From assembly GCA_017514785.1 (NCBI GenBank), contig JAFWIO010000019.1:45103-109102 (forward strand): a stretch of DNA of 64,000 nt, read 5' to 3'. Each line of letters begins with the position of its first letter. Within the stretch, counting starts at the first letter, position 1. The position numbers and the translations under genes were made by a program. Shown piece by piece: positions 1-64,000 of this stretch. The notes below the pieces were generated by a model. The model searched no databases, was not told the DNA's origin, and saw only the letters and a program-made list of their open reading frames with translations. This DNA is from Eubacterium sp. Its GTDB lineage: Bacteria; Bacillota; Clostridia; Lachnospirales; Lachnospiraceae.

Positions 1-2
1 TA

Positions 3-512
3 TATTTGTGCTGGGCGGCATTTGCTGGACTATATTATCATTACGGAATTAAAAAAGTATTTTACGATAAAAAGATTTCTGGAGTGTTTGAGCACAAACT
101 ACTCAACAAGAAGTCTCCATTGTTCAGGGGCTTTGACGATGTGTTCCTAGCTCCACAGTCTAGAGAGATTGGAATAAAGAAAGAAGATGTTTTGGCCGAG
201 CCACGCTTAGAGTTAATGGCTGAGGGCGATGTGCCAGGCGTTACTATTGTTAAGACAGTTGATAGCAGACAGTTTTATGTGTTCTGTCATTTGGAATACG
301 ACAGTGATACTTTGAAGAAGGAGTATTTTAGAGATTTGGATAAGGGTATTAACCCTGAGATTCCAGTCAATTACTTCCCAGATGATGATCCTACAAAGGA
401 TCCAGTGGTTAACTGGAGAGCGGCTGGTCAGTTGTTCTACACAAACTGGATTAACTACTACGTATACCAGACTACACCATATGACGTGACAGAAGTTAAA
501 GACGAAGATTAA
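3..512 (+). CDS. metA: Homoserine O-acyltransferase MetA, C-terminal part (5' end outside the window)
   Basis: First step of the methionine branch: transfer of an acetyl or succinyl group to the homoserine hydroxyl. The visible 169 residues begin at the nucleophile motif (LCWAAFAGLYYHYG, catalytic Cys) and hold RGFDDVFLAP, the CHLEYD motif with the catalytic His and Glu, and the family ending NWINYYVYQTTPYDV. Two normally conserved stretches differ: the usual CWGAQAG reads CWAAFAG, and the usual APHSR reads APQSR. The residue that decides acetyl-CoA versus succinyl-CoA lies upstream of the window, so the acyl donor cannot be called. The reading frame is open at the left edge, so the gene starts before position 1. 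No terminator is seen before the DegV gene 38 bases downstream. Confidence 0.93.
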   Translation, partial: YLCWAAFAGLYYHYGIKKVFYDKKISGVFEHKLLNKKSPLFRGFDDVFLAPQSREIGIKKEDVLAEPRLELMAEGDVPGVTIVKTVDSRQFYVFCHLEYDSDTLKKEYFRDLDKGINPEIPVNYFPDDDPTKDPVVNWRAAGQLFYTNWINYYVYQTTPYDVTEVKDED

Positions 513-549
513 TGTTCTAATAATATTTTAATGATACAGGGAGATAATA

Positions 550-1398
550 GTGGTAAAGATATTCACAGACAGCACAAGCGACCTTTCAAAGGAACTGCTA
601 GAAAAATATAATATTGGCGTAATCCCTCTTTATATTCACCTTGGTGAAGAGGAGTACAAAGACGGAGAAGAGATTGGAATCCAAGATGCTTTCAAGTGGT
701 CTGATGAAAATAAGACTACGCCAAAGACAGCAGCATGCTCCATAGATGATGTAATAAAAGCAATCGAGCCATATAAAGAATCTGGTGATGATGTTATTAT
801 CTTTACAATCTCTGGCGAGATGTCATCTACTTTGCAAGTTATGAGAATGGCTGCAGAGGAAATGGAATATGAAGATCATATGTTTGTGATTGATTCTAGA
901 AATCTCTCAACAGGAATTGGACTTTTGATTATGGAAGCAGCAGTTATGGCGGAAGATGGAAAGAGCGCCGAAGAGATTGTTGCCAAAGTAAATGAGTATA
1001 TACCAAAATCACGTGCTAGTTTTGTTATTGATACATTAGTTTATCTAGCAAGAGGTGGTAGATGTTCAGCAGTAGCTGCACTGGTTGGTGGAATGCTAAA
1101 CATCAAGCCAAAGATTGTGGTTAAAGATGGAGCGATGGGTGTTGATAAGAAATACCGCGGTCCATACAAGAAAGTGATTTTGCAGTATGCAAAAGATCTT
1201 GAGCCACAGATGTTAAATGCTAAAAAAGACAGAGTGTTTGTGACACATACACCTTGCGATGATGGAATAGTGGAATCGGTAGTTGATTATGTTAAAAGTT
1301 TAAATTACTTTGACGAAGTCATTGTGACAGAGGCCGGAACTACTATAGGTAGTCATTGCGGACCAAATACTTTGGGAGTTTTGTTTATCGAGAAATAG
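550..1398 (+). CDS. DegV family fatty-acid-binding protein
   Basis: 282 residues, the usual DegV length. It opens with the family signature IFTDSTSDLS and contains the conserved IFTISGEMSSTLQ and GRCSAVAALVGGMLNIKP segments that line the lipid pocket. Family members bind one fatty acid; some serve as FakB, the carrier subunit of the fatty-acid kinase FakA. No fakA lies nearby, so the partner and lipid are unknown. The start is a GTG with the ribosome site AGGGAG about 7 bases upstream. The protein is cytoplasmic, with no signal peptide or membrane segment. DegV calls are secure; a specific role in exogenous fatty-acid use is only inferred. Confidence 0.9.
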   Translation: MVKIFTDSTSDLSKELLEKYNIGVIPLYIHLGEEEYKDGEEIGIQDAFKWSDENKTTPKTAACSIDDVIKAIEPYKESGDDVIIFTISGEMSSTLQVMRMAAEEMEYEDHMFVIDSRNLSTGIGLLIMEAAVMAEDGKSAEEIVAKVNEYIPKSRASFVIDTLVYLARGGRCSAVAALVGGMLNIKPKIVVKDGAMGVDKKYRGPYKKVILQYAKDLEPQMLNAKKDRVFVTHTPCDDGIVESVVDYVKSLNYFDEVIVTEAGTTIGSHCGPNTLGVLFIEK

Positions 1399-1422
1399 TT
1401 ACTTAAAAGTGTGTGAAGGAAA

Positions 1423-1638
1423 ATGGCTAGTAAGAGAACGAAAAGAAAAAGAAGAAATAGATTGATTATAGCAATAGCATCTATACTTATTGTATTCTTG
1501 ATTGCTGTTATGATCTGGGTTGCGGTATTTGCGTTAGATTCCGACTCCAGCGAAGGAACCAAATTTATGCTTATGGATATTCCTTTGTTGATTGCGGTGT
1601 TTATGATTTTCTTTATCGCAAAGGATCAGCTTAAATAG
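1423..1638 (+). CDS. Small two-helix membrane protein, unknown function
   Basis: 71 residues. A strongly basic N-terminus (KRTKRKRRNR) is followed by a hydrophobic helix at about 13-37, a short acidic loop (DSDSSEG) and a second hydrophobic helix at about 48-66. The basic start implies the N-terminus stays in the cytoplasm and the loop faces out. A ribosome site (AAGGA) lies 6 bases before the ATG. It sits 24 bases after degV in the same direction and is probably co-transcribed. I do not recognise a family. An overlapping minus-strand frame is a shadow of the hydrophobic codons. Confidence 0.6.
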   Translation: MASKRTKRKRRNRLIIAIASILIVFLIAVMIWVAVFALDSDSSEGTKFMLMDIPLLIAVFMIFFIAKDQLK

Positions 1639-1644
1639 ATAAAA

Positions 1645-1666
1645 ATAACTTTTAAAGTTATATAAT
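1645..1666 (+). promoter_or_regulatory. Palindrome abutting the -10 box of the CarD-type gene
   Basis: ATAACTTT-T-AAAGTTAT (1645-1661) is a perfect inverted repeat around one base and runs directly into a consensus -10 box TATAAT (1661-1666). No good -35 box is seen 17 bases upstream, so this promoter may be activator-dependent or the palindrome may be an operator. It could also simply be an AT-rich hairpin. Confidence 0.4.
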
Positions 1667-1714
1667 AAAAATGGTGGTATAAGGAGAGCAATTTTTAAGA
1701 AGAAGGTGTTTTAG

Positions 1715-2209
1715 TTGTTTAAAAAAGGAGAATATGTTGTTCACGGAAGAAGTGGTGTTTGCGTGGTTGAGCAAATCACAACCACTGACATTTCAGATGA
1801 CAAGGATCAAAAGTACTATGTACTGGTGCCCGTGAAGACTCCTGAAAGCAAAATTTTCTTCCCAGTTGATAATGACAGAATTGTTTTGAGACCAATCCTG
1901 ACAAAAAACCAGGCAAGAAAAGTTTTGCGTGACATGAAGAAGGTGGAGCCTGTATTTATTGCGAATGACAGGCAGCGAGAAGTCGTCTACAAAGAGGCTA
2001 TAGCTTCGTGCGACTGTATGAAACTTGCGGAGATTATTAAAACTTTGCAGGTGCGTAGTAAAGAGCGCGAAAAACAAGGAAAGAGAAACACTTTTGTGGA
2101 TGATAGGTATTTGAAGGAAGCTAAAGACTTCTTAAATCACGAGTTTTCAATCGCGTTAGAAATCGATTTTGATAAGATCGAAGATTATATAATTGAAAAA
2201 ATAAAATAG
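1715..2209 (+). CDS. CarD/CdnL-family RNA-polymerase-binding regulator
   Basis: 164 residues, the standard CarD_CdnL_TRCF size. The N-terminal Tudor-like RNAP-interaction domain (FKKGEYVVHGRSGVCVVEQI, about 1-65) is followed by an all-helical domain with the family segment PILTKNQARKVLRDM. Family members bind the RNAP beta subunit lobe and alter open-complex stability, mostly at rRNA and ribosomal-protein promoters. The start is TTG, preceded by AGAAGGTG at a suitable distance; it is the only start that keeps the whole N-terminal domain. A palindrome at 1645-1661 overlaps its likely promoter. The membrane-protein gene follows 12 bases later. Confidence 0.88.
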   Translation: MFKKGEYVVHGRSGVCVVEQITTTDISDDKDQKYYVLVPVKTPESKIFFPVDNDRIVLRPILTKNQARKVLRDMKKVEPVFIANDRQREVVYKEAIASCDCMKLAEIIKTLQVRSKEREKQGKRNTFVDDRYLKEAKDFLNHEFSIALEIDFDKIEDYIIEKIK

Positions 2210-2221
2210 AGGAAATTATTT

Positions 2222-2776
2222 ATGAGTTACGATGATGAAAAATTTGAGCCAACCCAGGAAATCGTCTTCGAGGAAGACGATGTGATTGAGGACTTCGATT
2301 TTCCTGAGGAGATGGACGAAGATATAGTCATTGAAGATGAAGTGGAAGACGACAGAATAGAGTTGGATGATGACTATGAAGCGGGTTACGAGGATGCTAC
2401 TAGACGTGCTAGAGCAGCAGTCCGCGAAGAAACAAATAAAAATAAGAAGATGAATATTATTGCTATTGTTATAGCATGTGTAGTTGTGATGGCAATTGTT
2501 ATTACAGCGGTTGTATTGTCAAATACTTTCTCTTCTGCACCTACGGATGAAACTACAGCCGTAACTGAAGTGACATCAGAAGAGACTGAGACAAAGGAGA
2601 CTGAGGTTTCGAAAGAGCATAAGCAAACTCAAAAACCTGTTGTGGAGACTACAAAGAAAGTTAAACCTACTAAAAAACCTAAGCCAAAGCCTACAAAGGC
2701 ACCTCAAACTCCAGCGCCAACACAACCAAAGACGGACCCACCACAGACGGAGGCACCACAGCCACCAACTAACTAA
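2222..2776 (+). CDS. Single-pass membrane protein with acidic head and Thr/Pro/Lys-rich tail
   Basis: 184 residues in three parts: a very acidic N-terminus (about 1-62, mostly D and E), one hydrophobic helix (about 78-100) preceded by the basic stop KNKK, and an outside tail rich in T, E, K and P (KPTKKPKPKPTKAPQTPAP). No signal peptide, so the acidic part is inside and the tail reaches into the wall. No family recognised. It lies between the CarD-type gene and a nucleotidyltransferase-like gene with 12- and 11-base gaps, so co-transcription is likely. The basic Pro-rich tail may contact anionic wall polymers, but that is a guess. Confidence 0.65.
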   Translation: MSYDDEKFEPTQEIVFEEDDVIEDFDFPEEMDEDIVIEDEVEDDRIELDDDYEAGYEDATRRARAAVREETNKNKKMNIIAIVIACVVVMAIVITAVVLSNTFSSAPTDETTAVTEVTSEETETKETEVSKEHKQTQKPVVETTKKVKPTKKPKPKPTKAPQTPAPTQPKTDPPQTEAPQPPTN

Positions 2777-2787
2777 TTAGGAAAATT

Positions 2788-3906
2788 ATGACTGTAAGTA
2801 ATTATTTAATAAACTTAATAAGGGCTACAGTAAGGAATGAAATGCCAATAGAAAAACCAGATGATATAAGCTGGCGAGATTTATTTGATCTTGCCGTGTT
2901 TCACCAGGTAGATGAGTTGGCATTTTTTTCTGTGGAAAAATTGCAAAACAAACCAGAAGGTGAAGATAAAAAACTTTGGATGGAACGACACGAGAGAAGT
3001 GAAGTGATAGATGTTCTCCAAAGAGAAGAGGCAAAACTGATTATGGAGGAAGCTTCCAAAAAGCAGATTGGAATTCTTCCTTTGAAGGGGACTGTCTTTA
3101 AGAGCCTATATCCTAATACTCTTTTTAGAGAGATGGGAGATTTAGATTTTCTAATAGAGCCAGGCAAGATTGATGAGATGGACTCTATTATGAAGTACTT
3201 GTCATACAGTGCAGATAACGTGGGACTAGAAGCAAGCCATGATGTTTATAAAAAGGATCCATATTTAATTGTGGAAAACCATAGAAGACTACTTCCTCCT
3301 ACTGAAGAGAATCACTGGCACACTGATGATATTTGGGAAAGATTGGAAAGCGATAGTGCAAATCCATATATTAAGTCTATGACATGGACAGACTTTTATC
3401 TTTTCCATCTTTTGCACTTTGAGAAACATTACTCGATGGGCGGAAGTGGCATAAGATATATAGTGGATCATTACTATGCTCTTAAAGAACTAAAAGATAA
3501 AATTGATTGGGACTTTGTTCGAGACATCTTGCCAAAGATGAATTATGTGGAGTTTGAAAAGATGATTACAGATTTGGCATACGCATTATTTGAAGATGGC
3601 GAGCTTACAGAAGAACTGAAAGAGTCTTTGAACTTTATTATGACAAGCGGCAGCTATGGAACGATGGAAGAGTATCAGAGATTCGAGTTTGAAAACTACA
3701 AAAAAACTCAAGGCATTAAAACGAAAAAGGGCTATTTCTTTAGACGAATGTTTATGGAAAGAGAGCGAATGGAATATATCTATCCAAATCTAAAAAAACA
3801 TGGATGGCTACTTCCATTTTACTGGATACATAGACTGATTAAATCAGTTTTTAAAAGTCGAGATAGAGTTAAAAGCGAATTAAAAGGCTTTAAAAATATG
3901 AAGTGA
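2788..3906 (+). CDS. Uncharacterised nucleotidyltransferase family protein (NTP_transf_5 type)
   Basis: 372 residues. The core segment ILPLKGTVFKSLYPNTLFREMGDLDFLIEPGKIDEM carries the family pattern of a conserved LKG, then R-x-M-G-D-x-D, the two Asp resembling the metal-binding pair of Pol-beta-like nucleotidyltransferases. Members often occur in polysaccharide or capsule loci, but no such genes are beside this one and the substrate is unknown. The C-terminus is basic. The ATG lies 11 bases after the preceding stop with a weak ribosome site (AGGAAAA). The stop is TGA. Family call good, function open. Confidence 0.75.
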   Translation: MTVSNYLINLIRATVRNEMPIEKPDDISWRDLFDLAVFHQVDELAFFSVEKLQNKPEGEDKKLWMERHERSEVIDVLQREEAKLIMEEASKKQIGILPLKGTVFKSLYPNTLFREMGDLDFLIEPGKIDEMDSIMKYLSYSADNVGLEASHDVYKKDPYLIVENHRRLLPPTEENHWHTDDIWERLESDSANPYIKSMTWTDFYLFHLLHFEKHYSMGGSGIRYIVDHYYALKELKDKIDWDFVRDILPKMNYVEFEKMITDLAYALFEDGELTEELKESLNFIMTSGSYGTMEEYQRFEFENYKKTQGIKTKKGYFFRRMFMERERMEYIYPNLKKHGWLLPFYWIHRLIKSVFKSRDRVKSELKGFKNMK

Positions 3907-3913
3907 GGTTATT

Positions 3914-5410
3914 ATGGGATTGTTAGAAGGTTACGAACCAAAAGAAGTGTGGAGTTTCTTTGAGGAGTTTAGTCAGATTCCACATGGTTCAGGAAATACG
4001 AAAGAGATAAGTGACTACGTGGCAAATTTTGCGAAAGAGCGCGGTCTTAAATACAGACAAGATGAAGTAGGAAATGTTGTCATCTTCAAAGATGGTACTG
4101 AAGGATATGAAAATTCAGAACCTGTTATTTTGCAGGGCCATATTGATATGGTTGCCGTAAAAGATGATGATGTGGATAAGGACCTAGAAAAAAATCACAT
4201 TGATTTAGAGATTATCCATGCGGATGATACATCAGACTCAGAAGGCCTTAGAGGAGAATTTGAGCACGACGAATGGGTTAGCGCAAAGGGAACTACATTG
4301 GGCGGCGACGACGGAATGGCTGTTGCTTACATGCTAGCGATTCTTGATAGCGATGAAATTAAACACCCACCACTAGAGTGCGTGTTTACAATAGATGAAG
4401 AAGTTGGAATGATTGGTGCGACAAAGCTTGATGCATCAGATCTTAAGGGTAAGATTTTGCTAAACGCAGATTCACAGCACGAAGGAAAGTTCGTGGTTGG
4501 CTGCGCAGGCGGAGTTATTGTTGAAGCTAGTCTTCCAATAAACAAAGAACCTATCACACCATATGTAATCGAGTTTAGGATTGATGGTTTGACTGGCGGA
4601 CATTCAGGAACTGCTATTGATCAGTACAGAATGAATGGATTAGTCGCAATGGGAAGAATCCTTCTCAAGTGTTTCCAGAATGTTGGAATGAGAATTATTA
4701 CAGTGGACGGTGGCGTGGCAGACAATGCTATTCCAACAGAAGCTGAAGCAGCAGTTGTTGTGCTAGAAGAGAATAAAGAAGAGACTGTAAAGATAATAAA
4801 AGAAACTTTTGAAGAGATTAAGGCTGAGTTTAAAAACACTGACCCGGATGCAAACCTAACTATAAATGAGGTGGGCGAGCAGGATGTAAGAGCATTGGGC
4901 GATGGTTCAACACTTGCCACTATCATTGCTCTTTCAAATATGCCAAACGGTGTTCAAAGAGTTGATTCAAAGATTAACAGTGTTGAGACTTCACTTAACT
5001 TAGGTGTCGTTAGAACTGAAGATGACAGAGTGATATTTAAATTCTTGGTTAGAAGTACAAAGGAAACTGCAAAGTGGAATGTAGTAGAGCAGATTCGTGC
5101 GCTAACTGAAATCTTTGGCGGAGAAATACAGACATACGGCGGATACAAAGCGTGGGAGCCTATAGAAAATTCGAAGATCACGAAGGTTATGTCAGATAAC
5201 TTTAAAAGTTTATTCGGCAAAGATGTAAAAGTTGGAACAGTTCATGCTGGACTTGAGTGCGGAATATTCTGCGACAAAATAGAAGGCTTGGATGCCATTT
5301 CGTTTGGACCGCAGGTGGACGACATTCATACTACAGAGGAGAAGGCTAGCATACTTTCAGCGAAGAGGTGCTGGGACTTGATTCTAAAAACACTGGAAGA
5401 TTTAAAATAA
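3914..5410 (+). CDS. pepD: Aminoacyl-histidine dipeptidase (PepD, M20 metallopeptidase)
   Basis: 498 residues, typical of PepD. It hydrolyses dipeptides, including Xaa-His, in the cytoplasm and recycles imported peptides. The M20 di-zinc motifs appear in order: QGHIDMVAV (His ligand), TTLGGDDGMAVAY (bridging Asp), TIDEEVGMIGA (catalytic Glu and Glu ligand), LNADSQHEG (Asp ligand) and a late His in HAGLECG. The dimerisation domain sits in the middle (GLTGGHSGTAIDQYRMN). The start has the ribosome site GAGGTT 7 bases upstream and follows the previous TGA by 7 bases. A strong terminator follows, so pepD ends this transcription unit. Confidence 0.93.
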   Translation: MGLLEGYEPKEVWSFFEEFSQIPHGSGNTKEISDYVANFAKERGLKYRQDEVGNVVIFKDGTEGYENSEPVILQGHIDMVAVKDDDVDKDLEKNHIDLEIIHADDTSDSEGLRGEFEHDEWVSAKGTTLGGDDGMAVAYMLAILDSDEIKHPPLECVFTIDEEVGMIGATKLDASDLKGKILLNADSQHEGKFVVGCAGGVIVEASLPINKEPITPYVIEFRIDGLTGGHSGTAIDQYRMNGLVAMGRILLKCFQNVGMRIITVDGGVADNAIPTEAEAAVVVLEENKEETVKIIKETFEEIKAEFKNTDPDANLTINEVGEQDVRALGDGSTLATIIALSNMPNGVQRVDSKINSVETSLNLGVVRTEDDRVIFKFLVRSTKETAKWNVVEQIRALTEIFGGEIQTYGGYKAWEPIENSKITKVMSDNFKSLFGKDVKVGTVHAGLECGIFCDKIEGLDAISFGPQVDDIHTTEEKASILSAKRCWDLILKTLEDLK

Positions 5411-5419
5411 AACATATAA

Positions 5420-5450
5420 GACTAGGCAAAGCGATGCCTAGTCTTTTTTT
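5420..5450 (+). terminator. Rho-independent terminator after pepD
   Basis: GACTAGGCA pairs with TGCCTAGTC (5420-5428 with 5435-5443) around a 6-base loop, followed by a run of seven T. Separates pepD from the NAD genes. Confidence 0.93.
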
Positions 5451-5457
5451 GTGCAAC

Positions 5458-5480
5458 TGTAAAGTGTCTTTACACCTGTC
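5458..5480 (+). promoter_or_regulatory. Candidate NiaR operator upstream of nadB-nadC
   Basis: TGTAAAG-TGT-CTTTACA (5458-5474) is a perfect inverted repeat; the overlapping AAGTGT-CTTT-ACACCT (5462-5477) is a near-perfect one. The core GTGTCTTTACACCTGT resembles, as I recall it, the Bacillus NiaR (YrxA) box built on GTGTCTTGACAC. It lies directly before the -35 box at 5481 and the unit encodes NiaR itself, so niacin- or NAD-linked autorepression is likely. Confidence 0.65.
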
Positions 5481-5509
5481 TTGTCAGATGATAACAATTG
5501 TGCTATAAT
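5481..5509 (+). promoter_or_regulatory. Promoter of nadB-nadC (leaderless arrangement)
   Basis: TTGTCA (5481-5486), 17-base spacer, TATAAT (5504-5509), with an extended TG upstream of the -10. The predicted start site near 5516 is only about three bases before the ATG at 5519, and no Shine-Dalgarno sequence lies between, which suggests a leaderless message. Confidence 0.8.
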
Positions 5510-5518
5510 TTCACTCAC

Positions 5519-7663
5519 ATGAAAACAGATATACTTATAGTGGGAAGCGGTTGTGCCGGACTATACTGTGCGCTCAACCTTCCTGAAGACAAAGAAATAT
5601 TGATTATTACAAAAGACACTGTGGAGCATAGTGATTCATATCTAGCCCAGGGTGGTATTTGTATGCTTCGAGACGAAGAGGACTTCGAAAGCTACTTTGA
5701 AGATACAATGCGCGCCGGTGGATATATGAACAAGCCAGAAGCAGTGGAGACTATGATAAATGAATCGCCTGAGCTTATCGATGATCTAATTAAGCTAGGC
5801 GTTGATTTCACGCGCGATGAAAAGGGCAATCTTAAATTTACAAAAGAGGGTGCTCACCACAATGAGCGAATCTTGTACCACGAAGATGCCACCGGCAAAG
5901 AAATCATGGTTCACCTTTATGAGGAATGTAAGAAGAGAAAGAACATTACTATTAAAGAGCACTGGACAATGGTTGATATCCTAAGTTCTGACAATAGATG
6001 TTTTGGAATAATAGCAAACAAAAATGGAGATGGACTAGATACTATTTATGCTGACTACACAGTTTTGGCGTGCGGCGGCATAGGCGGTATTTACAAATAC
6101 TCCACAAACTTCAAACACATAACAGGTGACGGAGTGGCTGTGGCCATCAGACACGGTGTTAAAGTTAAAAATGTAAACTACGTGCAGACACACCCAACGA
6201 CTTTCTATATTGAGAAAAATCCAGACAGGAGTTTCTTGATTTCAGAATCCGTCCGCGGCGAAGGAGCACTTCTATACAACAATAAAGGCGAGCGTTTTAC
6301 GAACGAACTAAAGCCTAGAGATATTGTTACTGAGAATATTATTGCCGAGATGGAAAAGGAAGGCGCAGACAACGTTTGGCTTTCATTTAAGCCAATTGAA
6401 CCAAAAGAGTTAGAGACGCACTTCCCAAATATTGTTAAGTACTGCAGAGAGCAAGGCTACGATGTGCCGGAGCAAATGATTCCAATTATTCCCGCGCAAC
6501 ACTACTTTATGGGTGGAATCAAGGTTGATCTAAATTCGAAGAGTTCGATGGAGCAGCTATATGCGGTGGGAGAGACTTCCTGCAACGGAGTGCACGGCCA
6601 CAACAGACTAGCCAGCAATTCGCTTTTAGAGAGTATGGTTTTTGCAAAGCGAGCAGCGCGCGACATGGTAGCACACTACGACGAAGTTAAGACTAAGCAG
6701 TTTAAAAATATCGACTGGAGCGAATACGAAGATTTAGAGCGATGGCAAGCAGAGAATAAAAAAATAATCTTACAAGAAATAGAAGATGAAAACGAAAAGG
6801 AGACAAATATGTTTGATCCAATTACATTAAAAATGAATGTAGACCCACTTATTGAAAGTGCTTTGAAGGAGGATGTCACAAGCGAGGACGTGACTACTAA
6901 TTCGGTTATGCCAAATGCCGTTGCAGGTAAAGTAGAACTTATCTGTAAGGAAGACGGTGTAATCTGCGGCCTTCAAGTATTCCAACGTGCGTTTGAGATG
7001 TTAGATGAAAATGTGAATGTGCATCTACATGTGAAAGATGGAGATAGAGTGGAGAAGGGTCAAAGACTTGGCTCTGTGCGTGGAGATATTAGAATCCTTC
7101 TTGTGGGCGAGCGTACAGCTCTTAACTATCTTCAGAGAATGAGTGGTATTGCAACATACACTAGAACTATTGCAGATATGCTGGAGGGAAGTAAAACTAA
7201 ACTTCTAGACACTAGAAAGACTACGCCAAATAACCGTATATTTGAAAAGTATGCAGTGCGAGTAGGCGGAGGTCATAATCACAGATATAACTTAAGTGAT
7301 GGTGTTCTTTTAAAGGATAACCACATCAGTGCAGCAGGTGGTGTACAAGAAGCCATCAGACTAGCTAAGGAATATGCACCATTTGTAAGAAAGATAGAAG
7401 TGGAAGTTGAAAGTATTGATATGGTGAAAGATGCTGTGGAAGCTGGTGCCGATATCATTATGCTTGATAACATGGACCACGAGACCATCAAAGAAGCAAT
7501 CGGTGTTATTGACGGAAGAGCAGAAATAGAAGTTTCAGGAAATGTAACTAAAGAAAATATAGAAAAATTATTGGATTTGGGTGTTGATTATATTTCAAGC
7601 GGAGCGCTTACACACTCAGCACCTAGTATGGATATTTCTTTGAAGAACTTGCATAGAGTATAG
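5519..7663 (+). CDS. nadB-nadC: Fused L-aspartate oxidase / quinolinate phosphoribosyltransferase (NadB-NadC)
   Basis: 714 residues holding two NAD-biosynthesis enzymes. Residues 1-430 are NadB, which oxidises L-aspartate to iminoaspartate with FAD: dinucleotide fold LIVGSGCAGLYCA at about 5-17 and active-site region SVRGEGALL and HNRLASNSLLESMV. Residues 431-714 are NadC, which makes nicotinate mononucleotide from quinolinate and PRPP: GERTALNYLQRMSGIAT, LLDTRKTTP, and the IMLDNM metal site. The middle enzyme, NadA, is not in this window. The junction is in frame, but NadC keeps its own ATG at 6809 (residue 431) with AAAAGGAG six bases upstream, so free 284-residue NadC could also be made. 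The start at 5519 is chosen because the TTG 21 bases upstream lies in front of the -10 box. Confidence 0.92.
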   Translation: MKTDILIVGSGCAGLYCALNLPEDKEILIITKDTVEHSDSYLAQGGICMLRDEEDFESYFEDTMRAGGYMNKPEAVETMINESPELIDDLIKLGVDFTRDEKGNLKFTKEGAHHNERILYHEDATGKEIMVHLYEECKKRKNITIKEHWTMVDILSSDNRCFGIIANKNGDGLDTIYADYTVLACGGIGGIYKYSTNFKHITGDGVAVAIRHGVKVKNVNYVQTHPTTFYIEKNPDRSFLISESVRGEGALLYNNKGERFTNELKPRDIVTENIIAEMEKEGADNVWLSFKPIEPKELETHFPNIVKYCREQGYDVPEQMIPIIPAQHYFMGGIKVDLNSKSSMEQLYAVGETSCNGVHGHNRLASNSLLESMVFAKRAARDMVAHYDEVKTKQFKNIDWSEYEDLERWQAENKKIILQEIEDENEKETNMFDPITLKMNVDPLIESALKEDVTSEDVTTNSVMPNAVAGKVELICKEDGVICGLQVFQRAFEMLDENVNVHLHVKDGDRVEKGQRLGSVRGDIRILLVGERTALNYLQRMSGIATYTRTIADMLEGSKTKLLDTRKTTPNNRIFEKYAVRVGGGHNHRYNLSDGVLLKDNHISAAGGVQEAIRLAKEYAPFVRKIEVEVESIDMVKDAVEAGADIIMLDNMDHETIKEAIGVIDGRAEIEVSGNVTKENIEKLLDLGVDYISSGALTHSAPSMDISLKNLHRV
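6795..6811 (+). promoter_or_regulatory. Internal ribosome binding site and start codon for NadC
   Basis: AAAAGGAG (6795-6802), six-base spacer, ATG (6809-6811), in frame with the fusion. Initiation here gives a protein of 284 residues, the normal size of free NadC. It looks like the start of an ancestral separate gene kept inside the fused frame. Confidence 0.75.
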
Positions 7664-7684
7664 GCCTTAAAAGAGGACACATTT

Positions 7685-8224
7685 ATGGATGGAAGTATAA
7701 GAAGAGAAAAAATATTAAAAATACTTCGCGAGAGTGATGAGCCAGTGTCTGGCGGAAAGTTTGCAAAAAACTTTAATGTTTCCAGACAGGTTTTGGTGCA
7801 GGATATCGCTCTTCTTCGTGCTGCTAACCACGATATTATCGCCACCCACAAAGGATATATTCTTCAAAATGAAGAGAAGAACCTAAGGGTGTTTAAAGTT
7901 AAACACAAACCAGAAAAAATGCTCGATGAGTTAAATATCATAGTGGACTGTGGCGGAAAGATAGAAGACGAGTTTGTCTATCACAAGATGTATGGAGTTA
8001 TCCGCGTGAATATGGGTGTGAAATCAAGAATGGATGCCCAAAAGTACGTGGAGGAAGTGAACGGAGACATATCGCTTCCACTCGAGATGGTAACATCTGG
8101 ATTCCACTACCACACAGTGACAGCAGACAGCGAAGAAATATTAGATATCATTCAAGATGAATTACAGAAGAATGGATATCTAGTGGCGCTTAGAGATTAT
8201 GAGCCAGTAGATTTTTGGAGTTAA
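7685..8224 (+). CDS. niaR: Niacin-responsive repressor NiaR (YrxA type)
   Basis: 179 residues with an N-terminal winged helix (residues 1-60; GGKFAKNFNVSRQVLVQDIALLR is the helix-turn-helix) and a C-terminal 3H domain with its conserved histidines (YHKMYGVIRVNMG, FHYHTVTA). NiaR binds nicotinic acid through the metal-binding 3H domain and represses NAD-synthesis and niacin-uptake genes. The gene lies 21 bases after nadB-nadC with the ribosome site AGAGGA and ends in its own terminator, so it should share the operator at 5458-5480 and autoregulate. Length and domain order match the family. Confidence 0.9.
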   Translation: MDGSIRREKILKILRESDEPVSGGKFAKNFNVSRQVLVQDIALLRAANHDIIATHKGYILQNEEKNLRVFKVKHKPEKMLDELNIIVDCGGKIEDEFVYHKMYGVIRVNMGVKSRMDAQKYVEEVNGDISLPLEMVTSGFHYHTVTADSEEILDIIQDELQKNGYLVALRDYEPVDFWS

Positions 8225-8225
8225 A

Positions 8226-8250
8226 AAGGTTGCAAAAGCAGCCTTTTTTT
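8226..8250 (+). terminator. Rho-independent terminator after niaR
   Basis: AGGTTGC pairs with GCAGCCT (one G-U pair) around AAAA, followed by seven T. It overlaps an upstream extension of the next open frame, evidence against that longer start. Confidence 0.85.
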
Positions 8251-8294
8251 GTGCGAATATATGCAATTTGCAAAGTGTTTTTTACCCTTATGTA

Positions 8295-8303
8295 TGGTAT
8301 AAT
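8295..8303 (+). promoter_or_regulatory. Extended -10 promoter for the 8338 surface protein gene
   Basis: TGGTATAAT is a TGn-extended consensus -10 box; no good -35 is seen at 17 bases. The start site near 8310 gives a leader of about 28 bases that contains the strong ribosome site GGAGGG at 8325-8330. Confidence 0.65.
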
Positions 8304-8337
8304 TGTAAGTCAGCAGGATATTATGGAGGGACGGATT

Positions 8338-10092
8338 ATGAGGAAGAAAATATTATCGATTATTGTAACTATTTGTTTAGTATCTGCGGTATTTCCAGTG
8401 ACTGCTATCAGCACAAAAGCAGCTGATCACATTCACTGTGTTTGCGGCAAAACTGATTGCTCAGGAGAGGGACACAACCCTACTCAAGAATGGCAGAAAT
8501 GGACTGCTGACAATGAGCTTCCAGTAGATGATGGATACTATTATTTAACATGCGATGTAACTTTGAATACATCATGGGATATGGCGCGCGGATCAGATAT
8601 GTATATCTGTCTAAATGACCATACTATCTCGATTGAGAACAATGAAGAGTATGCAATACAAACGCAGAAGAACTCGCAACTCACTATCACTGATTGCGAA
8701 CATAATGGCACAATTACATCCAATAGCGACACCATTATTGATGCGAACAGTAATTCACAAGTTACTTTAAATAATATATCAATTGTAGGTGACGAGAATT
8801 CAGAATTGATAAATGTTGGACAAGAAAGCACATTGGTAGCAAACAATGTGATAGGCGAAGGAAACTATACTGACGTGAAGGACGCAATTATCAACTATGG
8901 TACTGCCACATTTAATGATTGTGACTTTACTGTAAACACACAGTCTAGTTCAGCAGCCATTTATAATCACGGCGGAACACTAAACACAAACAGAAACGTT
9001 ATTTATGTAGATGGACTAGATGCTGACGGATATGAAAGCCGCGGAATTATGAACAGTGATGGAACATGGAATTCAAAGGCTGATAATGTTGTTTGTGAAA
9101 CTGCAGAAGACGCTTATGGCGCACAAGTTAATGGACTCACAAATACAATAAGCAATATTGAAGATTCGCACTTTGAAGGTATTGGAGATAATATTGGATT
9201 TGGTATTGAATTAGGTTTTCCAGATCAAACAAATTATGATACAACATTTATTTACGGAGATGTCGAATTAGAGGGTAGTAGCGGATCTATTATGATGAAT
9301 GGACCAAACGGTTTATTTGCATCAAATAGCCAATCACCTAAAAAGTATTTCACAGGACCACAGGCTTCTATACACTTTGCTACAAGTGGCCAGCCTTTGG
9401 GAGCCATGATAGTTCAAGGCGTAACTGATGATATGATAAATAAGTTTAGCTTAATCTATCCAGCAAATTATTATCTTAAATATAATTCTGGAAAACTAGT
9501 AGTTACAGATGAAGCGCCTACTACAGTGGCACCAACCACTACAGTTGCACCAACTACTACAACAGTGGCACCAAGTACAGTAGCGCCTACTACAGTAAAA
9601 CCAACTACCACAGTAGCACCAACTACTACATTGGCACCAACTACAGTAAAACCAACTACTACAGTAGCGCCTACTACAAAGGCCCCTACTACACAGGCTC
9701 CAACAGTAGCACCTACTACAGCTGAACCTACACAGGCTCCAACAGTAGTACCTTCTTCAGAAGAGACTACAGGCGGTGAAGTTGCCACAACAAAGCCAAC
9801 TGTTAAGAAGGTGACTTTGAAGAAAGTTAAGAAGGGCAAAAAGTCTGCCAAAGTTATTTGGAAAAAACTATCTTCGAAGAATGCTACAGGTTATCAGATT
9901 AGATATAGTTTGAAGAAGAGCATGAAGAAGGCTAAGAAGAAATTAGTTAAGAAAGTTAATCAGGGAAGTATTAAGATTAAGAAATTAAAACGTAAGAAGA
10001 AATATTACTTCCAGATTAGAGCATATTTAGATTTCTCTGGCGAGAGATTATACTCAGCTTGGAGTAAGAAAAAGAGCGTTAAAGTAAAATAA
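8338..10092 (+). CDS. Secreted surface protein: beta-helix-like domain, Thr/Pro repeats, Lys-rich FnIII-like tail
   Basis: 584 residues. A signal peptide (MRKKILSIIVTICLVSAVFPVTA, cut near AISTKAA) is followed by a Cys/His pair region (HCVCGKTDCSGEGH) and about 300 residues of N-, T- and S-rich repeating strands typical of a right-handed parallel beta-helix (VTLNNISI, ATFNDCDF, GTLNTNRN). Then come about 80 residues of APTTTVAPTT repeats and a C-terminal domain of about 100 residues extremely rich in lysine with an FnIII-like pattern (GYQIRYSLKK, KKYYFQIRAY). I start it at 8338 because GGAGGG lies 7 bases upstream and a signal peptide begins there; the longer frame back to 8215 crosses a terminator and the promoter. 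Likely wall-associated; ligand unknown. Confidence 0.8.
   Translation: MRKKILSIIVTICLVSAVFPVTAISTKAADHIHCVCGKTDCSGEGHNPTQEWQKWTADNELPVDDGYYYLTCDVTLNTSWDMARGSDMYICLNDHTISIENNEEYAIQTQKNSQLTITDCEHNGTITSNSDTIIDANSNSQVTLNNISIVGDENSELINVGQESTLVANNVIGEGNYTDVKDAIINYGTATFNDCDFTVNTQSSSAAIYNHGGTLNTNRNVIYVDGLDADGYESRGIMNSDGTWNSKADNVVCETAEDAYGAQVNGLTNTISNIEDSHFEGIGDNIGFGIELGFPDQTNYDTTFIYGDVELEGSSGSIMMNGPNGLFASNSQSPKKYFTGPQASIHFATSGQPLGAMIVQGVTDDMINKFSLIYPANYYLKYNSGKLVVTDEAPTTVAPTTTVAPTTTTVAPSTVAPTTVKPTTTVAPTTTLAPTTVKPTTTVAPTTKAPTTQAPTVAPTTAEPTQAPTVVPSSEETTGGEVATTKPTVKKVTLKKVKKGKKSAKVIWKKLSSKNATGYQIRYSLKKSMKKAKKKLVKKVNQGSIKIKKLKRKKKYYFQIRAYLDFSGERLYSAWSKKKSVKVK
9517..9760 (+). repeat. Degenerate tandem repeat encoding Thr/Pro/Ala/Val linker
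   Basis: Repeated 12-18 base units such as CCAACTACTACAGTAGCA encode APTTTVAPTT and VKPTTTVAPTT. The unit drifts but stays in frame. Such tracts form extended wall-spanning linkers and can change length by slippage. Confidence 0.85.
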
Positions 10093-10110
10093 AAACGCGG
10101 AGGAATATTT

Positions 10111-11184
10111 ATGAAAAGAAAAGTAATCGCGTTAGTTTTAACAATTGCGTTACTAGCAGTTTCAATGTTTGGCTGTGGTTCAAATGATAACTATTTCTCA
10201 GAGCTAGAGCGCACAATCAAGCATGTTGGAAGCACAACCGAGAGCATTATTAAAATAAAAATACCTAAGGAAGCATTTGTAGATGGCACCACTAGTATGC
10301 CAGTAGATGTTTCTAACGGACTAAATGCCACATTGAGAGTTGTGACTATGTCAGATACCGACGGAAACGGCGCATGCGATATTGAAGTAATGATGAATGG
10401 ACAGGACGAATATGCTAAATTTACATCTATTGTTAAGTACGGAAAATATTTGTATGTTCAAACAGACAGCATCCTATCTTTCATAAGCCAGATGGGATTA
10501 GACCCTAAGGGCGAGACAGCAGCGCAATTCAAGCAGTTTGGAATTGAAAAGGCCGCAAAGGTTGATATCAAACAAGCTTGCAGAATTTTGGAAATAGACT
10601 ACGACGAAGACACATTCAACCTAGAAAAACATAAAGCTGATTTAGCAAATTATGTTGGTGATATGGTAGATATTTTAGATGACTACTTTGAAAATCTCAC
10701 AAGTAAAGATGGTAGAGATTATATTTTAAAGGTTGATAGAAGTAATGCCACAACAGCTATAGATGATGCAATTAACTTTATTGACAATGGTTTGAAAGAT
10801 GCTTATGACGAAACTTACGACCTAGTCAAAGAAATGGGTGGCGAAAAGTCTGCCAAAGATTTCCCTAAATATGCAGAGGTTAAGGAGAATGCAAAAGAAT
10901 CTAAAGCCGAACTTAAAGAAGGGAAAAAGGATGCATCAAAAAATATAGGTGATTGCGTATTCACATCAAGAGTTAACTCAAAAGAAAAGAAGATTACTTT
11001 CGGCATTGAGAATTATCCAATAGAAGAGGATTGGACAGTGTCTATTATGGTAGACACAAGAAATCGCGAGGATGATCATGTGATTAAAGATCTCATCCCA
11101 AGTGATGCTGTCGATGTTACTGCATTACTAAAAGAAATGAAACAAATGGCTGAGCAGAATAATGCAAATATAAGCCAATACTAA
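10111..11184 (+). CDS. Lipoprotein of unknown function
   Basis: 357 residues. The signal peptide ends in a lipobox (SMFGC), so the mature protein is lipid-anchored through Cys22 on the outer face of the membrane. The rest has no family I recognise: a mixed domain with many D, E and K, and a helical stretch near 225-275 (KEMGGEKSAKDFPKYAEVKENAKESK). It follows the surface protein by 18 bases with ribosome site CGGAGGA, and ftsH follows 10 bases later, so the three genes may be one transcript. No link to FtsH function can be shown. Confidence 0.75.
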   Translation: MKRKVIALVLTIALLAVSMFGCGSNDNYFSELERTIKHVGSTTESIIKIKIPKEAFVDGTTSMPVDVSNGLNATLRVVTMSDTDGNGACDIEVMMNGQDEYAKFTSIVKYGKYLYVQTDSILSFISQMGLDPKGETAAQFKQFGIEKAAKVDIKQACRILEIDYDEDTFNLEKHKADLANYVGDMVDILDDYFENLTSKDGRDYILKVDRSNATTAIDDAINFIDNGLKDAYDETYDLVKEMGGEKSAKDFPKYAEVKENAKESKAELKEGKKDASKNIGDCVFTSRVNSKEKKITFGIENYPIEEDWTVSIMVDTRNREDDHVIKDLIPSDAVDVTALLKEMKQMAEQNNANISQY

Positions 11185-11194
11185 GGAATAGGAA

Positions 11195-13096
11195 ATGAGT
11201 GATAATAGAAGAAAACCAGATCCAGAAGAAAGAAAGAGAAGAATAGTACTGATAGTAGTTGCACTAGCAGCAGCTTTACTGTTCACGTTTCTTTCATCGT
11301 TCTTCTACGATTCGGTAACGAAAAAAGAAATAACATATAACCAGTTCATATCATTACTTGATAATGGAATGGTAAAAGAAGTGGTCTTTGACGACAGCAA
11401 GATTATCATTACACCAAAAGATGATTCTCAAAAGAACGAGTTGGTCAAAGTTACTTACTGGACTACTGATATTAAAGATCCAGATATAGTTTCAGAATTA
11501 AAGACTACTTACAAGGGAGTAAGTTTTAAAGGTGCGCAGGCTAGTGCCTCAGCCACTGTTTTGGAATTCTTGCTCACTTGGATTTTACCTTTAGTATTTT
11601 TCTGGTTCTTATTCTCTATGCTTATGCGCCGTCAAGGTGGCGGAAGCGGAGGAATCTTTGGCGTGGGCAAATCAAATGCCAAAGTATATGTGCAAAAAGA
11701 CACAGGGGTTACATTTAAGGATGTAGCTGGTCAGAAGGAAGCAAAAGAGTCAGTGGCAGAGTTAGTTGACTTCTTAAACAACCCTGGCAAATATACAGAG
11801 ATTGGTGCAAAACTACCTAAGGGTGGATTGTTAGTAGGTCCTCCAGGTACTGGTAAGACACTTCTTGCTAGAGCCGTGGCCGGCGAAGCACACGTGCCAT
11901 TCTTCTCATTAAGTGGTTCAGACTTTGTCGAGATGTTTGTAGGTGTAGGCGCATCTCGTGTTCGTGATTTGTTTAAGCAGGCAGAGCAGCAGGCACCATG
12001 TATTATCTTTATCGATGAGATTGATGCCATTGGTAAGAGCAGAGATTCCAGATTTGGCGGAGGAAACGATGAGAGAGAACAAACTCTTAATGCGTTACTT
12101 GCTGAGATGGATGGATTTGATCCGACAAAGGGAATCTTGATTCTAGCCGCTACAAACAGACCAGAAGTGCTAGATCCAGCGTTACTTAGACCTGGTCGTT
12201 TTGATAGAAGAATTATTGTTGATACACCAGACCTTAAGGGTCGTGTAGATACTTTGAAAGTTCACTCTAGAAATGTGAAATTAGATGAGACAGTAGATTT
12301 AGAAGCAATTGCTAATATTACTTCAGGTGCTGTTGGTTCTGATTTAGCAAACATGGTGAACGAGGCTGCTATCAATGCAGTTAAGCAGGGACGCAAGGCT
12401 ATTTCACAAGACGACTTAATGGAAGCTGTGGAAGTAGTGATTGCCGGCAAAGAAAAGAAAGACAGAATCCTAAGCAAGGAAGAGAAGAAGATTGTGGCTT
12501 ACCACGAAGTTGGACACGCACTTGTATCTGCTCTTCAAAAAGATGCAGAACCAGTTCAAAAGATTACAATCATTCCACGTACTATGGGTTCACTTGGCTA
12601 TGTTATAGCTGCTCCTGAGGAAGAGAAGTTCTTGATGAGCAAGGATGAGTTGGATGCTAAGTTAGTAATGCTTCTAGCTGGCCGTGCAGCAGAAGAGATT
12701 GTATTTAACTCAATCACTACTGGAGCATCTAACGATATGGAAAAAGCAACAGAGACAGCTCGCTCTATGATTGCTCAATATGGAATGTCTGAAAAGTTTG
12801 GATTAATGAGTCTAGAGCAGATAGAAGACCCATATCTTGGAAGAAATACTAGAATGAATTGCAGTGACAAGACTGCTACAGAGATAGAAGAGGAAGTTAA
12901 GAAACTTCTAGCAGAGAGATACAGAGATGCTAAGAAACTTCTAACTGACAATAGAGAAAAACTTGATAAGATTGCTGAGTATCTTTATGAAAAAGAAACT
13001 ATCACTGGAAAAGAGTTTATGGACATTTTCCATTTGGATGATAGAAAAGAAGAGATGGAGAACAATATAGAGGCTAGCGAAGACGAGACAGAATAA
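11195..13096 (+). CDS. ftsH: ATP-dependent zinc metalloprotease FtsH
   Basis: 633 residues. Two membrane helices (about 17-38 and 122-142) flank an extracytoplasmic domain; then an AAA+ domain with Walker A GPPGTGKT from 215, Walker B IIFIDEIDAIG and the second region of homology NRPEVLDPALLRPGRFDRR; then a zinc protease with HEVGH from 437 (the usual motif is HEAGH; the HExxH core is intact). FtsH degrades misfolded membrane proteins and selected soluble regulators as a hexamer. The C-terminal tail is acidic. ATG at 11195 has AAGGAATAGGAA upstream. uvrC follows after 8 bases. Confidence 0.96.
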   Translation: MSDNRRKPDPEERKRRIVLIVVALAAALLFTFLSSFFYDSVTKKEITYNQFISLLDNGMVKEVVFDDSKIIITPKDDSQKNELVKVTYWTTDIKDPDIVSELKTTYKGVSFKGAQASASATVLEFLLTWILPLVFFWFLFSMLMRRQGGGSGGIFGVGKSNAKVYVQKDTGVTFKDVAGQKEAKESVAELVDFLNNPGKYTEIGAKLPKGGLLVGPPGTGKTLLARAVAGEAHVPFFSLSGSDFVEMFVGVGASRVRDLFKQAEQQAPCIIFIDEIDAIGKSRDSRFGGGNDEREQTLNALLAEMDGFDPTKGILILAATNRPEVLDPALLRPGRFDRRIIVDTPDLKGRVDTLKVHSRNVKLDETVDLEAIANITSGAVGSDLANMVNEAAINAVKQGRKAISQDDLMEAVEVVIAGKEKKDRILSKEEKKIVAYHEVGHALVSALQKDAEPVQKITIIPRTMGSLGYVIAAPEEEKFLMSKDELDAKLVMLLAGRAAEEIVFNSITTGASNDMEKATETARSMIAQYGMSEKFGLMSLEQIEDPYLGRNTRMNCSDKTATEIEEEVKKLLAERYRDAKKLLTDNREKLDKIAEYLYEKETITGKEFMDIFHLDDRKEEMENNIEASEDETE

Positions 13097-13104
13097 ATTT
13101 ATAT

Positions 13105-14955
13105 ATGAGTAGTTTTGATATAAAGGAAGAACTGAAAAAAGTACCGCAGACTCCTGGCGTTTATTTGATGAAAAACTCTCATGCAGATGTTATCTACGTG
13201 GGAAAGGCTATCAATCTTAAACGCCGAGTCAGCTCGTACTTTAGAGCGGGAGCCCGTCACAGTCAAAAGATTAAATCGATGGTTTCAAATGTTGATGCCT
13301 TCGAATACATAATCACTGACTCTGAGCTGGAGGCTCTCATTTTAGAATGTAATCTTATAAAAGAATACAGACCAAAGTACAACACTATGCTTATGGATGA
13401 CAAGACCTATCCATACATTCAGGTGACTTTGGGCGAGGACTTCCCTAAAATCAAACTCTCTAGAAAAATGAAAAAAGACAAGAACAAATACTACGGTCCT
13501 TTCACTAGTGGTTTGGCAGTTAGGGACACCATAGAACTACTCCAAAAGATGTACAAGATTAGAAACTGCAACAAATCATTAGAAGCAGGAGAAGACGGAA
13601 AAGCAAAACCAAACGGTAGACCTTGTCTTTACTATCATATAGGTCAGTGCGATGGCGCATGCCAGGGGATGATTAAAAAAGAAGACTACTTAAAACATGT
13701 GGAAGATGCTATGGCCTTCCTCGATGGCAAGTTCACTGAAGTGCGCGACGAATTAGAAGAGAAAATGATGGAGGCTTCAAACAACCAAGACTTCGAGGCC
13801 GCCAAAGAATATAGAGATTTGATTGCTAGCATAAATCATGTGGCAGGAAATCAAAAGATTGTCACTCACAAGTTTGAGGATAGAGATATTATTGCTTACG
13901 ATTCTCTAGAGGGAGAGACAGTGGTAGTTGTTTTCTTTGTGCGAAATGGAAAGTTGATTGGCAGAGAAAACTTCTATATGAAGACAGATGAAAATGACGG
14001 CAAAGAAATTCTTACAAACTTTATCAAGCAGTATTATATTGGAACGCCATTTATTCCTCATCAGATTTTGGTGCAGGAGGAAGTGGAAGAGCCTGAACTT
14101 ATCAGTAAGATGCTATCAAGAAATTTAAACTACACAGTTCAGATTGCAAATCCAAAGAAGGGCAAGAAAGAAAAGTTAGTTGAGCTTGCAAAGAAAAATG
14201 CCGCCAACTTACTAAAGCAAAATAAAGAGCGATACAGAAGAGAAGAAAAGAGAACTGTAGGTGCAGTTAAAGAAATTGAAAGTTTGATTGGCGTCTCAGA
14301 TGTGGTTCGAATAGAGTCTTACGATATATCAAACACTAGCGGCTATGAGTCTGTTGGTTCAATGGTAGTGTATGAAAATGGAAAGCCAAAGAGAAATCAC
14401 TACAGAAAGTTTAAAATAAAAACGGTTCAAGGACCTGATGACTATGCAAGTATGCGCGAGGTTTTGCTTCGTCGCTTTACTCACGGCCTAGAATCTAAAG
14501 ATGAGATGGATTCATTTGCTAAGTTCCCAGATCTTCTTTTGATGGACGGTGGAAAAGGCCAAGTAAATATAGCGCTTGAAGTGTTAAAAGAAGTAGGACT
14601 AGATATTCCAGTTTGTGGAATGGTAAAAGATGACACACACAGCACTCGTGGCTTGTTTTATAACAACGAAGAGATAGACATTGACAAACGAAGCGAAGCG
14701 TTTAAACTAATCACGAGAATTCAGGATGAGACACATAGATTTGCCATTGAATATCACAGAAGATTAAGGGGCAAGAAAGAGATTAAGTCCATCCTAGATG
14801 ATATAGAGGGCGTTGGCCCTACTAGAAGAAAGGCTTTGATGAGGACTTTCAAAGATATTGACAAAATTAGGGAAGCAACAGTGGAAGAATTGACAAAAGC
14901 CGATGGTATTACAGAAAATGTAGCCAAAAACATTTACGAGTATTTTCATAAATGA
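13105..14955 (+). CDS. uvrC: Excinuclease ABC subunit C
   Basis: 616 residues. An N-terminal GIY-YIG nuclease (GVYLMKNSHADVIYVGKAINLKRRV, about 17-95) makes the 3' incision; a UVR motif (NNQDFEAAKEYRDLI, about 225) contacts UvrB; a C-terminal RNase H-like nuclease (ESYDISNTSG, LLMDGGKGQVNIA) makes the 5' incision; helix-hairpin-helix motifs end the protein (IEGVGPTRRKALM). This is the standard domain order and length for nucleotide-excision repair. The start is poorly served by a ribosome site and lies 8 bases after ftsH, suggesting translational coupling. Confidence 0.96.
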   Translation: MSSFDIKEELKKVPQTPGVYLMKNSHADVIYVGKAINLKRRVSSYFRAGARHSQKIKSMVSNVDAFEYIITDSELEALILECNLIKEYRPKYNTMLMDDKTYPYIQVTLGEDFPKIKLSRKMKKDKNKYYGPFTSGLAVRDTIELLQKMYKIRNCNKSLEAGEDGKAKPNGRPCLYYHIGQCDGACQGMIKKEDYLKHVEDAMAFLDGKFTEVRDELEEKMMEASNNQDFEAAKEYRDLIASINHVAGNQKIVTHKFEDRDIIAYDSLEGETVVVVFFVRNGKLIGRENFYMKTDENDGKEILTNFIKQYYIGTPFIPHQILVQEEVEEPELISKMLSRNLNYTVQIANPKKGKKEKLVELAKKNAANLLKQNKERYRREEKRTVGAVKEIESLIGVSDVVRIESYDISNTSGYESVGSMVVYENGKPKRNHYRKFKIKTVQGPDDYASMREVLLRRFTHGLESKDEMDSFAKFPDLLLMDGGKGQVNIALEVLKEVGLDIPVCGMVKDDTHSTRGLFYNNEEIDIDKRSEAFKLITRIQDETHRFAIEYHRRLRGKKEIKSILDDIEGVGPTRRKALMRTFKDIDKIREATVEELTKADGITENVAKNIYEYFHK

Positions 14956-15004
14956 TAGAATAATAAAGATGGAGTAAAATTATTCTTATAATTCGGAGGA
15001 TGTT

Positions 15005-15931
15005 ATGGAGAATATGAAATTTAGCGATATCATTAATAATTATGGACTAGTATATTACACACCTGAGATTGATCCAGACGAGGTGATTATTAACACGCCA
15101 GAAGTTAACAGACCTGCTTTGCAGCTCGCTGGTTTCTTTGAACACTTCGATAAAGAGCGTGTTCAGGTTATTGGAAATGTGGAATGTGCTTTCCTGGATA
15201 ATATGGAAAAGAAAAACCGCGTATGGGTTTATGATAAATTGATGAGCAGTGGTATTCCTTGCCTAATCATTTGTCGAGGCGTCGAGCCGGATAAAGAACT
15301 ACTAGAAGCAGCAGTTAAGCATAGTGTGCCTGTAGCTACCACAGAGATGGCTACTTCACCATTTGACGCGGAACTTACTAGATGGCTTCACGTTCAGCTT
15401 GCGCCAGAAAAGACTATCCACGGAGTTTTGGTGGATGTGTACGGCGAAGGAGTTTTGATTATGGGTGAGAGCGGCATCGGTAAATCAGAAGCTGCCCTTG
15501 AACTTATAAAGCGCGGTCACAGATTAGTTAGTGACGATGTTGTTATTGTTAAAAAGGTAAGTGACGAGACTTTGATTGGAACTTCACCTGATATGACAAA
15601 GCACTTGATTGAACTTCGTGGTATCGGAGTGATTGATGTTAAGGCATTGTTTGGTGTTGAAAGTATTCTAGACACAGCAAACATTGATATGGTTATCCAA
15701 CTAGAAGAGTGGGACCGCGGCAAAGACTACGACAGACTTGGACTAATAGATCACCACATAGACATTCTTGGAAACCAAGTTATAAGTTACAACATCCCAG
15801 TTAGACCTGGACGAAATGTTGCGGTTATAGTTGAGTCAGCATCAGTTAACCACAGACAGAAGATGCTTGGTTACAATGCAGCACAAGAACTCGAGAGAAG
15901 AGTGGAAGAGAGTTTCTCAGAAGATAAATAA
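15005..15931 (+). CDS. hprK: HPr kinase/phosphorylase
   Basis: 308 residues. It phosphorylates and dephosphorylates Ser46 of HPr and so sets carbon catabolite repression in Firmicutes. Seen: Walker A GESGIGKS from residue 154, the family signature IELRGIGVIDVKALFG at about 200-215, and the C-terminal helix IPVRPGRNVAVIVESA. The start has a strong ribosome site (CGGAGG). It lies just before glucokinase, giving a glucose-signalling pair ahead of the cell-wall gene murB. HPr and CcpA are not in the window. Confidence 0.95.
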   Translation: MENMKFSDIINNYGLVYYTPEIDPDEVIINTPEVNRPALQLAGFFEHFDKERVQVIGNVECAFLDNMEKKNRVWVYDKLMSSGIPCLIICRGVEPDKELLEAAVKHSVPVATTEMATSPFDAELTRWLHVQLAPEKTIHGVLVDVYGEGVLIMGESGIGKSEAALELIKRGHRLVSDDVVIVKKVSDETLIGTSPDMTKHLIELRGIGVIDVKALFGVESILDTANIDMVIQLEEWDRGKDYDRLGLIDHHIDILGNQVISYNIPVRPGRNVAVIVESASVNHRQKMLGYNAAQELERRVEESFSEDK

Positions 15932-15968
15932 TTGTTTAGTGAGGAAGACTAAAAAATTAGGAGTTAAT

Positions 15969-16934
15969 ATGAGAGAGTATTGTTTTGGAGTGGATGTAGG
16001 TGGCACCACAGTAAAAATTGGATTGATTAAAACTACTGGCGAGATAGTAGAAAAGTGGGAGATAGAAACTGACACTAGTAATAATGGTGAAAACATATTG
16101 GGAGATATTTGTAAATCTCTTGATGCTAAATTAGATCAGTGGAATCTCAAACCAAATGATATAGAGGGAATTGGAATTGGACTTCCTGGCCCGGTGCTAG
16201 CAAATGGCACAGTTTTAAATTGTGTAAATCTAGGTTGGGGTACTTTTAATGTGACAGAAAAGATGTCACAACTTTTCCATGATGTTCCAGTGAAGGCAGA
16301 CAACGATGCAAACGTAGCAGCGTTGGGCGAAGACTGGATGGGAGCTGGAAAGAAATATAGCAGTATAGTAATGGTTACTCTAGGCACTGGTGTAGGTGGC
16401 GGAGTAATTATTAATAAAAAGATAGTCCAGGGCTTTAACGGAGGCGCTGGAGAGATAGGACACATCACTGTAAACGAAGAAGAGACAGAGAGTTGTAACT
16501 GTGGAAGATTTGGATGTCTTGAGCAGTATTGCTCAGCTACAGGTGTAGTTAGACTTGCAAACAGATATTTGCAGTCTCACGGTGAGCCTACAAAGATGAG
16601 AGACATTAATCCTCTTGCTTGTAGAGATGTGTTCAACCTAGCAAAAGAAGGTGACGAGGCAGCAGCAAATGTCGTTAGAGAAATGGCTGAGTGTCTAGGC
16701 AAAGGTCTTTCAGTTATTGCAAGCGTCGTAAATCCTCAGTGCTTTGTTATAGGCGGAGGAGTGAGCAAAGCTGGTCAGTACTTGATTGATAATGTGGAAA
16801 GATATTACAGAGCAAGTTGTTTTGCACCATGTAGTAATGCTGAAGTAAAACTAGCAGAGCTTGGAAATGATGCAGGAATTATTGGAGCAGCAGCTTTGGT
16901 TTCAAGATCAGAAGAAAAAGTAATTTTAGACTAA
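15969..16934 (+). CDS. glcK: Glucokinase, ROK family
   Basis: 321 residues. It phosphorylates glucose with ATP in the cytoplasm. Seen: N-terminal ATP-binding DVGGTTVKIGLI, catalytic ADNDANVAALGE, the TLGTGVGGGVI loop and the ROK zinc motif CNCGRFGCLEQYCS. The open frame extends upstream to 15831 inside hprK, but 15969 is chosen because AGGAG lies 6 bases before it and the protein then begins at the conserved REYCFGVDVGGT. It sits 37 bases after hprK in the same direction. Confidence 0.94.
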   Translation: MREYCFGVDVGGTTVKIGLIKTTGEIVEKWEIETDTSNNGENILGDICKSLDAKLDQWNLKPNDIEGIGIGLPGPVLANGTVLNCVNLGWGTFNVTEKMSQLFHDVPVKADNDANVAALGEDWMGAGKKYSSIVMVTLGTGVGGGVIINKKIVQGFNGGAGEIGHITVNEEETESCNCGRFGCLEQYCSATGVVRLANRYLQSHGEPTKMRDINPLACRDVFNLAKEGDEAAANVVREMAECLGKGLSVIASVVNPQCFVIGGGVSKAGQYLIDNVERYYRASCFAPCSNAEVKLAELGNDAGIIGAAALVSRSEEKVILD

Positions 16935-16944
16935 GGATATAAAA

Positions 16945-17838
16945 ATGATAGAAACTTTAAAACAGATAGTTGGTGAAAACAGCATATTGGAAAATGAGAA
17001 CATGGCAAGTCACACTACATTCAAGTGTGGTGGAAATGCCAGTCTTTACATTGCGCCAAATTCCACTGACGAACTAGTGAAAGTGCTAGAAGTTTTAAGA
17101 AATGAAAACTATCCATATATGGTTATTGGAAACGGAAGTAACTTGCTAGTGAAAGATGAAGGTTACGACGGAGCCATAGTGGAAGTAGATAAAAAGATTT
17201 CAGAAATAGATGTCCGCGGCGAAGAAATAATAGTAGAAGCCGGAGCAAAGCTTTCAAAGGTTGCTACTATTGCTATGGAAAATGATTTGGCGGGCTTTGA
17301 GTTTGCACACGGCATCCCAGGGAATATGGGTGGTGCAGTTGTAATGAATGCTGGAGCTTACGGCGGAGAAATGAAAGATGTCCTTAAGTGGGTGAAGGTA
17401 GTAGATCAAAATGGTGAGATTAAAACTCTAGAGAATGAAGAACTAGAGTTAGGTTATAGAACAAGCCGTGTTATGAAAGAAAAGATGATTGTTCTTGAGG
17501 CTTGTATCAAGTTAGACCTTGGAGTGATGGGTGATATAGCTGAAGTGATGGCTCTTCTAATGAGCAAAAGAAAAGCCAGTCAGCCACTAGAGTATCCAAG
17601 TGCTGGCTCTACATTCAAAAGACCTGAGGGTTACTTTGCAGGAAAACTAGTGCAGGACGCTGGTATGAAGGGTTACCGCGTGGGCGATGCCATGGTATCA
17701 GACAAGCACAGCGGTTTTGTTATTAATTGTGGTAATGCCACAGCTACAGAAGTAATACAGGTTATTAAGGATGTACAGGCTAAGGTGAAAGAGGACTTTG
17801 GCGTGGACTTAGAGCCAGAAGTTAGAATTATCGGATAA
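16945..17838 (+). CDS. murB: UDP-N-acetylmuramate dehydrogenase
   Basis: 297 residues, the short class without the extra C-terminal fold. It reduces UDP-GlcNAc-enolpyruvate with NADPH and FAD to UDP-MurNAc. Seen: N-terminal HTTFKCGGNASLYIAP, FAD-binding GNGSNLLVKDEGYDG, HGIPGNMGGAVVMNAGAYGGE, and the active-site serine in PSAGSTFKRPEG. The product of MurA (encoded at 36761) is its substrate. Its gene sits in the conserved murB-rapZ-whiA order of Clostridia. Confidence 0.95.
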   Translation: MIETLKQIVGENSILENENMASHTTFKCGGNASLYIAPNSTDELVKVLEVLRNENYPYMVIGNGSNLLVKDEGYDGAIVEVDKKISEIDVRGEEIIVEAGAKLSKVATIAMENDLAGFEFAHGIPGNMGGAVVMNAGAYGGEMKDVLKWVKVVDQNGEIKTLENEELELGYRTSRVMKEKMIVLEACIKLDLGVMGDIAEVMALLMSKRKASQPLEYPSAGSTFKRPEGYFAGKLVQDAGMKGYRVGDAMVSDKHSGFVINCGNATATEVIQVIKDVQAKVKEDFGVDLEPEVRIIG

Positions 17839-17842
17839 AGCA

Positions 17843-17859
17843 TTGGTTTACAAAACCAA
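17843..17859 (+). other. Short hairpin between murB and rapZ
   Basis: TTGGTTT-ACA-AAACCAA, a perfect 7-bp stem just ahead of the rapZ ribosome site (AGAGGAG). No T run follows, so it is not a terminator; it could stabilise or process the message. Confidence 0.5.
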
Positions 17860-17871
17860 GAGGAGTAAAAT

Positions 17872-18732
17872 ATGCGTTTTGTAATAGTAACCGGAATTTC
17901 CGGAGCGGGAAAAATTTCAGCATTAAAGATTTTTGAGGACAGCGGTTTTTACTGTGCTGACAATCTTCCTATTGAGTTAATTAACAGCTTTGCAGATTTG
18001 GTTTTTGCAGAAAACAGTGAAAAGAACAAAGTAGCAATAGGTGTTGATATTCGAAGTGGCGCTCGTCTTGATAAGATGAATGATGTCCTTAAAGAACTTA
18101 AGGAAAAGGATCAAGAATATGAGATTCTCTTCTTAGATTGTAATGATCAAACTTTGGTCAAGAGATTTAAAGAGACTAGACGCTCTCACCCAATGGGCGA
18201 TCAAGACAGCGTGTATAACGAGATAGAAGAGGAGAGAGAAAAGTTAGCCTTCCTAAAAGACCAGGCTGACTATATTATCGATACTAGCAATCTCCTAATT
18301 AGAGACTTGCGCAAAGAAATTGAAAATATCTTTATTAAGGATAAAAAATACAATAACTTATTCGTAACTATATTGTCGTTTGGATTTAAGTATGGTGTAC
18401 CAGCAGATTGTGATTTGGTATTTGACGTAAGATTCTTGCCAAACCCATACTACGAACCAAAACTTAAGAAAAAAACTGGTGAAGACAAAGACGTTCAAGA
18501 CTTTGTATTAAATTCCCCAGTCTCGGAAATATTCCTCGACAAATTATTTGATATGATAGAGTTCTTAATTCCAAACTATATAGAAGAGGGAAAGAACCAA
18601 CTAGTAATTGGAATAGGATGTACAGGTGGACATCACAGATCCGTTACAGTGGCAAACGAACTTTACAAAAAACTATCTAAGGATGATAGCAATTACGGTT
18701 TAAGAAAAGCACACCGTGATATTGATAGATAA
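17872..18732 (+). CDS. rapZ: RapZ/YvcJ-family P-loop protein with altered Walker A
   Basis: 286 residues. The family includes E. coli RapZ, an RNase E adapter that controls GlmZ and glucosamine-6-phosphate supply, and B. subtilis YvcJ. Seen: N-terminal P-loop, SGFYCADNLPIELI, DIRSGARL, and the C-terminal sensor-like region FDVRFLPNPYYEP and GCTGGHHRSVTVANEL. The Walker A reads GISGAGKIS: the Ser/Thr that normally follows the Lys is Ile15, read directly as AAA ATT. A Ser follows one residue later. This may weaken magnesium-nucleotide binding. The order murB-rapZ-whiA is normal for the group, but yvcK, usually between rapZ and whiA, is absent. Confidence 0.9.
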   Translation: MRFVIVTGISGAGKISALKIFEDSGFYCADNLPIELINSFADLVFAENSEKNKVAIGVDIRSGARLDKMNDVLKELKEKDQEYEILFLDCNDQTLVKRFKETRRSHPMGDQDSVYNEIEEEREKLAFLKDQADYIIDTSNLLIRDLRKEIENIFIKDKKYNNLFVTILSFGFKYGVPADCDLVFDVRFLPNPYYEPKLKKKTGEDKDVQDFVLNSPVSEIFLDKLFDMIEFLIPNYIEEGKNQLVIGIGCTGGHHRSVTVANELYKKLSKDDSNYGLRKAHRDIDR

Positions 18733-18734
18733 TT

Positions 18735-19694
18735 ATGAGTTTTACTTCAAAGGTAAAAACTGAATTAGCAGATCGCATTAGTAATGCAAAACATTGCAGG
18801 GTAGCAGAAATTGCTGCCCTGATTTCAATGTGTGGAAATGTTTCAATAGATGAACATGATAACTACACAGTATATATTCAAACTGACACTGAAGTGACAG
18901 CAAAGAAATTCAGAGAACTACTATGGAAGTCATTCCATATAGACACAGATGTGGAGGAGAAGGACAAGCAGTTATCGCATTCTAAAAAAACATATATTGT
19001 AGAGATAAAGAACAATGCTGATGCTCTTGAGGTTTTAAAGGCTACAAAGATTATGAATAGCCAAAGTGAAATAGAAGAGCAGATGAACATAAACAAAAAT
19101 GAAATAATAAAGAAAGATTGTTGCAAGAGGGCATACTTAAGAGGTGCATTCTTAGCAGCGGGTTCTATTAGTGATCCTGAAAAGTCTTATCATTTTGAGA
19201 TTAAGTGCACAAATGAAAATAAGGCTAATCAGATTGTTGATATTTTAAAGTCCTTTGACGTGGACGCAAAGACTTTAAATAGAAAAAATAAGTTTATTGT
19301 ATATTTAAAGGACAGCGAGAAAGTGGTAGATGCGCTAAACATTATGGAAGCACCTATTGCACTGCTAGAAGTTGAGACTATTAAGATAGACAAGCAGATG
19401 TCTAACAAGATTAATCGTCAAATGAATTGTGATCAGGCAAACATAAATAAGACGGTTAATGCATCTAGAAGAATGATTGAGGATATCAACTATATAGAAG
19501 AGGAAGTTGGCCTTTCATATTTGCCGGAGAAGTTGCAGCAAATTGCAAGAATTAGAGTGGAAAATCCGGATGCATCTTTGCAGGATATTGGTGATATGAT
19601 GGTGCCATCTCTTGGCAAATCTGGAGTTAATCATAGACTAAGAAAAATCAGCGAAATAGCCGAGAATTTAAGGGCTGAAGAAGGTTCGAAATAG
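18735..19694 (+). CDS. whiA: DNA-binding protein WhiA
   Basis: 319 residues: an N-terminal LAGLIDADG-homing-endonuclease-like fold (SFTSKVKTELA at the start, CCKRAYLRGAFLAAGSI) without the catalytic acids, and a C-terminal helix-turn-helix (LPEKLQQIARIRVENPDASLQDIGDMM). In Firmicutes it affects cell division, chromosome segregation and envelope homeostasis. The ATG is two bases after the rapZ stop, so translation is probably coupled. Confidence 0.94.
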   Translation: MSFTSKVKTELADRISNAKHCRVAEIAALISMCGNVSIDEHDNYTVYIQTDTEVTAKKFRELLWKSFHIDTDVEEKDKQLSHSKKTYIVEIKNNADALEVLKATKIMNSQSEIEEQMNINKNEIIKKDCCKRAYLRGAFLAAGSISDPEKSYHFEIKCTNENKANQIVDILKSFDVDAKTLNRKNKFIVYLKDSEKVVDALNIMEAPIALLEVETIKIDKQMSNKINRQMNCDQANINKTVNASRRMIEDINYIEEEVGLSYLPEKLQQIARIRVENPDASLQDIGDMMVPSLGKSGVNHRLRKISEIAENLRAEEGSK

Positions 19695-19706
19695 GCTTAC
19701 AGCCTT

Positions 19707-19736
19707 TTGACAAAGGCAGTTATAGTGTAGTAAAAT
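19707..19736 (+). promoter_or_regulatory. Promoter of the 19771 membrane protein gene
   Basis: TTGACA (19707-19712), 18-base spacer, TAAAAT (19731-19736). The -10 overlaps an upstream in-frame ATG at 19735, which rules that ATG out as the start for this promoter. Confidence 0.7.
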
Positions 19737-19770
19737 GACTACTAGGATTATTTGTATCGGAGATGATTTT

Positions 19771-20403
19771 ATGAGTAGAATTAGAGCAATATTTGTATAC
19801 TTTTTCGTGCTACTAGCAGAGGGTGGACTTGTTTATATGGCAAAAGAACCACTCACTTGTACAGGCACAATTTTTATTATGAATATTACAGGTGGAAACC
19901 AGTTGAATGTTAACGTTCGTGTTAGACATTTGGCGCATATAACAGTTGGCGTTATCTGCCTACTAGCATGTATCGGACTATTGCTTATGGCAGTAGATTT
20001 GATTGGTGGAAAATCTAAAGGACTACTTAAGTTCGCATATATGTTTATGGCTGTTTACCATTTGATTCAAATTACAGCATGTATTTATATTTACACAGCT
20101 ACTAATCTCATTCAGACTAATAGACAAAAAGCAAACATTTTAGTTTATTTCATTGCGGAATGTCTGTTGTTGATAGTTATGGCTCTGTACATACTTCGAG
20201 AGTTAGGCTTGATGAGATATCTAGACAAACTATCAGCGGTATTACTACTACCTATCATCGGTCAAATAGTTTCAAATGGATTGTTAACAGGTAAAAATGT
20301 AAAGATGGCATTGCTACATGGATTTATTACCGCATTGCCAACCATTGCAATATTTGTTTTTGAGGCATTTATTTTGGAGGCTTCGATACGTAGACAAAGA
20401 TAA
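19771..20403 (+). CDS. Multi-pass membrane protein, unknown function
   Basis: 210 residues with about five hydrophobic helices (for example IFVYFFVLLAEGGLVYM, ITVGVICLLACIGLLLMAV, ILVYFIAECLLLIVMALYIL, TALPTIAIFVFEAFIL). No domain recognised. The frame opens at 19735, but that ATG lies in the -10 box; 19771 has GGAG 8 bases upstream and begins a membrane segment at once, so I choose it. It has its own promoter and a terminator, forming a single-gene unit between whiA and dnaE. Confidence 0.7.
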   Translation: MSRIRAIFVYFFVLLAEGGLVYMAKEPLTCTGTIFIMNITGGNQLNVNVRVRHLAHITVGVICLLACIGLLLMAVDLIGGKSKGLLKFAYMFMAVYHLIQITACIYIYTATNLIQTNRQKANILVYFIAECLLLIVMALYILRELGLMRYLDKLSAVLLLPIIGQIVSNGLLTGKNVKMALLHGFITALPTIAIFVFEAFILEASIRRQR

Positions 20404-20413
20404 TCGAAATTAC

Positions 20414-20448
20414 AAACTTCCGGAATCATCAGTTTCCGGAAGTTTTTT
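20414..20448 (+). terminator. Strong terminator just upstream of dnaE
   Basis: AAACTTCCGGAA (20414-20425) pairs perfectly with TTCCGGAAGTTT (20434-20445), followed by T. dnaE starts only 16 bases later, leaving no room for a promoter, so dnaE must depend on read-through or on a promoter inside the upstream gene. Confidence 0.88.
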
Positions 20449-20463
20449 ACAATAAGAGGTTTT

Positions 20464-23400
20464 ATGGATTTTACACATTTGCATGTCCATACAGAATACA
20501 GTCTGTTGGACGGCTCAAGTAAAATTAAAGAGATTACAAAGCAGGCCAAAGAGCTTGGAATGAACAGTCTCGCTATTACAGATCACGGTGTGATGTATGG
20601 CGCGATTGATTTTTATCGTGCGGCCAAAGATGCAGGCATTAAGCCTATTATCGGCTGCGAGGTTTATGTGGCCCCAGGTTCTAGGTTTGAAAAGGAAGCA
20701 GGTGAGAGTGAAGATCGTTACTATCACCTTATTTTGCTTGCAGAAAACAACAAAGGTTATGAGAACCTTTGCAAGATTGTATCTAAAGGCTTTGTGGATG
20801 GCTTCTATTACAAACCTAGGGTTGATTACGAAGTACTAGAAGAATTCCACGAGGGTATCATTTGTTTAAGTGCTTGTCTAGCTGGTGAAGTTCAAAGACA
20901 TTTAGCAAGAGAGAATTACGAGGCCGGCAAAGAAGCTGCACTTAAGTATTTGAAAATCTTTGGCGAGGGCAACTATTTCCTTGAGATGCAAGATCATGGA
21001 ATTCCAGAGCAGCAGACTGTAAACCAGCAGTTGCTTCGTTTAAGTAAAGATATAAATGTGGACTTGGTTTGTACAAACGATGTTCACTACACATATAAAG
21101 ATGATGTGGAAGCACACGACATTTTGCTTTGCATCCAGACTGGCAAATTAAAGAGCGATGAAGATAGAATGCGCTACGAAGGTGGCCAGTATTATTTGAA
21201 GAGCCCTGAGGAGATGGCAGAGTTATTTAAGTATGCGCCACAGGCTCTTGAAAACACACAGAAGATTGCAGACAGATGTAATGTGGACTTTGAGTTTGGC
21301 GTAACAAAGCTTCCTAATTTCGATGTGCCAGAAGGTTACACTCCTTGGACATATCTAAAGGAACTCTGCGAGAAGGGACTTGAAAAGAGATACCCTGTGA
21401 TGCGAGGCGAGGAAGATCCAAATTGTGATGCCACAAAAGAAGAACTTGAGGAGCGATTAAACTTCGAGTTAAACACAATCAAGAACATGGGATACATTGA
21501 GTATTTCTTGATTGTTTGGGACTTTATAGATTATGCAAAGAGAAACGGAATCCCTGTAGGCCCAGGTCGTGGCTCTGCAGCGGGAAGTATCGTTTCATAC
21601 TGCTTGGAAATAACTGATATTGAGCCAGTAAGATATAATTTGCTATTCGAGCGTTTCCTAAATCCAGAGCGTGTATCAATGCCCGATATTGATATCGACT
21701 TCTGTATCGAGAGACGCCAAGAAGTAATTGACTACGTAGCAGAAAAGTACGGCAAAGACCACGTGGCTCAGATTGTTACATTTGGAACACTAAAAGCAAA
21801 GGGTGTAGTAAGAGACGTTGGACGTGTTCTTGATATGCCTTACGCTAGATGTGATCAAATCGCAAAGATGATTCCAAACGAACTTAACATTACTTTGGCG
21901 GAGGCCCTAAAGACTAGCAACGAGCTAAAGGTAGAATACGAGAACGACCCTGAGGTTAAATATTTGATTGATATGTCAATGAGACTAGAGGGACTTCCAC
22001 GTCATGCATCAATGCATGCAGCCGGCGTAGTTATCTGCGCAAAGCCTGTGGATGAGTATGTTCCTTTGTCGCTAGCGAGCGATGGCTCCATAACTACTCA
22101 GTACATTATGACTACGTTAGAAGAACTTGGACTTCTCAAGATGGACTTCCTTGGACTTCGAAACTTAACAGTTATTCAAAATACAATCGACCTCATCAAA
22201 GAAAACAAAGGCGATGTGGTTAATCTAAAAGAGATAGATTATGACGATAAGAAAGTTCTAGGATATATTGGAACAGGAAACACAGAGGGAATCTTCCAGT
22301 TAGAGAGTGCAGGTATGAAGAGTTTCATGAAGGAACTTAAGCCTGAAACTTTGGAGGACGTGATTGCGGGTATTTCTTTGTACCGTCCAGGTCCTATGGA
22401 CTTTATTCCAAAATATGAAGAGGGTAAAAACAATCCTGAGGCAGTGACTTATGACTGCCCAGAGTTAGAGCCTATCCTCAAACCGACTTACGGATGTATC
22501 GTTTATCAGGAGCAAGTTATGCAAATCGTTCGTGACTTGGCTGGCTATACTTTGGGCCGAAGCGATTTGCTTCGCCGTGCCATGAGTAAGAAGAAGCAGG
22601 ACGTAATGGACAAAGAGCGCCAGAACTTCGTTTACGGAAACGAGGACGAGGGCGTTAAAGGATGTATAAACAACGGAATAGATGAAGCTATCGCAAACAA
22701 GATTTATGATGAGATGACAGACTTTGCAAAGTATGCGTTCAATAAATCTCACGCGGCAGCTTATGCGGTTGTTGCCTATCAGACAGCATACCTTAAATAC
22801 TATTATCCAACAGAGTTTATGGCAGCTATGCTTTCATCTGTTATGGATAACTCAAGCAAAGTGGCTGAGTACATTTACTCATGTCGCTCAATGGGAATCG
22901 AGATTTTACCTCCAGATATAAATGAGGGCTTTAGCGATTTCTCAGCGGCAGGTGATAATATTAGATATGGTTTGACTGCCATCAAGAGCGTTGGACGTCC
23001 TATCATTTCAGCCATCATAGAAGAGCGCGAGAAAAACGGAAAGTTTAATGATATAGATGAGTTCATTTCTAGAACTATGCAGCACGGTGTTAACAAGCGT
23101 GCAATTGAAAACTTCATCAAATGTGGAGCGTTCGATTCATTTGGCGCTACTAGAAAACAGATGATGATGGTTTACAACGACATTTGTGACAGCATCTCTC
23201 AAGAAAACAAGACTGCTATGGAAGGACAAGTATCATTCTTCGACATAGCGGATGATGAGACTAAAGATGCATACAAGGTAAGAATGCCGGACTGTGGAGA
23301 GTTCGACAAAGAACAATTACTAGAATTCGAAAAAGAGATTCTTGGAATATATGTAAGCGGCCATCCTCTTGATGAGTTAGAAGATAAGTGGAAGAGCCAC

Positions 23401-23940
23401 ATCACAAATATTTCAATTGACTTTAACGAGCCTGAAGAGGGTGAAGATCCAAAGGTTAAAGACAAGAGCAAAGTGACAGTGGGCGGAATTATCAATACTT
23501 TGACGAAGAAGTTCACAAAGAGAGGCCAGCAAATGGCGTTTATTACTTTGGAAGATTTGGTTGGAACTGTAGAAGTGATTGTTTTCCCAAGACAGTTCGA
23601 GCAGTACAGAACCCTTATGGAAGAAGGACAGATTATTTTTGTATCGGGCGAGGCTCAGATAGAAGAAAACAACGACGGCAAAATTATTGCAAACAATATT
23701 TCTTCATTTGGCGACATGCCTTCTAAAATCTGGGTATCATTTAAAAACAAAGATGAGTACTTTGAAAAAGAAAAAGAATTTGAAAACTTGCTTTGGAATA
23801 ATCACGGAAATGACATCGTGATGGTTTACTTAGCAGAAGAAAAGCAAGTAAAGCAGATGGATTCTAAATACAATGTAAATGGTTCATCAGAGTTTATCGC
23901 AAAACTTAAAGAAATATATGGCGAGGAGAATGTGAAATGA
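20464..23940 (+). CDS. dnaE: DNA polymerase III alpha subunit (DnaE)
   Basis: 1158 residues. N-terminal PHP domain (FTHLHVHTEYSLLDG, residues 3-17), palm with the catalytic Asp triad region PDIDIDFCIERRQEVIDYV, fingers (GPGRGSAAGSIVSYCLEI), the HhH region, and a C-terminal OB fold (VTVGGIINTLTKKFTKRGQQMAFITLED). This is the DnaE type rather than PolC. In Firmicutes with PolC, DnaE extends primers on the lagging strand; PolC is not visible here. The start follows AAGAGG at 8 bases. The stop overlaps the next start as ATGA. Confidence 0.96.
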   Translation: MDFTHLHVHTEYSLLDGSSKIKEITKQAKELGMNSLAITDHGVMYGAIDFYRAAKDAGIKPIIGCEVYVAPGSRFEKEAGESEDRYYHLILLAENNKGYENLCKIVSKGFVDGFYYKPRVDYEVLEEFHEGIICLSACLAGEVQRHLARENYEAGKEAALKYLKIFGEGNYFLEMQDHGIPEQQTVNQQLLRLSKDINVDLVCTNDVHYTYKDDVEAHDILLCIQTGKLKSDEDRMRYEGGQYYLKSPEEMAELFKYAPQALENTQKIADRCNVDFEFGVTKLPNFDVPEGYTPWTYLKELCEKGLEKRYPVMRGEEDPNCDATKEELEERLNFELNTIKNMGYIEYFLIVWDFIDYAKRNGIPVGPGRGSAAGSIVSYCLEITDIEPVRYNLLFERFLNPERVSMPDIDIDFCIERRQEVIDYVAEKYGKDHVAQIVTFGTLKAKGVVRDVGRVLDMPYARCDQIAKMIPNELNITLAEALKTSNELKVEYENDPEVKYLIDMSMRLEGLPRHASMHAAGVVICAKPVDEYVPLSLASDGSITTQYIMTTLEELGLLKMDFLGLRNLTVIQNTIDLIKENKGDVVNLKEIDYDDKKVLGYIGTGNTEGIFQLESAGMKSFMKELKPETLEDVIAGISLYRPGPMDFIPKYEEGKNNPEAVTYDCPELEPILKPTYGCIVYQEQVMQIVRDLAGYTLGRSDLLRRAMSKKKQDVMDKERQNFVYGNEDEGVKGCINNGIDEAIANKIYDEMTDFAKYAFNKSHAAAYAVVAYQTAYLKYYYPTEFMAAMLSSVMDNSSKVAEYIYSCRSMGIEILPPDINEGFSDFSAAGDNIRYGLTAIKSVGRPIISAIIEEREKNGKFNDIDEFISRTMQHGVNKRAIENFIKCGAFDSFGATRKQMMMVYNDICDSISQENKTAMEGQVSFFDIADDETKDAYKVRMPDCGEFDKEQLLEFEKEILGIYVSGHPLDELEDKWKSHITNISIDFNEPEEGEDPKVKDKSKVTVGGIINTLTKKFTKRGQQMAFITLEDLVGTVEVIVFPRQFEQYRTLMEEGQIIFVSGEAQIEENNDGKIIANNISSFGDMPSKIWVSFKNKDEYFEKEKEFENLLWNNHGNDIVMVYLAEEKQVKQMDSKYNVNGSSEFIAKLKEIYGEENVK

Positions 23941-24743
23941 TAATCACATCGACTTCAAATGATCAAATCAAAAAAATAGTAAAACTGCGCGAGAAGTCCA
24001 AAGAGCGAAAAGCCGAGGGCTTGTTTGTGGTAGAAGGAATCAGAATTTTTAAAGAGATTCCAGCGTTCGATATCGATTCTGTTTATGTGTCTGAAAGTTT
24101 TGTGAAAACTTATATAAACGTGGATAAGGAAAGTGCGACTGATAATAGATATGACAACATTCCAGATTTGTTTAGTAGAGTGGACTATACAGTGGTTGCT
24201 GATAATGTTTTTAAGAAACTATCTGACACTGTAAATCCACAAGGCGTTTTGGCTGTAGTTAGAATGGCTGATTACACTTTGGATGAAGTATTAAACGGCC
24301 GCAACAAAGAAAACAGTTGTATCGTTGTCTTAGATAAAATTCAAGATCCAGGAAATCTTGGAACAATTATCAGAACTGGAGAGGGCGCTGGTATTAGTGC
24401 AGTAGTTATGAGCTCTGACACAGTCGACCTTTATAATCCGAAAGTTATTCGCTCAACTATGGGCTCAATATTTAGAGTGCCATGTGTGATAGTAGATGAC
24501 CTAGGAGCAGCAGTTAATGAAATGAAGGCTAGCGGCGTTACTACATACGCAGCACACTTAGACGGTGAAGATATTTCAAGTGTTGAGTTAGCAAATGATA
24601 GAGCGTTCCTAATTGGAAACGAGGCAAATGGCCTTTGCGATGAAGTGGCAAGTTTGGCTGATAAAAAAATAAAGATTCCAATGGAAGGTGAAGTGGAGTC
24701 TCTAAATGCAGCTGTAGCCACAGCAATTTTAATCTATAGATAA
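23937..24743 (+). CDS. TrmH/SpoU-family RNA 2'-O-methyltransferase (RlmB-like)
   Basis: 268 residues. The N-terminal substrate-binding domain (ITSTSNDQIKKIVKLREKSKERK, GLFVVEGIR) is followed by the SPOUT catalytic domain with motif 1 LDKIQDPGNLGTIIRTGEGAG, motif 2 FLIGNEANGL and motif 3 IPMEGEVESLNAAVATAI, which form the trefoil knot that binds SAM. It methylates a ribose 2'-OH in rRNA or tRNA; the exact nucleotide cannot be read from the sequence. Its start overlaps the dnaE stop by four bases (ATGA), so translation is coupled. Confidence 0.9.
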   Translation: MIITSTSNDQIKKIVKLREKSKERKAEGLFVVEGIRIFKEIPAFDIDSVYVSESFVKTYINVDKESATDNRYDNIPDLFSRVDYTVVADNVFKKLSDTVNPQGVLAVVRMADYTLDEVLNGRNKENSCIVVLDKIQDPGNLGTIIRTGEGAGISAVVMSSDTVDLYNPKVIRSTMGSIFRVPCVIVDDLGAAVNEMKASGVTTYAAHLDGEDISSVELANDRAFLIGNEANGLCDEVASLADKKIKIPMEGEVESLNAAVATAILIYR

Positions 24744-24755
24744 TTTAATCACATA

Positions 24756-24784
24756 TTGTATGTGATAATAATATATGTTATAAT
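24756..24784 (+). promoter_or_regulatory. Promoter of candidate small RNA or leader
   Basis: TTGTAT (24756-24761), 17-base spacer, TATAAT (24779-24784). Predicted start near 24791. Confidence 0.75.
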
Positions 24785-24790
24785 GAATCG

Positions 24791-24913
24791 GAACAGAACA
24801 GATCTAAAGGTGAAACATGCGAAGGTTAATACATTACGGACTTGACCTTCTATATTGAGTTCCCTGCGAGTTTAAAGACTTGTATGTGCCGGTGCCAAAG
24901 CGCCGGCACTTTA
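24791..24913 (+). ncRNA. Candidate structured small RNA or long 5' leader
   Basis: A transcript from the 24756 promoter would run about 123 bases to a very stable hairpin, GTGCCGGTGC (24886-24895) with GCGCCGGCAC (24900-24909), loop CAAA. Inside is a 9-bp stem GAAGGTTAA (24821-24829) with TTGACCTTC (24842-24850), one G-U pair. The T run after the last hairpin is weak (CTTTAAAATT), so some transcripts may continue into the lipoprotein gene at 24933. It matches no riboswitch class I can recall (S-box, c-di-GMP, THF, ZTP, preQ1, fluoride, guanidine were considered). It is too short for 6S RNA. Confidence 0.5.
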
Positions 24914-24932
24914 AAATTATCGGAGGATAAAT

Positions 24933-26705
24933 ATGAAATCATTTTTAAAACGAGCAATAGTGATGGTACTAGCACTAGCTATGGTATTTGGCGTAGCCGG
25001 ATGTGATTTGTTTAAGAAAACAAATAAAGGACACACAGATTTATTCTGGTATATGAATTTAACAGAAGAAAAAGAGGGCGGCAAAGAAGTTAAGTTCACT
25101 TCAAACGAGGGAGAAGTGGCAGCTGTGGCGCTAGAAGATAGTTATGCCGAGGAATACGGAATTGTTAAAAACGGAGACTGCTTTGTAAACATCGACAGTT
25201 TAAAGAGCGGTGTGGATGATAGATTCTACTATGATGAAAACGAGAAACTTGTGATGTTCACTAACGCAACAGAAACTGTAATGGCAGATGTGGGAAAGAG
25301 TGCGCTCACGAATGGCGAAGAGAAAGACTATCAGATTTCATTTGCCGAGAACGGAAAGTGCTATGTGAATATGGACTTTGTGACAGACTGCATAAGCGCC
25401 GATTATAAACTCTTTGACGCGACAAAGAAATGTCCGGCTATCATTAGTCTTAATTATAAAACTGGAAAATCCAAAGAAGGAACTTTGGACGATGACATAG
25501 AAATGAGAACAAATGGCGACTACCAGAACCTCATCGTCAAAGAACTAAAAGAAGATACAAAGGTTAAGATTATAGAAGAAGGCGAAAACTGGGATAAGGT
25601 TAAAGCCGTGGGTGGAATAATCGGCTTTGTTCCAACTAAGTATGTGGATGATATAAAGACAGTAGAATCTGTATACAAGAGTGACGAAGATACATATAAC
25701 CATCAGCTAATTAAAGATGGTGTGAATATGGTTTGGGATGCTGTTTATAATCAATCAGCAAATGCTAACTTCAAAAACGATGTAAAACATGTTAAGGGAG
25801 TAAATGTAGTTTCTCCTACATGGTTTGAGATGGCAGACAAACAAGGTGGACTCACTTCAAGAGCGAGTGAAGACTACATTAAGACGGCTCACAAAAACGA
25901 AATGGAAGTTTGGGCTCTTTTGGATGATTTTAAGAGCAAGAAAATCAGTCATTATGTTTTGAGTCACACAAGTTCTCGTCAAAGACTAATCTCTAGTTTG
26001 ATAGACAGTATTGACGGACTAGGAGCCGATGGAATAAACATTGACTTTGAGTTTGTGACAGAGTCAGTAGCTAAAGACTACTTACAGTTCCTAAGAGAAA
26101 TGTCAGTGGCATGTAGAAAACATAGAATCACTTTATCTACAGATAACTATGCTGCTATGGGACACACAGCATACTATGATTGGAAGCAGCAGTATAAGAT
26201 TGCAGACTATGTAATCTTTATGAATTACGATGAGCACAACGCATCAAGCAAAGAAGCCGGATCAGTTTCATCTTTAGACTTTATGGAAAATGCAATAACT
26301 GGCTCTATAGAAGTGATAGGTGAGTCAAACAGAATAGTAAATGGAATGCCATTCTTCACAAGACTTTGGGAGATGATAGGCGAAGGCAAAGGCTCAAACA
26401 AAGGAGTGTTTGTGGAAGATGCAGTAGATGGAAACTATTACTTGAATTCTCAAGCGCTCACTATGAATTTAGCAGAGAAAGCGTACAAGAAGGCAAACGC
26501 TAAACCTTCATTTGATAAAGCCACAGGCCAGAACTATGTGACTTGGGAAAAGAAAGACATCACTTACCAAATGTGGTTAGAGGACGAGACATCTATCAAG
26601 TCTAGACTAGAGTTAACTAAGAAATATAAACTTGGAGGTAATGCTTACTGGGCATTAGGGCAAGAGAAAGATAGCATTTGGAATGTTATTGAGGAGAATA
26701 AATAG
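24933..26705 (+). CDS. Lipoprotein with SH3-like domain and GH18-type glycosidase fold
   Basis: 590 residues. Signal peptide with lipobox VAGC (Cys24), then a copper-amine-oxidase-like/SH3b region (about 40-245; RTNGDYQNLIVKELKEDTKVKII is the SH3b part), then a GH18 barrel from about 260: VVSPTWFEMA, the motif DGINIDFEFV at 366-375, and YVIFMNYDEHN. The catalytic Glu of GH18 (E373) is present; the first acidic residue of the usual DGxDxDxE is Asn369. Close relatives act on spore or vegetative peptidoglycan, so a wall-remodelling role is likely but not shown. Ribosome site CGGAGGA. tadA follows after 2 bases. Confidence 0.85.
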   Translation: MKSFLKRAIVMVLALAMVFGVAGCDLFKKTNKGHTDLFWYMNLTEEKEGGKEVKFTSNEGEVAAVALEDSYAEEYGIVKNGDCFVNIDSLKSGVDDRFYYDENEKLVMFTNATETVMADVGKSALTNGEEKDYQISFAENGKCYVNMDFVTDCISADYKLFDATKKCPAIISLNYKTGKSKEGTLDDDIEMRTNGDYQNLIVKELKEDTKVKIIEEGENWDKVKAVGGIIGFVPTKYVDDIKTVESVYKSDEDTYNHQLIKDGVNMVWDAVYNQSANANFKNDVKHVKGVNVVSPTWFEMADKQGGLTSRASEDYIKTAHKNEMEVWALLDDFKSKKISHYVLSHTSSRQRLISSLIDSIDGLGADGINIDFEFVTESVAKDYLQFLREMSVACRKHRITLSTDNYAAMGHTAYYDWKQQYKIADYVIFMNYDEHNASSKEAGSVSSLDFMENAITGSIEVIGESNRIVNGMPFFTRLWEMIGEGKGSNKGVFVEDAVDGNYYLNSQALTMNLAEKAYKKANAKPSFDKATGQNYVTWEKKDITYQMWLEDETSIKSRLELTKKYKLGGNAYWALGQEKDSIWNVIEENK

Positions 26706-26707
26706 CC

Positions 26708-27160
26708 ATGAAAGAAAAATTCATGAGGGCGGCTTTGAAGCAGGCTAAAAAAGCAGAAAAGAGAGACGAGGTTCCAGTAGGTTGCGTCATTGTAAAAGAT
26801 GGCGAGATTATTGGGCATGGCTACAATCGCAGAATGACTGATCGAAATACTATATCTCATGCAGAGATGAATGCTATTTTGAATGCTAGTAGAAAACTAG
26901 ATGATTGGAGATTGGACGATTGCGAGATGTATGTTACTAACGAACCATGCCAAATGTGTGCTGGAGCAATAGTACAAGCGAGAATAAAGAAGGTTTATAT
27001 TGGCTGTATGAATCCAAAGTCTGGATGTGCAGGTTCTATTATGAATCTTTTGCAAGTGGATGAATTTAATCACCAGGTAGAAATAGAAACTGGTGTGTTG
27101 GAAGATGAGTGTTCAGCCATTATGACAAATTACTTTAAGGAATTGCGCAATAATAAATAA
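26708..27160 (+). CDS. tadA: tRNA-specific adenosine deaminase TadA
   Basis: 150 residues. It converts A34 to inosine in tRNA-Arg(ACG), needed to read CGC and CGA codons. The zinc deaminase motifs are complete: HAE with His51 and catalytic Glu53, and PCQMC with Cys81 and Cys84. The RxNTISHAEMNAI context fits TadA rather than cytidine deaminase. It is translated two bases after the lipoprotein gene and is followed by the SRP RNA promoter; tadA next to the SRP RNA and dnaX is a common Firmicutes order. Confidence 0.94.
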   Translation: MKEKFMRAALKQAKKAEKRDEVPVGCVIVKDGEIIGHGYNRRMTDRNTISHAEMNAILNASRKLDDWRLDDCEMYVTNEPCQMCAGAIVQARIKKVYIGCMNPKSGCAGSIMNLLQVDEFNHQVEIETGVLEDECSAIMTNYFKELRNNK

Positions 27161-27171
27161 TCGTATATAAT
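27143..27171 (+). promoter_or_regulatory. Promoter of the SRP RNA
   Basis: TTGCGC (27143-27148), 17-base spacer, consensus TATAAT (27166-27171); the -35 lies inside the last codons of tadA. The predicted start near 27178 coincides with the 5' end of the terminal SRP helix. Confidence 0.8.
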
Positions 27172-27177
27172 GATTTA

Positions 27178-27440
27178 GTCGCGCAGCCGGGGAAGTAGCG
27201 GAGCCCTATACCTGAAGCCCGCTTTAGCAGGGGTGATGATTTGCCTCGGGTTTAGATGGTAAGGCTGCCCTTTATAAGCGATGTTGACGTTTGGGTCTTA
27301 TGCATTAGAACTCTATGAACCGTGTCAGGTCAGGAATGAAGCAGCACTAAGTAGATAATTCTAAGTGACATGAGGGTGCCTAGACCGAGTTGGCTGTAGA
27401 GGTAACGCTTATGATTTACTCACAAAGCAAGTCGCGCGAT
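27178..27440 (+). ncRNA. ffs: Signal recognition particle RNA, large (Alu-containing) type
   Basis: The S-domain signature GTCAGGTCAGGAATGAAGCA at about 27326-27345 is the apical hairpin bound by Ffh (internal loops plus a tetraloop). The ends pair as TCGCGC (27179-27184) with GCGCGA (27434-27439), closing a molecule of about 263 bases, the size of the Firmicutes SRP RNA with an Alu domain. The 5' part (CCGGGGAAGTAGCGGAGCCC, then GGGTGATGATTTGCC) would form the Alu region. A consensus promoter and terminator flank it. This accounts for the 466-base stretch without a protein gene between tadA and dnaX. Confidence 0.95.
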
Positions 27441-27443
27441 ATT

Positions 27444-27476
27444 AAAAAGTAGGATGAAGTAACATCCTACTTTTTT
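27444..27476 (+). terminator. Terminator of the SRP RNA
   Basis: AAAGTAGGATG pairs with CATCCTACTTT around AAGTAA, followed by a T run. Confidence 0.92.
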
Positions 27477-27521
27477 AGTGTAAAAATGCCTGAATTTCGT
27501 TAAAAAAGCCGTTTTTCTATC

Positions 27522-27550
27522 TTGAATGAGACCCCAGAATATTATATAAT
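27522..27550 (+). promoter_or_regulatory. Promoter of dnaX operon
   Basis: TTGAAT (27522-27527), 17-base spacer, TATAAT (27545-27550). The leader of about 70 bases contains a weak stem (GGTGT with ACACC, about 27559-27595) before the ribosome site AAGGAAAGGG. Confidence 0.8.
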
Positions 27551-27626
27551 ATTTCCAAAGGTGTGTGCGCAGGTCAAATTTGCTACAACACCGATAAATT
27601 AAGGGAATTTTAAGGAAAGGGACGTC

Positions 27627-29237
27627 ATGTCTTATCAAGCATTATATAGAAAATTTAGACCTAATACTTTTGACGAAGTAAAGGGACAAGACCATATAGT
27701 TACGACTCTTAAAAATCAGATTAATTCTGATAGAATAGGACACGCTTACCTTTTCTGTGGAACACGTGGAACAGGTAAAACTAGTGTAGCTAAAATTTTG
27801 GCGCGCGCGGTTAACTGTGAAAATCCTCAGGACGGAAGTCCTTGTATGGAGTGCGAGACTTGTAAAACTTCAGAGGGTGGAAGTGCTCCTAACATCATCG
27901 AGATGGATGCCGCATCTAACAACGGTGTTGATGATGTAAGACAAATTATTGAAGAGATTCAGTACTCACCAACAGTGGGTAAATATACAGTATATATTAT
28001 TGACGAGGTACATATGTTGTCTGGTCCAGCCTTCAACGCTTTGTTGAAGACTCTAGAGGAACCACCAGCATATGTTATTTTTATACTTGCAACAACGGAA
28101 CCTCACAAGATTCCTGTTACTATTCTTTCTAGGTGTCAAAGATATGATTTCAAGCGTATCTCTATTGAGACTATCGTAGACAGACTACAGGAGTTGATGG
28201 ACAAAGAAGGAATTAGTGTAGATGATAAAGCCCTTCGCTACATCGCAAAAGTGGCTGATGGTTCTATGCGTGATGCACTAAGTTTGCTTGATCAATGTAT
28301 CGCTTTTTACGCAGACCAAGAACTAACTTACGAAAAAGTGTTAGAAGTTTTGGGCGCTGTGGATGGCGAAGTGTTCAGTCGTTTAACTAGATGCATTATC
28401 CAGGGCGATGTTGCAAGTACTATGAAGATTTTGGATGAGGTTGTAATTCAAGGTCGTGAATTGGGACAGTTTGTAAATGATTTCATTTGGTACTTGAGAA
28501 ACCTCATGCTCGTCAAAGGATCCGAAGATGCTATGGAAGTGATTGATGCTCCAATGGAGAGAATAGAATCGCTAAAGCAGGAAGCAGAGATGGTAGACAA
28601 TGAAACTGTTATGAGATATATCAGAGTTCTATCAGAGACAGCTGCTCAGATTAAGTATTCAGACCAAAAGAGAGTGCTTCTTGAGATTGCTCTTATCAAA
28701 CTAAACACTCCAGCTATGGAGAATGATTACGAATCATTGATTAATAGAATTTCGGTTTTGGAAAACAAAATTGAAAGTGGAAATATAAAAGTAGATGCAG
28801 CTCCAGTTCGAAGAGCAAATGCCGAAGTGGTGACTAATGGTAATCCTTTGCCGGAGGCGGATGATACTGCGGACGCGCTCGAAGAAGAGCCAGAGGAACC
28901 AGTAGAAAAGGCTGTGCCAGAAGATGTTCAATATGTGGCTGATAACTGGAACATGATTCTAAACAAGATGAGTCCTTTGCAGAGAGTTAATTTTAAAAAG
29001 ACATCTCTTGCTGTGAAAGGTGATGATACATTACTCATAGTCTTTGGCGCAGAAGACATTATGTTTAAAAAGTGCAATACTATCGAAATGGTAGATATGA
29101 TAAATTCAATTATTAAAGAGCAAGTGAAAAAGGACGTTCAGGTTGAAATGACACAGATGAAACCGAACGGTAATGATAATTATTTCCAGATGATTACATC
29201 TAAAATTAATCTGGACGTAGAGGAGGAAGATTTCTAA
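27627..29237 (+). CDS. dnaX: DNA polymerase III subunits gamma and tau
   Basis: 536 residues. The clamp-loader ATPase: AAA+ domain with Walker [14 protein letters not shown] at about 44-56, the four-Cys zinc module (C-x8-C-x2-C-x2-C, around [17 protein letters not shown]), Walker [11 protein letters not shown] and SRC motif LSRCQRYDF. Domain III and an acidic linker (about 400-435, rich in E and P) lead to a C-terminal tau region. No obvious slippery A run with a hairpin suggests a programmed frameshift. It overlaps ybaB by one base (TAATG). Confidence 0.95.
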
Positions 29238-29575
29238 TGGCTAAAAAAGGTGGATTTCCAGGTGGTATGCCTGCTAATATGGGAAACTTAATGAAGCAAG
29301 CGCAGAAGATGCAGCAGCAAATGGCTGAGGCTCAAGAAGAACTAGAGGCTAGCGAGTTTACAGCATCTGCAGGCGGCGGCGTTGTGGAAGTGACAGTAGG
29401 CGGAAACAAAGAAATTAAAAATATTAAGATAGATCCTGATGTGGTAGATCCAGAAGATGTGGAGACATTGGAGGATTTAGTGACAGCAGCAGTTAATGAG
29501 GCTATCAGAAAAATGGAAGAGCAGACCCAGGAAGAAATGTCAAAGATTACTGGTGGAATGGGTGGCTTATTCTAA
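29237..29575 (+). CDS. YbaB/EbfC nucleoid-associated protein
   Basis: 112 residues. The gene between dnaX and recR in most bacteria. Seen: [26 protein letters not shown] (coiled coil), [33 protein letters not shown]. It binds DNA as a tweezer-like dimer and has been linked to nucleoid structure and repair. The N-terminus is Gly/Met-rich ([13 protein letters not shown]). Start overlaps the dnaX stop by one base, so coupling is expected. Confidence 0.93.
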
Positions 29576-29584
29576 GGAGTAAAA

Positions 29585-30181
29585 GTGGATTACTATAGTG
29601 GTTATATTACAAAGTTAATAGATGAATTATCAAGCCTTCCTGGAGTTGGTTCTAAAACTGCGGGTAGACTTGCTTTTCATATATTGGATATGCCTACGAA
29701 TGAAGTAGAAGGTTTGGCGAATGCCCTAGTTGAGGCAAAGAAAAATGTTAAGTTTTGTAAATGCTGCCAGACTTTGACTGATCAAGAAGTATGTCCTATT
29801 TGTAGTAGTGATGAGCGCGACCAAAAAACTATTATGGTAGTTGAGACTACAAAGGATATGGCTGCTTACGAGAGTGTGGGTGAGTATAAAGGTGTTTACC
29901 ATGTTTTGCATGGTGCTATCAATCCAATGGCTGGCATCACTCAAAATGACATTCGCCTCAAAGAATTATTCGAGCGTTTAAAAGACGATGTGGACGAAGT
30001 TATTATTGCCACAAACTCTAGCGTGGAGGGTGAAGCTACAGCTATGTATATAAGCAAAGTAGTTAAGCCTTTAGGAATAAAGGTTTCAAGAATTGCCAGC
30101 GGAGTTCCAGTAGGTGGAGACTTAGAATGCATTGACAATGTTACATTGCTTCGTGCTTTGCAGGGGCGTGTTACTATATAA
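29585..30181 (+). CDS. recR: Recombination mediator RecR
   Basis: 198 residues. An N-terminal helix-hairpin-helix (LSSLPGVGSKTAGRLAFHIL), a four-cysteine zinc finger (CKCCQTLTDQEVCPIC) and a Toprim domain (MVVETTKDMAAYESVGEYKG). With RecO and RecF it loads RecA at gaps. GTG start with GGAG 8 bases upstream. Confidence 0.95.
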   Translation: MDYYSGYITKLIDELSSLPGVGSKTAGRLAFHILDMPTNEVEGLANALVEAKKNVKFCKCCQTLTDQEVCPICSSDERDQKTIMVVETTKDMAAYESVGEYKGVYHVLHGAINPMAGITQNDIRLKELFERLKDDVDEVIIATNSSVEGEATAMYISKVVKPLGIKVSRIASGVPVGGDLECIDNVTLLRALQGRVTI

Positions 30182-30203
30182 AAACATCAAGAGGAATTGA
30201 AAA

Positions 30204-33143
30204 ATGGGAAAAGTAGAACAAGACGGAAAAATTGAACAATTTAAAGCTGCTATGAGTAGTAGAGACTATGATGAGGCTGTGCAGATTGCAGACACTCTTG
30301 ATATTAAACATATCAGAGATAACAACCTGCTTGGTTTGATTGCAGACGCATACGAATTGTCAAAGGACTATGAATTAGCAAAACAGGTTCTTTTATATGC
30401 TTACGAGAATACTAAAGCAGGAAGACATCTAGCTTACAGACTATGTCTTGTTTCAATAAAAAATGGTGAGTTGGACGAAGCAGAAGAATATTACGAGGAC
30501 TTTGTCGAGATGGCGCCAAAGGATACTGGCAGATATGTGCTTCAGTACAAGATGGCAGAAGCCAAGAACGAGCCAAAGGATAAATTAATTCAAATCCTTG
30601 AAGAGTATGTAAATATTGACATGGAAGAAAAGTGGGCTTACGAGCTTGCTAAGTTATACAAAGAGACTGGCGACACTGCAAAATGTGTTGAGTTGTGTGA
30701 TGAGATGGGACTTTGGTTCTCAGAGGGCAGATATATTAAAAAAGCTATGGAACTAAAGCAATCTATCAAGCCACTTAATATTACACAGCAGCAGTTGCTA
30801 GACAAAGAGGAATTGGAAGAGGAGGAAGTTGTGGAAAAACCAAAAAGTGAACCACATGTTTCAAAGAGCCCTCTAGCTACTATTATGGAAAAACAGCCAG
30901 AGCGCACTCCAGTAAAACCAGGACTTGATAAACCACTAGGAGAATCAAGTTTTGAGAGTGAGCCTCAAAATGAATACAAACCATCGTTTGATATAACAGA
31001 AATAAAAGTGGCGGATGAGCCAACCATTGAACCAGAGAGTATATTGACAGCTCAACCAGTGGAAGAAGGTCCGCAGCAAATGAGCTTCTTTAACGATGAC
31101 TCACCATCAAATAATAAATATGATGAGCCAGAGAATAAACCAAGTTTCGAGAAACCAGATTTCTTGAAGGAAGAAAATATGCCTGATATGTCAGAAGCGC
31201 CAGCAGAGGAACCTTTGCCGGGAGTTGATGATGTAGAGGATATGCTTAAGTCGCTTCAGGAAAGAGGAATCTTGGGAGCTGATACTGTAAACAAAGCAGT
31301 TAATGCTATCAACAGTGACACTCATCAGATAGAAGAAGAACTAAAAGAAGAAGTGGACAGCATTATGAGTGAGCAGGAAGCAGAACCTGAGGTTGAAACT
31401 CCAGCAGAACCTGAGGTTGAGACTCCAGCAGAGCCTGAGGTTGAAGCTCCAGTAGAACCAGAGGTTGAAGCTCCAGCAGAACCAGAAGTTGAAACTCCAG
31501 CAGAACCTGAAGTGAAAGCTGATGATTTTGAGAAGCCTCAGAACAGATACACTAGAGAAGAGCCTGATGAGATTGAACCAATCGTTCCAGATATGGCAAG
31601 CAATTTCTCAGACGACGACGAAGTAGCAGAAAAGATCATCCAAGGCAAAGACTTCACACAGCCAGATATTCCGGAGTTAGATGTGGATGAGGACAGCAAG
31701 TTCCACACTGTTCAAGTGAATAATAAGTGGGAAGCAGACGATGATAGTGCAACTGATAGTAATCTAGTAGAAGATTCAGATAGAGAACCAGTGGAAGCTG
31801 GAGTGATGGACGACTTTGAACCTGAGAAAAAGACAGGTTTGGAAGATGGAGCCACAAAAGAGGTGGGAGATGTTTTGGCGAAGCCTACAGAGGTTATGCC
31901 TGACAGCGACGAACTAGAAAGAGAGAGCAAGAAACCTATCCAGGCAGCAAAAGTTTTGGATGAGGCAGTTAAACCTACTAGTGAGCAACCAAAAGATGTT
32001 CCAGTATTTGATTTATCTGGCGAATATACAACACAAGATAATAATCCAGAGCCAGAAGTTGAAGAAACTCCAGAACCAGTGGTTGAGGAAACTCCAGAAC
32101 CAGCGGTTGAGGAAACTCCAGAGCCGGCGGTTGAAGACAAATTAGAGCCAGAACCAAAAGTTGAGAAAGTTCTAAAAGAAAGCAACGATTCTTCAGCACA
32201 GGTTGAAATGATTTCTGGAGAGGCATTTGATAATAAAACTAAAGAGGAACCAGAACCAGAACCAGAGACTGAGTCAGCAGAAGATTTAGGAGCAACTAAG
32301 ATAATGGATGTTCCTACTAAAAAAGAGTTGAAGCAGAAGATGCGCAAAGAAAAGAAGAAAGAATTGAACACAGAGCGCGTAAACTTCAACGTGCTAGACA
32401 GCGACATGGTGGCATTTGGAAATTATCTAAATGTGGAAGGCCTTGAGGATTCAATTAAAAAAGTTTGTAATGATCTTATCCAGAAATATACTGGACAAGC
32501 AAAAGATACAAAAGCGAATGTTATTGTAATGGGCGACGAGAAGACTGGAAAAACTACAATGGCTTTCGAGATTATCAAGCTAGTTAACAAGAAGAGTGAG
32601 AGAAGAAACAGAAAGATTGCCAAGATTAGTGCAGAGACTCTAAACAGAAAGAGTTTCACTAGCATCCTAGGAAAGATTAAGGGCTGCGATTTGGTAGTTG
32701 AAAATGCTCATGATCTTCACACTACAACAGTTCAAGAGATGGTTAAAGCGCTAGCTCCAAATGATTTAGATTCAATTATCATTTTAGAGGCTGAAACTAA
32801 TGCTATGGAAGAACTTCTTTCATCATCATTTAGTTTGGGACAGACATTTGACCATGTCATCAAAATTAAACAGTACAATATCCGCGAGTGGGTTGCATAC
32901 GGAAGCGAGTATGCAAAGACTCAAGGTTATAAACTAGATGAAGTAGCTGAACTTGCATTATTTAAATCTATAGATGATGCCTTCGGCGCCCACAAAGGAA
33001 TCAGCAAAGTGGACGTAGAAGAAATAATAGATATGGCTATCAATAGAAGCGACAGATTTGGCAAAAAGTTGTTTGGCTCAAAGAAAGACGACGAGGGACT
33101 CAAATTGTTAGACGAGTCTGATTTCAATATAAATCTAAAGTAG
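30204..33143 (+). CDS. Large acidic protein: TPR-like N-terminus, Pro/Glu repeats, degenerate P-loop C-terminus
   Basis: 979 residues, no signal peptide. Residues 1-190 look like TPR helices (DYELAKQVLLYAYENTKAGRHLAY, ELDEAEEYYEDFVEMAP). Residues 200-720 are disordered, very acidic and Pro-rich, with two repeat blocks (PEVETPAE at about 394-437; PEPAVEET at about 614-650). From about 720 a folded domain carries Walker A GDEKTGKTT at 777-785 and an AAA-like continuation; the Walker B position reads CDLVVENAH, lacking the usual Asp. The end (REWVAYGSEYAKTQGYKLDEVAE) resembles the lid of CbxX/SpoVK-type AAA proteins, a tentative likeness. It lies between recR and transketolase with short gaps. 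Function unknown; a scaffold with a nucleotide switch is one idea. Confidence 0.75.
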   Translation: MGKVEQDGKIEQFKAAMSSRDYDEAVQIADTLDIKHIRDNNLLGLIADAYELSKDYELAKQVLLYAYENTKAGRHLAYRLCLVSIKNGELDEAEEYYEDFVEMAPKDTGRYVLQYKMAEAKNEPKDKLIQILEEYVNIDMEEKWAYELAKLYKETGDTAKCVELCDEMGLWFSEGRYIKKAMELKQSIKPLNITQQQLLDKEELEEEEVVEKPKSEPHVSKSPLATIMEKQPERTPVKPGLDKPLGESSFESEPQNEYKPSFDITEIKVADEPTIEPESILTAQPVEEGPQQMSFFNDDSPSNNKYDEPENKPSFEKPDFLKEENMPDMSEAPAEEPLPGVDDVEDMLKSLQERGILGADTVNKAVNAINSDTHQIEEELKEEVDSIMSEQEAEPEVETPAEPEVETPAEPEVEAPVEPEVEAPAEPEVETPAEPEVKADDFEKPQNRYTREEPDEIEPIVPDMASNFSDDDEVAEKIIQGKDFTQPDIPELDVDEDSKFHTVQVNNKWEADDDSATDSNLVEDSDREPVEAGVMDDFEPEKKTGLEDGATKEVGDVLAKPTEVMPDSDELERESKKPIQAAKVLDEAVKPTSEQPKDVPVFDLSGEYTTQDNNPEPEVEETPEPVVEETPEPAVEETPEPAVEDKLEPEPKVEKVLKESNDSSAQVEMISGEAFDNKTKEEPEPEPETESAEDLGATKIMDVPTKKELKQKMRKEKKKELNTERVNFNVLDSDMVAFGNYLNVEGLEDSIKKVCNDLIQKYTGQAKDTKANVIVMGDEKTGKTTMAFEIIKLVNKKSERRNRKIAKISAETLNRKSFTSILGKIKGCDLVVENAHDLHTTTVQEMVKALAPNDLDSIIILEAETNAMEELLSSSFSLGQTFDHVIKIKQYNIREWVAYGSEYAKTQGYKLDEVAELALFKSIDDAFGAHKGISKVDVEEIIDMAINRSDRFGKKLFGSKKDDEGLKLLDESDFNINLK
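31384..31512 (+). repeat. 24-base tandem repeat, first block (PEVETPAE units)
   Basis: About five in-frame copies of a 24-base unit such as CCTGAGGTTGAAACTCCAGC plus AGAA, encoding eight residues each. Copies differ mostly at third codon positions. Confidence 0.85.
32044..32150 (+). repeat. 24-base tandem repeat, second block (PEPAVEET units)
   Basis: Three to four in-frame copies of an eight-codon unit (CCAGAACCAGCGGTTGAGGA plus AACT), related to but distinct from the block at 31384. Confidence 0.8.
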
Positions 33144-33155
33144 AGAGGAAAAGCG

Positions 33156-33977
33156 ATGGAAAGATTAGAACTTCAAAACATTGCGAATGAAGTGAGAAAG
33201 AACATCATTGTTCAGACGCACGCGGCCAAGTCAGGTCACCCGGGTGGTTCACTTTCTTGTGCAGATATGCTTACATATTTGTACTTCGAAGAAATGAATG
33301 TAGACCCAGCAAATCCTGATAAACCAGACCGCGACAGATTTGTGTTATCTAAGGGACACTCAGCCCCAGCGCTATATGGCGTTTTGGCGGAGCGTGGTTT
33401 TATTCCAAAGGAAGATTTGGATTCTCTTAGAAAGCCGGATTCATATTTGCAGGGTCACCCTGATATGAAACATACTCCAGGTGTTGATATGTCAGCTGGA
33501 TCTTTAGGACAAGGTGTATCAACAGCAGTAGGAATGGCACTTGCGGCTAAAATGGATGGAAAGTCTTACAGAACTTACGCATTGTTAGGCGATGGAGAGA
33601 TAGAAGAAGGACAGGTTTGGGAAGCAGCAATGTTTGCCGGACACAGAAAGTTAGATAACTTAGTGTTCATAATCGACAACAACAACCTTCAGATTGATGG
33701 AACATTGGAAGAGGTATGTTCACCATATCCTATCGAGCAAAAATTTGAAGCATTCAACTTCAATGTAATTGATATTAATGGTCACGACTTTACTGAGATA
33801 AAAGCAGCATTGGATGAGGCCAAAGATGTCAAAGGAAAACCAACTGCTATCATTATGAGAACGATAAAAGGAAAAGGTGTTTCATATATGGAAAACCAGG
33901 CTGGTTGGCATGGTAAGGCACCAAACGATGAGTTGTGCGAACAAGCCCTTAATGAACTAGAGGGAGGTGAAGCATAA
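33156..33977 (+). CDS. Transketolase, N-terminal (thiamine diphosphate-binding) subunit
   Basis: 273 residues, equal to the first third of a full transketolase. Seen: AKSGHPGGSLSCADMLTYLYF, the RDRFVLSKGHSAPALYG block, and the thiamine diphosphate motif GDGEIEEGQVWEAAMFAGHRKLDNLVFIIDNNNLQ. It transfers two-carbon units between ketoses and aldoses in the pentose phosphate pathway. The two-gene form is common in Clostridia. It overlaps its partner by one base (TAATG), so equal translation is expected. Confidence 0.95.
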   Translation: MERLELQNIANEVRKNIIVQTHAAKSGHPGGSLSCADMLTYLYFEEMNVDPANPDKPDRDRFVLSKGHSAPALYGVLAERGFIPKEDLDSLRKPDSYLQGHPDMKHTPGVDMSAGSLGQGVSTAVGMALAAKMDGKSYRTYALLGDGEIEEGQVWEAAMFAGHRKLDNLVFIIDNNNLQIDGTLEEVCSPYPIEQKFEAFNFNVIDINGHDFTEIKAALDEAKDVKGKPTAIIMRTIKGKGVSYMENQAGWHGKAPNDELCEQALNELEGGEA

Positions 33978-34909
33978 TGGCAGATAGAATTGCAACAAGA
34001 GAAGCTTATGGTGACGCTTTAATCGAATTAGCAAAAGAACATGATGATGTTTTAGTGCTAGATGCAGATTTGGCGGGAGCGACAAAGACAGATAAATTCC
34101 AAAAGGAATTTCCAGAGAGACATATAGACTGTGGTATCGCAGAGCAGAACATGATGGGTATAGCAGCAGGTTTATCAACTTGTGGAAAAGTACCATTTGC
34201 TAGTTCATTTGCTATGTTTGCAGCAGGACGTGCTTTCGAGCAAATAAGAAATACTATCGGTTACCCACATCTTAATGTTAAGATTGGTGCTACACACGCA
34301 GGAATCTCAGTGGGTGAGGACGGCGCTACGCACCAGTGTAACGAGGATATTGCTCTAATGAGAACAATCCCTGGTATGACTATTATCAATCCTGCAGATG
34401 CAGTAGAGGCAAAGCAAGCAGTTAAGGCTGCATACGAAATAGATGGACCAGTTTATATGAGATTTGGAAGACTAGCTGCTCCAGTTATAAACGATGAGTC
34501 TTATAAGTTTGAATTAGGAAAAGGTGTGAAGATGAGAGAGGGTAATGATGTAACTATCATTGCCACAGGCCTTATGGTTTCATCTGCACTAGAGGCAGCA
34601 GATATGCTACTTAAGGATGGCATCAGCGCCGAAGTGATTAACATTCACACTATTAAGCCAATAGATAAAGACATTATTATCGAGAGTGCAAAGAAGACTG
34701 GCAGAGTAGTGACAGTGGAAGAACACTCAGTGATTGGTGGATTAGGCGATGCAGTTTCAGACGTGCTAGTTTCATATCACCCAACAGTTCAGACAAAGAT
34801 TGGTATTAACGATGAATATGGTCACTCAGGACCAGCACTTGAACTTTTAAGTGAATACAGATTAGACGGTGAAGGAGTTTGTGCAACTATTAAAGAAATA
34901 TTTGCATAA
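33977..34909 (+). CDS. Transketolase, C-terminal subunit
   Basis: 310 residues, covering the pyrimidine-binding and C-terminal domains. Seen: DCGIAEQNMMGIAAGLSTCGKVPFASSFAMF (the catalytic Glu is in IAEQNM), HAGISVGEDGATHQ and the C-terminal VTVEEHSVIGGLGDAVSDVL. Forms the active enzyme with the product of 33156-33977. A bidirectional terminator follows. Confidence 0.95.
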   Translation: MADRIATREAYGDALIELAKEHDDVLVLDADLAGATKTDKFQKEFPERHIDCGIAEQNMMGIAAGLSTCGKVPFASSFAMFAAGRAFEQIRNTIGYPHLNVKIGATHAGISVGEDGATHQCNEDIALMRTIPGMTIINPADAVEAKQAVKAAYEIDGPVYMRFGRLAAPVINDESYKFELGKGVKMREGNDVTIIATGLMVSSALEAADMLLKDGISAEVINIHTIKPIDKDIIIESAKKTGRVVTVEEHSVIGGLGDAVSDVLVSYHPTVQTKIGINDEYGHSGPALELLSEYRLDGEGVCATIKEIFA

Positions 34910-34921
34910 ATCATTCCAATA

Positions 34922-34957
34922 AAAAAGAAGCGGTGGTTTTCCCACCGCTTCTTTTTA
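34922..34957. terminator. Bidirectional terminator between transketolase and the sigma-like gene
   Basis: AAAGAAGCGGTGG pairs with CCACCGCTTCTTT around TTTTC, with A and T runs on both sides, serving convergent genes. Confidence 0.92.
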
Positions 34958-34960
34958 TGC

Positions 34961-35590
34961 TTAACTGTTGATTCTCCAGTCTAATGGATCGTCATCTGAA
35001 ATCTCTTCTTCCATATCATCGATAGATGAATCTATATCATCTGCTAGATGACTATCTTCATTCACTGATAATACGTCCAAAGATATCTTTAATAGATTAT
35101 CAACCTCCTCTTCAGGAATATCCATCTCCTTGGCTAATTCGCTTGCTTCCGGCACTCTGCCAAGTTTTTCAGTCAACCTTTTTGTTGTGTCATCCAAAAG
35201 ATTAAGCTTATCAGCCAAACGCTGGCTAATTTTATCCGATTCAGCTTGCTCTTTGACGGCACTTTCGAATGCTTCTGTCACAGCTTCATCTACCATTTCA
35301 TTAAATGATTCAATGTCCGCATCTCCATCATAATCAGAAATCACTTCTGTGAGTGCTACGTTACCCTCTTGAATCAAATCTCCAAAGCTCACGCCTTTGT
35401 CACGATAGTCCTGAGCCATTTCAGCAACATGTAACAGCATCGAATTAGTTAGGTCCTCTATCACTGAAGAATCTCCGTCAGCTAATCTCGTTATTAAATC
35501 TTCTTTTTCTTCATCGGAAAGTTGTGGAAGGTTTTCCACGTCTTTCATATACATTTCTATAACTGCTAATTCTTTATTAGTCTCTGTCAT
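34961..35590 (-). CDS. Truncated sigma-70-like protein lacking DNA-recognition regions
   Basis: 209 residues. Residues 11-85 follow primary sigma regions 1.2 to 2.2: YMKDVENLPQLSDEEKEDLITRL, then DLIQEGNVAL at 71-80, the core-RNAP-binding signature. Where sigma has the basic, aromatic regions 2.3/2.4 (with YKFSTYATWWIRQAI), this protein has acidic DGDADIESFNEMVDEAVTE. Region 3 follows recognisably (LTEKLGRVPEASELAKEMDIPEEEVDNLLKIS), then an acidic tail; region 4 is absent. So it probably binds core RNAP but cannot melt or read a promoter. Start supported by GAGGAA on the minus strand and a promoter at 35637-35665. Alternatives: an anti-sigma-like decoy or an RNAP assembly factor. Confidence 0.82.
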   Translation of the reverse strand: MTETNKELAVIEMYMKDVENLPQLSDEEKEDLITRLADGDSSVIEDLTNSMLLHVAEMAQDYRDKGVSFGDLIQEGNVALTEVISDYDGDADIESFNEMVDEAVTEAFESAVKEQAESDKISQRLADKLNLLDDTTKRLTEKLGRVPEASELAKEMDIPEEEVDNLLKISLDVLSVNEDSHLADDIDSSIDDMEEEISDDDPLDWRINS

Positions 35591-35636
35591 AACATGTTCC
35601 TCATTGTTACTTTATCCGAATCTATCTGATAATATT

Positions 35637-35681
35637 ATGATAAATAAAAGCCTTGAAAAAATCAAGATATATGGGTAACAT
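35637..35681. promoter_or_regulatory. Interlocked divergent promoters sharing a palindromic -35 region
   Basis: Plus strand: TTGAAA (35653-35658), 17 bases, TAACAT (35676-35681), for the 35715 gene. Minus strand: TTGATT (35665-35660), 17 bases, TATCAT (35642-35637), for the sigma-like gene. The two -35 boxes sit in the near-palindrome CTTGAAAAAATCAAG, so both promoters cannot be fully occupied at once. Confidence 0.65.
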
Positions 35682-35714
35682 TTTAAGCAGAGAAAAATAT
35701 AAAAAGGTCAAATT

Positions 35715-36635
35715 ATGAAAGAAAAATTTATAGAAAAATTTAAAGCATTTAAAAAGACGAGAGCATATTCATTTGTAATGATTTTAGTGGCTATTGCCGC
35801 TTGCATTTTGCTTGGAATGTTGATTGCTTTCTATCAGCATGCAAACAATCCTACCGACGAAGGATCAAAATATCTTCGTGCATTTATAATGCAAGACTAT
35901 GACACTATGTACAAAATGGTGGATAAAGACACAACAAAAATCAGCAAAGAAAAATACATTGAGAAAATGAGAAGTCTTCGTCAAACATACGAGATAGATT
36001 CATACGATATAGGTGAAGTGAAGTCGAAGGATGGAACTTCATATATCACTATGACGTGCGTGGATGACCAAACTAAAAACAAGAAAGACTTTACAGTTTA
36101 CTTTTCAAAACATGGTTTCTTCAATCCAACATATTTGATTGATCTAAGCCAAGTGAATGAAGATGAAGAGATGGTAGCGAATGAATACCAGGAGACTCTA
36201 AATGCGTCGGCTGATGGAGTAATGAATAGGTATTACACTGCGGTTAGAAATAATGACAAAAAGTGTAATGATTTGCTCAGTCTCTTTAAAAACAAAAATG
36301 CAGTAAAGAAAAAAGTTAGAAACAGTGTCAAGAAAACTATTAAGACTTTGACGAAGGGATCTCAGAAGAAGAAAGTTAAGAAGTATACGGTTAAAGACAT
36401 AAAGATTAACTCGATAAAGAGAACTTGCAAATATAATTCGAAGAAGAAGCAATTTAGCGTAGTTTATAGTTACGATTATAACTATAAATCTGCTACAAAT
36501 ATTTCCGTCTCAAACAGTTATATACACAAGAAAAAAGGCAAAAGAAAAGTTGTGATGATTTTGACTTATGACTTTGACGGAAGCAATGTTTCGCTAGTAG
36601 ATTTCAAGATGATTGATAAGAAAAAGAAGAAATAG
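35715..36635 (+). CDS. Membrane-anchored extracytoplasmic protein, Lys-rich, unknown function
   Basis: 306 residues. A basic N-terminus (KEKFIEKFKAFKKTR), one hydrophobic helix at about 18-42 and an outside part of about 260 residues. That part has an NTF2-like opening (YLRAFIMQDYDTMYKMVDKDTTKISKEKYIEKM) and, after about residue 190, a very lysine-rich second half (KKKVRNSVKKTIKTLTKGSQKKKVKKYTVKD) recalling the Lys-rich tails of the surface proteins at 8338 and 38134. No lipobox. It is divergent from the sigma-like gene. No family name can be given. Confidence 0.65.
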   Translation: MKEKFIEKFKAFKKTRAYSFVMILVAIAACILLGMLIAFYQHANNPTDEGSKYLRAFIMQDYDTMYKMVDKDTTKISKEKYIEKMRSLRQTYEIDSYDIGEVKSKDGTSYITMTCVDDQTKNKKDFTVYFSKHGFFNPTYLIDLSQVNEDEEMVANEYQETLNASADGVMNRYYTAVRNNDKKCNDLLSLFKNKNAVKKKVRNSVKKTIKTLTKGSQKKKVKKYTVKDIKINSIKRTCKYNSKKKQFSVVYSYDYNYKSATNISVSNSYIHKKKGKRKVVMILTYDFDGSNVSLVDFKMIDKKKKK

Positions 36636-36675
36636 TTTACATAAAAAACCAAGGAGTACTCATAAAAAGAAGATA

Positions 36676-36704
36676 TTGAGTATTTATGGGCCAAATGTTA
36701 TAAT
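36676..36704 (+). promoter_or_regulatory. Promoter of murA
   Basis: TTGAGT (36676-36681), 17 bases, TATAAT (36699-36704). TACTCA at 36656-36661 and TGAGTA at 36677-36682 form an inverted repeat across the -35 box, a possible operator. Confidence 0.78.
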
Positions 36705-36760
36705 ATTTCTAACTATGGATAAGTATATCCATTGCATTTTTGCGCATTTAGGAGAAAAAC

Positions 36761-38053
36761 ATGGAACGTTATGTAATTAAAGGTGGCTCACCACTCAGTG
36801 GTGAAGTAGAAGTAGGTGGAGCGAAGAACGCTGCCCTTGGTTTATTGGCTGCCGCCATTATGACAGACGAAGATGTTACAATAGAAAATTTACCAGACGT
36901 AAGCGATATTAATCAGTTGATCGATGCTATTTCAAACATCGGTGCAACTGTTACAAGAGACGACAGACATACTGTCACAATAAACGGAAGCACTATCAAA
37001 TCTCATGTTGTTGACTATGAACAGATGAGAAAGATTAGAGCTTCTTATTATTTGCTTGGGGCTTTACTTGGAAAGATGAGTAAGGCAGAGGTTGCCCTTC
37101 CTGGTGGCTGTGCTATCGGAAGTAGACCTATTGACCAGCACTTGAAAGGTTTCAGAGCATTGGGAGCAGATATCATTACTGATCACGGTATGGTTAATGC
37201 TCAGGCTGACAGACTTACTGGAAGCCACATTTTCTTTGACGTAGTCTCTGTAGGAGCTACTATCAACGTTATGCTTGCTGCAGTTATGGCGGAAGGCAGA
37301 ACTGTTATTGAAAACTGTGCTAAGGAACCACACATAGTAGACGTTGCCAACATGCTTAACAGTATGGGTGCAAACATCCGTGGTGCTGGTACAGATAAGA
37401 TTAGAATTCAAGGTGTGCCATCACTTCATGGTACAGTTTACAGCACTATTCCAGATCAGATTGAGGCTGGTACATTTATGTGTGCAGCAGCAGCTACGGG
37501 CGGAGAAGTGCTAGTTAAAAATGTAATCCCTCGACATTTAGAGTCTATTTCATCTAAGCTTATTGAAATGGGATGCACAGTTATTGAATATGACGACGCA
37601 GTTAGAGTTAAGGCTGGAGATTTTATTAGAGGAGCTAAGATAAAGACTCTTCCATATCCAGGTTTTCCTACTGATATGCAGCCACAGATGACAGCTGTAT
37701 TGTCACTAGCTCACGGAAACAGTTCTGTTACGGAAAGTATTTTCGAAAACAGATTTAAGTATGTAGACGAACTTAATAGAATGGGCGCTATCATAAAGGT
37801 AGAGTCTAATGCAGCATTTATTACTGGAGTAGGTGGTTTGCAAGGAGCAGAAGTTTCAGCACCTGACTTAAGAGCTGGAGCAGCACTTGTTATTGCCGGA
37901 ATGGCAGCGAACGGATTTACCACAGTAAATGATATTGTTTATATCAAGAGAGGATACGAGAGATTCGTAGAAAAACTCCAAGGCATTGGTGCTGTTATCT
38001 CAACAGTAAGTTCGGAAGAAGAAGAGCAAAAATTCAGATTAAAAGTTGGGTAA
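36761..38053 (+). CDS. murA: UDP-N-acetylglucosamine 1-carboxyvinyltransferase MurA
   Basis: 430 residues. First committed step of peptidoglycan synthesis: enolpyruvyl transfer from PEP to UDP-GlcNAc. Seen: GGAKNAALGLLAAAIMTDE with the conserved Lys-Asn pair, the active-site loop PGGCAIGSRPIDQHLKG with Cys117 (the fosfomycin target), and the C-terminal GGLQGAEVSAPDLRAGAALVIAGMAA. Cys rather than Asp at the loop predicts fosfomycin sensitivity of this enzyme. Ribosome site GGAG. Confidence 0.95.
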   Translation: MERYVIKGGSPLSGEVEVGGAKNAALGLLAAAIMTDEDVTIENLPDVSDINQLIDAISNIGATVTRDDRHTVTINGSTIKSHVVDYEQMRKIRASYYLLGALLGKMSKAEVALPGGCAIGSRPIDQHLKGFRALGADIITDHGMVNAQADRLTGSHIFFDVVSVGATINVMLAAVMAEGRTVIENCAKEPHIVDVANMLNSMGANIRGAGTDKIRIQGVPSLHGTVYSTIPDQIEAGTFMCAAAATGGEVLVKNVIPRHLESISSKLIEMGCTVIEYDDAVRVKAGDFIRGAKIKTLPYPGFPTDMQPQMTAVLSLAHGNSSVTESIFENRFKYVDELNRMGAIIKVESNAAFITGVGGLQGAEVSAPDLRAGAALVIAGMAANGFTTVNDIVYIKRGYERFVEKLQGIGAVISTVSSEEEEQKFRLKVG

Positions 38054-38133
38054 CTAACATATTTATATTACATTTTTTTACTACAATTTTTTACAGAAGA
38101 GATAGTTTTGAAGAACTTTAAAAGGAGACTGCA

Positions 38134-39366
38134 ATGAAGAGATTATCGTTACTAATAATCCCAATTTCATTATTGTTCTTAAGTTTCTTTGTGTTTACAG
38201 ACACAAAGGATGTTAAGGCTGCCTATGGCGACAGAGCTTCTTATACATTAGAGCCTTGGACATTTTGGCAGACAGGTGTAACCACTGATATTTGGAATCA
38301 GTGGGAATTGAATGCGTTTAATGGAGTATATCTTCCAGATGATAGTGATAAGTTCCCTGATTCAGTAGGACCAGATGGAAGAACTGACTATCTAAGAAAT
38401 TACACACATAGAAATCATTTCTTTGAGCATGGTAGCACTACTACACACCCTCAAGTGGAAGACCCATATCAATTAACATTGTTTGGTGTTTCACATGGCT
38501 ATGTAGCTGATATTGAGAGTAATGGTTGGTCAGGAAAATGGATTCCAGATGAAACAGAGTCAGAGCAAATAACAGATCCACCTAAGTGGGGAGAGTCTAC
38601 TACACCTCAGGGTGAGACTACATCATTCGTCCCATATCTAATGGACAACAACCCATACACACTTAGATGTTGGACTAAGGCTAATAACTTAAAGAAGAAT
38701 AGAACATATACTTGGGTATTTGATGCATATATTGAAGAAGGCGCATACATGGCAAAACTCGGCGGAAACGTGCCAGTTGATAACAAGTATGCAAAGATCG
38801 TTGGAACGAATGGTCAAGGAAAGATCTTATTTGTAAGATATCTAGATATCACAACTACAAAGAAGAGATTCCAGTTTAACTTCGATATGGATAAAGAAAA
38901 CTCTTCACTCAAGGTTGAGATGATGTATGGAGCTTTCCTATTAGAAGGACCAATCATCAAACACGAGGAAGTTGTTTGGACTGGTAAAGTTCATATTGAA
39001 AACTGCGATATTATTCAAGGTAACTTGAATGAGCCACCTGTAGAAACTACTACTAGAAGACCAGGCGGTGGCGGTGGTGATTCAGTATGGTACGATGAAC
39101 CAGAACAGATCACTGGTGTTAAGGCTAAATCAAAAGCTAAAAAATCAGTTACTTTATCTTGGAGTAGAGAAGAGAATTCGACAAAGTACCAATACAATTA
39201 CGCACTAAAGAAAAACTTCAAGGGCGGAAAGAAGAAGTACACTACAAAGAATAAAATAACGATTAAAAAGCTTAAGAGAAAGAAAACATACTACTTCAGA
39301 GTTCGAGGCATGAACGACGAATACACAGGTTCATGGAGTTCGAAGAAGAAGTGCAAAGTTAAATAA
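38134..39366 (+). CDS. Secreted protein: jelly-roll carbohydrate-binding-like domain and Lys-rich FnIII-like tail
   Basis: 410 residues. Signal peptide to about KDVKA, then a region rich in W, Y and N (EPWTFWQTGVTTDIWNQWELNAF; DIESNGWSGKW; LKKNRTYTWVFDAYI) that resembles CBM4/9-type jelly-roll modules and the protein at 52723. After a Gly-rich hinge (RRPGGGGGDSVWYDEP) comes a C-terminal FnIII-like domain (VTLSWSREENSTKYQYNYALKK, KKTYYFRVRGMND), ending in basic KKKCKVK. The same type of tail ends the 8338 protein (KKSVKVK). Ribosome site AAAAGGAG. It has its own terminator. Binding of a polysaccharide and ionic retention in the wall are inferences. Confidence 0.75.
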   Translation: MKRLSLLIIPISLLFLSFFVFTDTKDVKAAYGDRASYTLEPWTFWQTGVTTDIWNQWELNAFNGVYLPDDSDKFPDSVGPDGRTDYLRNYTHRNHFFEHGSTTTHPQVEDPYQLTLFGVSHGYVADIESNGWSGKWIPDETESEQITDPPKWGESTTPQGETTSFVPYLMDNNPYTLRCWTKANNLKKNRTYTWVFDAYIEEGAYMAKLGGNVPVDNKYAKIVGTNGQGKILFVRYLDITTTKKRFQFNFDMDKENSSLKVEMMYGAFLLEGPIIKHEEVVWTGKVHIENCDIIQGNLNEPPVETTTRRPGGGGGDSVWYDEPEQITGVKAKSKAKKSVTLSWSREENSTKYQYNYALKKNFKGGKKKYTTKNKITIKKLKRKKTYYFRVRGMNDEYTGSWSSKKKCKVK

Positions 39367-39390
39367 TAATTAAATATTTATAGAATTATA

Positions 39391-39430
39391 ATAAGATTAG
39401 TCAATAAAACTTGACTAATCTTATTTTATT
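39391..39430 (+). terminator. Terminator after the 38134 gene, overlapping the leuA-araC -35 box
   Basis: ATAAGATTAGTCAA pairs with TTGACTAATCTTAT around TAAAAC, then a T-rich stretch. The second arm contains TTGACT, the -35 box of the next promoter. Confidence 0.88.
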
Positions 39431-39439
39431 TGTTATAAA
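39411..39439 (+). promoter_or_regulatory. Promoter of the leuA-araC fusion gene
   Basis: TTGACT (39411-39416), 17 bases, TATAAA (39434-39439). Start site near 39446. Confidence 0.72.
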
Positions 39440-39452
39440 TATGTGTAATATA

Positions 39453-39469
39453 GGTCAAATTAACTGACC
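39453..39469 (+). promoter_or_regulatory. Inverted repeat downstream of the leuA-araC start site, candidate operator
   Basis: GGTCA (39453-39457) and TGACC (39465-39469) separated by 7 bases, at about +8 to +24. A similar TCAA/TTGA pair lies in the terminator arms at 39401-39414. Position right after the start site suits a repressor site, perhaps for the fused AraC domain. Confidence 0.5.
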
Positions 39470-39522
39470 AATATTATTGCAAACAGAGTATTTATAGCAT
39501 AATACTAGAAAGAGGTAACGTT

Positions 39523-41511
39523 ATGGAGAATTTTAAAAAGTACAAAAGACAGTATTTTATGCCACCAGAAGCTACTTACGATTGGGTAAAGAAAGAGTAT
39601 ATCGAAGAAGCTCCTATTTGGTGTAGTGTTGATTTGCGCGATGGTAACCAGGCGCTTATCGAGCCAATGAGTCTTGATGAAAAGTTGGAATTTTTCCAGT
39701 TACTCGTAGATATAGGTTTCAAGGAAATAGAAGTGGGATTCCCAGCAGCTTCTCAGACAGAGTATGACTTTATGCGCGCACTTATTGAGCGCGACATGAT
39801 CCCTGATGATGTGACAGTACAAGTTTTGACGCAGGCTAGAGAGCATATCATCAAGAAAACTTTTGAGGCTGTAAAGGGTGCGAAGCATGCAGTAATCCAT
39901 CTTTACAATTCAACATCTGTTGCTCAAAGAGAGCAGGTGTTTAAGAAGAGTAAAGAAGAGATTAAGCAGATTGCCATAGATGGTGCTGAACTTCTAAACA
40001 AGTTAGCTTCTGAAGTAGATGGTAATTTCTCATTTGAGTATTCACCAGAGAGTTTCCCTGGCACAGAAGTGGACTACGCATTGGAAGTATGTAATGCGGT
40101 ACTTGATGTTTGGAAACCAAAGAAAGAAAACAAAGTAATCATTAACATTCCAGCTACAGTCGAGAATGCTATGCCACATGTGTTTGCTACACAAGTTGAG
40201 TATATGCATAAAAACTTAAAGTACAGGGATGCAGTTACTATTTCAGTTCACCCTCACAACGACAGAGGTTGTGGTGTGGCTACTGCAGAACTTTCAGTAC
40301 TTGCTGGAGCAGATAGAATAGAGGGAACACTTTTCGGAAACGGAGAGCGTACAGGTAACGTAGATATCGTGACACTTGCTATGAACATGTTCTCACACGG
40401 CGTAGATCCAAAGTTAGACTTTAGCGATATGCCTAAAATCTGTGAACTATACGAGCGTGTTACTCGCATGCAGGTTGGCCCTCGTCAGCCATACGCAGGT
40501 GATTTGGTGTTTACAGCATTCTCAGGTTCTCACCAGGATGCCATCGCCAAAGGAATGGCATGCCGTGATGCAGATCCAGAAGGCAAATGGAATGTCCCTT
40601 ATCTTCCTATCGACCCAGTGGACGTTGGAAGAACTTACGACTCAGACGTTATTAGAATTAACTCTCAGTCTGGTAAGGGCGGCGTAAGCTACGTTCTAAA
40701 ACAAAACTATGGCCTATCTATTCCACAGGAGATGCGCGAAGAAGTTGGTTATATGATTAAGGACGTTTCCGACAAAGAACACGCTGAACTATCCCCAGAG
40801 ACTATCTATCGAATCTTTGAGGATAAGTATGTTAACAACACATCTGTATTCGCGGTTCCTGAAGTTCACTTCAAACAGACTAGAGGAATCACTTCAGATG
40901 TTACAATGGTTTACAAAGATAAGAAGAGAGTTATCAAGAGTACTGGTAACGGAAGATTGGATGCGGTCAGTAACGCGTTCAAATCATTCTTTGATATAAG
41001 TTATGAGCTTTCATTCTACGAGGAGCATTCACTTTCTCGTGGGTCATCGTCAAAGGCCGTTTCATACGTGGGAATCAGTTGCAACGGAACAATGTTCTGG
41101 GGAGTTGGTATTGATGAAGATATTATCAAATCATCAATCAACGCATTAACTTCAGCTGTTAACCAGTATGTGGCCACATTGAAGGATAAAGATGACCAGG
41201 ATGAGAGACTAACAGAAATCTTAAACTACATTAATACAAATTATTTGTCGGTGACACTTGATGAGTTGGCAGAGGAGTTTGAACTTACAAAGACATATCT
41301 TTCAAAATATATTAAAGATAAATCGGGTAAGACATTTGGCGATATCGTAACTAACGTTCGAATGAAGAAAGCGAGAGCGATGCTAAAAAGTGGAAACAAA
41401 AACGTGGAAACTATTGCGCACGAAGTTGGATATCAGAATGTCGAAAACTTTACTAGAACTTTCAAGAAGAAATACGGCATGACACCAGTTCAGTTTAGGA
41501 ATTCTAAGTAG
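39523..41511 (+). CDS. leuA: 2-isopropylmalate synthase fused to an AraC-type DNA-binding domain
   Basis: 662 residues. Residues 1-440 are the long-form synthase that condenses acetyl-CoA with 2-oxoisovalerate, first step of leucine synthesis: [18 protein letters not shown], and the metal HxH in SVHPHNDRG (His243, His245). Residues about 441-555 are the LeuA regulatory domain that binds leucine. Residues about 562-662 are a complete AraC/XylS domain with two helix-turn-helices: [26 protein letters not shown] and [32 protein letters not shown]. Other LeuA proteins stop near residue 560. No stop, frameshift or internal Shine-Dalgarno with ATG separates the parts. A dual enzyme and leucine-sensing regulator is inferred. 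Ribosome site AGAGG. Confidence 0.93.
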
Positions 41512-41515
41512 TTAG

Positions 41516-41524
41516 TGTTATAAT
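41516..41524 (+). promoter_or_regulatory. Extended -10 promoter of metK
   Basis: TGTTATAAT, a TGn-extended consensus -10 just after the leuA-araC stop. The leader is only about 20 bases, so there is no room for a SAM riboswitch. Confidence 0.6.
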
Positions 41525-41551
41525 ATCAAAAGAAAATTTTAAGGAGTTAAC

Positions 41552-42718
41552 ATGAGTAATAGATTATTTACATCAGAATCAGTGACAGAGGGACATCCAG
41601 ATAAAATCTGCGATCAAATCTCTGATGCCATATTAGATGAATTGATGAGACAGGATCCGCAGAGCCGTGTGGCTTGCGAAACTTCCATCACTACTGGTTT
41701 AGTTTTGGTAATGGGTGAGGTTTCAACTAGTGGATATGTCGATATTCAAAAAGTAGTTCGAGATACTATCCGTGATATCGGATACACTCGCGCGAAGTTT
41801 GGCTTTGACGCGGACACTTGTGGTGTGTTGGTGGCTTTAGATGAGCAGTCAGCTGATATTGCTATGGGTGTTGATAAAGCGCTAGAAGCTAGAGAAGGTG
41901 AAAAGGCAGAGGACATGGAGACTGGTGCCGGAGATCAGGGTATGATGTTTGGCTATGCCACAAATGAGACAGAAAGTTATATGCCATATCCAATCGCGCT
42001 AGCGCACAAGCTTACAAAGAGACTTTCGAGCGTGAGAAAAGATGGAACACTTGAGTACCTTCGTCCTGATGGAAAGGCGCAGGTTACTATTGAGTACGAT
42101 GAAAACGATAAACCGGTTAGAGTTAACACTATCGTTATCTCTACTCAGCATGACCCTGATGTTACTCAGGAACAGATTCACAAGGATATAAAAGAACAGG
42201 TAATAGATGCAGTGGTTGATAGCAACATGATGGATGATGACACAAAGATTTTCATCAATCCAACAGGTCGATTCGTAATAGGTGGACCAAATGGAGATGC
42301 TGGACTTACTGGTCGAAAGATTATTGTTGATACTTACGGCGGATATGCTAGACACGGCGGTGGAGCCTTCTCCGGCAAAGACTGCACAAAGGTAGACCGC
42401 TCGGCAGCTTACGCAGCACGTTATGTTGCAAAGAACATAGTAGCAGCAGGACTAGCCGATAAGTGTGAGATTCAGTTGTCATACGCTATCGGTGTAGCAC
42501 ACCCAACATCTATTTCAGTTGATACATTTGGAACAGGAAAGAAATCTGAAGAAGAGTTGATTGAAATAATCAATAACAATTTTGATCTTACTCCAAATGG
42601 AATTATCAAAATGCTAGATTTACGTAGACCTATCTATAAACAGACAGCTGCTTACGGACATTTTGGTAGAGATGATATCAATGTTCCTTGGGAAGAAATA
42701 ATCGAGTTAAAGTATTAA
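41552..42718 (+). CDS. metK: S-adenosylmethionine synthetase
   Basis: 388 residues. Makes SAM from methionine and ATP. Seen: [24 protein letters not shown], the signature [12 protein letters not shown], and the phosphate loop [19 protein letters not shown]. Complete and of normal length. Ribosome site AAGGAG 6 bases before the ATG. A DUF2752 gene follows after 2 bases. Confidence 0.96.
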
Positions 42719-42720
42719 TT

Positions 42721-43140
42721 ATGAATAAAGAAAAAGTTGTTGCTTATTTTAAGAAAAATAAAAGCACTATTCAGGTTATTCTAATAATAGCTGCGGCATA
42801 CATATTCTTTGCCGTAGTGGGAGTAGGATGTCCTATCAAATATACGACAGGAATATCGTGTATGGGATGCGGAATGACAAGGGCAATAGTTGCAGCTTGC
42901 AAGCTAAACTTCAAAGATGCTTTTTACTTCCATCCATTGTGGGTATTATTACCTGTAGGTTTTGTAGTCTTCTTACTTCGAAAAAGAATAAACCCTACAG
43001 TTTTAAAAGTTTTATTAGGACTAGCGATAGCAGCATTCATAATTGTATACTTCATACGAATGTTTGATGATCACAACCACGTAGTGGTATTTGAACCAGA
43101 AAATAACATTTTTGGTAGATTATATAAAGTACTTTCATAA
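42721..43140 (+). CDS. DUF2752 membrane protein
   Basis: 139 residues. The DUF2752 pattern is clear: GVGCPIKYTTGISCMGCGMTRAIVAACKLNFKDAFYFHPLW, with paired Cys and the TRA and HPL motifs, plus three hydrophobic helices (about 17-35, 78-96 and 100-120). The family is uncharacterised. The start is set at 42721, directly after metK; an earlier in-frame start lies within metK codons and would add a non-membrane extension. No clear ribosome site, so coupling to metK translation is likely. Confidence 0.82.
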   Translation: MNKEKVVAYFKKNKSTIQVILIIAAAYIFFAVVGVGCPIKYTTGISCMGCGMTRAIVAACKLNFKDAFYFHPLWVLLPVGFVVFLLRKRINPTVLKVLLGLAIAAFIIVYFIRMFDDHNHVVVFEPENNIFGRLYKVLS

Positions 43141-43143
43141 AAT

Positions 43144-43195
43144 AAAAAAAGATGGTTCCTCACTTAAAATCGTTCGAGAACCATCTTTTTTTATT
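43144..43195. terminator. Bidirectional terminator between DUF2752 and pdxY
   Basis: AAAAAAAGATGGTTC pairs with GAACCATCTTTTTTT around an 18-base loop; serves the converging genes. Confidence 0.9.
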
Positions 43196-43203
43196 TTTTA
43201 ATA

Positions 43204-44037
43204 CTATTTTATTAAATCTACCAAAAATGGTATTTCGTTTTCGAAGTTTACTCCGTAATCCACAGAGTCTGGATCATTGTAAGTATTCAAAATACTTGCC
43301 CTAGTAAAATCTGCCGCAATCTTTAATGCCTCATAAACTGACTTATCATTCATCAGTGCACCAGTGAATGTACTAGCAAACACATCCCCAGTACCGTGAG
43401 ATTTCATATCTACCTTTTCATTTCCGTAGCTATAAAACTCTTTTTTCTCAGTATCATATCCCATAAAACCAAATTTGCCATCTTCCAACTCCACACCCGT
43501 TATAACTGCATGCTTTGGACCAAACTTAGCAAGTTTAAGTAGCAAGTCTTTAACCTCATCTACACTTGCATCCTCGCCAGGATACTTAACACCAAGCATT
43601 AGAGATGCCTCAGAAATATTTGGAAGTATAATATCAGCTTTCCCACATAACTTTGACATTTCTTTGGCGAAGACTTCGTCAAAACCAGCATAAAGTTGTC
43701 CGTTATCTGCCATAGCTGGATCCATAATAATAACGTTGTCGTCTCTTCTAAAGGTGTCGAAGTAATCCGCTACTATATCTATTTGTCTTTTTGAACCAAG
43801 ATATCCAGTGTAGATAGCATCAAACTTAAAGTCTTCCTTTTTCCAGTGCTCCTTGATAGGTTCCATATCATCCGTCAAATCTCTGAATGTGAAATCGCTA
43901 AACTGCGTGTGCGTTGAAAGCACAGCAGTAGGAACGATAGAACACTCCAATCCCATCGCAGAAATGATAGGAAGAGCCACAGTAAGTGAACATTTTCCTA
44001 CACAAGATATGTCTTGAATACTCATTACTCGCTTCAT
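43204..44037 (-). CDS. pdxY: Pyridoxal/pyridoxamine kinase (PdxY type)
   Basis: 277 residues. Phosphorylates vitamin B6 vitamers to PLP or PMP. Seen: N-terminal MSIQDISCVGKCSLTVALPIISAMG, TAVLSTHTQF, YTGYLGS, MDPAMADNGQLY, and the catalytic HGTGDVFASTFTGAL with the anion-hole Gly and catalytic Asp. PdxK and PdxY are hard to separate by sequence; the specificity is left open. It is transcribed divergently from a PdxR-type regulator, which supports a role in PLP salvage. Ribosome site AGGAGAA on the minus strand. Confidence 0.9.
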   Translation of the reverse strand: MKRVMSIQDISCVGKCSLTVALPIISAMGLECSIVPTAVLSTHTQFSDFTFRDLTDDMEPIKEHWKKEDFKFDAIYTGYLGSKRQIDIVADYFDTFRRDDNVIIMDPAMADNGQLYAGFDEVFAKEMSKLCGKADIILPNISEASLMLGVKYPGEDASVDEVKDLLLKLAKFGPKHAVITGVELEDGKFGFMGYDTEKKEFYSYGNEKVDMKSHGTGDVFASTFTGALMNDKSVYEALKIAADFTRASILNTYNDPDSVDYGVNFENEIPFLVDLIK

Positions 44038-44078
44038 AATAATTCTCCTAAAACAAGGGCGAAAGGCCCCTAAATTAT

Positions 44079-44141
44079 TTGAAATTATAATACTTTAGTG
44101 GTATTATGAGAATAACCAAAAACAGAAAAAATAATAATACC
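44079..44141. promoter_or_regulatory. Divergent pdxY / pdxR-cca promoters with inverted repeat
   Basis: Plus strand: TTGAAA (44079-44084), 17 bases, TATTAT (44102-44107). Minus strand: TATAAT (44089-44084), with TTCTCA as a weak -35 at 44112-44107. GGTATTAT (44100-44107) is repeated inverted as ATAATACC (44134-44141). The first copy lies in the + -10 box and between the minus -35 and -10. TAGTGGTATTA resembles the AGTGG core reported for PdxR sites. Confidence 0.6.
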
Positions 44142-44157
44142 AGAAAAGGGACAGATT

Positions 44158-46974
44158 ATGCTAACTTATGATTTCTCATCTAGGGGAAAAACCCCTATGT
44201 ATGAGTATTTGTACAACTGCATAAGAGAAGATATATTGTCGGGGAATTTGAAAGCCGACCAGAAGTTGCCATCCAAACGAGAGATGGCTTCTAATCATGG
44301 AATCAGCATTATCACTGTTCAAAATGCATACGAGCAGTTGATGGTGGAGGGCTACATCTATTCGCAGGAGAAGAAGGGCTACTTTGTGAGCAAAGTGGAC
44401 AGCGGATTCAAGGTAGAGGAACCTAAAAAGTCTTCCGCGCCAAAGAAAACCGCGACTAACAAGAAAGAAGAAAAGCCATTAGTTGACTTTTCATCTAACC
44501 ACTTGCTCTACGATAGTTTTCCGTTTAATACTTGGTCAAAGATTATGAGAAAAACTATCACTGACAGTGAGCCAGATTTCCTTGAGAGTCCAAACCACGC
44601 AGGAGTGGAAGAGTTAAGGAACGCTATTGCAAATCACCTACAGGACTTTCGTGGCATGCGAGTAAATCCTGACAACATAGTGGTGGGCGCAGGAATGGAA
44701 TACCTTTACGGTCTTATTGTCCAACTTCTTGGCAAAAACCATATGATCGCGATAGAAGATCCAGGCCACAAAAAAGTGGGAAGCGTCTACGAGAGCAACG
44801 GCGTCAAATGCATCCCAATCCCAGTGCGAGATGATGGTATGGATTTAGATGCACTAAAGGCGTCCAAGGCCAAGGTAGTTCACCTATCGCCTTCACACCA
44901 TTTCCCAACTGGATGTGTAATGCCAATTAATAATAGAACTAAGCTACTTGAGATAGTAGACCACGGTTTTGTAATAGAGGATGATTACGACAGCGAATTC
45001 AGATTTAAGGGTCGTCCGCTTCCAACACTTCAAAGCCTAAACCCAGACAAAGTTATATACCTAAACACATTTTCAAAAACTTTGGCGCCATCTATTCGTA
45101 TCGCTTACATGGTGCTTCCAGATGTTTTGATGAACGTGTTTAACGAGAAACTTTCATTCTATTCAAGCACAGTATCAAGCTTCGACCAGTATACTTTGGC
45201 GAAGTTTATTTCTGACGGCTACTATTCAAGACATATAAATAGAATGCGCAACTTCTACAAAGGTTATAGAAAAACCATAATAGACGAACTTAAACAATCT
45301 CCAATGAGTGACAGGATTATAATTCGCGAGGCTACGTCGGGACTTCACTTTATCCTAGAACTAGATTTAAAAGTGGATGATAAAAAGTTTGTAAAAGCTT
45401 TGAGCGATCGAGGCATTAAACTTAAAAAAGTTACTGACTATTGTTACCTCAAAAATGATACTTATAAACATCAGTTCATTATCAACTACTCAGCTGTGCA
45501 GGAAGACAAACTAAAAAAAGCCTTCCAGATAATGAGCGAGGAGTTAGATAAATACGGAAAGAAGACTTCTAAGAAAGTTGATAAAAAACAACCAGTAAAG
45601 ACCACAAAGAAAAAGCAAACAGCAAAGAAACTGGCAAATAAAATAAAGATAGAACTTCCAAAAGAAGTTAAAAATATCATATCCATCCTCGACAAAGAAG
45701 GCTTCGAGGCCTTTGCCGTGGGCGGATGCGTGAGAGACTCTATCCTAAATAGAAACCCGGATGATTGGGACATCACCACATCAGCCAAACCTGAGGATGT
45801 GAAGAAAATCTTTAACCGCACGTTTGATACAGGTATTGAGCACGGAACAGTGACGGTAAGAATGGGCGGCCAGAGCTTTGAGGTTACAACATACAGAATT
45901 GAGGGCGAGTACAAGGATTCGAGACACCCAGAGTCTGTCGAGTTCACATCAGACCTTAAGGAAGATTTGATGAGACGTGACTTTACGATAAATGCTATGG
46001 CCTACAACGACCAGGTTGGCTTGGTAGATGAGTTCGGCGGCATTAAAGATCTAGAAAACAAAATCATAAAGTGCGTTGGAAATCCAACAGAACGCTTTGG
46101 CGAGGACGCACTTAGAATCCTAAGGGCAGTTCGCTTTGCAGCGCAGCTTGGTTTTGACATCGACAAAGAAACTGAAGATGCGATGAAGGAACTTGCACCA
46201 AGTTTGCGAAACATCAGTGCTGAGAGAATTCAGACGGAACTTGAAAAACTAATTATGTCTGATAATCCAGGCATGTTTATAAAAGTGTATGAACTTGGAA
46301 TTACAAGAGTGATACTTCCTGAGTTTGATAGGCTTATGGATCAGGAACAAATTTCCCTTTATCACGACTACAACGTAGGACTTCATACAATCAAAGTTTT
46401 GGAGAACACTAGAAAAGATAAGATACTTAGATGGACTGCGCTTCTTCACGACATTACAAAACCGGACGAGGAATCGATAGATGAAGATGGACAACATCAT
46501 TTCAAAAACCACCCAGATTCAGGTGCAGAGATGGCAAAGTCCATTATGAAACGCCTTAAGATGGACAATAAAACCATTAGGTCCGTCTACCACGTCATAC
46601 TTCATCACGATGACAGACCATATTCGCTAGATCCAGAAAGCATCAGACGAAATGTGCACGAAATAGGAAAAGACTATTACGGTTATTTTCTAGCATTTTC
46701 ATATGCCGATTATATGGGCAAAAGTGAGTACGCGAGAAAAGTGGGATTCCCTATGCTTAAGTACTGCAAAGAGCAGTTTGAGGAAATCAAAAAGAAGGGA
46801 TATGCCACAAGTATAAAGGAACTAAAAATCACCGGCAAAGACCTAATAGATTTAGGTGCAGAACCTGGAGAAAAGATAGGTGAAATATTAGAAGAATTAC
46901 TAGATATGGTCCTAACAGATCCAGAACTAAACACCTTTGAGAAACTCGTAAAAATAGCCGAAAAAATGCTATAA
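44158..46974 (+). CDS. MocR/PdxR-type regulator fused to CCA-adding tRNA nucleotidyltransferase
   Basis: 938 residues. Residues 1-80 are a GntR winged helix (PMYEYLYNCIREDILSGNLKADQKLPSKREMA). Residues about 115-465 are a fold-type I aminotransferase domain with the PLP lysine Lys307 in TFSKTLAPSIRIAY, the MocR architecture. A lysine-rich linker (about 466-500) leads to a class II CCA-adding enzyme: GGCVRD at 522-527, the metal DDWD at 535-538, LMRRDFTINAMAYN and an HD phosphohydrolase-like domain (LLHDITKP, His764-Asp765). Each part alone would be a complete protein. No internal ATG with a ribosome site precedes the nucleotidyltransferase, so one polypeptide is expected. The divergent pdxY supports the PdxR role. 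Confidence 0.92.
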   Translation: MLTYDFSSRGKTPMYEYLYNCIREDILSGNLKADQKLPSKREMASNHGISIITVQNAYEQLMVEGYIYSQEKKGYFVSKVDSGFKVEEPKKSSAPKKTATNKKEEKPLVDFSSNHLLYDSFPFNTWSKIMRKTITDSEPDFLESPNHAGVEELRNAIANHLQDFRGMRVNPDNIVVGAGMEYLYGLIVQLLGKNHMIAIEDPGHKKVGSVYESNGVKCIPIPVRDDGMDLDALKASKAKVVHLSPSHHFPTGCVMPINNRTKLLEIVDHGFVIEDDYDSEFRFKGRPLPTLQSLNPDKVIYLNTFSKTLAPSIRIAYMVLPDVLMNVFNEKLSFYSSTVSSFDQYTLAKFISDGYYSRHINRMRNFYKGYRKTIIDELKQSPMSDRIIIREATSGLHFILELDLKVDDKKFVKALSDRGIKLKKVTDYCYLKNDTYKHQFIINYSAVQEDKLKKAFQIMSEELDKYGKKTSKKVDKKQPVKTTKKKQTAKKLANKIKIELPKEVKNIISILDKEGFEAFAVGGCVRDSILNRNPDDWDITTSAKPEDVKKIFNRTFDTGIEHGTVTVRMGGQSFEVTTYRIEGEYKDSRHPESVEFTSDLKEDLMRRDFTINAMAYNDQVGLVDEFGGIKDLENKIIKCVGNPTERFGEDALRILRAVRFAAQLGFDIDKETEDAMKELAPSLRNISAERIQTELEKLIMSDNPGMFIKVYELGITRVILPEFDRLMDQEQISLYHDYNVGLHTIKVLENTRKDKILRWTALLHDITKPDEESIDEDGQHHFKNHPDSGAEMAKSIMKRLKMDNKTIRSVYHVILHHDDRPYSLDPESIRRNVHEIGKDYYGYFLAFSYADYMGKSEYARKVGFPMLKYCKEQFEEIKKKGYATSIKELKITGKDLIDLGAEPGEKIGEILEELLDMVLTDPELNTFEKLVKIAEKML

Positions 46975-47053
46975 AAAAGCCAATTTAGTGTTTTAATTGA
47001 ATACAATTTATTGTATAATAGTTCGGTGGAAAAATTGAAAAATGGAGATTGAA

Positions 47054-48793
47054 ATGAGTTACAAAGATCTTTATAATGAATGGCTTGAAAATCCTTACTT
47101 TGACGAGGAAACAAAGCAGGAACTTAAAGCAATTGAAAATGATGAAAAGGAAATAGAAGAGCGCTTTTATAAAGAGCTTGAGTTCGGTACAGCCGGCCTA
47201 AGAGGAATCATAGGCGCGGGTACTAACCGTATGAATTTTTATACAGTTGGTAAGGCCACTCAAGGTTTGGCTAACTACATCATTAAGATGAATGGTCAGG
47301 ATAGAGGCGTTGCTATAGCATACGATTCTAGAAATATGTCACCAGAGTTTGCAGATGCCGCAGCACTTTGCTTGGCAGCAAACGGCATTAAGGCTTATGT
47401 GTATGATGCACTTCGTCCAACACCTATGCTTTCATTTGCAGTTAGAGAACTTGGTTGTATTTCTGGTATCAACATTACAGCTAGTCACAACCCAGCAGAG
47501 TACAACGGTTACAAAGTTTATTGGGAAGACGGCGCGCAGGTTACACCTCCACATGACGAGGGAATCACTGCAGAAGTTAACGCTATAGATATTACAGCAG
47601 CCAAGACTATGGATAAACAAGAGGCTATAGATAAAGGTCTTTACATCCAGATTGGCGGAGACATTGATGATAAATACATCGCTGCTATCAAGAAAGTAGT
47701 TAAGCAGCAGGGTGCTATCGATAAAGTAAAAGACAAGTTAAAGATTGTCTATACGCCACTTCACGGAACAGGTAATATTCCAGTGAGACGCGTGCTAGAT
47801 GAACTTGGATTTACAAATGTTTATGTGGTAAAAGAACAGGAGATGCCAAACGGTGATTTTCCTACATGTCCATATCCAAACCCAGAGGATCCACAGACAT
47901 TCGAACTAGCCGTTAAGCTTGGAACTGAAGTGGATGCAGATTTGTTGATGGCTACAGATCCAGACGCAGATAGAATTGGTATTTATGTGCGTGGTGAAGA
48001 ACGTGGCCAGTACATTCCACTAACAGGAAATATGCAAGGTTGTTTGCTTTGCGAATACGAGCTAGATGTTATGAATGTGGAAGGTACAGTTCCAGATGAT
48101 GGCGCAATCATTAAGACTATCGTAAGTACAAACATGGCAAACGACATTGCAAAACACTACGGTGTAGATTGCATAGAGACATTGACAGGTTTTAAATATA
48201 TCGGTGGAAAGATTCTAGAGTTTGAGAAGAGTGGTCATGGAACATTCGTGGCAGGCTTTGAAGAGTCTTACGGATATCTAGTTGGTACACATGCAAGAGA
48301 TAAAGACGCTGTAGTGGCAGCTACGGTCTTTAGCGAGGCCGCAGCTTACTATAAGCAGTGGGACATTTCTCTATGGGATAAGATTAAAGAATTGTACTGG
48401 AGATATGGATACTGGAGAGATAAGACAGAATCTATCACTCTCAAAGGTAAAGAGGGAATTGAAAAGATTAACAATACAATCGAGAAACTTCGTGAGAATC
48501 CACCAAAAGAATTAGCTGGAATTCCTACAAAGGTATTTAAAGATTACAAGTTTGGAACAGTTAAGAATTTCGAGACCGGGGAAGAATCAGACACAGGACT
48601 TCCTAAGTCAAACGTTTTGTATTTTGAGTTTGATTGCGATTGCGCAGCATGGCTAGCGATTAGACCATCAGGTACAGAACCTAAACTTAAATTCTACTAT
48701 GGACTAAAAGGTCAGACAGAAGAGGAAGCAGATGAGAAGATTGCAAAACTTGGAGAAGCAACAATTAACATGGTAAATGAAATGTTGAAATAA
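47054..48793 (+). CDS. Phospho-sugar mutase (phosphoglucomutase type)
   Basis: 579 residues. Interconverts glucose 1- and 6-phosphate (or a mannose analogue). Seen: FGTAGLRGIIGAGTNRMN, the phosphoserine loop TASHNP at 142-147 (Ser144), the metal loop DPDADRIG, the sugar loop GFEESYGYL and the phosphate loop RPSGTEPKLKFYY. Length fits the PgcA type of Firmicutes. The frame also allows ATG 47042, but 47054 has GGAG six bases upstream and starts at the conserved SYKDLYNEWL. A TATAAT at about 47015 may be its -10. Confidence 0.93.
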   Translation: MSYKDLYNEWLENPYFDEETKQELKAIENDEKEIEERFYKELEFGTAGLRGIIGAGTNRMNFYTVGKATQGLANYIIKMNGQDRGVAIAYDSRNMSPEFADAAALCLAANGIKAYVYDALRPTPMLSFAVRELGCISGINITASHNPAEYNGYKVYWEDGAQVTPPHDEGITAEVNAIDITAAKTMDKQEAIDKGLYIQIGGDIDDKYIAAIKKVVKQQGAIDKVKDKLKIVYTPLHGTGNIPVRRVLDELGFTNVYVVKEQEMPNGDFPTCPYPNPEDPQTFELAVKLGTEVDADLLMATDPDADRIGIYVRGEERGQYIPLTGNMQGCLLCEYELDVMNVEGTVPDDGAIIKTIVSTNMANDIAKHYGVDCIETLTGFKYIGGKILEFEKSGHGTFVAGFEESYGYLVGTHARDKDAVVAATVFSEAAAYYKQWDISLWDKIKELYWRYGYWRDKTESITLKGKEGIEKINNTIEKLRENPPKELAGIPTKVFKDYKFGTVKNFETGEESDTGLPKSNVLYFEFDCDCAAWLAIRPSGTEPKLKFYYGLKGQTEEEADEKIAKLGEATINMVNEMLK

Positions 48794-48798
48794 ATAAT

Positions 48799-48834
48799 AA
48801 ACACCATAATGTACATACGTTATGGTGTTTTGTT
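48799..48834 (+). terminator. Terminator after phosphoglucomutase
   Basis: AACACCATAA pairs with TTATGGTGTT around a 10-base loop, followed by TTGTTTT. Confidence 0.85.
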
Positions 48835-48881
48835 TTCTAAATGGCTAACAGCCATACAATTTTATGTAAACCGAGGGAAAT

Positions 48882-49745
48882 ATGAAAAGTATTAAGTTAA
48901 AAGCATATGGAAAAATTAATCTAGGCCTAGATGTCTTGGGCAAAAGAGATGATGGATACCATGATCTTGATATGATTATGCAAAGTGTTGACCTACACGA
49001 TGTAATCACTATCACAAAGAACGATAGTGGAGAAATTACAGTTAAGTCTAACACTTCCAAAATCCCGAACGACAAATCAAACCTAGCCTACAGAGCAGCT
49101 AAACTTTTAATGGAAGAGTTTGGCATTAAAAAAGGCGTAGAAATAGAAATAGAAAAAAATATTCCTATCTCTGGCGGAATGGCTGGCGGAAGCACAGACT
49201 GCGCTGCAGTTCTAAAAGGAATGAACAAACTATTCAAACTCAAACTAACAGAGCAGCAGCTTATGGCTAGAGGAGTAAGACTGGGAGCGGACGTTCCATT
49301 TTGCATTATGGGAAAAACCGCCCGCGCCGAAGGAATAGGCGAAGTCCTAACTCCTATCAAAAACAAGATAAAAGGTTATATTGTTTTGGCGAAGCCACCT
49401 ATTTCTGTATCAACTGGTTTTGTTTATGGAAGAATAGACAAGGTGAAAGTTAAAAATAAGCCAGACACAGAGGCTATGATAAAAGCCTTAGAAGACAATG
49501 ACTTAGAAATGCTAGCATGTAACATTTGCAACGTACTAGAAGAAGTAACTATTCCAGACTATCCAGTAGTGCAAGAGATTAAGGTTATGATGAAAAAAGA
49601 CGGTGCGCTAAATGCTATGATGACAGGAAGTGGTCCTACAGTATTTGGACTATTTGATAGCAAGGAAAAGGCTATAACAGCTATCGGTCATTTGACTGAT
49701 TCAGGCATTTTAGAACAACTTTTCCTAGCAAAGTTTGTTAACTAA
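48882..49745 (+). CDS. ispE: 4-diphosphocytidyl-2-C-methyl-D-erythritol kinase
   Basis: 287 residues. GHMP kinase of the methylerythritol phosphate (MEP) isoprenoid pathway. Seen: KAYGKINLGLDVLGKRDDGYHDLDMIMQSV, the phosphate loop PISGGMAGGSTDCAAVL and the C-terminal MMTGSGPTVFGLF. A hairpin ATGGCT-AAC-AGCCAT (48841-48855) precedes the start. Confidence 0.95.
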   Translation: MKSIKLKAYGKINLGLDVLGKRDDGYHDLDMIMQSVDLHDVITITKNDSGEITVKSNTSKIPNDKSNLAYRAAKLLMEEFGIKKGVEIEIEKNIPISGGMAGGSTDCAAVLKGMNKLFKLKLTEQQLMARGVRLGADVPFCIMGKTARAEGIGEVLTPIKNKIKGYIVLAKPPISVSTGFVYGRIDKVKVKNKPDTEAMIKALEDNDLEMLACNICNVLEEVTIPDYPVVQEIKVMMKKDGALNAMMTGSGPTVFGLFDSKEKAITAIGHLTDSGILEQLFLAKFVN

Positions 49746-49763
49746 TATTTAACAATTAGTTTA

Positions 49764-49792
49764 TTGACGAAAACAGACCTTAAGAGTAGAAT
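49764..49792 (+). promoter_or_regulatory. Promoter of murI
   Basis: TTGACG (49764-49769), 17 bases, TAGAAT (49787-49792). Confidence 0.72.
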
Positions 49793-49807
49793 GTAACAAG
49801 GTGATTT

Positions 49808-50626
49808 ATGGATACATTAAATAACAACGCGCCTATCGGAGTCTTTGACTCGGGCGTAGGCGGGCTCACAGTAGCTAGAGAGATAATTAGACAATTGCCA
49901 AATGAGAGCATCGTATATTTCGGTGACACGGCTAGAGTGCCTTACGGAAGTAAGTCGAAGGACACTATCATACGTTTCTCAAGACAGATAGTGAATTTCC
50001 TAAAGACTAAAAATGTTAAGGCTATTGTTTTTGCGTGCAACACAGCCAGTGCCTTTGCGCTAGATACTATCGAGCGCGAGCTAGACATTCCGGTTATTGG
50101 CGTGGTTAAGCCCGGCGCTATCACAGCTATTCACAGCACAAAGAACAAACGTATCGGAATCATCGGAACAGAAGGTACAATCAAGAGTGAAATGTACACA
50201 AGCTACATTCAAAGCATCGACAAAGACATAGAAGTAGTCGGAAAGGCATGTCCTTTGTTTGTTCCACTAGTGGAAGAGGGAATGTTGGATGATGAAGTCA
50301 CAAAAGAGATGGCTACTAGATATTTAAAGGAACTCCAAAATGAAAATATCGACAGCTTGATTTTAGGTTGTACACACTATCCACTTCTAAGAAAGATGGT
50401 TGGAAAGATTATGGGTCCAGATGTTTGCCTGGTTAACCCAGCATATGAAACTGCTATTGGTCTTCGCGATATGTTATCAGAAACAGGACTATCCGCCGAT
50501 GAGGGAGCAGTTCCATCATACGAGTTTTATGTAAGTGATGATCCGCTTAAATTCAAACAATTTGCAAACACTATAATGCCAACAGATATTGGTATTGTGA
50601 AAGAGGTCAATATAGAAAATTATTAA
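49808..50626 (+). CDS. murI: Glutamate racemase
   Basis: 272 residues. Makes D-glutamate for peptidoglycan without a cofactor. Both catalytic cysteines are present: FACNTASA and LGCTHYPLL; the N-terminal GVFDSGVGGLTVAREI and FGDTARVPYGSKS are diagnostic. Ribosome site AAGGTG. A DUF1934 gene follows after 12 bases. Confidence 0.96.
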   Translation: MDTLNNNAPIGVFDSGVGGLTVAREIIRQLPNESIVYFGDTARVPYGSKSKDTIIRFSRQIVNFLKTKNVKAIVFACNTASAFALDTIERELDIPVIGVVKPGAITAIHSTKNKRIGIIGTEGTIKSEMYTSYIQSIDKDIEVVGKACPLFVPLVEEGMLDDEVTKEMATRYLKELQNENIDSLILGCTHYPLLRKMVGKIMGPDVCLVNPAYETAIGLRDMLSETGLSADEGAVPSYEFYVSDDPLKFKQFANTIMPTDIGIVKEVNIENY

Positions 50627-50638
50627 ATAGAGGGAAAA

Positions 50639-51058
50639 ATGAGTAGAGAAGAAGTTTTAATTGAAATCAAAAGCATTCAGAAGGTAGGCGACCAGGAAGA
50701 AAATGTGGATGTTATCGCAAGAGGTTTTCATACTGCAGAGAATGGTGAACATTTCCTAGAGTATGACGAGTTCGACAACGAAACAGACGACAAAACTGAA
50801 AACACTATCCGCTTTACAGAAAATAAAGCCGAAGTGGTTAGAAAAGGTAACATGACTGGCAACCTTACTTTTGAAAAAGGTGAGAAAAACGAAACTATTT
50901 ACAGTACACCTTTTGGCGATTTAAATATGGATATCATCACAAACGATATTCAGATTGATGAGAAAGACAAACAAATAACTTTAAAAATTGCTTACGAATT
51001 ATATGCTCAAAACGAGAAAGTGTCAGACCACACTATAAACGTGAGCATCAAAAAATAA
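50639..51058 (+). CDS. DUF1934 (YwiB-like) beta-barrel protein
   Basis: 139 residues of alternating strands, typical of the small lipocalin-like DUF1934 family: ENGEHFLEYDEFDNE, NTIRFTENKAEVVRKGNMTGNLTFEKG, YSTPFGDLNMDIITNDIQI. No signal peptide. It lies in a murI unit. Function unknown. Ribosome site AGAGGG. Confidence 0.82.
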   Translation: MSREEVLIEIKSIQKVGDQEENVDVIARGFHTAENGEHFLEYDEFDNETDDKTENTIRFTENKAEVVRKGNMTGNLTFEKGEKNETIYSTPFGDLNMDIITNDIQIDEKDKQITLKIAYELYAQNEKVSDHTINVSIKK

Positions 51059-51090
51059 AAATAATTTAGTTAGATAAACAGGAGGAATAT

Positions 51091-51537
51091 ATGATTAACG
51101 CATTTATGATGATTGGACTTGCTTGGTGGACAATAACACTTATTGCTATAACAGGTGTTTTGCTTGTTGCTGTTATTGTTTTGTTCATTCTAGGTAAGAG
51201 AGCAGAAAAGAAGCAAGAAGGCCAAGAGAAGATGATGGAAGAAAACGCGCAGGTGATCAACTTGTTCGTTATTGATAAGAAGAAGATGAGACTTAAAGAT
51301 GCTGGATTACCACAGGTAGTACTAGAGCAGTCTCCAAAGCTAGCTAAGATGGCTAAGCTACCTATCGTTAAGGTTAAAGCAGGACCAAGAGTGATGAATC
51401 TTATTGCAGATAATAAAATCTGGGATCAAATCCTACCAAAGCAGGATATTAAAGCCACAGTAAGCGGTATCTACATCACTAAAGTCCAAAGACTTCGTGG
51501 CCCAGCTGCACAACCAAAAAAGAAAAAGAGAAGATAA
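51091..51537 (+). CDS. Single-pass membrane protein with basic C-terminus, unknown function
   Basis: 148 residues. A hydrophobic helix at about 8-36 is followed by a charged stretch (KRAEKKQEGQEKMMEEN), a compact domain (VINLFVIDKKKMRLKDAGLPQVVLEQSPKLAKMAKLPIVKVK) and a basic end (KKKKRR). The start has a strong ribosome site (CAGGAGG). No family recognised, but the folded look and spacing support a real gene. Followed by a structured 3' region and terminator. Confidence 0.7.
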   Translation: MINAFMMIGLAWWTITLIAITGVLLVAVIVLFILGKRAEKKQEGQEKMMEENAQVINLFVIDKKKMRLKDAGLPQVVLEQSPKLAKMAKLPIVKVKAGPRVMNLIADNKIWDQILPKQDIKATVSGIYITKVQRLRGPAAQPKKKKRR

Positions 51538-51550
51538 ATATTAAAATACA

Positions 51551-51660
51551 GGTGCGTTGGAACGGCTTTGAGATGATGACTTAGTAGTAATCATTACTCG
51601 AAAAAACATTTAGGGCACCAGCTCAAAAAAAGGAGTTTTCTTGATGAAAACTCCTTTTTG
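51551..51660 (+). other. Structured 3' region ending in a terminator
   Basis: GGTGC (51551-51555) can pair with GCACC (51615-51619), enclosing a two-tier stem: TTTGAG with CTCGAAA and TGATGAC with GTAATCA (about 51568-51603). A strong terminator follows: AAAGGAGTTTTC (51629-51640) with GAAAACTCCTTT (51646-51657). The next gene is on the other strand, so this is a 3' UTR or a separate small RNA, not a leader. I do not recognise the fold. Confidence 0.5.
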
Positions 51661-51668
51661 TTTGCTTC

Positions 51669-51693
51669 AAAAATTGTTTTGTGAACAATTTTT
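51669..51693 (-). terminator. Terminator for plsC (minus strand)
   Basis: AAAAATTGTT and AACAATTTTT form a perfect 10-bp inverted repeat around five bases, with T at the 3' end on the minus strand. Confidence 0.6.
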
Positions 51694-51772
51694 GTCCCTA
51701 TGTTTTTTCTCGTACTGATTAACTAACTCTATCATCTCTGCAGAATGTTCCAACACACCTGCCTTTTGATAT

Positions 51773-52486
51773 TTATATATTCTTTTCTTTCAACTGGTCG
51801 TGCAGCTGGACCGCTAAGTCTTTGATCTGGTGTTTGTCCATGCCGCTTGTGTCTATTGCCTCGTAGAATTTGACGTGGGCTGTGTTTGCATAGAACTTAG
51901 GTGCATGGTTTTCAAATACTTCTTTTTCGTAGTCGATACGTACTGGGATTACTTTGCAGTGGGTCTTTTCGACTATTTTGAATCCGCCTGTTTTAAAGTC
52001 TAGTATTTCGCCGTCTTTGGAGCGGGTGCCCTCTGGGAAGAGGAATATTGAAGTCCCGTTCTTTATTAATTCAGTAGCGTTAAGTACCATCTTTAGTCCG
52101 TCTCTTGGATCTTCTCTGTCTACGAATAGGCAGTGAACGAATCTCATAAGAATGTTTAGAATTGGTACTTTGTTTATTTCTTTCTTTGCAATAAAACCTG
52201 TTGGTTTCTTCATAAGAGGGTAGAGCACGATAATATCAAATAGTGATAGGTGATTACCCACATATAATACAGCCTCATCTGTAGAGATGTTTTCTTTGCC
52301 TTCGGCCACAGTCTTCATTCCGGTAATCAAGTTAGCTAAGAATAGTCCAAACTGTACCCAGCGCAAAGATACCATATCGCATGCTTTTTTGCTGAATAGT
52401 CTAATGATTAGGAATACTAGTGCCATTAGCAATGATATTAGAAAGAATACAACCAAAGGTATTGATATTATTAATAATCTAATCAT
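51773..52486 (-). CDS. plsC: 1-acyl-sn-glycerol-3-phosphate acyltransferase (PlsC family)
   Basis: 237 residues. Acylates lysophosphatidate to phosphatidate at the membrane. Seen: N-terminal hydrophobic segment(s) (LIISIPLVVFFLISLLMALVFLIIRLF), motif I NHLSLFD (His and Asp catalytic pair), FVDREDPRDG and motif III FPEGTRSKDGEI. The minus-strand start has CGGAGG upstream. It is an isolated gene between convergent and divergent neighbours. Confidence 0.9.
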   Translation of the reverse strand: MIRLLIISIPLVVFFLISLLMALVFLIIRLFSKKACDMVSLRWVQFGLFLANLITGMKTVAEGKENISTDEAVLYVGNHLSLFDIIVLYPLMKKPTGFIAKKEINKVPILNILMRFVHCLFVDREDPRDGLKMVLNATELIKNGTSIFLFPEGTRSKDGEILDFKTGGFKIVEKTHCKVIPVRIDYEKEVFENHAPKFYANTAHVKFYEAIDTSGMDKHQIKDLAVQLHDQLKEKNI

Positions 52487-52643
52487 ATTTTAATCCTCCG
52501 CGATTATTATAAACTAACGTATGATAAATAACAAACTAAAAGTTTAGTGTTTATCGTGCGAATAGTCAATAAAAGTAGCATTTATCGGAAAAATGTCAAA
52601 AAGTGCACTTTTTTATGCAATTATGTTAAATTTTTAAAAGGTA

Positions 52644-52672
52644 TTGTAATTGTATTTTTTAAGTTATATAAT
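52644..52672 (+). promoter_or_regulatory. Promoter of the 52723 surface protein
   Basis: TTGTAA (52644-52649), 17 bases, TATAAT (52667-52672), in an AT-rich 236-base gap. The ribosome site AAAGGAGG is a full Shine-Dalgarno match, suggesting strong expression. Confidence 0.75.
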
Positions 52673-52722
52673 TTATAGTACATTAAAAGGGATAATATGC
52701 TATTTTTTAAAGGAGGCAAATT

Positions 52723-53502
52723 ATGAAAATGATGAAAAAATTAGTAGCAGTAGTTGCTGCACTAACACTAACAGTAGGCATGGCATCTACAGCTATGGCA
52801 GCTTCATGGAGTAACTACTTCGGCCTAAACAAAGGTTGGTACGAAGGTACAAAAGGAAGCTTAACATCAAACTCAGCTACAGGATGGACTGCAAACATTA
52901 AGTCTATCGGTTGGGGTGGCTGCTGGGGTGGCCAGGTATACCAGAAGGGTCTTTCAATCAAGAAAGGTCAGCAGTATACTATCAAATTCACTATCAAATC
53001 TTCAAAGTTAAACAAATGGGTTTACTTAAAGATTGGTGATGCTAAGGGTAAACAGATGAACCTAGGTAAATGGATTGACTGTAAGAAGGGTCAAACTGTT
53101 ACAGTAAACGAGACATTTACTGCTAAGTACAATGGAAACTCAGTATACTTTGGTATCGGTGGTGATTTCCACGACAGACAGAAGGTTAAAACTGACGAAG
53201 ATGCAAAGGTAAGATATAAATATGCTCCAAACAATAAGTTGGACGGAAGACTTCCATCAGACTATTCAGCTGATCATCCTACAGTAATTACTGTATCAGG
53301 ATATTCATTCGGAGCAGCTTCAGCAGGCGGAAGCAGCAGTTCAAGTAACGGAACTGTAAGCAGCAATGGTACAGTTAACACTGTTACTACATCAGATGGT
53401 ACAGTTGCAACTGGCGATTTCACACCATTCGCATGTGGCGCTACAGCAGTTCTTGCAGCAGCAGCTATTGTAGTTTTCGCTAAGAGAAGACAGGAAGATT
53501 AA
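52723..53502 (+). CDS. Surface protein with carbohydrate-binding-like domain and TGDxxP-type anchor
   Basis: 259 residues. Signal peptide to STAMA, then a Trp/Gly-rich jelly-roll-like domain (about 27-190: GWTANIKSIGWGGCWGGQVYQKG, GQQYTIKFTIKSSKLNKW, SVYFGIGGDFHD) resembling CBM4/9 modules and the 38134 protein. A Ser/Gly/Thr-rich linker leads to a C-terminal sorting-like signal: VATGDFTPF, a hydrophobic helix (ATAVLAAAAIVVFA) and basic KRRQED. That order is like LPxTG signals but lacks LP. It lies just upstream of the sugar-uptake locus and may present glycans to it. Confidence 0.78.
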   Translation: MKMMKKLVAVVAALTLTVGMASTAMAASWSNYFGLNKGWYEGTKGSLTSNSATGWTANIKSIGWGGCWGGQVYQKGLSIKKGQQYTIKFTIKSSKLNKWVYLKIGDAKGKQMNLGKWIDCKKGQTVTVNETFTAKYNGNSVYFGIGGDFHDRQKVKTDEDAKVRYKYAPNNKLDGRLPSDYSADHPTVITVSGYSFGAASAGGSSSSSNGTVSSNGTVNTVTTSDGTVATGDFTPFACGATAVLAAAAIVVFAKRRQED

Positions 53503-53541
53503 TTAATAGCAATTACTATATAAAAATTGTATAAATTGTAC

Positions 53542-53573
53542 AAAAAAAAGCACCTCAAGGGGTGCTTTTTTTG
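53542..53573 (+). terminator. Terminator after the 52723 gene
   Basis: AAAAAGCACC pairs with GGTGCTTTTT around TCAAGG, with a T run. Confidence 0.9.
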
Positions 53574-53602
53574 TTGAATCCTACCTAATCCTTTGATATA
53601 AT
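53574..53602 (+). promoter_or_regulatory. Promoter of the sugar-uptake locus
   Basis: TTGAAT (53574-53579), 17 bases, TATAAT (53597-53602). The leader holds a two-level stem: TTACC (53604-53608) with GGTAA (53636-53640), enclosing ATCAC-TAT-GTGAT (53617-53629), which could be an operator or a leader structure. No CRE-like site was recognised. Confidence 0.75.
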
Positions 53603-53677
53603 TTTACCTGTAGGATATCACTATGTGATTGTTCGGGTAAGTGAAAATTTTTTCAGGATCATAAGGAGGAAACAAAC

Positions 53678-55339
53678 ATGAAAAAATTTGGTCGTAAAGC
53701 ATTATCATTAATGCTTGGTTTAGTACTATGCGTTTCTGCATTAGCTTTCACAGGCTGCGGAGGCGGAAGCTCAGCTGACCCTGCTAGTTCAGGATTAGTT
53801 GATAGCAATGTAAAAGGTGACATCTCAATTATGACTTGGGGTGGTGACGGAAAATACTATGAAGATATTGGCGCAAAGGACTTAAGCGAAAGCAAGCTTA
53901 CAACTAGAGCTATTGCTAAGACATACGCTGTAGCTAAGAAGTTTAAAGAAGCTTATCCTAACGTAAAGATTAACGTTTACGCTAAGTCTGGTGACCCTAA
54001 CCAGCCAGGAACACCTTCATGGGATCAGGAAATTGAAAACTTCAAGACTAAACATGGTAAGTACCCTGACATTTGGGGCGCTGACGATATCATCTCAGAT
54101 ATCAAGAAAGGTTTAGTTGCTGACCTATCAGCATATAAAGATGAAGATTCATACAAAGCTTACAACACAAGCTTGATGAAACAGATGAACTACAACGGAA
54201 TGCAGGCAGGACTTCCATCATACTCTATTCCTTGGGGTATTTGGGTAAACAAGTCATTGGCAGCTGATAACAATATCGACGTTCCAGATCCAGATTGGGA
54301 CATCAAAGAATTCACAGACTTTGTATCACAGGCTGATACAGAGACATTCTTCGGTATGAAGTGTGCGGCTACTGACCCTGCAGGACACGATGGACACGGA
54401 CCTATGGATATCCTAGACATGGGCGTTCCAACAATCAACAAGCAGATTAAAGAAAAGAACAGCATCGACCTAAATACAGACGATGTTAAATCACTTCTAA
54501 AATATGCTCAGAAGTGGGCTGCATCATCAGTTGACTCAGCTCAAGGTGCAGAAACACTATCAGCAGAGATTGCAGAAGAAAACGGTGGTTACTCATGGAC
54601 ATACTTCTGTAACAACAGAACATTGGTTAACATGGAAGATCCATGGTACCTAACAGCAGGAGCAGATCCTGAAGCAAAAGATTCAGATACATATATTAAG
54701 GCTAAAGATTGGGACTTCTACCCATTCCCATCAACAGAATTCATGGATGATGAGAATACTATTAAGTTAGTAATTGACCCTATCTGCCTACACAACTATG
54801 CTCTAGATGATCAGAAACCTGAAATGAGCAAAGCTGAAAAGGCTAAATTAGACTTAACATATACATTTGCTACATACATGACAGCTTCTACAGAAGCTAG
54901 AGAAGCAGTTTATAAGCAAGGTTGGACAGAGAATGGTACAAAGAAATCATCAGCAGCTGATGATTCATTCCCTGTAGTAACTGGAGATGCTTATGATGAT
55001 CAGATGGAACTATGGAACAACCTTCCAGCACACAAGACATACAAGAACAAAGAAGGATTCCAGAAGGTTGTTGAGATCTTCAAAGAAGGTAAATCTTGGG
55101 ATTATGTAGATAAATGTTGGACAAAGAAGATTTCTGAACACGGTGAAGAAATCTATACACTACAAGAGTGGATTTCATGTAACGACAAAGACGTTGCAGG
55201 TGCTTGGATGACAGATAAGAACTGGGCAGACTCAGTTAAATCTAAGTTGGCTGACTGGAATACAACTATTAACAAACGTATCAAGAAGGCTGACCAGGAA
55301 TTCAAGGTTGCTCTAAAGAAATACTACGGAAATAAATAA
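53678..55339 (+). CDS. Extracellular solute-binding lipoprotein, sugar ABC transporter type
   Basis: 553 residues. Lipobox AFTGC (Cys27), then a family 1 solute-binding fold: ISIMTWGGDGKYYEDIGAK, the insertion NVKINVYAKSGDPNQPG, DIWGADDIISDIKKGLVADLS, and GIWVNKSLAADN. It captures a sugar or oligosaccharide outside the membrane for the permeases encoded at 58596 and 59532. Larger than classic MalE, like oligosaccharide binders. Ribosome site AAGGAGG at 7-9 bases. Downstream a hairpin with a short T run separates it from the second binding protein, so it is probably expressed more than the rest. Substrate not readable. Confidence 0.9.
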   Translation: MKKFGRKALSLMLGLVLCVSALAFTGCGGGSSADPASSGLVDSNVKGDISIMTWGGDGKYYEDIGAKDLSESKLTTRAIAKTYAVAKKFKEAYPNVKINVYAKSGDPNQPGTPSWDQEIENFKTKHGKYPDIWGADDIISDIKKGLVADLSAYKDEDSYKAYNTSLMKQMNYNGMQAGLPSYSIPWGIWVNKSLAADNNIDVPDPDWDIKEFTDFVSQADTETFFGMKCAATDPAGHDGHGPMDILDMGVPTINKQIKEKNSIDLNTDDVKSLLKYAQKWAASSVDSAQGAETLSAEIAEENGGYSWTYFCNNRTLVNMEDPWYLTAGADPEAKDSDTYIKAKDWDFYPFPSTEFMDDENTIKLVIDPICLHNYALDDQKPEMSKAEKAKLDLTYTFATYMTASTEAREAVYKQGWTENGTKKSSAADDSFPVVTGDAYDDQMELWNNLPAHKTYKNKEGFQKVVEIFKEGKSWDYVDKCWTKKISEHGEEIYTLQEWISCNDKDVAGAWMTDKNWADSVKSKLADWNTTINKRIKKADQEFKVALKKYYGNK

Positions 55340-55389
55340 TATAGGGTCCGTAGAGTAAGAGTTAATAGATTTTAATTAAATCAAACAAT

Positions 55390-55423
55390 GCGGAACTGTC
55401 TAAATATGGCGGTTCCGCTTTTG
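55390..55423 (+). terminator. Intercistronic hairpin, partial terminator
   Basis: GCGGAAC (55390-55396) pairs with GTTCCGC (55412-55418), followed by only four T. With no strong promoter before 55489, partial read-through is likely. A perfect repeat TACTTAAA / TTTAAGTA (55424-55431 and 55442-55449) follows. Confidence 0.65.
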
Positions 55424-55488
55424 TACTTAAAGATAGTTATTTTTAAGTAAAAATAGTAACAAATAAGGAAGATTGGAGAGAAACAACA

Positions 55489-58400
55489 ATGAAAAGAAGA
55501 GTTATCACAATACTATTAGCCATAGCATGTGTCATTGTTGCGGGAATCATTCTTTTCAATTTTGTATTAAAGACTGAGCCTAGCTATGTTAAAGACGTAA
55601 GCAGCGAAGAATTTGAAAAAGCTTACGACACCTTAAGTAAATCTTACTTGGCCGAAGGCGAAGATGCAGAAGTATACTATACTGATTTCATTTCAAAACA
55701 TAGTGAGATCGGTAAAGGTGAAACTAGTGCTGATGTTGAAGGTGGCGTTTCCACTGACAGTTTTTATGAGAAGAACAAAAGTGATGAGAATGTTCCTAAG
55801 GCTGTAAAAGATTATAGTAAGCCTATGAAATCTTTGGATTATCAAGATAAGGCTAAGTATAACGTTACAGTTGATAAGTCAGGTTTGTACTACTTGGCAG
55901 TGGACTACATTTCAGTTGGTAGTTCTCTATCCAATTACACTGTTAGTATGACAGTGAATGGAAAGCAGGAGTATTCAGAGATGAATACTGTTAGACTCCC
56001 AATTACTTGGAAGGATACTGACAAGAAAAACTTTTTGAGCAGCGGAGCTCTAAAGACTTTCCCTAAGGATGGTTACGGAGACGAAATGACTCCAAAGCAA
56101 AAGAAAGTACAACAGTGGGAAAAGGAAACTTATCTATTCAACAATACATATACTTCGACTACTCCATTGTGCTTCTACCTAAAGAAGGGTAGCAATGAGG
56201 TTGTTTTAGAGAATGTTTCATCTGGTGGTTTGGGCATTGGTAGCCTAAAAGCAGTTGAGGCAAAAGACAAAACAAAATCATACAAAGAGTACAGCAAAGC
56301 ACATGGAAAAGAAGCGGTTATCAAAGATGATAAGTATGCGCTTCAAATTGATGCTGTAAATTACTACAGAAAGAATTCTACAGAAATCACATACGATAAC
56401 GATATTGATGATTCACTTACTAGATTCAATATAGATTACAAAAAACTCAACATTTTGAAATGGGGAGAAGCTGGTGTAGAAACTACTTACACATTTGATG
56501 TGAAGAAGACTGGTAACTATAACCTAGCACTCCACTTCAAAAATGGTAAGAAAGAGTTTGAAACATTTGAGACTATCAAGCTAGATGGAAAGGTGCCTTT
56601 CAAAGAAATGTATAACTATTCATTTAGTGCAGAGCAGTCTGATTACCAGAACGTAGTGTTAAAGGACAAAAAGGACAATCCTTACAAGTTCTATTTAACA
56701 AAGGGTAAACATTCAATCACAATCAAGCAGGAAAATGCTCCTATCATGGAAGCATACAGATATGCATTGTTGATTGAACAACATGTTACAAACTTTGACT
56801 TGGAAATCAAGAAGATTACAGGTGCTGAAGTTGATGAGAACCGTAACTGGAAGATGACTAAGTATATTAAGAATATTGATAATTACTTAGACGCTTACTC
56901 AGATATGATTCAGCACATCAGATACTTACTACAAGATTACTCCCAAAATGGAAATGCAGGAGCTGTTCTTGCATACCTAGATCAGGCAGATATCTTTATC
57001 AAGAATATGAAAGAATATCCAGACGATATTGCTCTTCATACTCAAGATCTTACTGGTCCAGACAACTCCATTTTGGTTGCGCTAAGTAGTTTCGTTCAGG
57101 AATTAACTAACAACGATTTTACTTTGGATCGCGTATATGTATGTGGAGACGAAAATCAATTAGGTAAAGCAAATAGTTCATTTGGAAGTTCACTTTGGAC
57201 AGGAATCAAGTCTTTGCTTAATACTTTCATAACTGACAAGTATGATACAAAGATTTCGGACGACAAAGACACCATCACTATCTGGTTCAACAAGGCTACT
57301 ACACACGTTAACTTGTTACAGAAGATGGCAGCCAGTGACTTCACAAAGTACTACAAAGAAAAAACAGGAAAAGATATCAAAGTACATATCACAGCCATTC
57401 CTGACCCATCTAAGTTTACACTAGCTATCGCAGCTAAGAAGACTCCGGATGTGGCTATGGGACTCATGTCATATATGCCATTCGACTTGTGTAGCCGTGG
57501 CGCTTTGCATGACTTTACGAAGTTCCCTGATTTCTGGCAAGTAGCAAATAGATTCCCAACAGGTGCTTTCGTGTCATACGTTTACAACGAAGGTGTCTAT
57601 GCTGTTCCAGAACAGACGGACTTCAACGCAATTGTATATAGAAAAGATATCTTTAAACAGCTAGGTGTTAAGGTTCCAGATAACTGGGATGAACTAATCG
57701 ACATCCTTCCAACACTACAGAGATATGGTAAGAACTTCTACCACAACATCTCACTTGGTGTTACAGGATACAAGTGGTTCTATCAGACAGCACCTATGAT
57801 CCTACAGAACGGTGGAAAACTATACGTTCAGGATAAGAACGGAATAGTTAAGACTGGTATAGATAGTAAGAATGCGATTAGAGGTATGCAGTTACTTGGC
57901 GACTTGTTCAACAAGTACTCACTAGATACTTCAGTAAACTCATTCTTCAACTCATTTAGATATTCAACTCTTCCAATCGGTATCATCGGTATGGAAGACT
58001 ACACACTAATCAAGAATGGTGCTCCAGAGCTTGATGGTGAGTGGGAGATTGCTCCATATATTGGAACAAAACAGAAAGATGGCGTAACAAACAGAACATT
58101 CGTAGCGAACGGTACTGGTGCAGCCATCATGAAGGCTTCGAAAAAGAAAGAAGCTGCTTGGGAATTCATCAAATGGTGGACAAGTAAAGATGTTCAGACA
58201 GAGTACACAAATACACTTACATCATCATATGGTAAGACATACTTCTGGCTATCATCTAACTTAGACGCATTGCAGAATAACCCAATGGACGAAAAAGATA
58301 AGAACGTAATGCTCAAACAGATTAATTGGGTAACAGACGTTACAAGAACACCTGGTCAGTACTTACTAGAGAGAACAATCTCTAACATTTGGACAAACAT

Positions 58401-58596
58401 GGTATTCGAAGGTGAGTCAGCACAAGTTTCAGTCGATGAAAAGAAAGCTGATGTAAACAAGGAAATCACTCGTAAGATGACAGAACTTGGTTACTACAAC
58501 GACAAAGGAAAACTTATTAAGAAGTTTAAACTTCGTGGTTATGACTGGATAAAGAAAAATCAAGAAGATGCTTTAAAGAAAGGGGGTAAGAAATAA
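55489..58596 (+). CDS. Giant membrane-anchored solute-binding protein with carbohydrate-binding-like modules
   Basis: 1035 residues. Instead of a lipobox there is an uncleaved N-terminal helix (TILLAIACVIVAGIILFNFVL). Two galactose-binding-like modules follow (about 90-260, YNVTVDKSGLYYLAVDYISVG and the KKGSNEVVLENVSSGGLGIGSLK strand pattern; about 280-430, TTYTFDVKKTGNYNLALHF and KGKHSITIKQENAPI). A helical spacer (about 440-580) leads to a family 1 solute-binding domain (about 590-960: ITIWFNKATTHVNLLQ, FNAIVYRKDIFKQLGVKVPDNWDELI, GTGAAIMKASKKKEAAWEFIKWW). It is one base from overlapping the first permease (TAATG), so it is the dedicated binder. A modular, tethered binder of a long glycan is inferred. 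Confidence 0.85.
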   Translation: MKRRVITILLAIACVIVAGIILFNFVLKTEPSYVKDVSSEEFEKAYDTLSKSYLAEGEDAEVYYTDFISKHSEIGKGETSADVEGGVSTDSFYEKNKSDENVPKAVKDYSKPMKSLDYQDKAKYNVTVDKSGLYYLAVDYISVGSSLSNYTVSMTVNGKQEYSEMNTVRLPITWKDTDKKNFLSSGALKTFPKDGYGDEMTPKQKKVQQWEKETYLFNNTYTSTTPLCFYLKKGSNEVVLENVSSGGLGIGSLKAVEAKDKTKSYKEYSKAHGKEAVIKDDKYALQIDAVNYYRKNSTEITYDNDIDDSLTRFNIDYKKLNILKWGEAGVETTYTFDVKKTGNYNLALHFKNGKKEFETFETIKLDGKVPFKEMYNYSFSAEQSDYQNVVLKDKKDNPYKFYLTKGKHSITIKQENAPIMEAYRYALLIEQHVTNFDLEIKKITGAEVDENRNWKMTKYIKNIDNYLDAYSDMIQHIRYLLQDYSQNGNAGAVLAYLDQADIFIKNMKEYPDDIALHTQDLTGPDNSILVALSSFVQELTNNDFTLDRVYVCGDENQLGKANSSFGSSLWTGIKSLLNTFITDKYDTKISDDKDTITIWFNKATTHVNLLQKMAASDFTKYYKEKTGKDIKVHITAIPDPSKFTLAIAAKKTPDVAMGLMSYMPFDLCSRGALHDFTKFPDFWQVANRFPTGAFVSYVYNEGVYAVPEQTDFNAIVYRKDIFKQLGVKVPDNWDELIDILPTLQRYGKNFYHNISLGVTGYKWFYQTAPMILQNGGKLYVQDKNGIVKTGIDSKNAIRGMQLLGDLFNKYSLDTSVNSFFNSFRYSTLPIGIIGMEDYTLIKNGAPELDGEWEIAPYIGTKQKDGVTNRTFVANGTGAAIMKASKKKEAAWEFIKWWTSKDVQTEYTNTLTSSYGKTYFWLSSNLDALQNNPMDEKDKNVMLKQINWVTDVTRTPGQYLLERTISNIWTNMVFEGESAQVSVDEKKADVNKEITRKMTELGYYNDKGKLIKKFKLRGYDWIKKNQEDALKKGGKK

Positions 58597-59516
58597 TGGC
58601 AGAAGTTGTTGGTAAAAAACATTTTTACAATAAAGACGGATTCAGATCATTTAGTCTCTTATTCCCTTACGCATTACTATTTTGTGGATTTATCCTAATC
58701 CCTATCATCATTGCGATGGGATTGTCATTTACATACTTTGACGTTATCAATACCCCAACATTTGCGGGTATGCAAAACTACATCACTCTATTAACAGGTG
58801 ATGAGATTTTCATGAAGTATGTACTTCCTAACACAATCCTATACGCGATAGTAGTAGGTGTAGGAGGATACGCATTGTCATTTATTATGGCTTGGATACT
58901 TGCTCAGGTTACACCTAGATTTAGAACAGTCTATGCTCTAGCGATGTATACACCATCTCTAGCAGGTATGATTATGATTCCATACGTTTGGAAGATTATC
59001 TTCTCAGGTGACCAGGCAGGTTTGGCGAATGCGTATTTGATGAAATTCGGATTTATAGATCAGCCGATTCAGTGGTTGCTATCATCGGATTACTTTATGC
59101 CGATTATGATTTTTGTATCCCTATGGTCATCCATGGGTATCGGTTTCTTGGCGATGCTTTCAGGTATTATGAATATCGACCAAGAGTTATACGAGGCAGC
59201 TTACATTGATGGTATTAAGAACAGAGCACAAGAAATCGTTTACATTACAGTGCCATCTATGAAACCACAGATGTTATTCGGTGCGGTTATGTCTATAGTT
59301 AACGCCTTCAACATGGGCTGGATTGGTGTACAGTTGGCAGGTGCCAACCCAACACCAGAGTACGCTGGTCAGTTGATCGCTAACCACATAGACGACTATG
59401 CATATATTAGATACGAGATGGGATATGCTTCAGCTATATCTGTTGCACTTTTGTGCCTAGTATATGTATGTAGTAGAGTAGCAAACAATCTCTTTACAGA
59501 GAAAGATGAATATTAG
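58596..59516 (+). CDS. Sugar ABC transporter permease (MalF/UgpA type)
   Basis: 306 residues with six hydrophobic helices and the cytoplasmic EAA loop EAAYIDGIKNRAQEIVYITVP from residue 200, which docks the ATPase. CUT1 family. The start overlaps the previous stop (TAATG) and the second permease follows after 15 bases. The ATPase (MsmK-like) is not in the window; CUT1 systems in Firmicutes often share one encoded elsewhere. Confidence 0.93.
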   Translation: MAEVVGKKHFYNKDGFRSFSLLFPYALLFCGFILIPIIIAMGLSFTYFDVINTPTFAGMQNYITLLTGDEIFMKYVLPNTILYAIVVGVGGYALSFIMAWILAQVTPRFRTVYALAMYTPSLAGMIMIPYVWKIIFSGDQAGLANAYLMKFGFIDQPIQWLLSSDYFMPIMIFVSLWSSMGIGFLAMLSGIMNIDQELYEAAYIDGIKNRAQEIVYITVPSMKPQMLFGAVMSIVNAFNMGWIGVQLAGANPTPEYAGQLIANHIDDYAYIRYEMGYASAISVALLCLVYVCSRVANNLFTEKDEY

Positions 59517-59531
59517 AAAGGAGGAATCATT

Positions 59532-60401
59532 ATGGCAAATTTTCAAGGTAATAGAATTAATCCATCGAGATTTTCCAGAGGACAGATTAAGTTCCATATA
59601 ATCTCACTACCGTTATCCATATTTATGATTACTCCTATAGTATTCGTAATATGTAACGCGTTTAAACCTCTTGGTGAATTGTTCAGATTCCCACCAAGAA
59701 TTTTCGTGTACAATCCAACATTGGATAACTTTAAAAACTTAATGGAAATGGCTGGTAACACTGGTATCCCAATGTCCAGATATTTCCTAAACTCTTTGAT
59801 CGTAACTGGTCTTACTGTAGTACTCAACTTGATTATTACAATTATGGCCGCTTACGTATTCTCAAAGAAGAAATTTAAACTAAGCGGTGCTTTATGGGAA
59901 ATCAACCAGTTAGCTCTTATGTTCGTAGCTACAGCCGTGGCTATTCCTAGATACTTAGTTATCGTAAAGATAGGAGCATACAATACTTGGTTCGCGCACA
60001 TCTTACCACTAATAGCAGTTCCAGTAGGACTCTTCTTGGTAAAACAGTTCGTGGATGGTATTCCAGATGCACTAATAGAAGCTGCCGTTGTGGATGGTGC
60101 CGGAGATATAAGAATACTTAGAAGTATTATTATTCCTTTGGCAAAGCCTGCTTTGGCTACTACAGTAGTGTTGACATTCCAGGCAGTTTGGATGAATGCA
60201 GAAACATCAAACAACTATATTACAAACGAATCACTGAGAACATTTACGTACTACGTAACGGCCCTTGGTGTAAATACCCAGATGTCTGCGCAAGGTATGA
60301 TGGCGGCGGCCAATATGATTTGGTTCTTGCCTAACCTATTCATATTCATTGCAATGCAGTCTAAGGTTATGAACACAATGGCTAGCTCAGGTATTAAGTA
60401 A
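59532..60401 (+). CDS. Sugar ABC transporter permease (MalG/UgpE type)
   Basis: 289 residues, six hydrophobic helices, EAA loop EAAVVDGAGDIRILRSIIIP from residue 183. Partner of the 58596 permease in a heterodimeric channel. A full ribosome site (AAAGGAGG) precedes it. The 60414 gene follows after 12 bases. Confidence 0.93.
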   Translation: MANFQGNRINPSRFSRGQIKFHIISLPLSIFMITPIVFVICNAFKPLGELFRFPPRIFVYNPTLDNFKNLMEMAGNTGIPMSRYFLNSLIVTGLTVVLNLIITIMAAYVFSKKKFKLSGALWEINQLALMFVATAVAIPRYLVIVKIGAYNTWFAHILPLIAVPVGLFLVKQFVDGIPDALIEAAVVDGAGDIRILRSIIIPLAKPALATTVVLTFQAVWMNAETSNNYITNESLRTFTYYVTALGVNTQMSAQGMMAAANMIWFLPNLFIFIAMQSKVMNTMASSGIK

Positions 60402-60413
60402 GGAGGCAGAGAT

Positions 60414-62495
60414 ATGAGATTATTCAAAAAATCATTGGTTCTGCTCCTTGCAGTAACCTTTGTGATTATGAGCGTTTTGCCTGTAGCGGCATCACAGGCT
60501 ACTAGTTATACATACACTTTAGATGATGACTCTGAAATGGTAAGAACACAGGATGCTTATCTTCCTGATAGAACTATTACAGATTTAGGTTTAGTAAACC
60601 CATCTGATTTGTTTATCACTGATGACAACCTATGTTATATCGCTGATTCAGGAAACTCTAGAGTAGTTGTATACAACATCGACACAGGAAAAATTGAAAA
60701 GGAATTTTCAAAAGACACTGTAAAAGATTCAAAATTCTCAGGATTTGATAAGCCATCAGGTTTATTCATTTCTGAAAAGGGCGAGCTCTTTGTAGCGGAC
60801 CCTGGTGCAAAGACAGTATTTAAGTTCGACAAAAACGGTGATTACGAGAGACGTTATGACAGACCTACAGCAGTTATCTTTAACGGAAGCGGTAGTAAGG
60901 ATAAAACAAACTACGAGCCAAGTAAAGTAGCTATCGATAGTGGTGAGAACCTATATATCGTATCAGAAGGTTTGTACGATGGTATTATCCAGCTTGCTAA
61001 GACTGGCGAGTTTTTAGGATACTTTGCTACAAATAAAGCAAAACTATCACCAGTTCAGATGTTCTTGAAGATGATCTATTCAAAAGAGCAGCAGAAGAAC
61101 TCTACATTATTAAATACTGACCCACAGCTATTCTCAAATGTCTTCGTAGACAAAAACGGAATGGCGTACTCAGTTTCAATGAACGCTCCGGATGACGGAC
61201 TAAAGAAACATAGTACAAAGGGTTCAAACATGTTCTTAAATCCTGTAGTTTGTACAGAGCACCTTACAGATGTAACAGTAGATGATAATGGAATCATTTA
61301 CACATCTGATACAGAAGGTTTCATTTGTGCATACACTACAGATGGAGAATTGATATTCAAACTCGGTGCCAAAGTAAATGATATGTCAATCTCAGGATTG
61401 TTCAAATCATTAGTTACTATAGCAGTAGATAACAAAGGTAACCTTTGGACAGCCGACGGAGAAAAGGGCTATCTACAGTCATTCTCTCCAACAGAATATG
61501 CGACAACAATCTATGATGCGCTAACTGAATACGAAAAAGGTAATTATGATGTAGCACTTAACGATTGGAGTTACGTACTAAGACTTAACCAGATGTCAGT
61601 GCTTGCTCACAACGGTGTTGCTAAAGCATATTACAACAATGAAAAATACCACAAAGCGATGGAAGACTTTGAAATCGCTGGTAACAGAGATGGTTATTCA
61701 GAAGCGTACTGGGAAGTTCGTAATAAACAAATTCAGAAGTACCTAGGACCATTCTTGATAGTAGTAATCTTACTAGTAGTACTCAAGATAGTTATAGGAC
61801 TTGTAGATAAGAAGAAACGAATTTCTCAAGGCAAAAAGAAATTAAGCAAGAAACTAAGTAAAGTACCAATACTTAGCGAGATAGGATACGCGTTCAAGTG
61901 CGCAAGACATCCTATCGACAGATACTATGATATAAGAGTTGGTAAGCATGGTTCACCACTTACAGCACTTATAATCTATGTCATCTTCTTCGGAGTATAC
62001 ATGCTCTACACTGTAGGTAAAGGATTTATCTATCAGTACCAGAAGGTAGAAGATATGGATATGGGAGCCGTAGTAGTTGGTTTCTTCGCAATACTAATTC
62101 TATTCATTATTTGTAACTACCTAGTAACATCAATTACAGATGGTGATGGAACCATCAAACAGATATTTATGATTCCTGCATACGGATTGATGCCAGCCAT
62201 GATAGCAATGCTAATCACAACTGGACTATCATACTTCCTAACATACAACGAATCATTTATCTTAACAGTAATTATGATTATTGGTGTAGGTTGGTCAATA
62301 GCAGCCATCTTCGAAGGCTTGTCTACTGTCCACGATTACGATTTCAAGGGTACAGTAGTAAGTTTGATAATTACAGCAGTCTTCATCTTGATTGCAGTAA
62401 TAGTGGTTCTAGTAATAATTATTATGTGGGATCAGTTATCAGACTTCTTAATCACACTAGGAAAGGAGATAGTAAGAAATGTCACAGGCGGTTAA
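60414..62495 (+). CDS. Membrane protein with NHL-type propeller, TPR and Yip1 domain
   Basis: 693 residues. Signal peptide (to VAAS), then an NHL-like beta-propeller (about 45-370; repeats such as NLCYIADSGNSRVVVYNIDTGKI, GELFVADPGAKTVFKFDKNG and GNLWTADGEKGYLQSF). Next a TPR-like pair (VALNDWSYVLRLNQMSVLAHNGVAKAYYNNEKYHKAMEDF, about 380-425), a membrane helix at about 446-467 and a C-terminal multi-helix Yip1-type domain (from about 500; FKCARHPIDRYYDIRVGKHGS). The outside propeller could bind the glycan or the binding protein. It sits between the permeases and the DUF5696 gene, so it is part of the uptake system. Exact role unknown. Ribosome site AGGAGG. Confidence 0.85.
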   Translation: MRLFKKSLVLLLAVTFVIMSVLPVAASQATSYTYTLDDDSEMVRTQDAYLPDRTITDLGLVNPSDLFITDDNLCYIADSGNSRVVVYNIDTGKIEKEFSKDTVKDSKFSGFDKPSGLFISEKGELFVADPGAKTVFKFDKNGDYERRYDRPTAVIFNGSGSKDKTNYEPSKVAIDSGENLYIVSEGLYDGIIQLAKTGEFLGYFATNKAKLSPVQMFLKMIYSKEQQKNSTLLNTDPQLFSNVFVDKNGMAYSVSMNAPDDGLKKHSTKGSNMFLNPVVCTEHLTDVTVDDNGIIYTSDTEGFICAYTTDGELIFKLGAKVNDMSISGLFKSLVTIAVDNKGNLWTADGEKGYLQSFSPTEYATTIYDALTEYEKGNYDVALNDWSYVLRLNQMSVLAHNGVAKAYYNNEKYHKAMEDFEIAGNRDGYSEAYWEVRNKQIQKYLGPFLIVVILLVVLKIVIGLVDKKKRISQGKKKLSKKLSKVPILSEIGYAFKCARHPIDRYYDIRVGKHGSPLTALIIYVIFFGVYMLYTVGKGFIYQYQKVEDMDMGAVVVGFFAILILFIICNYLVTSITDGDGTIKQIFMIPAYGLMPAMIAMLITTGLSYFLTYNESFILTVIMIIGVGWSIAAIFEGLSTVHDYDFKGTVVSLIITAVFILIAVIVVLVIIIMWDQLSDFLITLGKEIVRNVTGG

Positions 62496-64000
62496 AAAGA
62501 CTATTAAAATCTCAAGTCTCGTTGTTACAATTCTTTGCATCCTTTCATTGGGTGTGGGAGTACTAGCTGCGTATCTTAACACAAACAGAGATACCAGAAA
62601 GGCTCCGCCAAAGGCCACAGAACATACATCTATTAAAGATGGTGGTTTTGAGAAGAAATATGAAAACAAAAATTTTGAGTATTACTTCAGAGACGACAGA
62701 GACGTAATAGCAATTAAAGATAAGAAAACTGGTTACATCTGGAAAACAGGTCTAGATGCACCATTTGCAAATCAGATTAGAGATGCAAAAGACGCAGTAG
62801 ATAACGGAACTGTTAAGGATATGGCTGAGGAACTAGAAATCTCACCTTCAGAGGTTAAAGAGATGGCTAAGACACCTCAGGAGCAAGACCTTAACTCACA
62901 GTTTACTGCTATGGCAAACTCACTTATCACATTAGAGTACTACTCAGGTGAAGGTGAAGGTATGACTACGTCAAAGGTTTCATCAGCATCTGAAAAACCT
63001 AAAGACGGATCATCTACATTTGATAAAGTATCAGGTAAAGATAACGAGTTCTGCCTAAAATGTAAATTTGGTGTGGATGATAAGAAAGTAAAACTTAACG
63101 TTTACATTACATTTACAGATGATGGAAAAGTCAAATACGATATTCCATACAAAGAAATAGAAGATAGTGATGACGGCAAAGCCAAATCCAAGATTAAGAA
63201 TGTAATTATTACACCATTCCTTGGAAACAGCGGTGGAGCCCTAAAATACTATGACAAGTCAGAAGACGGTTGGACAAAGATTAAGACAAAGAAACTCACT
63301 CCTGGTTACGTAATGGTACCAGACGGAAGTGGAGCTTTAATGAGATTCAACGAAAACAAAGCTAAGTTTACAGACTACGAAGGCGATGTTTACGGAGAAG
63401 ATCCGGCTGCAGCTATGTACTACCATAGTGAGAAGAACGACGCTGTTGAAGTTAAACAGCCAAGTATGCCAGTATATGGTATCTCACACGGTGATGGCAC
63501 ACAGGCAGCATTTATTGCTTACGCTACAAAGGGTGATGAGTATATGTCAATCAATGTTGTTCCATCTTCTACAGAAAAGAACAAGATTAAATATACTTAC
63601 GCATACCCAGCATTTAAATATAATGCAGAGTATTTCCAAGTAAAGGATCAGGCTGGAAACTCATACAGAAAAGTTCAAGATGTTATGAACAAATTTGATA
63701 TTAGTATCACTTATGAGTTCTTGAACGGAGACGGCAAAGACGGTTCTCCTTCAGCTGATTACGTAGGAATGGCTAAGGCTTACAGAAATTACTTGATCAA
63801 ATCTAAAACTTTGAAAGTAAAGAATACAGCTAGCAAAGACATTCCTATCAGAATCGACTTCCTAATGTCAGATTCTAAGAAGGGTGTGTTCTCAACACAG
63901 GAAGTTCCAGTTACAACAGTGGACAATGTTAAGAGCATACTAGATGAATTAATCAAGGACAAAGTTAAAAATATTAACTCTGGACTTATTGGATGGCAGA
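62479..64000 (+). CDS. DUF5696-type secreted protein, N-terminal part (3' end outside the window)
   Basis: 507 residues visible with the frame open to the end of the window. It begins with a membrane helix (LVVTILCILSLGVGVLAAYL) and then an outside domain of beta strands. The segment GYVMVPDGSGALMRFNENK is the family landmark I recognise, and YPAFKYNAEYFQVKD and IDFLMSDSKKG fit. The first half looks like a galactose-mutarotase-like or beta-sandwich fold that precedes a barrel in this family; a glycosidase role is plausible but not shown. The start overlaps the previous gene by 17 bases; AAAGGAG lies 10 bases upstream. It closes the conserved-looking order binder, permease, permease, Yip1, DUF5696. 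Confidence 0.82.
   Translation, partial: MSQAVKKTIKISSLVVTILCILSLGVGVLAAYLNTNRDTRKAPPKATEHTSIKDGGFEKKYENKNFEYYFRDDRDVIAIKDKKTGYIWKTGLDAPFANQIRDAKDAVDNGTVKDMAEELEISPSEVKEMAKTPQEQDLNSQFTAMANSLITLEYYSGEGEGMTTSKVSSASEKPKDGSSTFDKVSGKDNEFCLKCKFGVDDKKVKLNVYITFTDDGKVKYDIPYKEIEDSDDGKAKSKIKNVIITPFLGNSGGALKYYDKSEDGWTKIKTKKLTPGYVMVPDGSGALMRFNENKAKFTDYEGDVYGEDPAAAMYYHSEKNDAVEVKQPSMPVYGISHGDGTQAAFIAYATKGDEYMSINVVPSSTEKNKIKYTYAYPAFKYNAEYFQVKDQAGNSYRKVQDVMNKFDISITYEFLNGDGKDGSPSADYVGMAKAYRNYLIKSKTLKVKNTASKDIPIRIDFLMSDSKKGVFSTQEVPVTTVDNVKSILDELIKDKVKNINSGLIGWQ

Follow-up and report, generated by a model that had tools for sequence, protein, structure and literature searches.

The window that we analysed, a stretch of 64,000 nucleotides, contains on its plus strand an open reading frame (44158-46974, ATG to TAA, 938 codons) that begins as a regulator of the MocR type and ends as a tRNA nucleotidyltransferase. 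Such a frame raises the question of whether two genes have really become one, how this could have happened and what the joining would mean for vitamin B6 control and for tRNA maturation. A sequence-only reading of the locus had described one uninterrupted 938-residue frame, made of a PdxR-type MocR half and a class II CCA-adding half with the key residues of both intact. The window translation bears out the frame, in which we found zero internal stops; the identity of the two halves is supported by Pfam and NCBIfam equivalog scores, and motif inspection and alignments confirm the key residues. The features of the locus are given in Table 1.

Table 1. Features of the pdxK and pdxR-cca locus, in window positions.
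Feature	Position	Strand	Content or basis
pdxK, pyridoxamine/pyridoxal kinase, expected PdxR target	43204..44037	-	NF005491, 300.4 bits (cut-off 231)
Promoter-like TTGAAA-17-TATTAT for pdxR-cca	44079..44107	+	Consensus match; -10 within the left operator box
Promoter-like TTCTCA-17-TATAAT for pdxK	44084..44112	-	Consensus match; overlaps the pdxR-cca promoter
Inferred PdxR operator, GGTATTAT-N26-ATAATACC	44100..44141	+	Conservation and position
PdxR half, residues 1-460	44158..45537	+	GntR winged helix and fold-type-I aminotransferase-like PLP domain
Linker, residues 461-494	45538..45639	+	Lysine-rich in the window; pLDDT <50 at 468-494
Class II CCA-adding half, residues 495-938 and stop	45640..46974	+	GGCVRD/DWD, RRD, motif D EDALR, HD

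In the N-terminal half, the GntR winged helix (PF00392, residues 15-77, 45.2 bits against a cut-off of 27) and the Aminotran_1_2 domain (PF00155, residues 107-426) were both matched above the curated Pfam cut-offs. Judged by equivalog score, this half is a PdxR rather than another MocR regulator, as residues 13-459 matched the NCBIfam PdxR equivalog NF052282 with 527 bits (cut-off 320) and the GabR equivalog reached 386 bits, below its cut-off of 600. The lysine K307 (45076-45078) lies in the motif TFSKT, which GabR and Bacillus clausii PdxR share; the lysines of this motif align in all three, and we take K307 to be the PLP lysine. The aminotransferase domain was modelled poorly by AlphaFold, with large parts below a pLDDT of 50, because the supplied alignment covers this domain with just eight sequences, those of the window and of seven close fused relatives; we therefore assign its fold from sequence matches.

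The C-terminal half matched four Pfam families above their curated cut-offs (PolyA_pol, residues 519-637; PolyA_pol_RNAbd, 665-725; HD, 746-821; tRNA_NucTran2_2, 791-932) as well as the NCBIfam equivalog for CCA tRNA nucleotidyltransferase (residues 503-935, 316.9 bits against a cut-off of 290). It carries the motifs GGCVRD (522-527), DWD (536-538), RRD (606-608), EDALR (649-653) and HD (764-765), and residues G522, G523, R526, D527, D536, D538, E649, D650 and R653 are invariant in an alignment of 26 sequences. According to the available part of PMC11784652, EDxxR is shared by A-adding and CCA-adding enzymes. The AlphaFold model of this half has pLDDT values mostly above 90 and a TM-score of 0.81 to 1miv, by target length, over 447 alignment columns.

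Ten other genomes of the genus likewise read through the junction in one open frame, from which we conclude that the pdxR-cca fusion is real and not an assembly accident; the frame of one of these (G010) ends with its contig at residue 773, beyond the junction. No missed stop was found near residues 465-500. Codons 460-520 of the window hold no in-frame ATG, GTG or TTG, with a CTG at 492, and the old cca start codon is gone. We considered and rejected a hidden internal start from which the window could make a CCA protein of its own: the one candidate ahead of the catalytic motif, M459, has a weak AAAG upstream, and the next, GTG521 and GTG525, lie at or within that motif.

The same architecture occurs in 11 of the 23 genomes of this genus, whose members we describe as Lachnospira-like gut bacteria. 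In all 23 genomes pdxK diverges from pdxR and cca lies downstream of pdxR, counting a pdxK match that is split over two frames next to a contig end (G015) and a cca truncated by a contig start (G016). The broken pdxK of G015 (locus L045) reflects a frameshift or a sequencing error. The genomes differ in how pdxR and cca meet: they are fused in G000, G001, G005, G008, G010, G011, G015, G017, G018, G020 and G021 (n = 11), abut in one frame in G003, G006, G007 and G009 (n = 4) and are otherwise separate in G002, G004, G012, G013, G014, G016, G019 and G022 (n = 8). In the abutting genomes the pdxR TAG or TAA is followed directly by the cca ATG, with GGAGG a few bases upstream of that ATG. Spacing in the separate genomes ranges from an overlap (G013) to about 75 bases, assuming that the cca start is shared with relatives.

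The fused genomes also differ among themselves. At the position of the stop, G005 (L036) and G011 (L041) have GCA or TCA (Ala or Ser) and retain the GGAGG and ATG of cca; as this ribosome site and start persist, both genomes may make a free CCA enzyme in addition to the fusion. G008 has kept the cca ATG and lost the ribosome site. The window's clade has lost the old ATG, except for G017, where an ATG with AAGGA upstream at -21 lies near the old start and is a possible internal start. Assemblies of the window's fused group measure 1.1-1.7 Mb versus 1.8-2.9 Mb for the separate-gene relatives, a difference that is confounded by kinship and completeness.

We placed these states on a tree of four concatenated proteins, in which G008 and G016 form long branches. 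The fused genomes fall into two groups, G008 with the window's clade and G005 with G011 beside the four abutting genomes. The fused label needs two changes on this tree, and a single fused clade was rejected (p-AU 0.0136) in a quick-search AU test that was run after the first tree had been seen. From the tree, we propose that the fusion probably arose twice; one old fusion with later re-separation is less likely, though counts of changes cannot distinguish gain from loss. Ratios of dN/dS, several of them resting on saturated dS values above 1, were 0.031-0.061 for PdxR and 0.024-0.075 for CCA across eight fused pairs (six of which share G000), and 0.030-0.055 for PdxR (five pairs) and 0.038-0.072 for CCA (the four pairs giving a value) among unfused relatives. 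By this measure both halves are under strong constraint, and in unfused relatives the constraint is similar.

The linker follows a different course. Residues 465-495 of the window contain 14 lysines in 31 residues, and AlphaFold gave pLDDT values below 50 throughout 468-494. A lysine-rich linker is present in six genomes of the window's clade (G000, G001, G010, G015, G020 and G021); the linkers of G017 and G018 are shorter and of different sequence, and those of G008, G005 and G011 are short and not lysine-rich. These five genomes rule out the lysine-rich linker as a general defining element of the fusion. They also weaken the earlier suggestion that the basic linker could bind tRNA or DNA, and variation of the linker among fused relatives disfavours a required nucleic-acid-binding role.

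To place the fusion in its regulatory setting, we looked at the 120 bases between pdxK and pdxR, which contain the two boxes of the inferred operator. Allowing up to two mismatches, this pair of boxes has a single match in the window, against 0.06 expected. It is exact in 12 of the 23 genomes, nine fused (G008 and every member of the window's clade) and three separate (G012, G016 and G022), and has one mismatch in one box in G002, G007 and G019, so that both boxes are present at a spacing of 33-34 bp in 15 of 23. The pair was not found in the other eight genomes, fused G005 and G011 included, where at most one box came within one mismatch. Both promoter-like sites of the intergenic region belong to a set of four in the stretch, against 0.9 expected, and are defined by consensus match only.

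As the inferred operator overlaps the predicted pdxR-cca promoter, we propose, by analogy with studied regulators, that the CCA enzyme is probably under PdxR autorepression. The parts of PMC5320631 available describe other apo-PdxRs as repressing pdxR and MocR regulators as often being autorepressors, and those of PMC11619246 report that Streptococcus pyogenes PdxR activates pdxKU when B6 is absent and represses its own gene about 1.5-fold, regardless of B6. Because autorepression in S. pyogenes is this small and independent of B6, B6 need not change the level of the CCA enzyme. The sequence-only reading had seen in the fusion a link between vitamin B6, transcription and tRNA maturation; the part of it that our analysis supports is a probable shared control of expression, through an operator on a predicted promoter, and this control would also apply to those separate-gene relatives that carry the operator. 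The de novo PLP synthase family PF01680 scored above its cut-off in one of the 23 genomes (G019), with nine others giving weak matches below it. Most bacteria of the genus thus probably rely on salvage of B6, unless another de novo route is open to them, and such reliance fits a PdxR that adjoins pdxK.

We next asked whether the cell would have another enzyme for finishing tRNAs. When we checked for a further cca gene, each of the 23 genus genomes, which are mostly incomplete drafts, gave exactly one PF01743 match, and this was the cca gene or the cca half of the fusion. The window's genome is itself a draft of 1.48 Mb in 85 contigs and 90.7% complete, so its assembly may lack a second cca, although the 22 relatives also show one each. 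None of the 24 tRNA genes detected in the window's genome is followed by an encoded CCA. The same holds for 68 distinct tRNA genes that we examined at 30 loci in G019, G005, G020 and G008, four genomes with 164 tRNA matches in all. With a lone PF01743 protein and tRNA genes that lack CCA, the genomes offer no further member of this family that could carry out CC addition, and on these grounds the fused protein probably finishes every tRNA in the cell.

The reading that best accounts for these observations, to which we give a probability of roughly 0.72, is a stop-loss fusion of two working proteins that share expression control and in which each half keeps its ancestral job. Under this reading, adjacent and co-directional pdxR and cca genes would have been joined by loss of the intervening stop codon. 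The PdxR half would sense PLP and regulate pdxK and its own promoter, the CCA half would be the cell's only CCA-adding enzyme, and the two would be coupled through expression, with one promoter overlapped by the PdxR operator, one start site and a 1:1 ratio. The route could have led from separate genes to a stop touching the ATG in the same frame, then to a sense codon in place of the stop with the cca ribosome site still present (compare G005 and G011), then to loss of the ribosome site (compare G008) and finally to loss of the start codon and growth of the linker (the window's clade). As the tree sets the two fused groups apart, these stages represent different lineages rather than one line of descent. 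The stop-loss reading draws on the frame, the synteny, the two fused groups, the constraint, the one PF01743 protein per genome and the tRNA genes without CCA; it further supposes that the operator functions, that both halves are active, that the chain escapes cleavage and that the steps came in this order.

Other explanations make the joining either less or more consequential. That a real stop was lost from the frame through sequencing or assembly error is extremely improbable: a draft in 85 contigs would leave room for such an artefact, but the junction is open in ten other genomes, and in the window no in-frame start is left at the old cca start. Another explanation is that one chain is translated and then cut within an exposed, lysine-rich linker, yielding two working proteins and reducing the fusion to a means of joint expression. 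The low model confidence and high lysine content of the window's linker would suit a cut there, as would the way in which linker sequence and length vary among relatives while both domains are constrained. By eye, however, the linkers have no common cleavage motif, and three genomes (G008, G005 and G011) are fused through short linkers that are not lysine-rich; we consider cleavage unlikely.

Somewhat more doubtful is a functional coupling in which PLP or DNA bound to the PdxR half alters CCA addition, or tRNA load alters repression, so that B6 would set tRNA maturation. The separation of two fused groups on the tree, the strong constraint on both halves and the loss of the internal start in most of the window's clade are what such coupling might produce, but the linkers are variable, unfused relatives show about the same constraint and the stop-loss route requires no such benefit. 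The full-length AlphaFold model (mean pLDDT 69.3) is uninformative on the interface between the halves. We hold in similarly low regard a B6-gated tRNA maturation, in which PLP and operator DNA on the PdxR half would change how active the tethered, sole CCA enzyme is or where it is located, and tRNA would feed back on transcription of pdxK and pdxR-cca. If it were true, one molecule would read both cofactor status and translation capacity, and the two fused groups would represent convergent selection for this link.

We also searched for the fusion beyond the genus. A stop-free match spanning both halves was absent outside the genus from the matches listed for 98 genomes (75 of them from outside), from the best matches listed for 395 genomes of the family, and from those listed for 390 genomes of the class, of which 48 had a match at E values up to 1e-120; the family and class samples overlap, and a distant fusion that was split into two matches or fell below the threshold would escape. 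The one spanning match, in G188, was rejected as a fusion because stops separate its aminotransferase-like gene from its cca gene; that these two were nevertheless linked, at 39% identity, shows that neighbouring genes are within reach of the joining procedure. No paper title on a MocR-CCA fusion appeared among the literature matches listed, and a paper covering both MocR and tRNA nucleotidyltransferase lists them in separate table rows, in the part available to us (PMC6167468). We regard the fusion as a new architecture of two known families, and as moderately surprising.

Other joined frames were noted along the way. A second enzyme-regulator fusion lies in the window at 39523-41511 (+), where a 2-isopropylmalate synthase (catalytic and LeuA_dimer domains) is fused to a C-terminal AraC-type helix-turn-helix. 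In a search of 60 genomes, LeuA-AraC matches reached the AraC end in 22 of the 23 genus genomes (G001 partial) and in G023, G027, G029 and G031, and ended at residues 501-560 in 14 other genomes (E up to 1e-150); no paper on this fusion was found by title among the literature matches listed. At two loci from two other genera (L109, 914-3475, minus strand, G045; L110, 693-3383, minus strand, G371), the cca frame continues, by eye, into downstream lipoprotein-like sequence with a signal-peptide-like stretch mid-protein, another apparent read-together with cca.

The consequence of a stop-loss fusion is that a transcription factor comes in a 1:1 ratio with the only PF01743 nucleotidyltransferase found, an enzyme on which every tRNA probably depends. 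Regulator and enzyme are then equally abundant and are probably expressed from a single autorepressed promoter. As the genus shows separate, abutting, fused with a start and fused without a start, it provides a natural series for the fixation of a fusion and for the independence of a regulator from its passengers.

Each half has a close counterpart among known proteins, and the joining has partial parallels. The CCA-adding enzyme of Thermotoga maritima is, like the protein described here, a natural fusion to extra domains; in the accessible portion of PMC8208693, these are Nrn and CBS domains, reported to be dispensable for CCA addition; they are unrelated to transcription or PLP. With B. clausii PdxR (7zla, 7zn5 and 7zpa), residues 13-459 of the fusion have in common a winged helix followed by an aminotransferase-like domain, and the locus resembles PdxR systems in its divergent B6 salvage gene and its inverted-repeat boxes in the shared intergenic region. 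The B. clausii chain totals 478 residues, whereas the fusion has about 480 additional C-terminal residues that contain an RNA-processing enzyme. The CCA half agrees with the Bacillus stearothermophilus CCA enzyme (1miv) in motifs, fold and domain order, but its N-terminus runs on into a transcription factor and has no ATG start of its own. BirA, PutA and NadR are bifunctional proteins that combine DNA-binding regulation and enzyme activity in one chain, with an enzyme that works within the regulated pathway. In the fusion, the enzyme would act on tRNA and the regulated pathway would be that of B6, so that the two differ.
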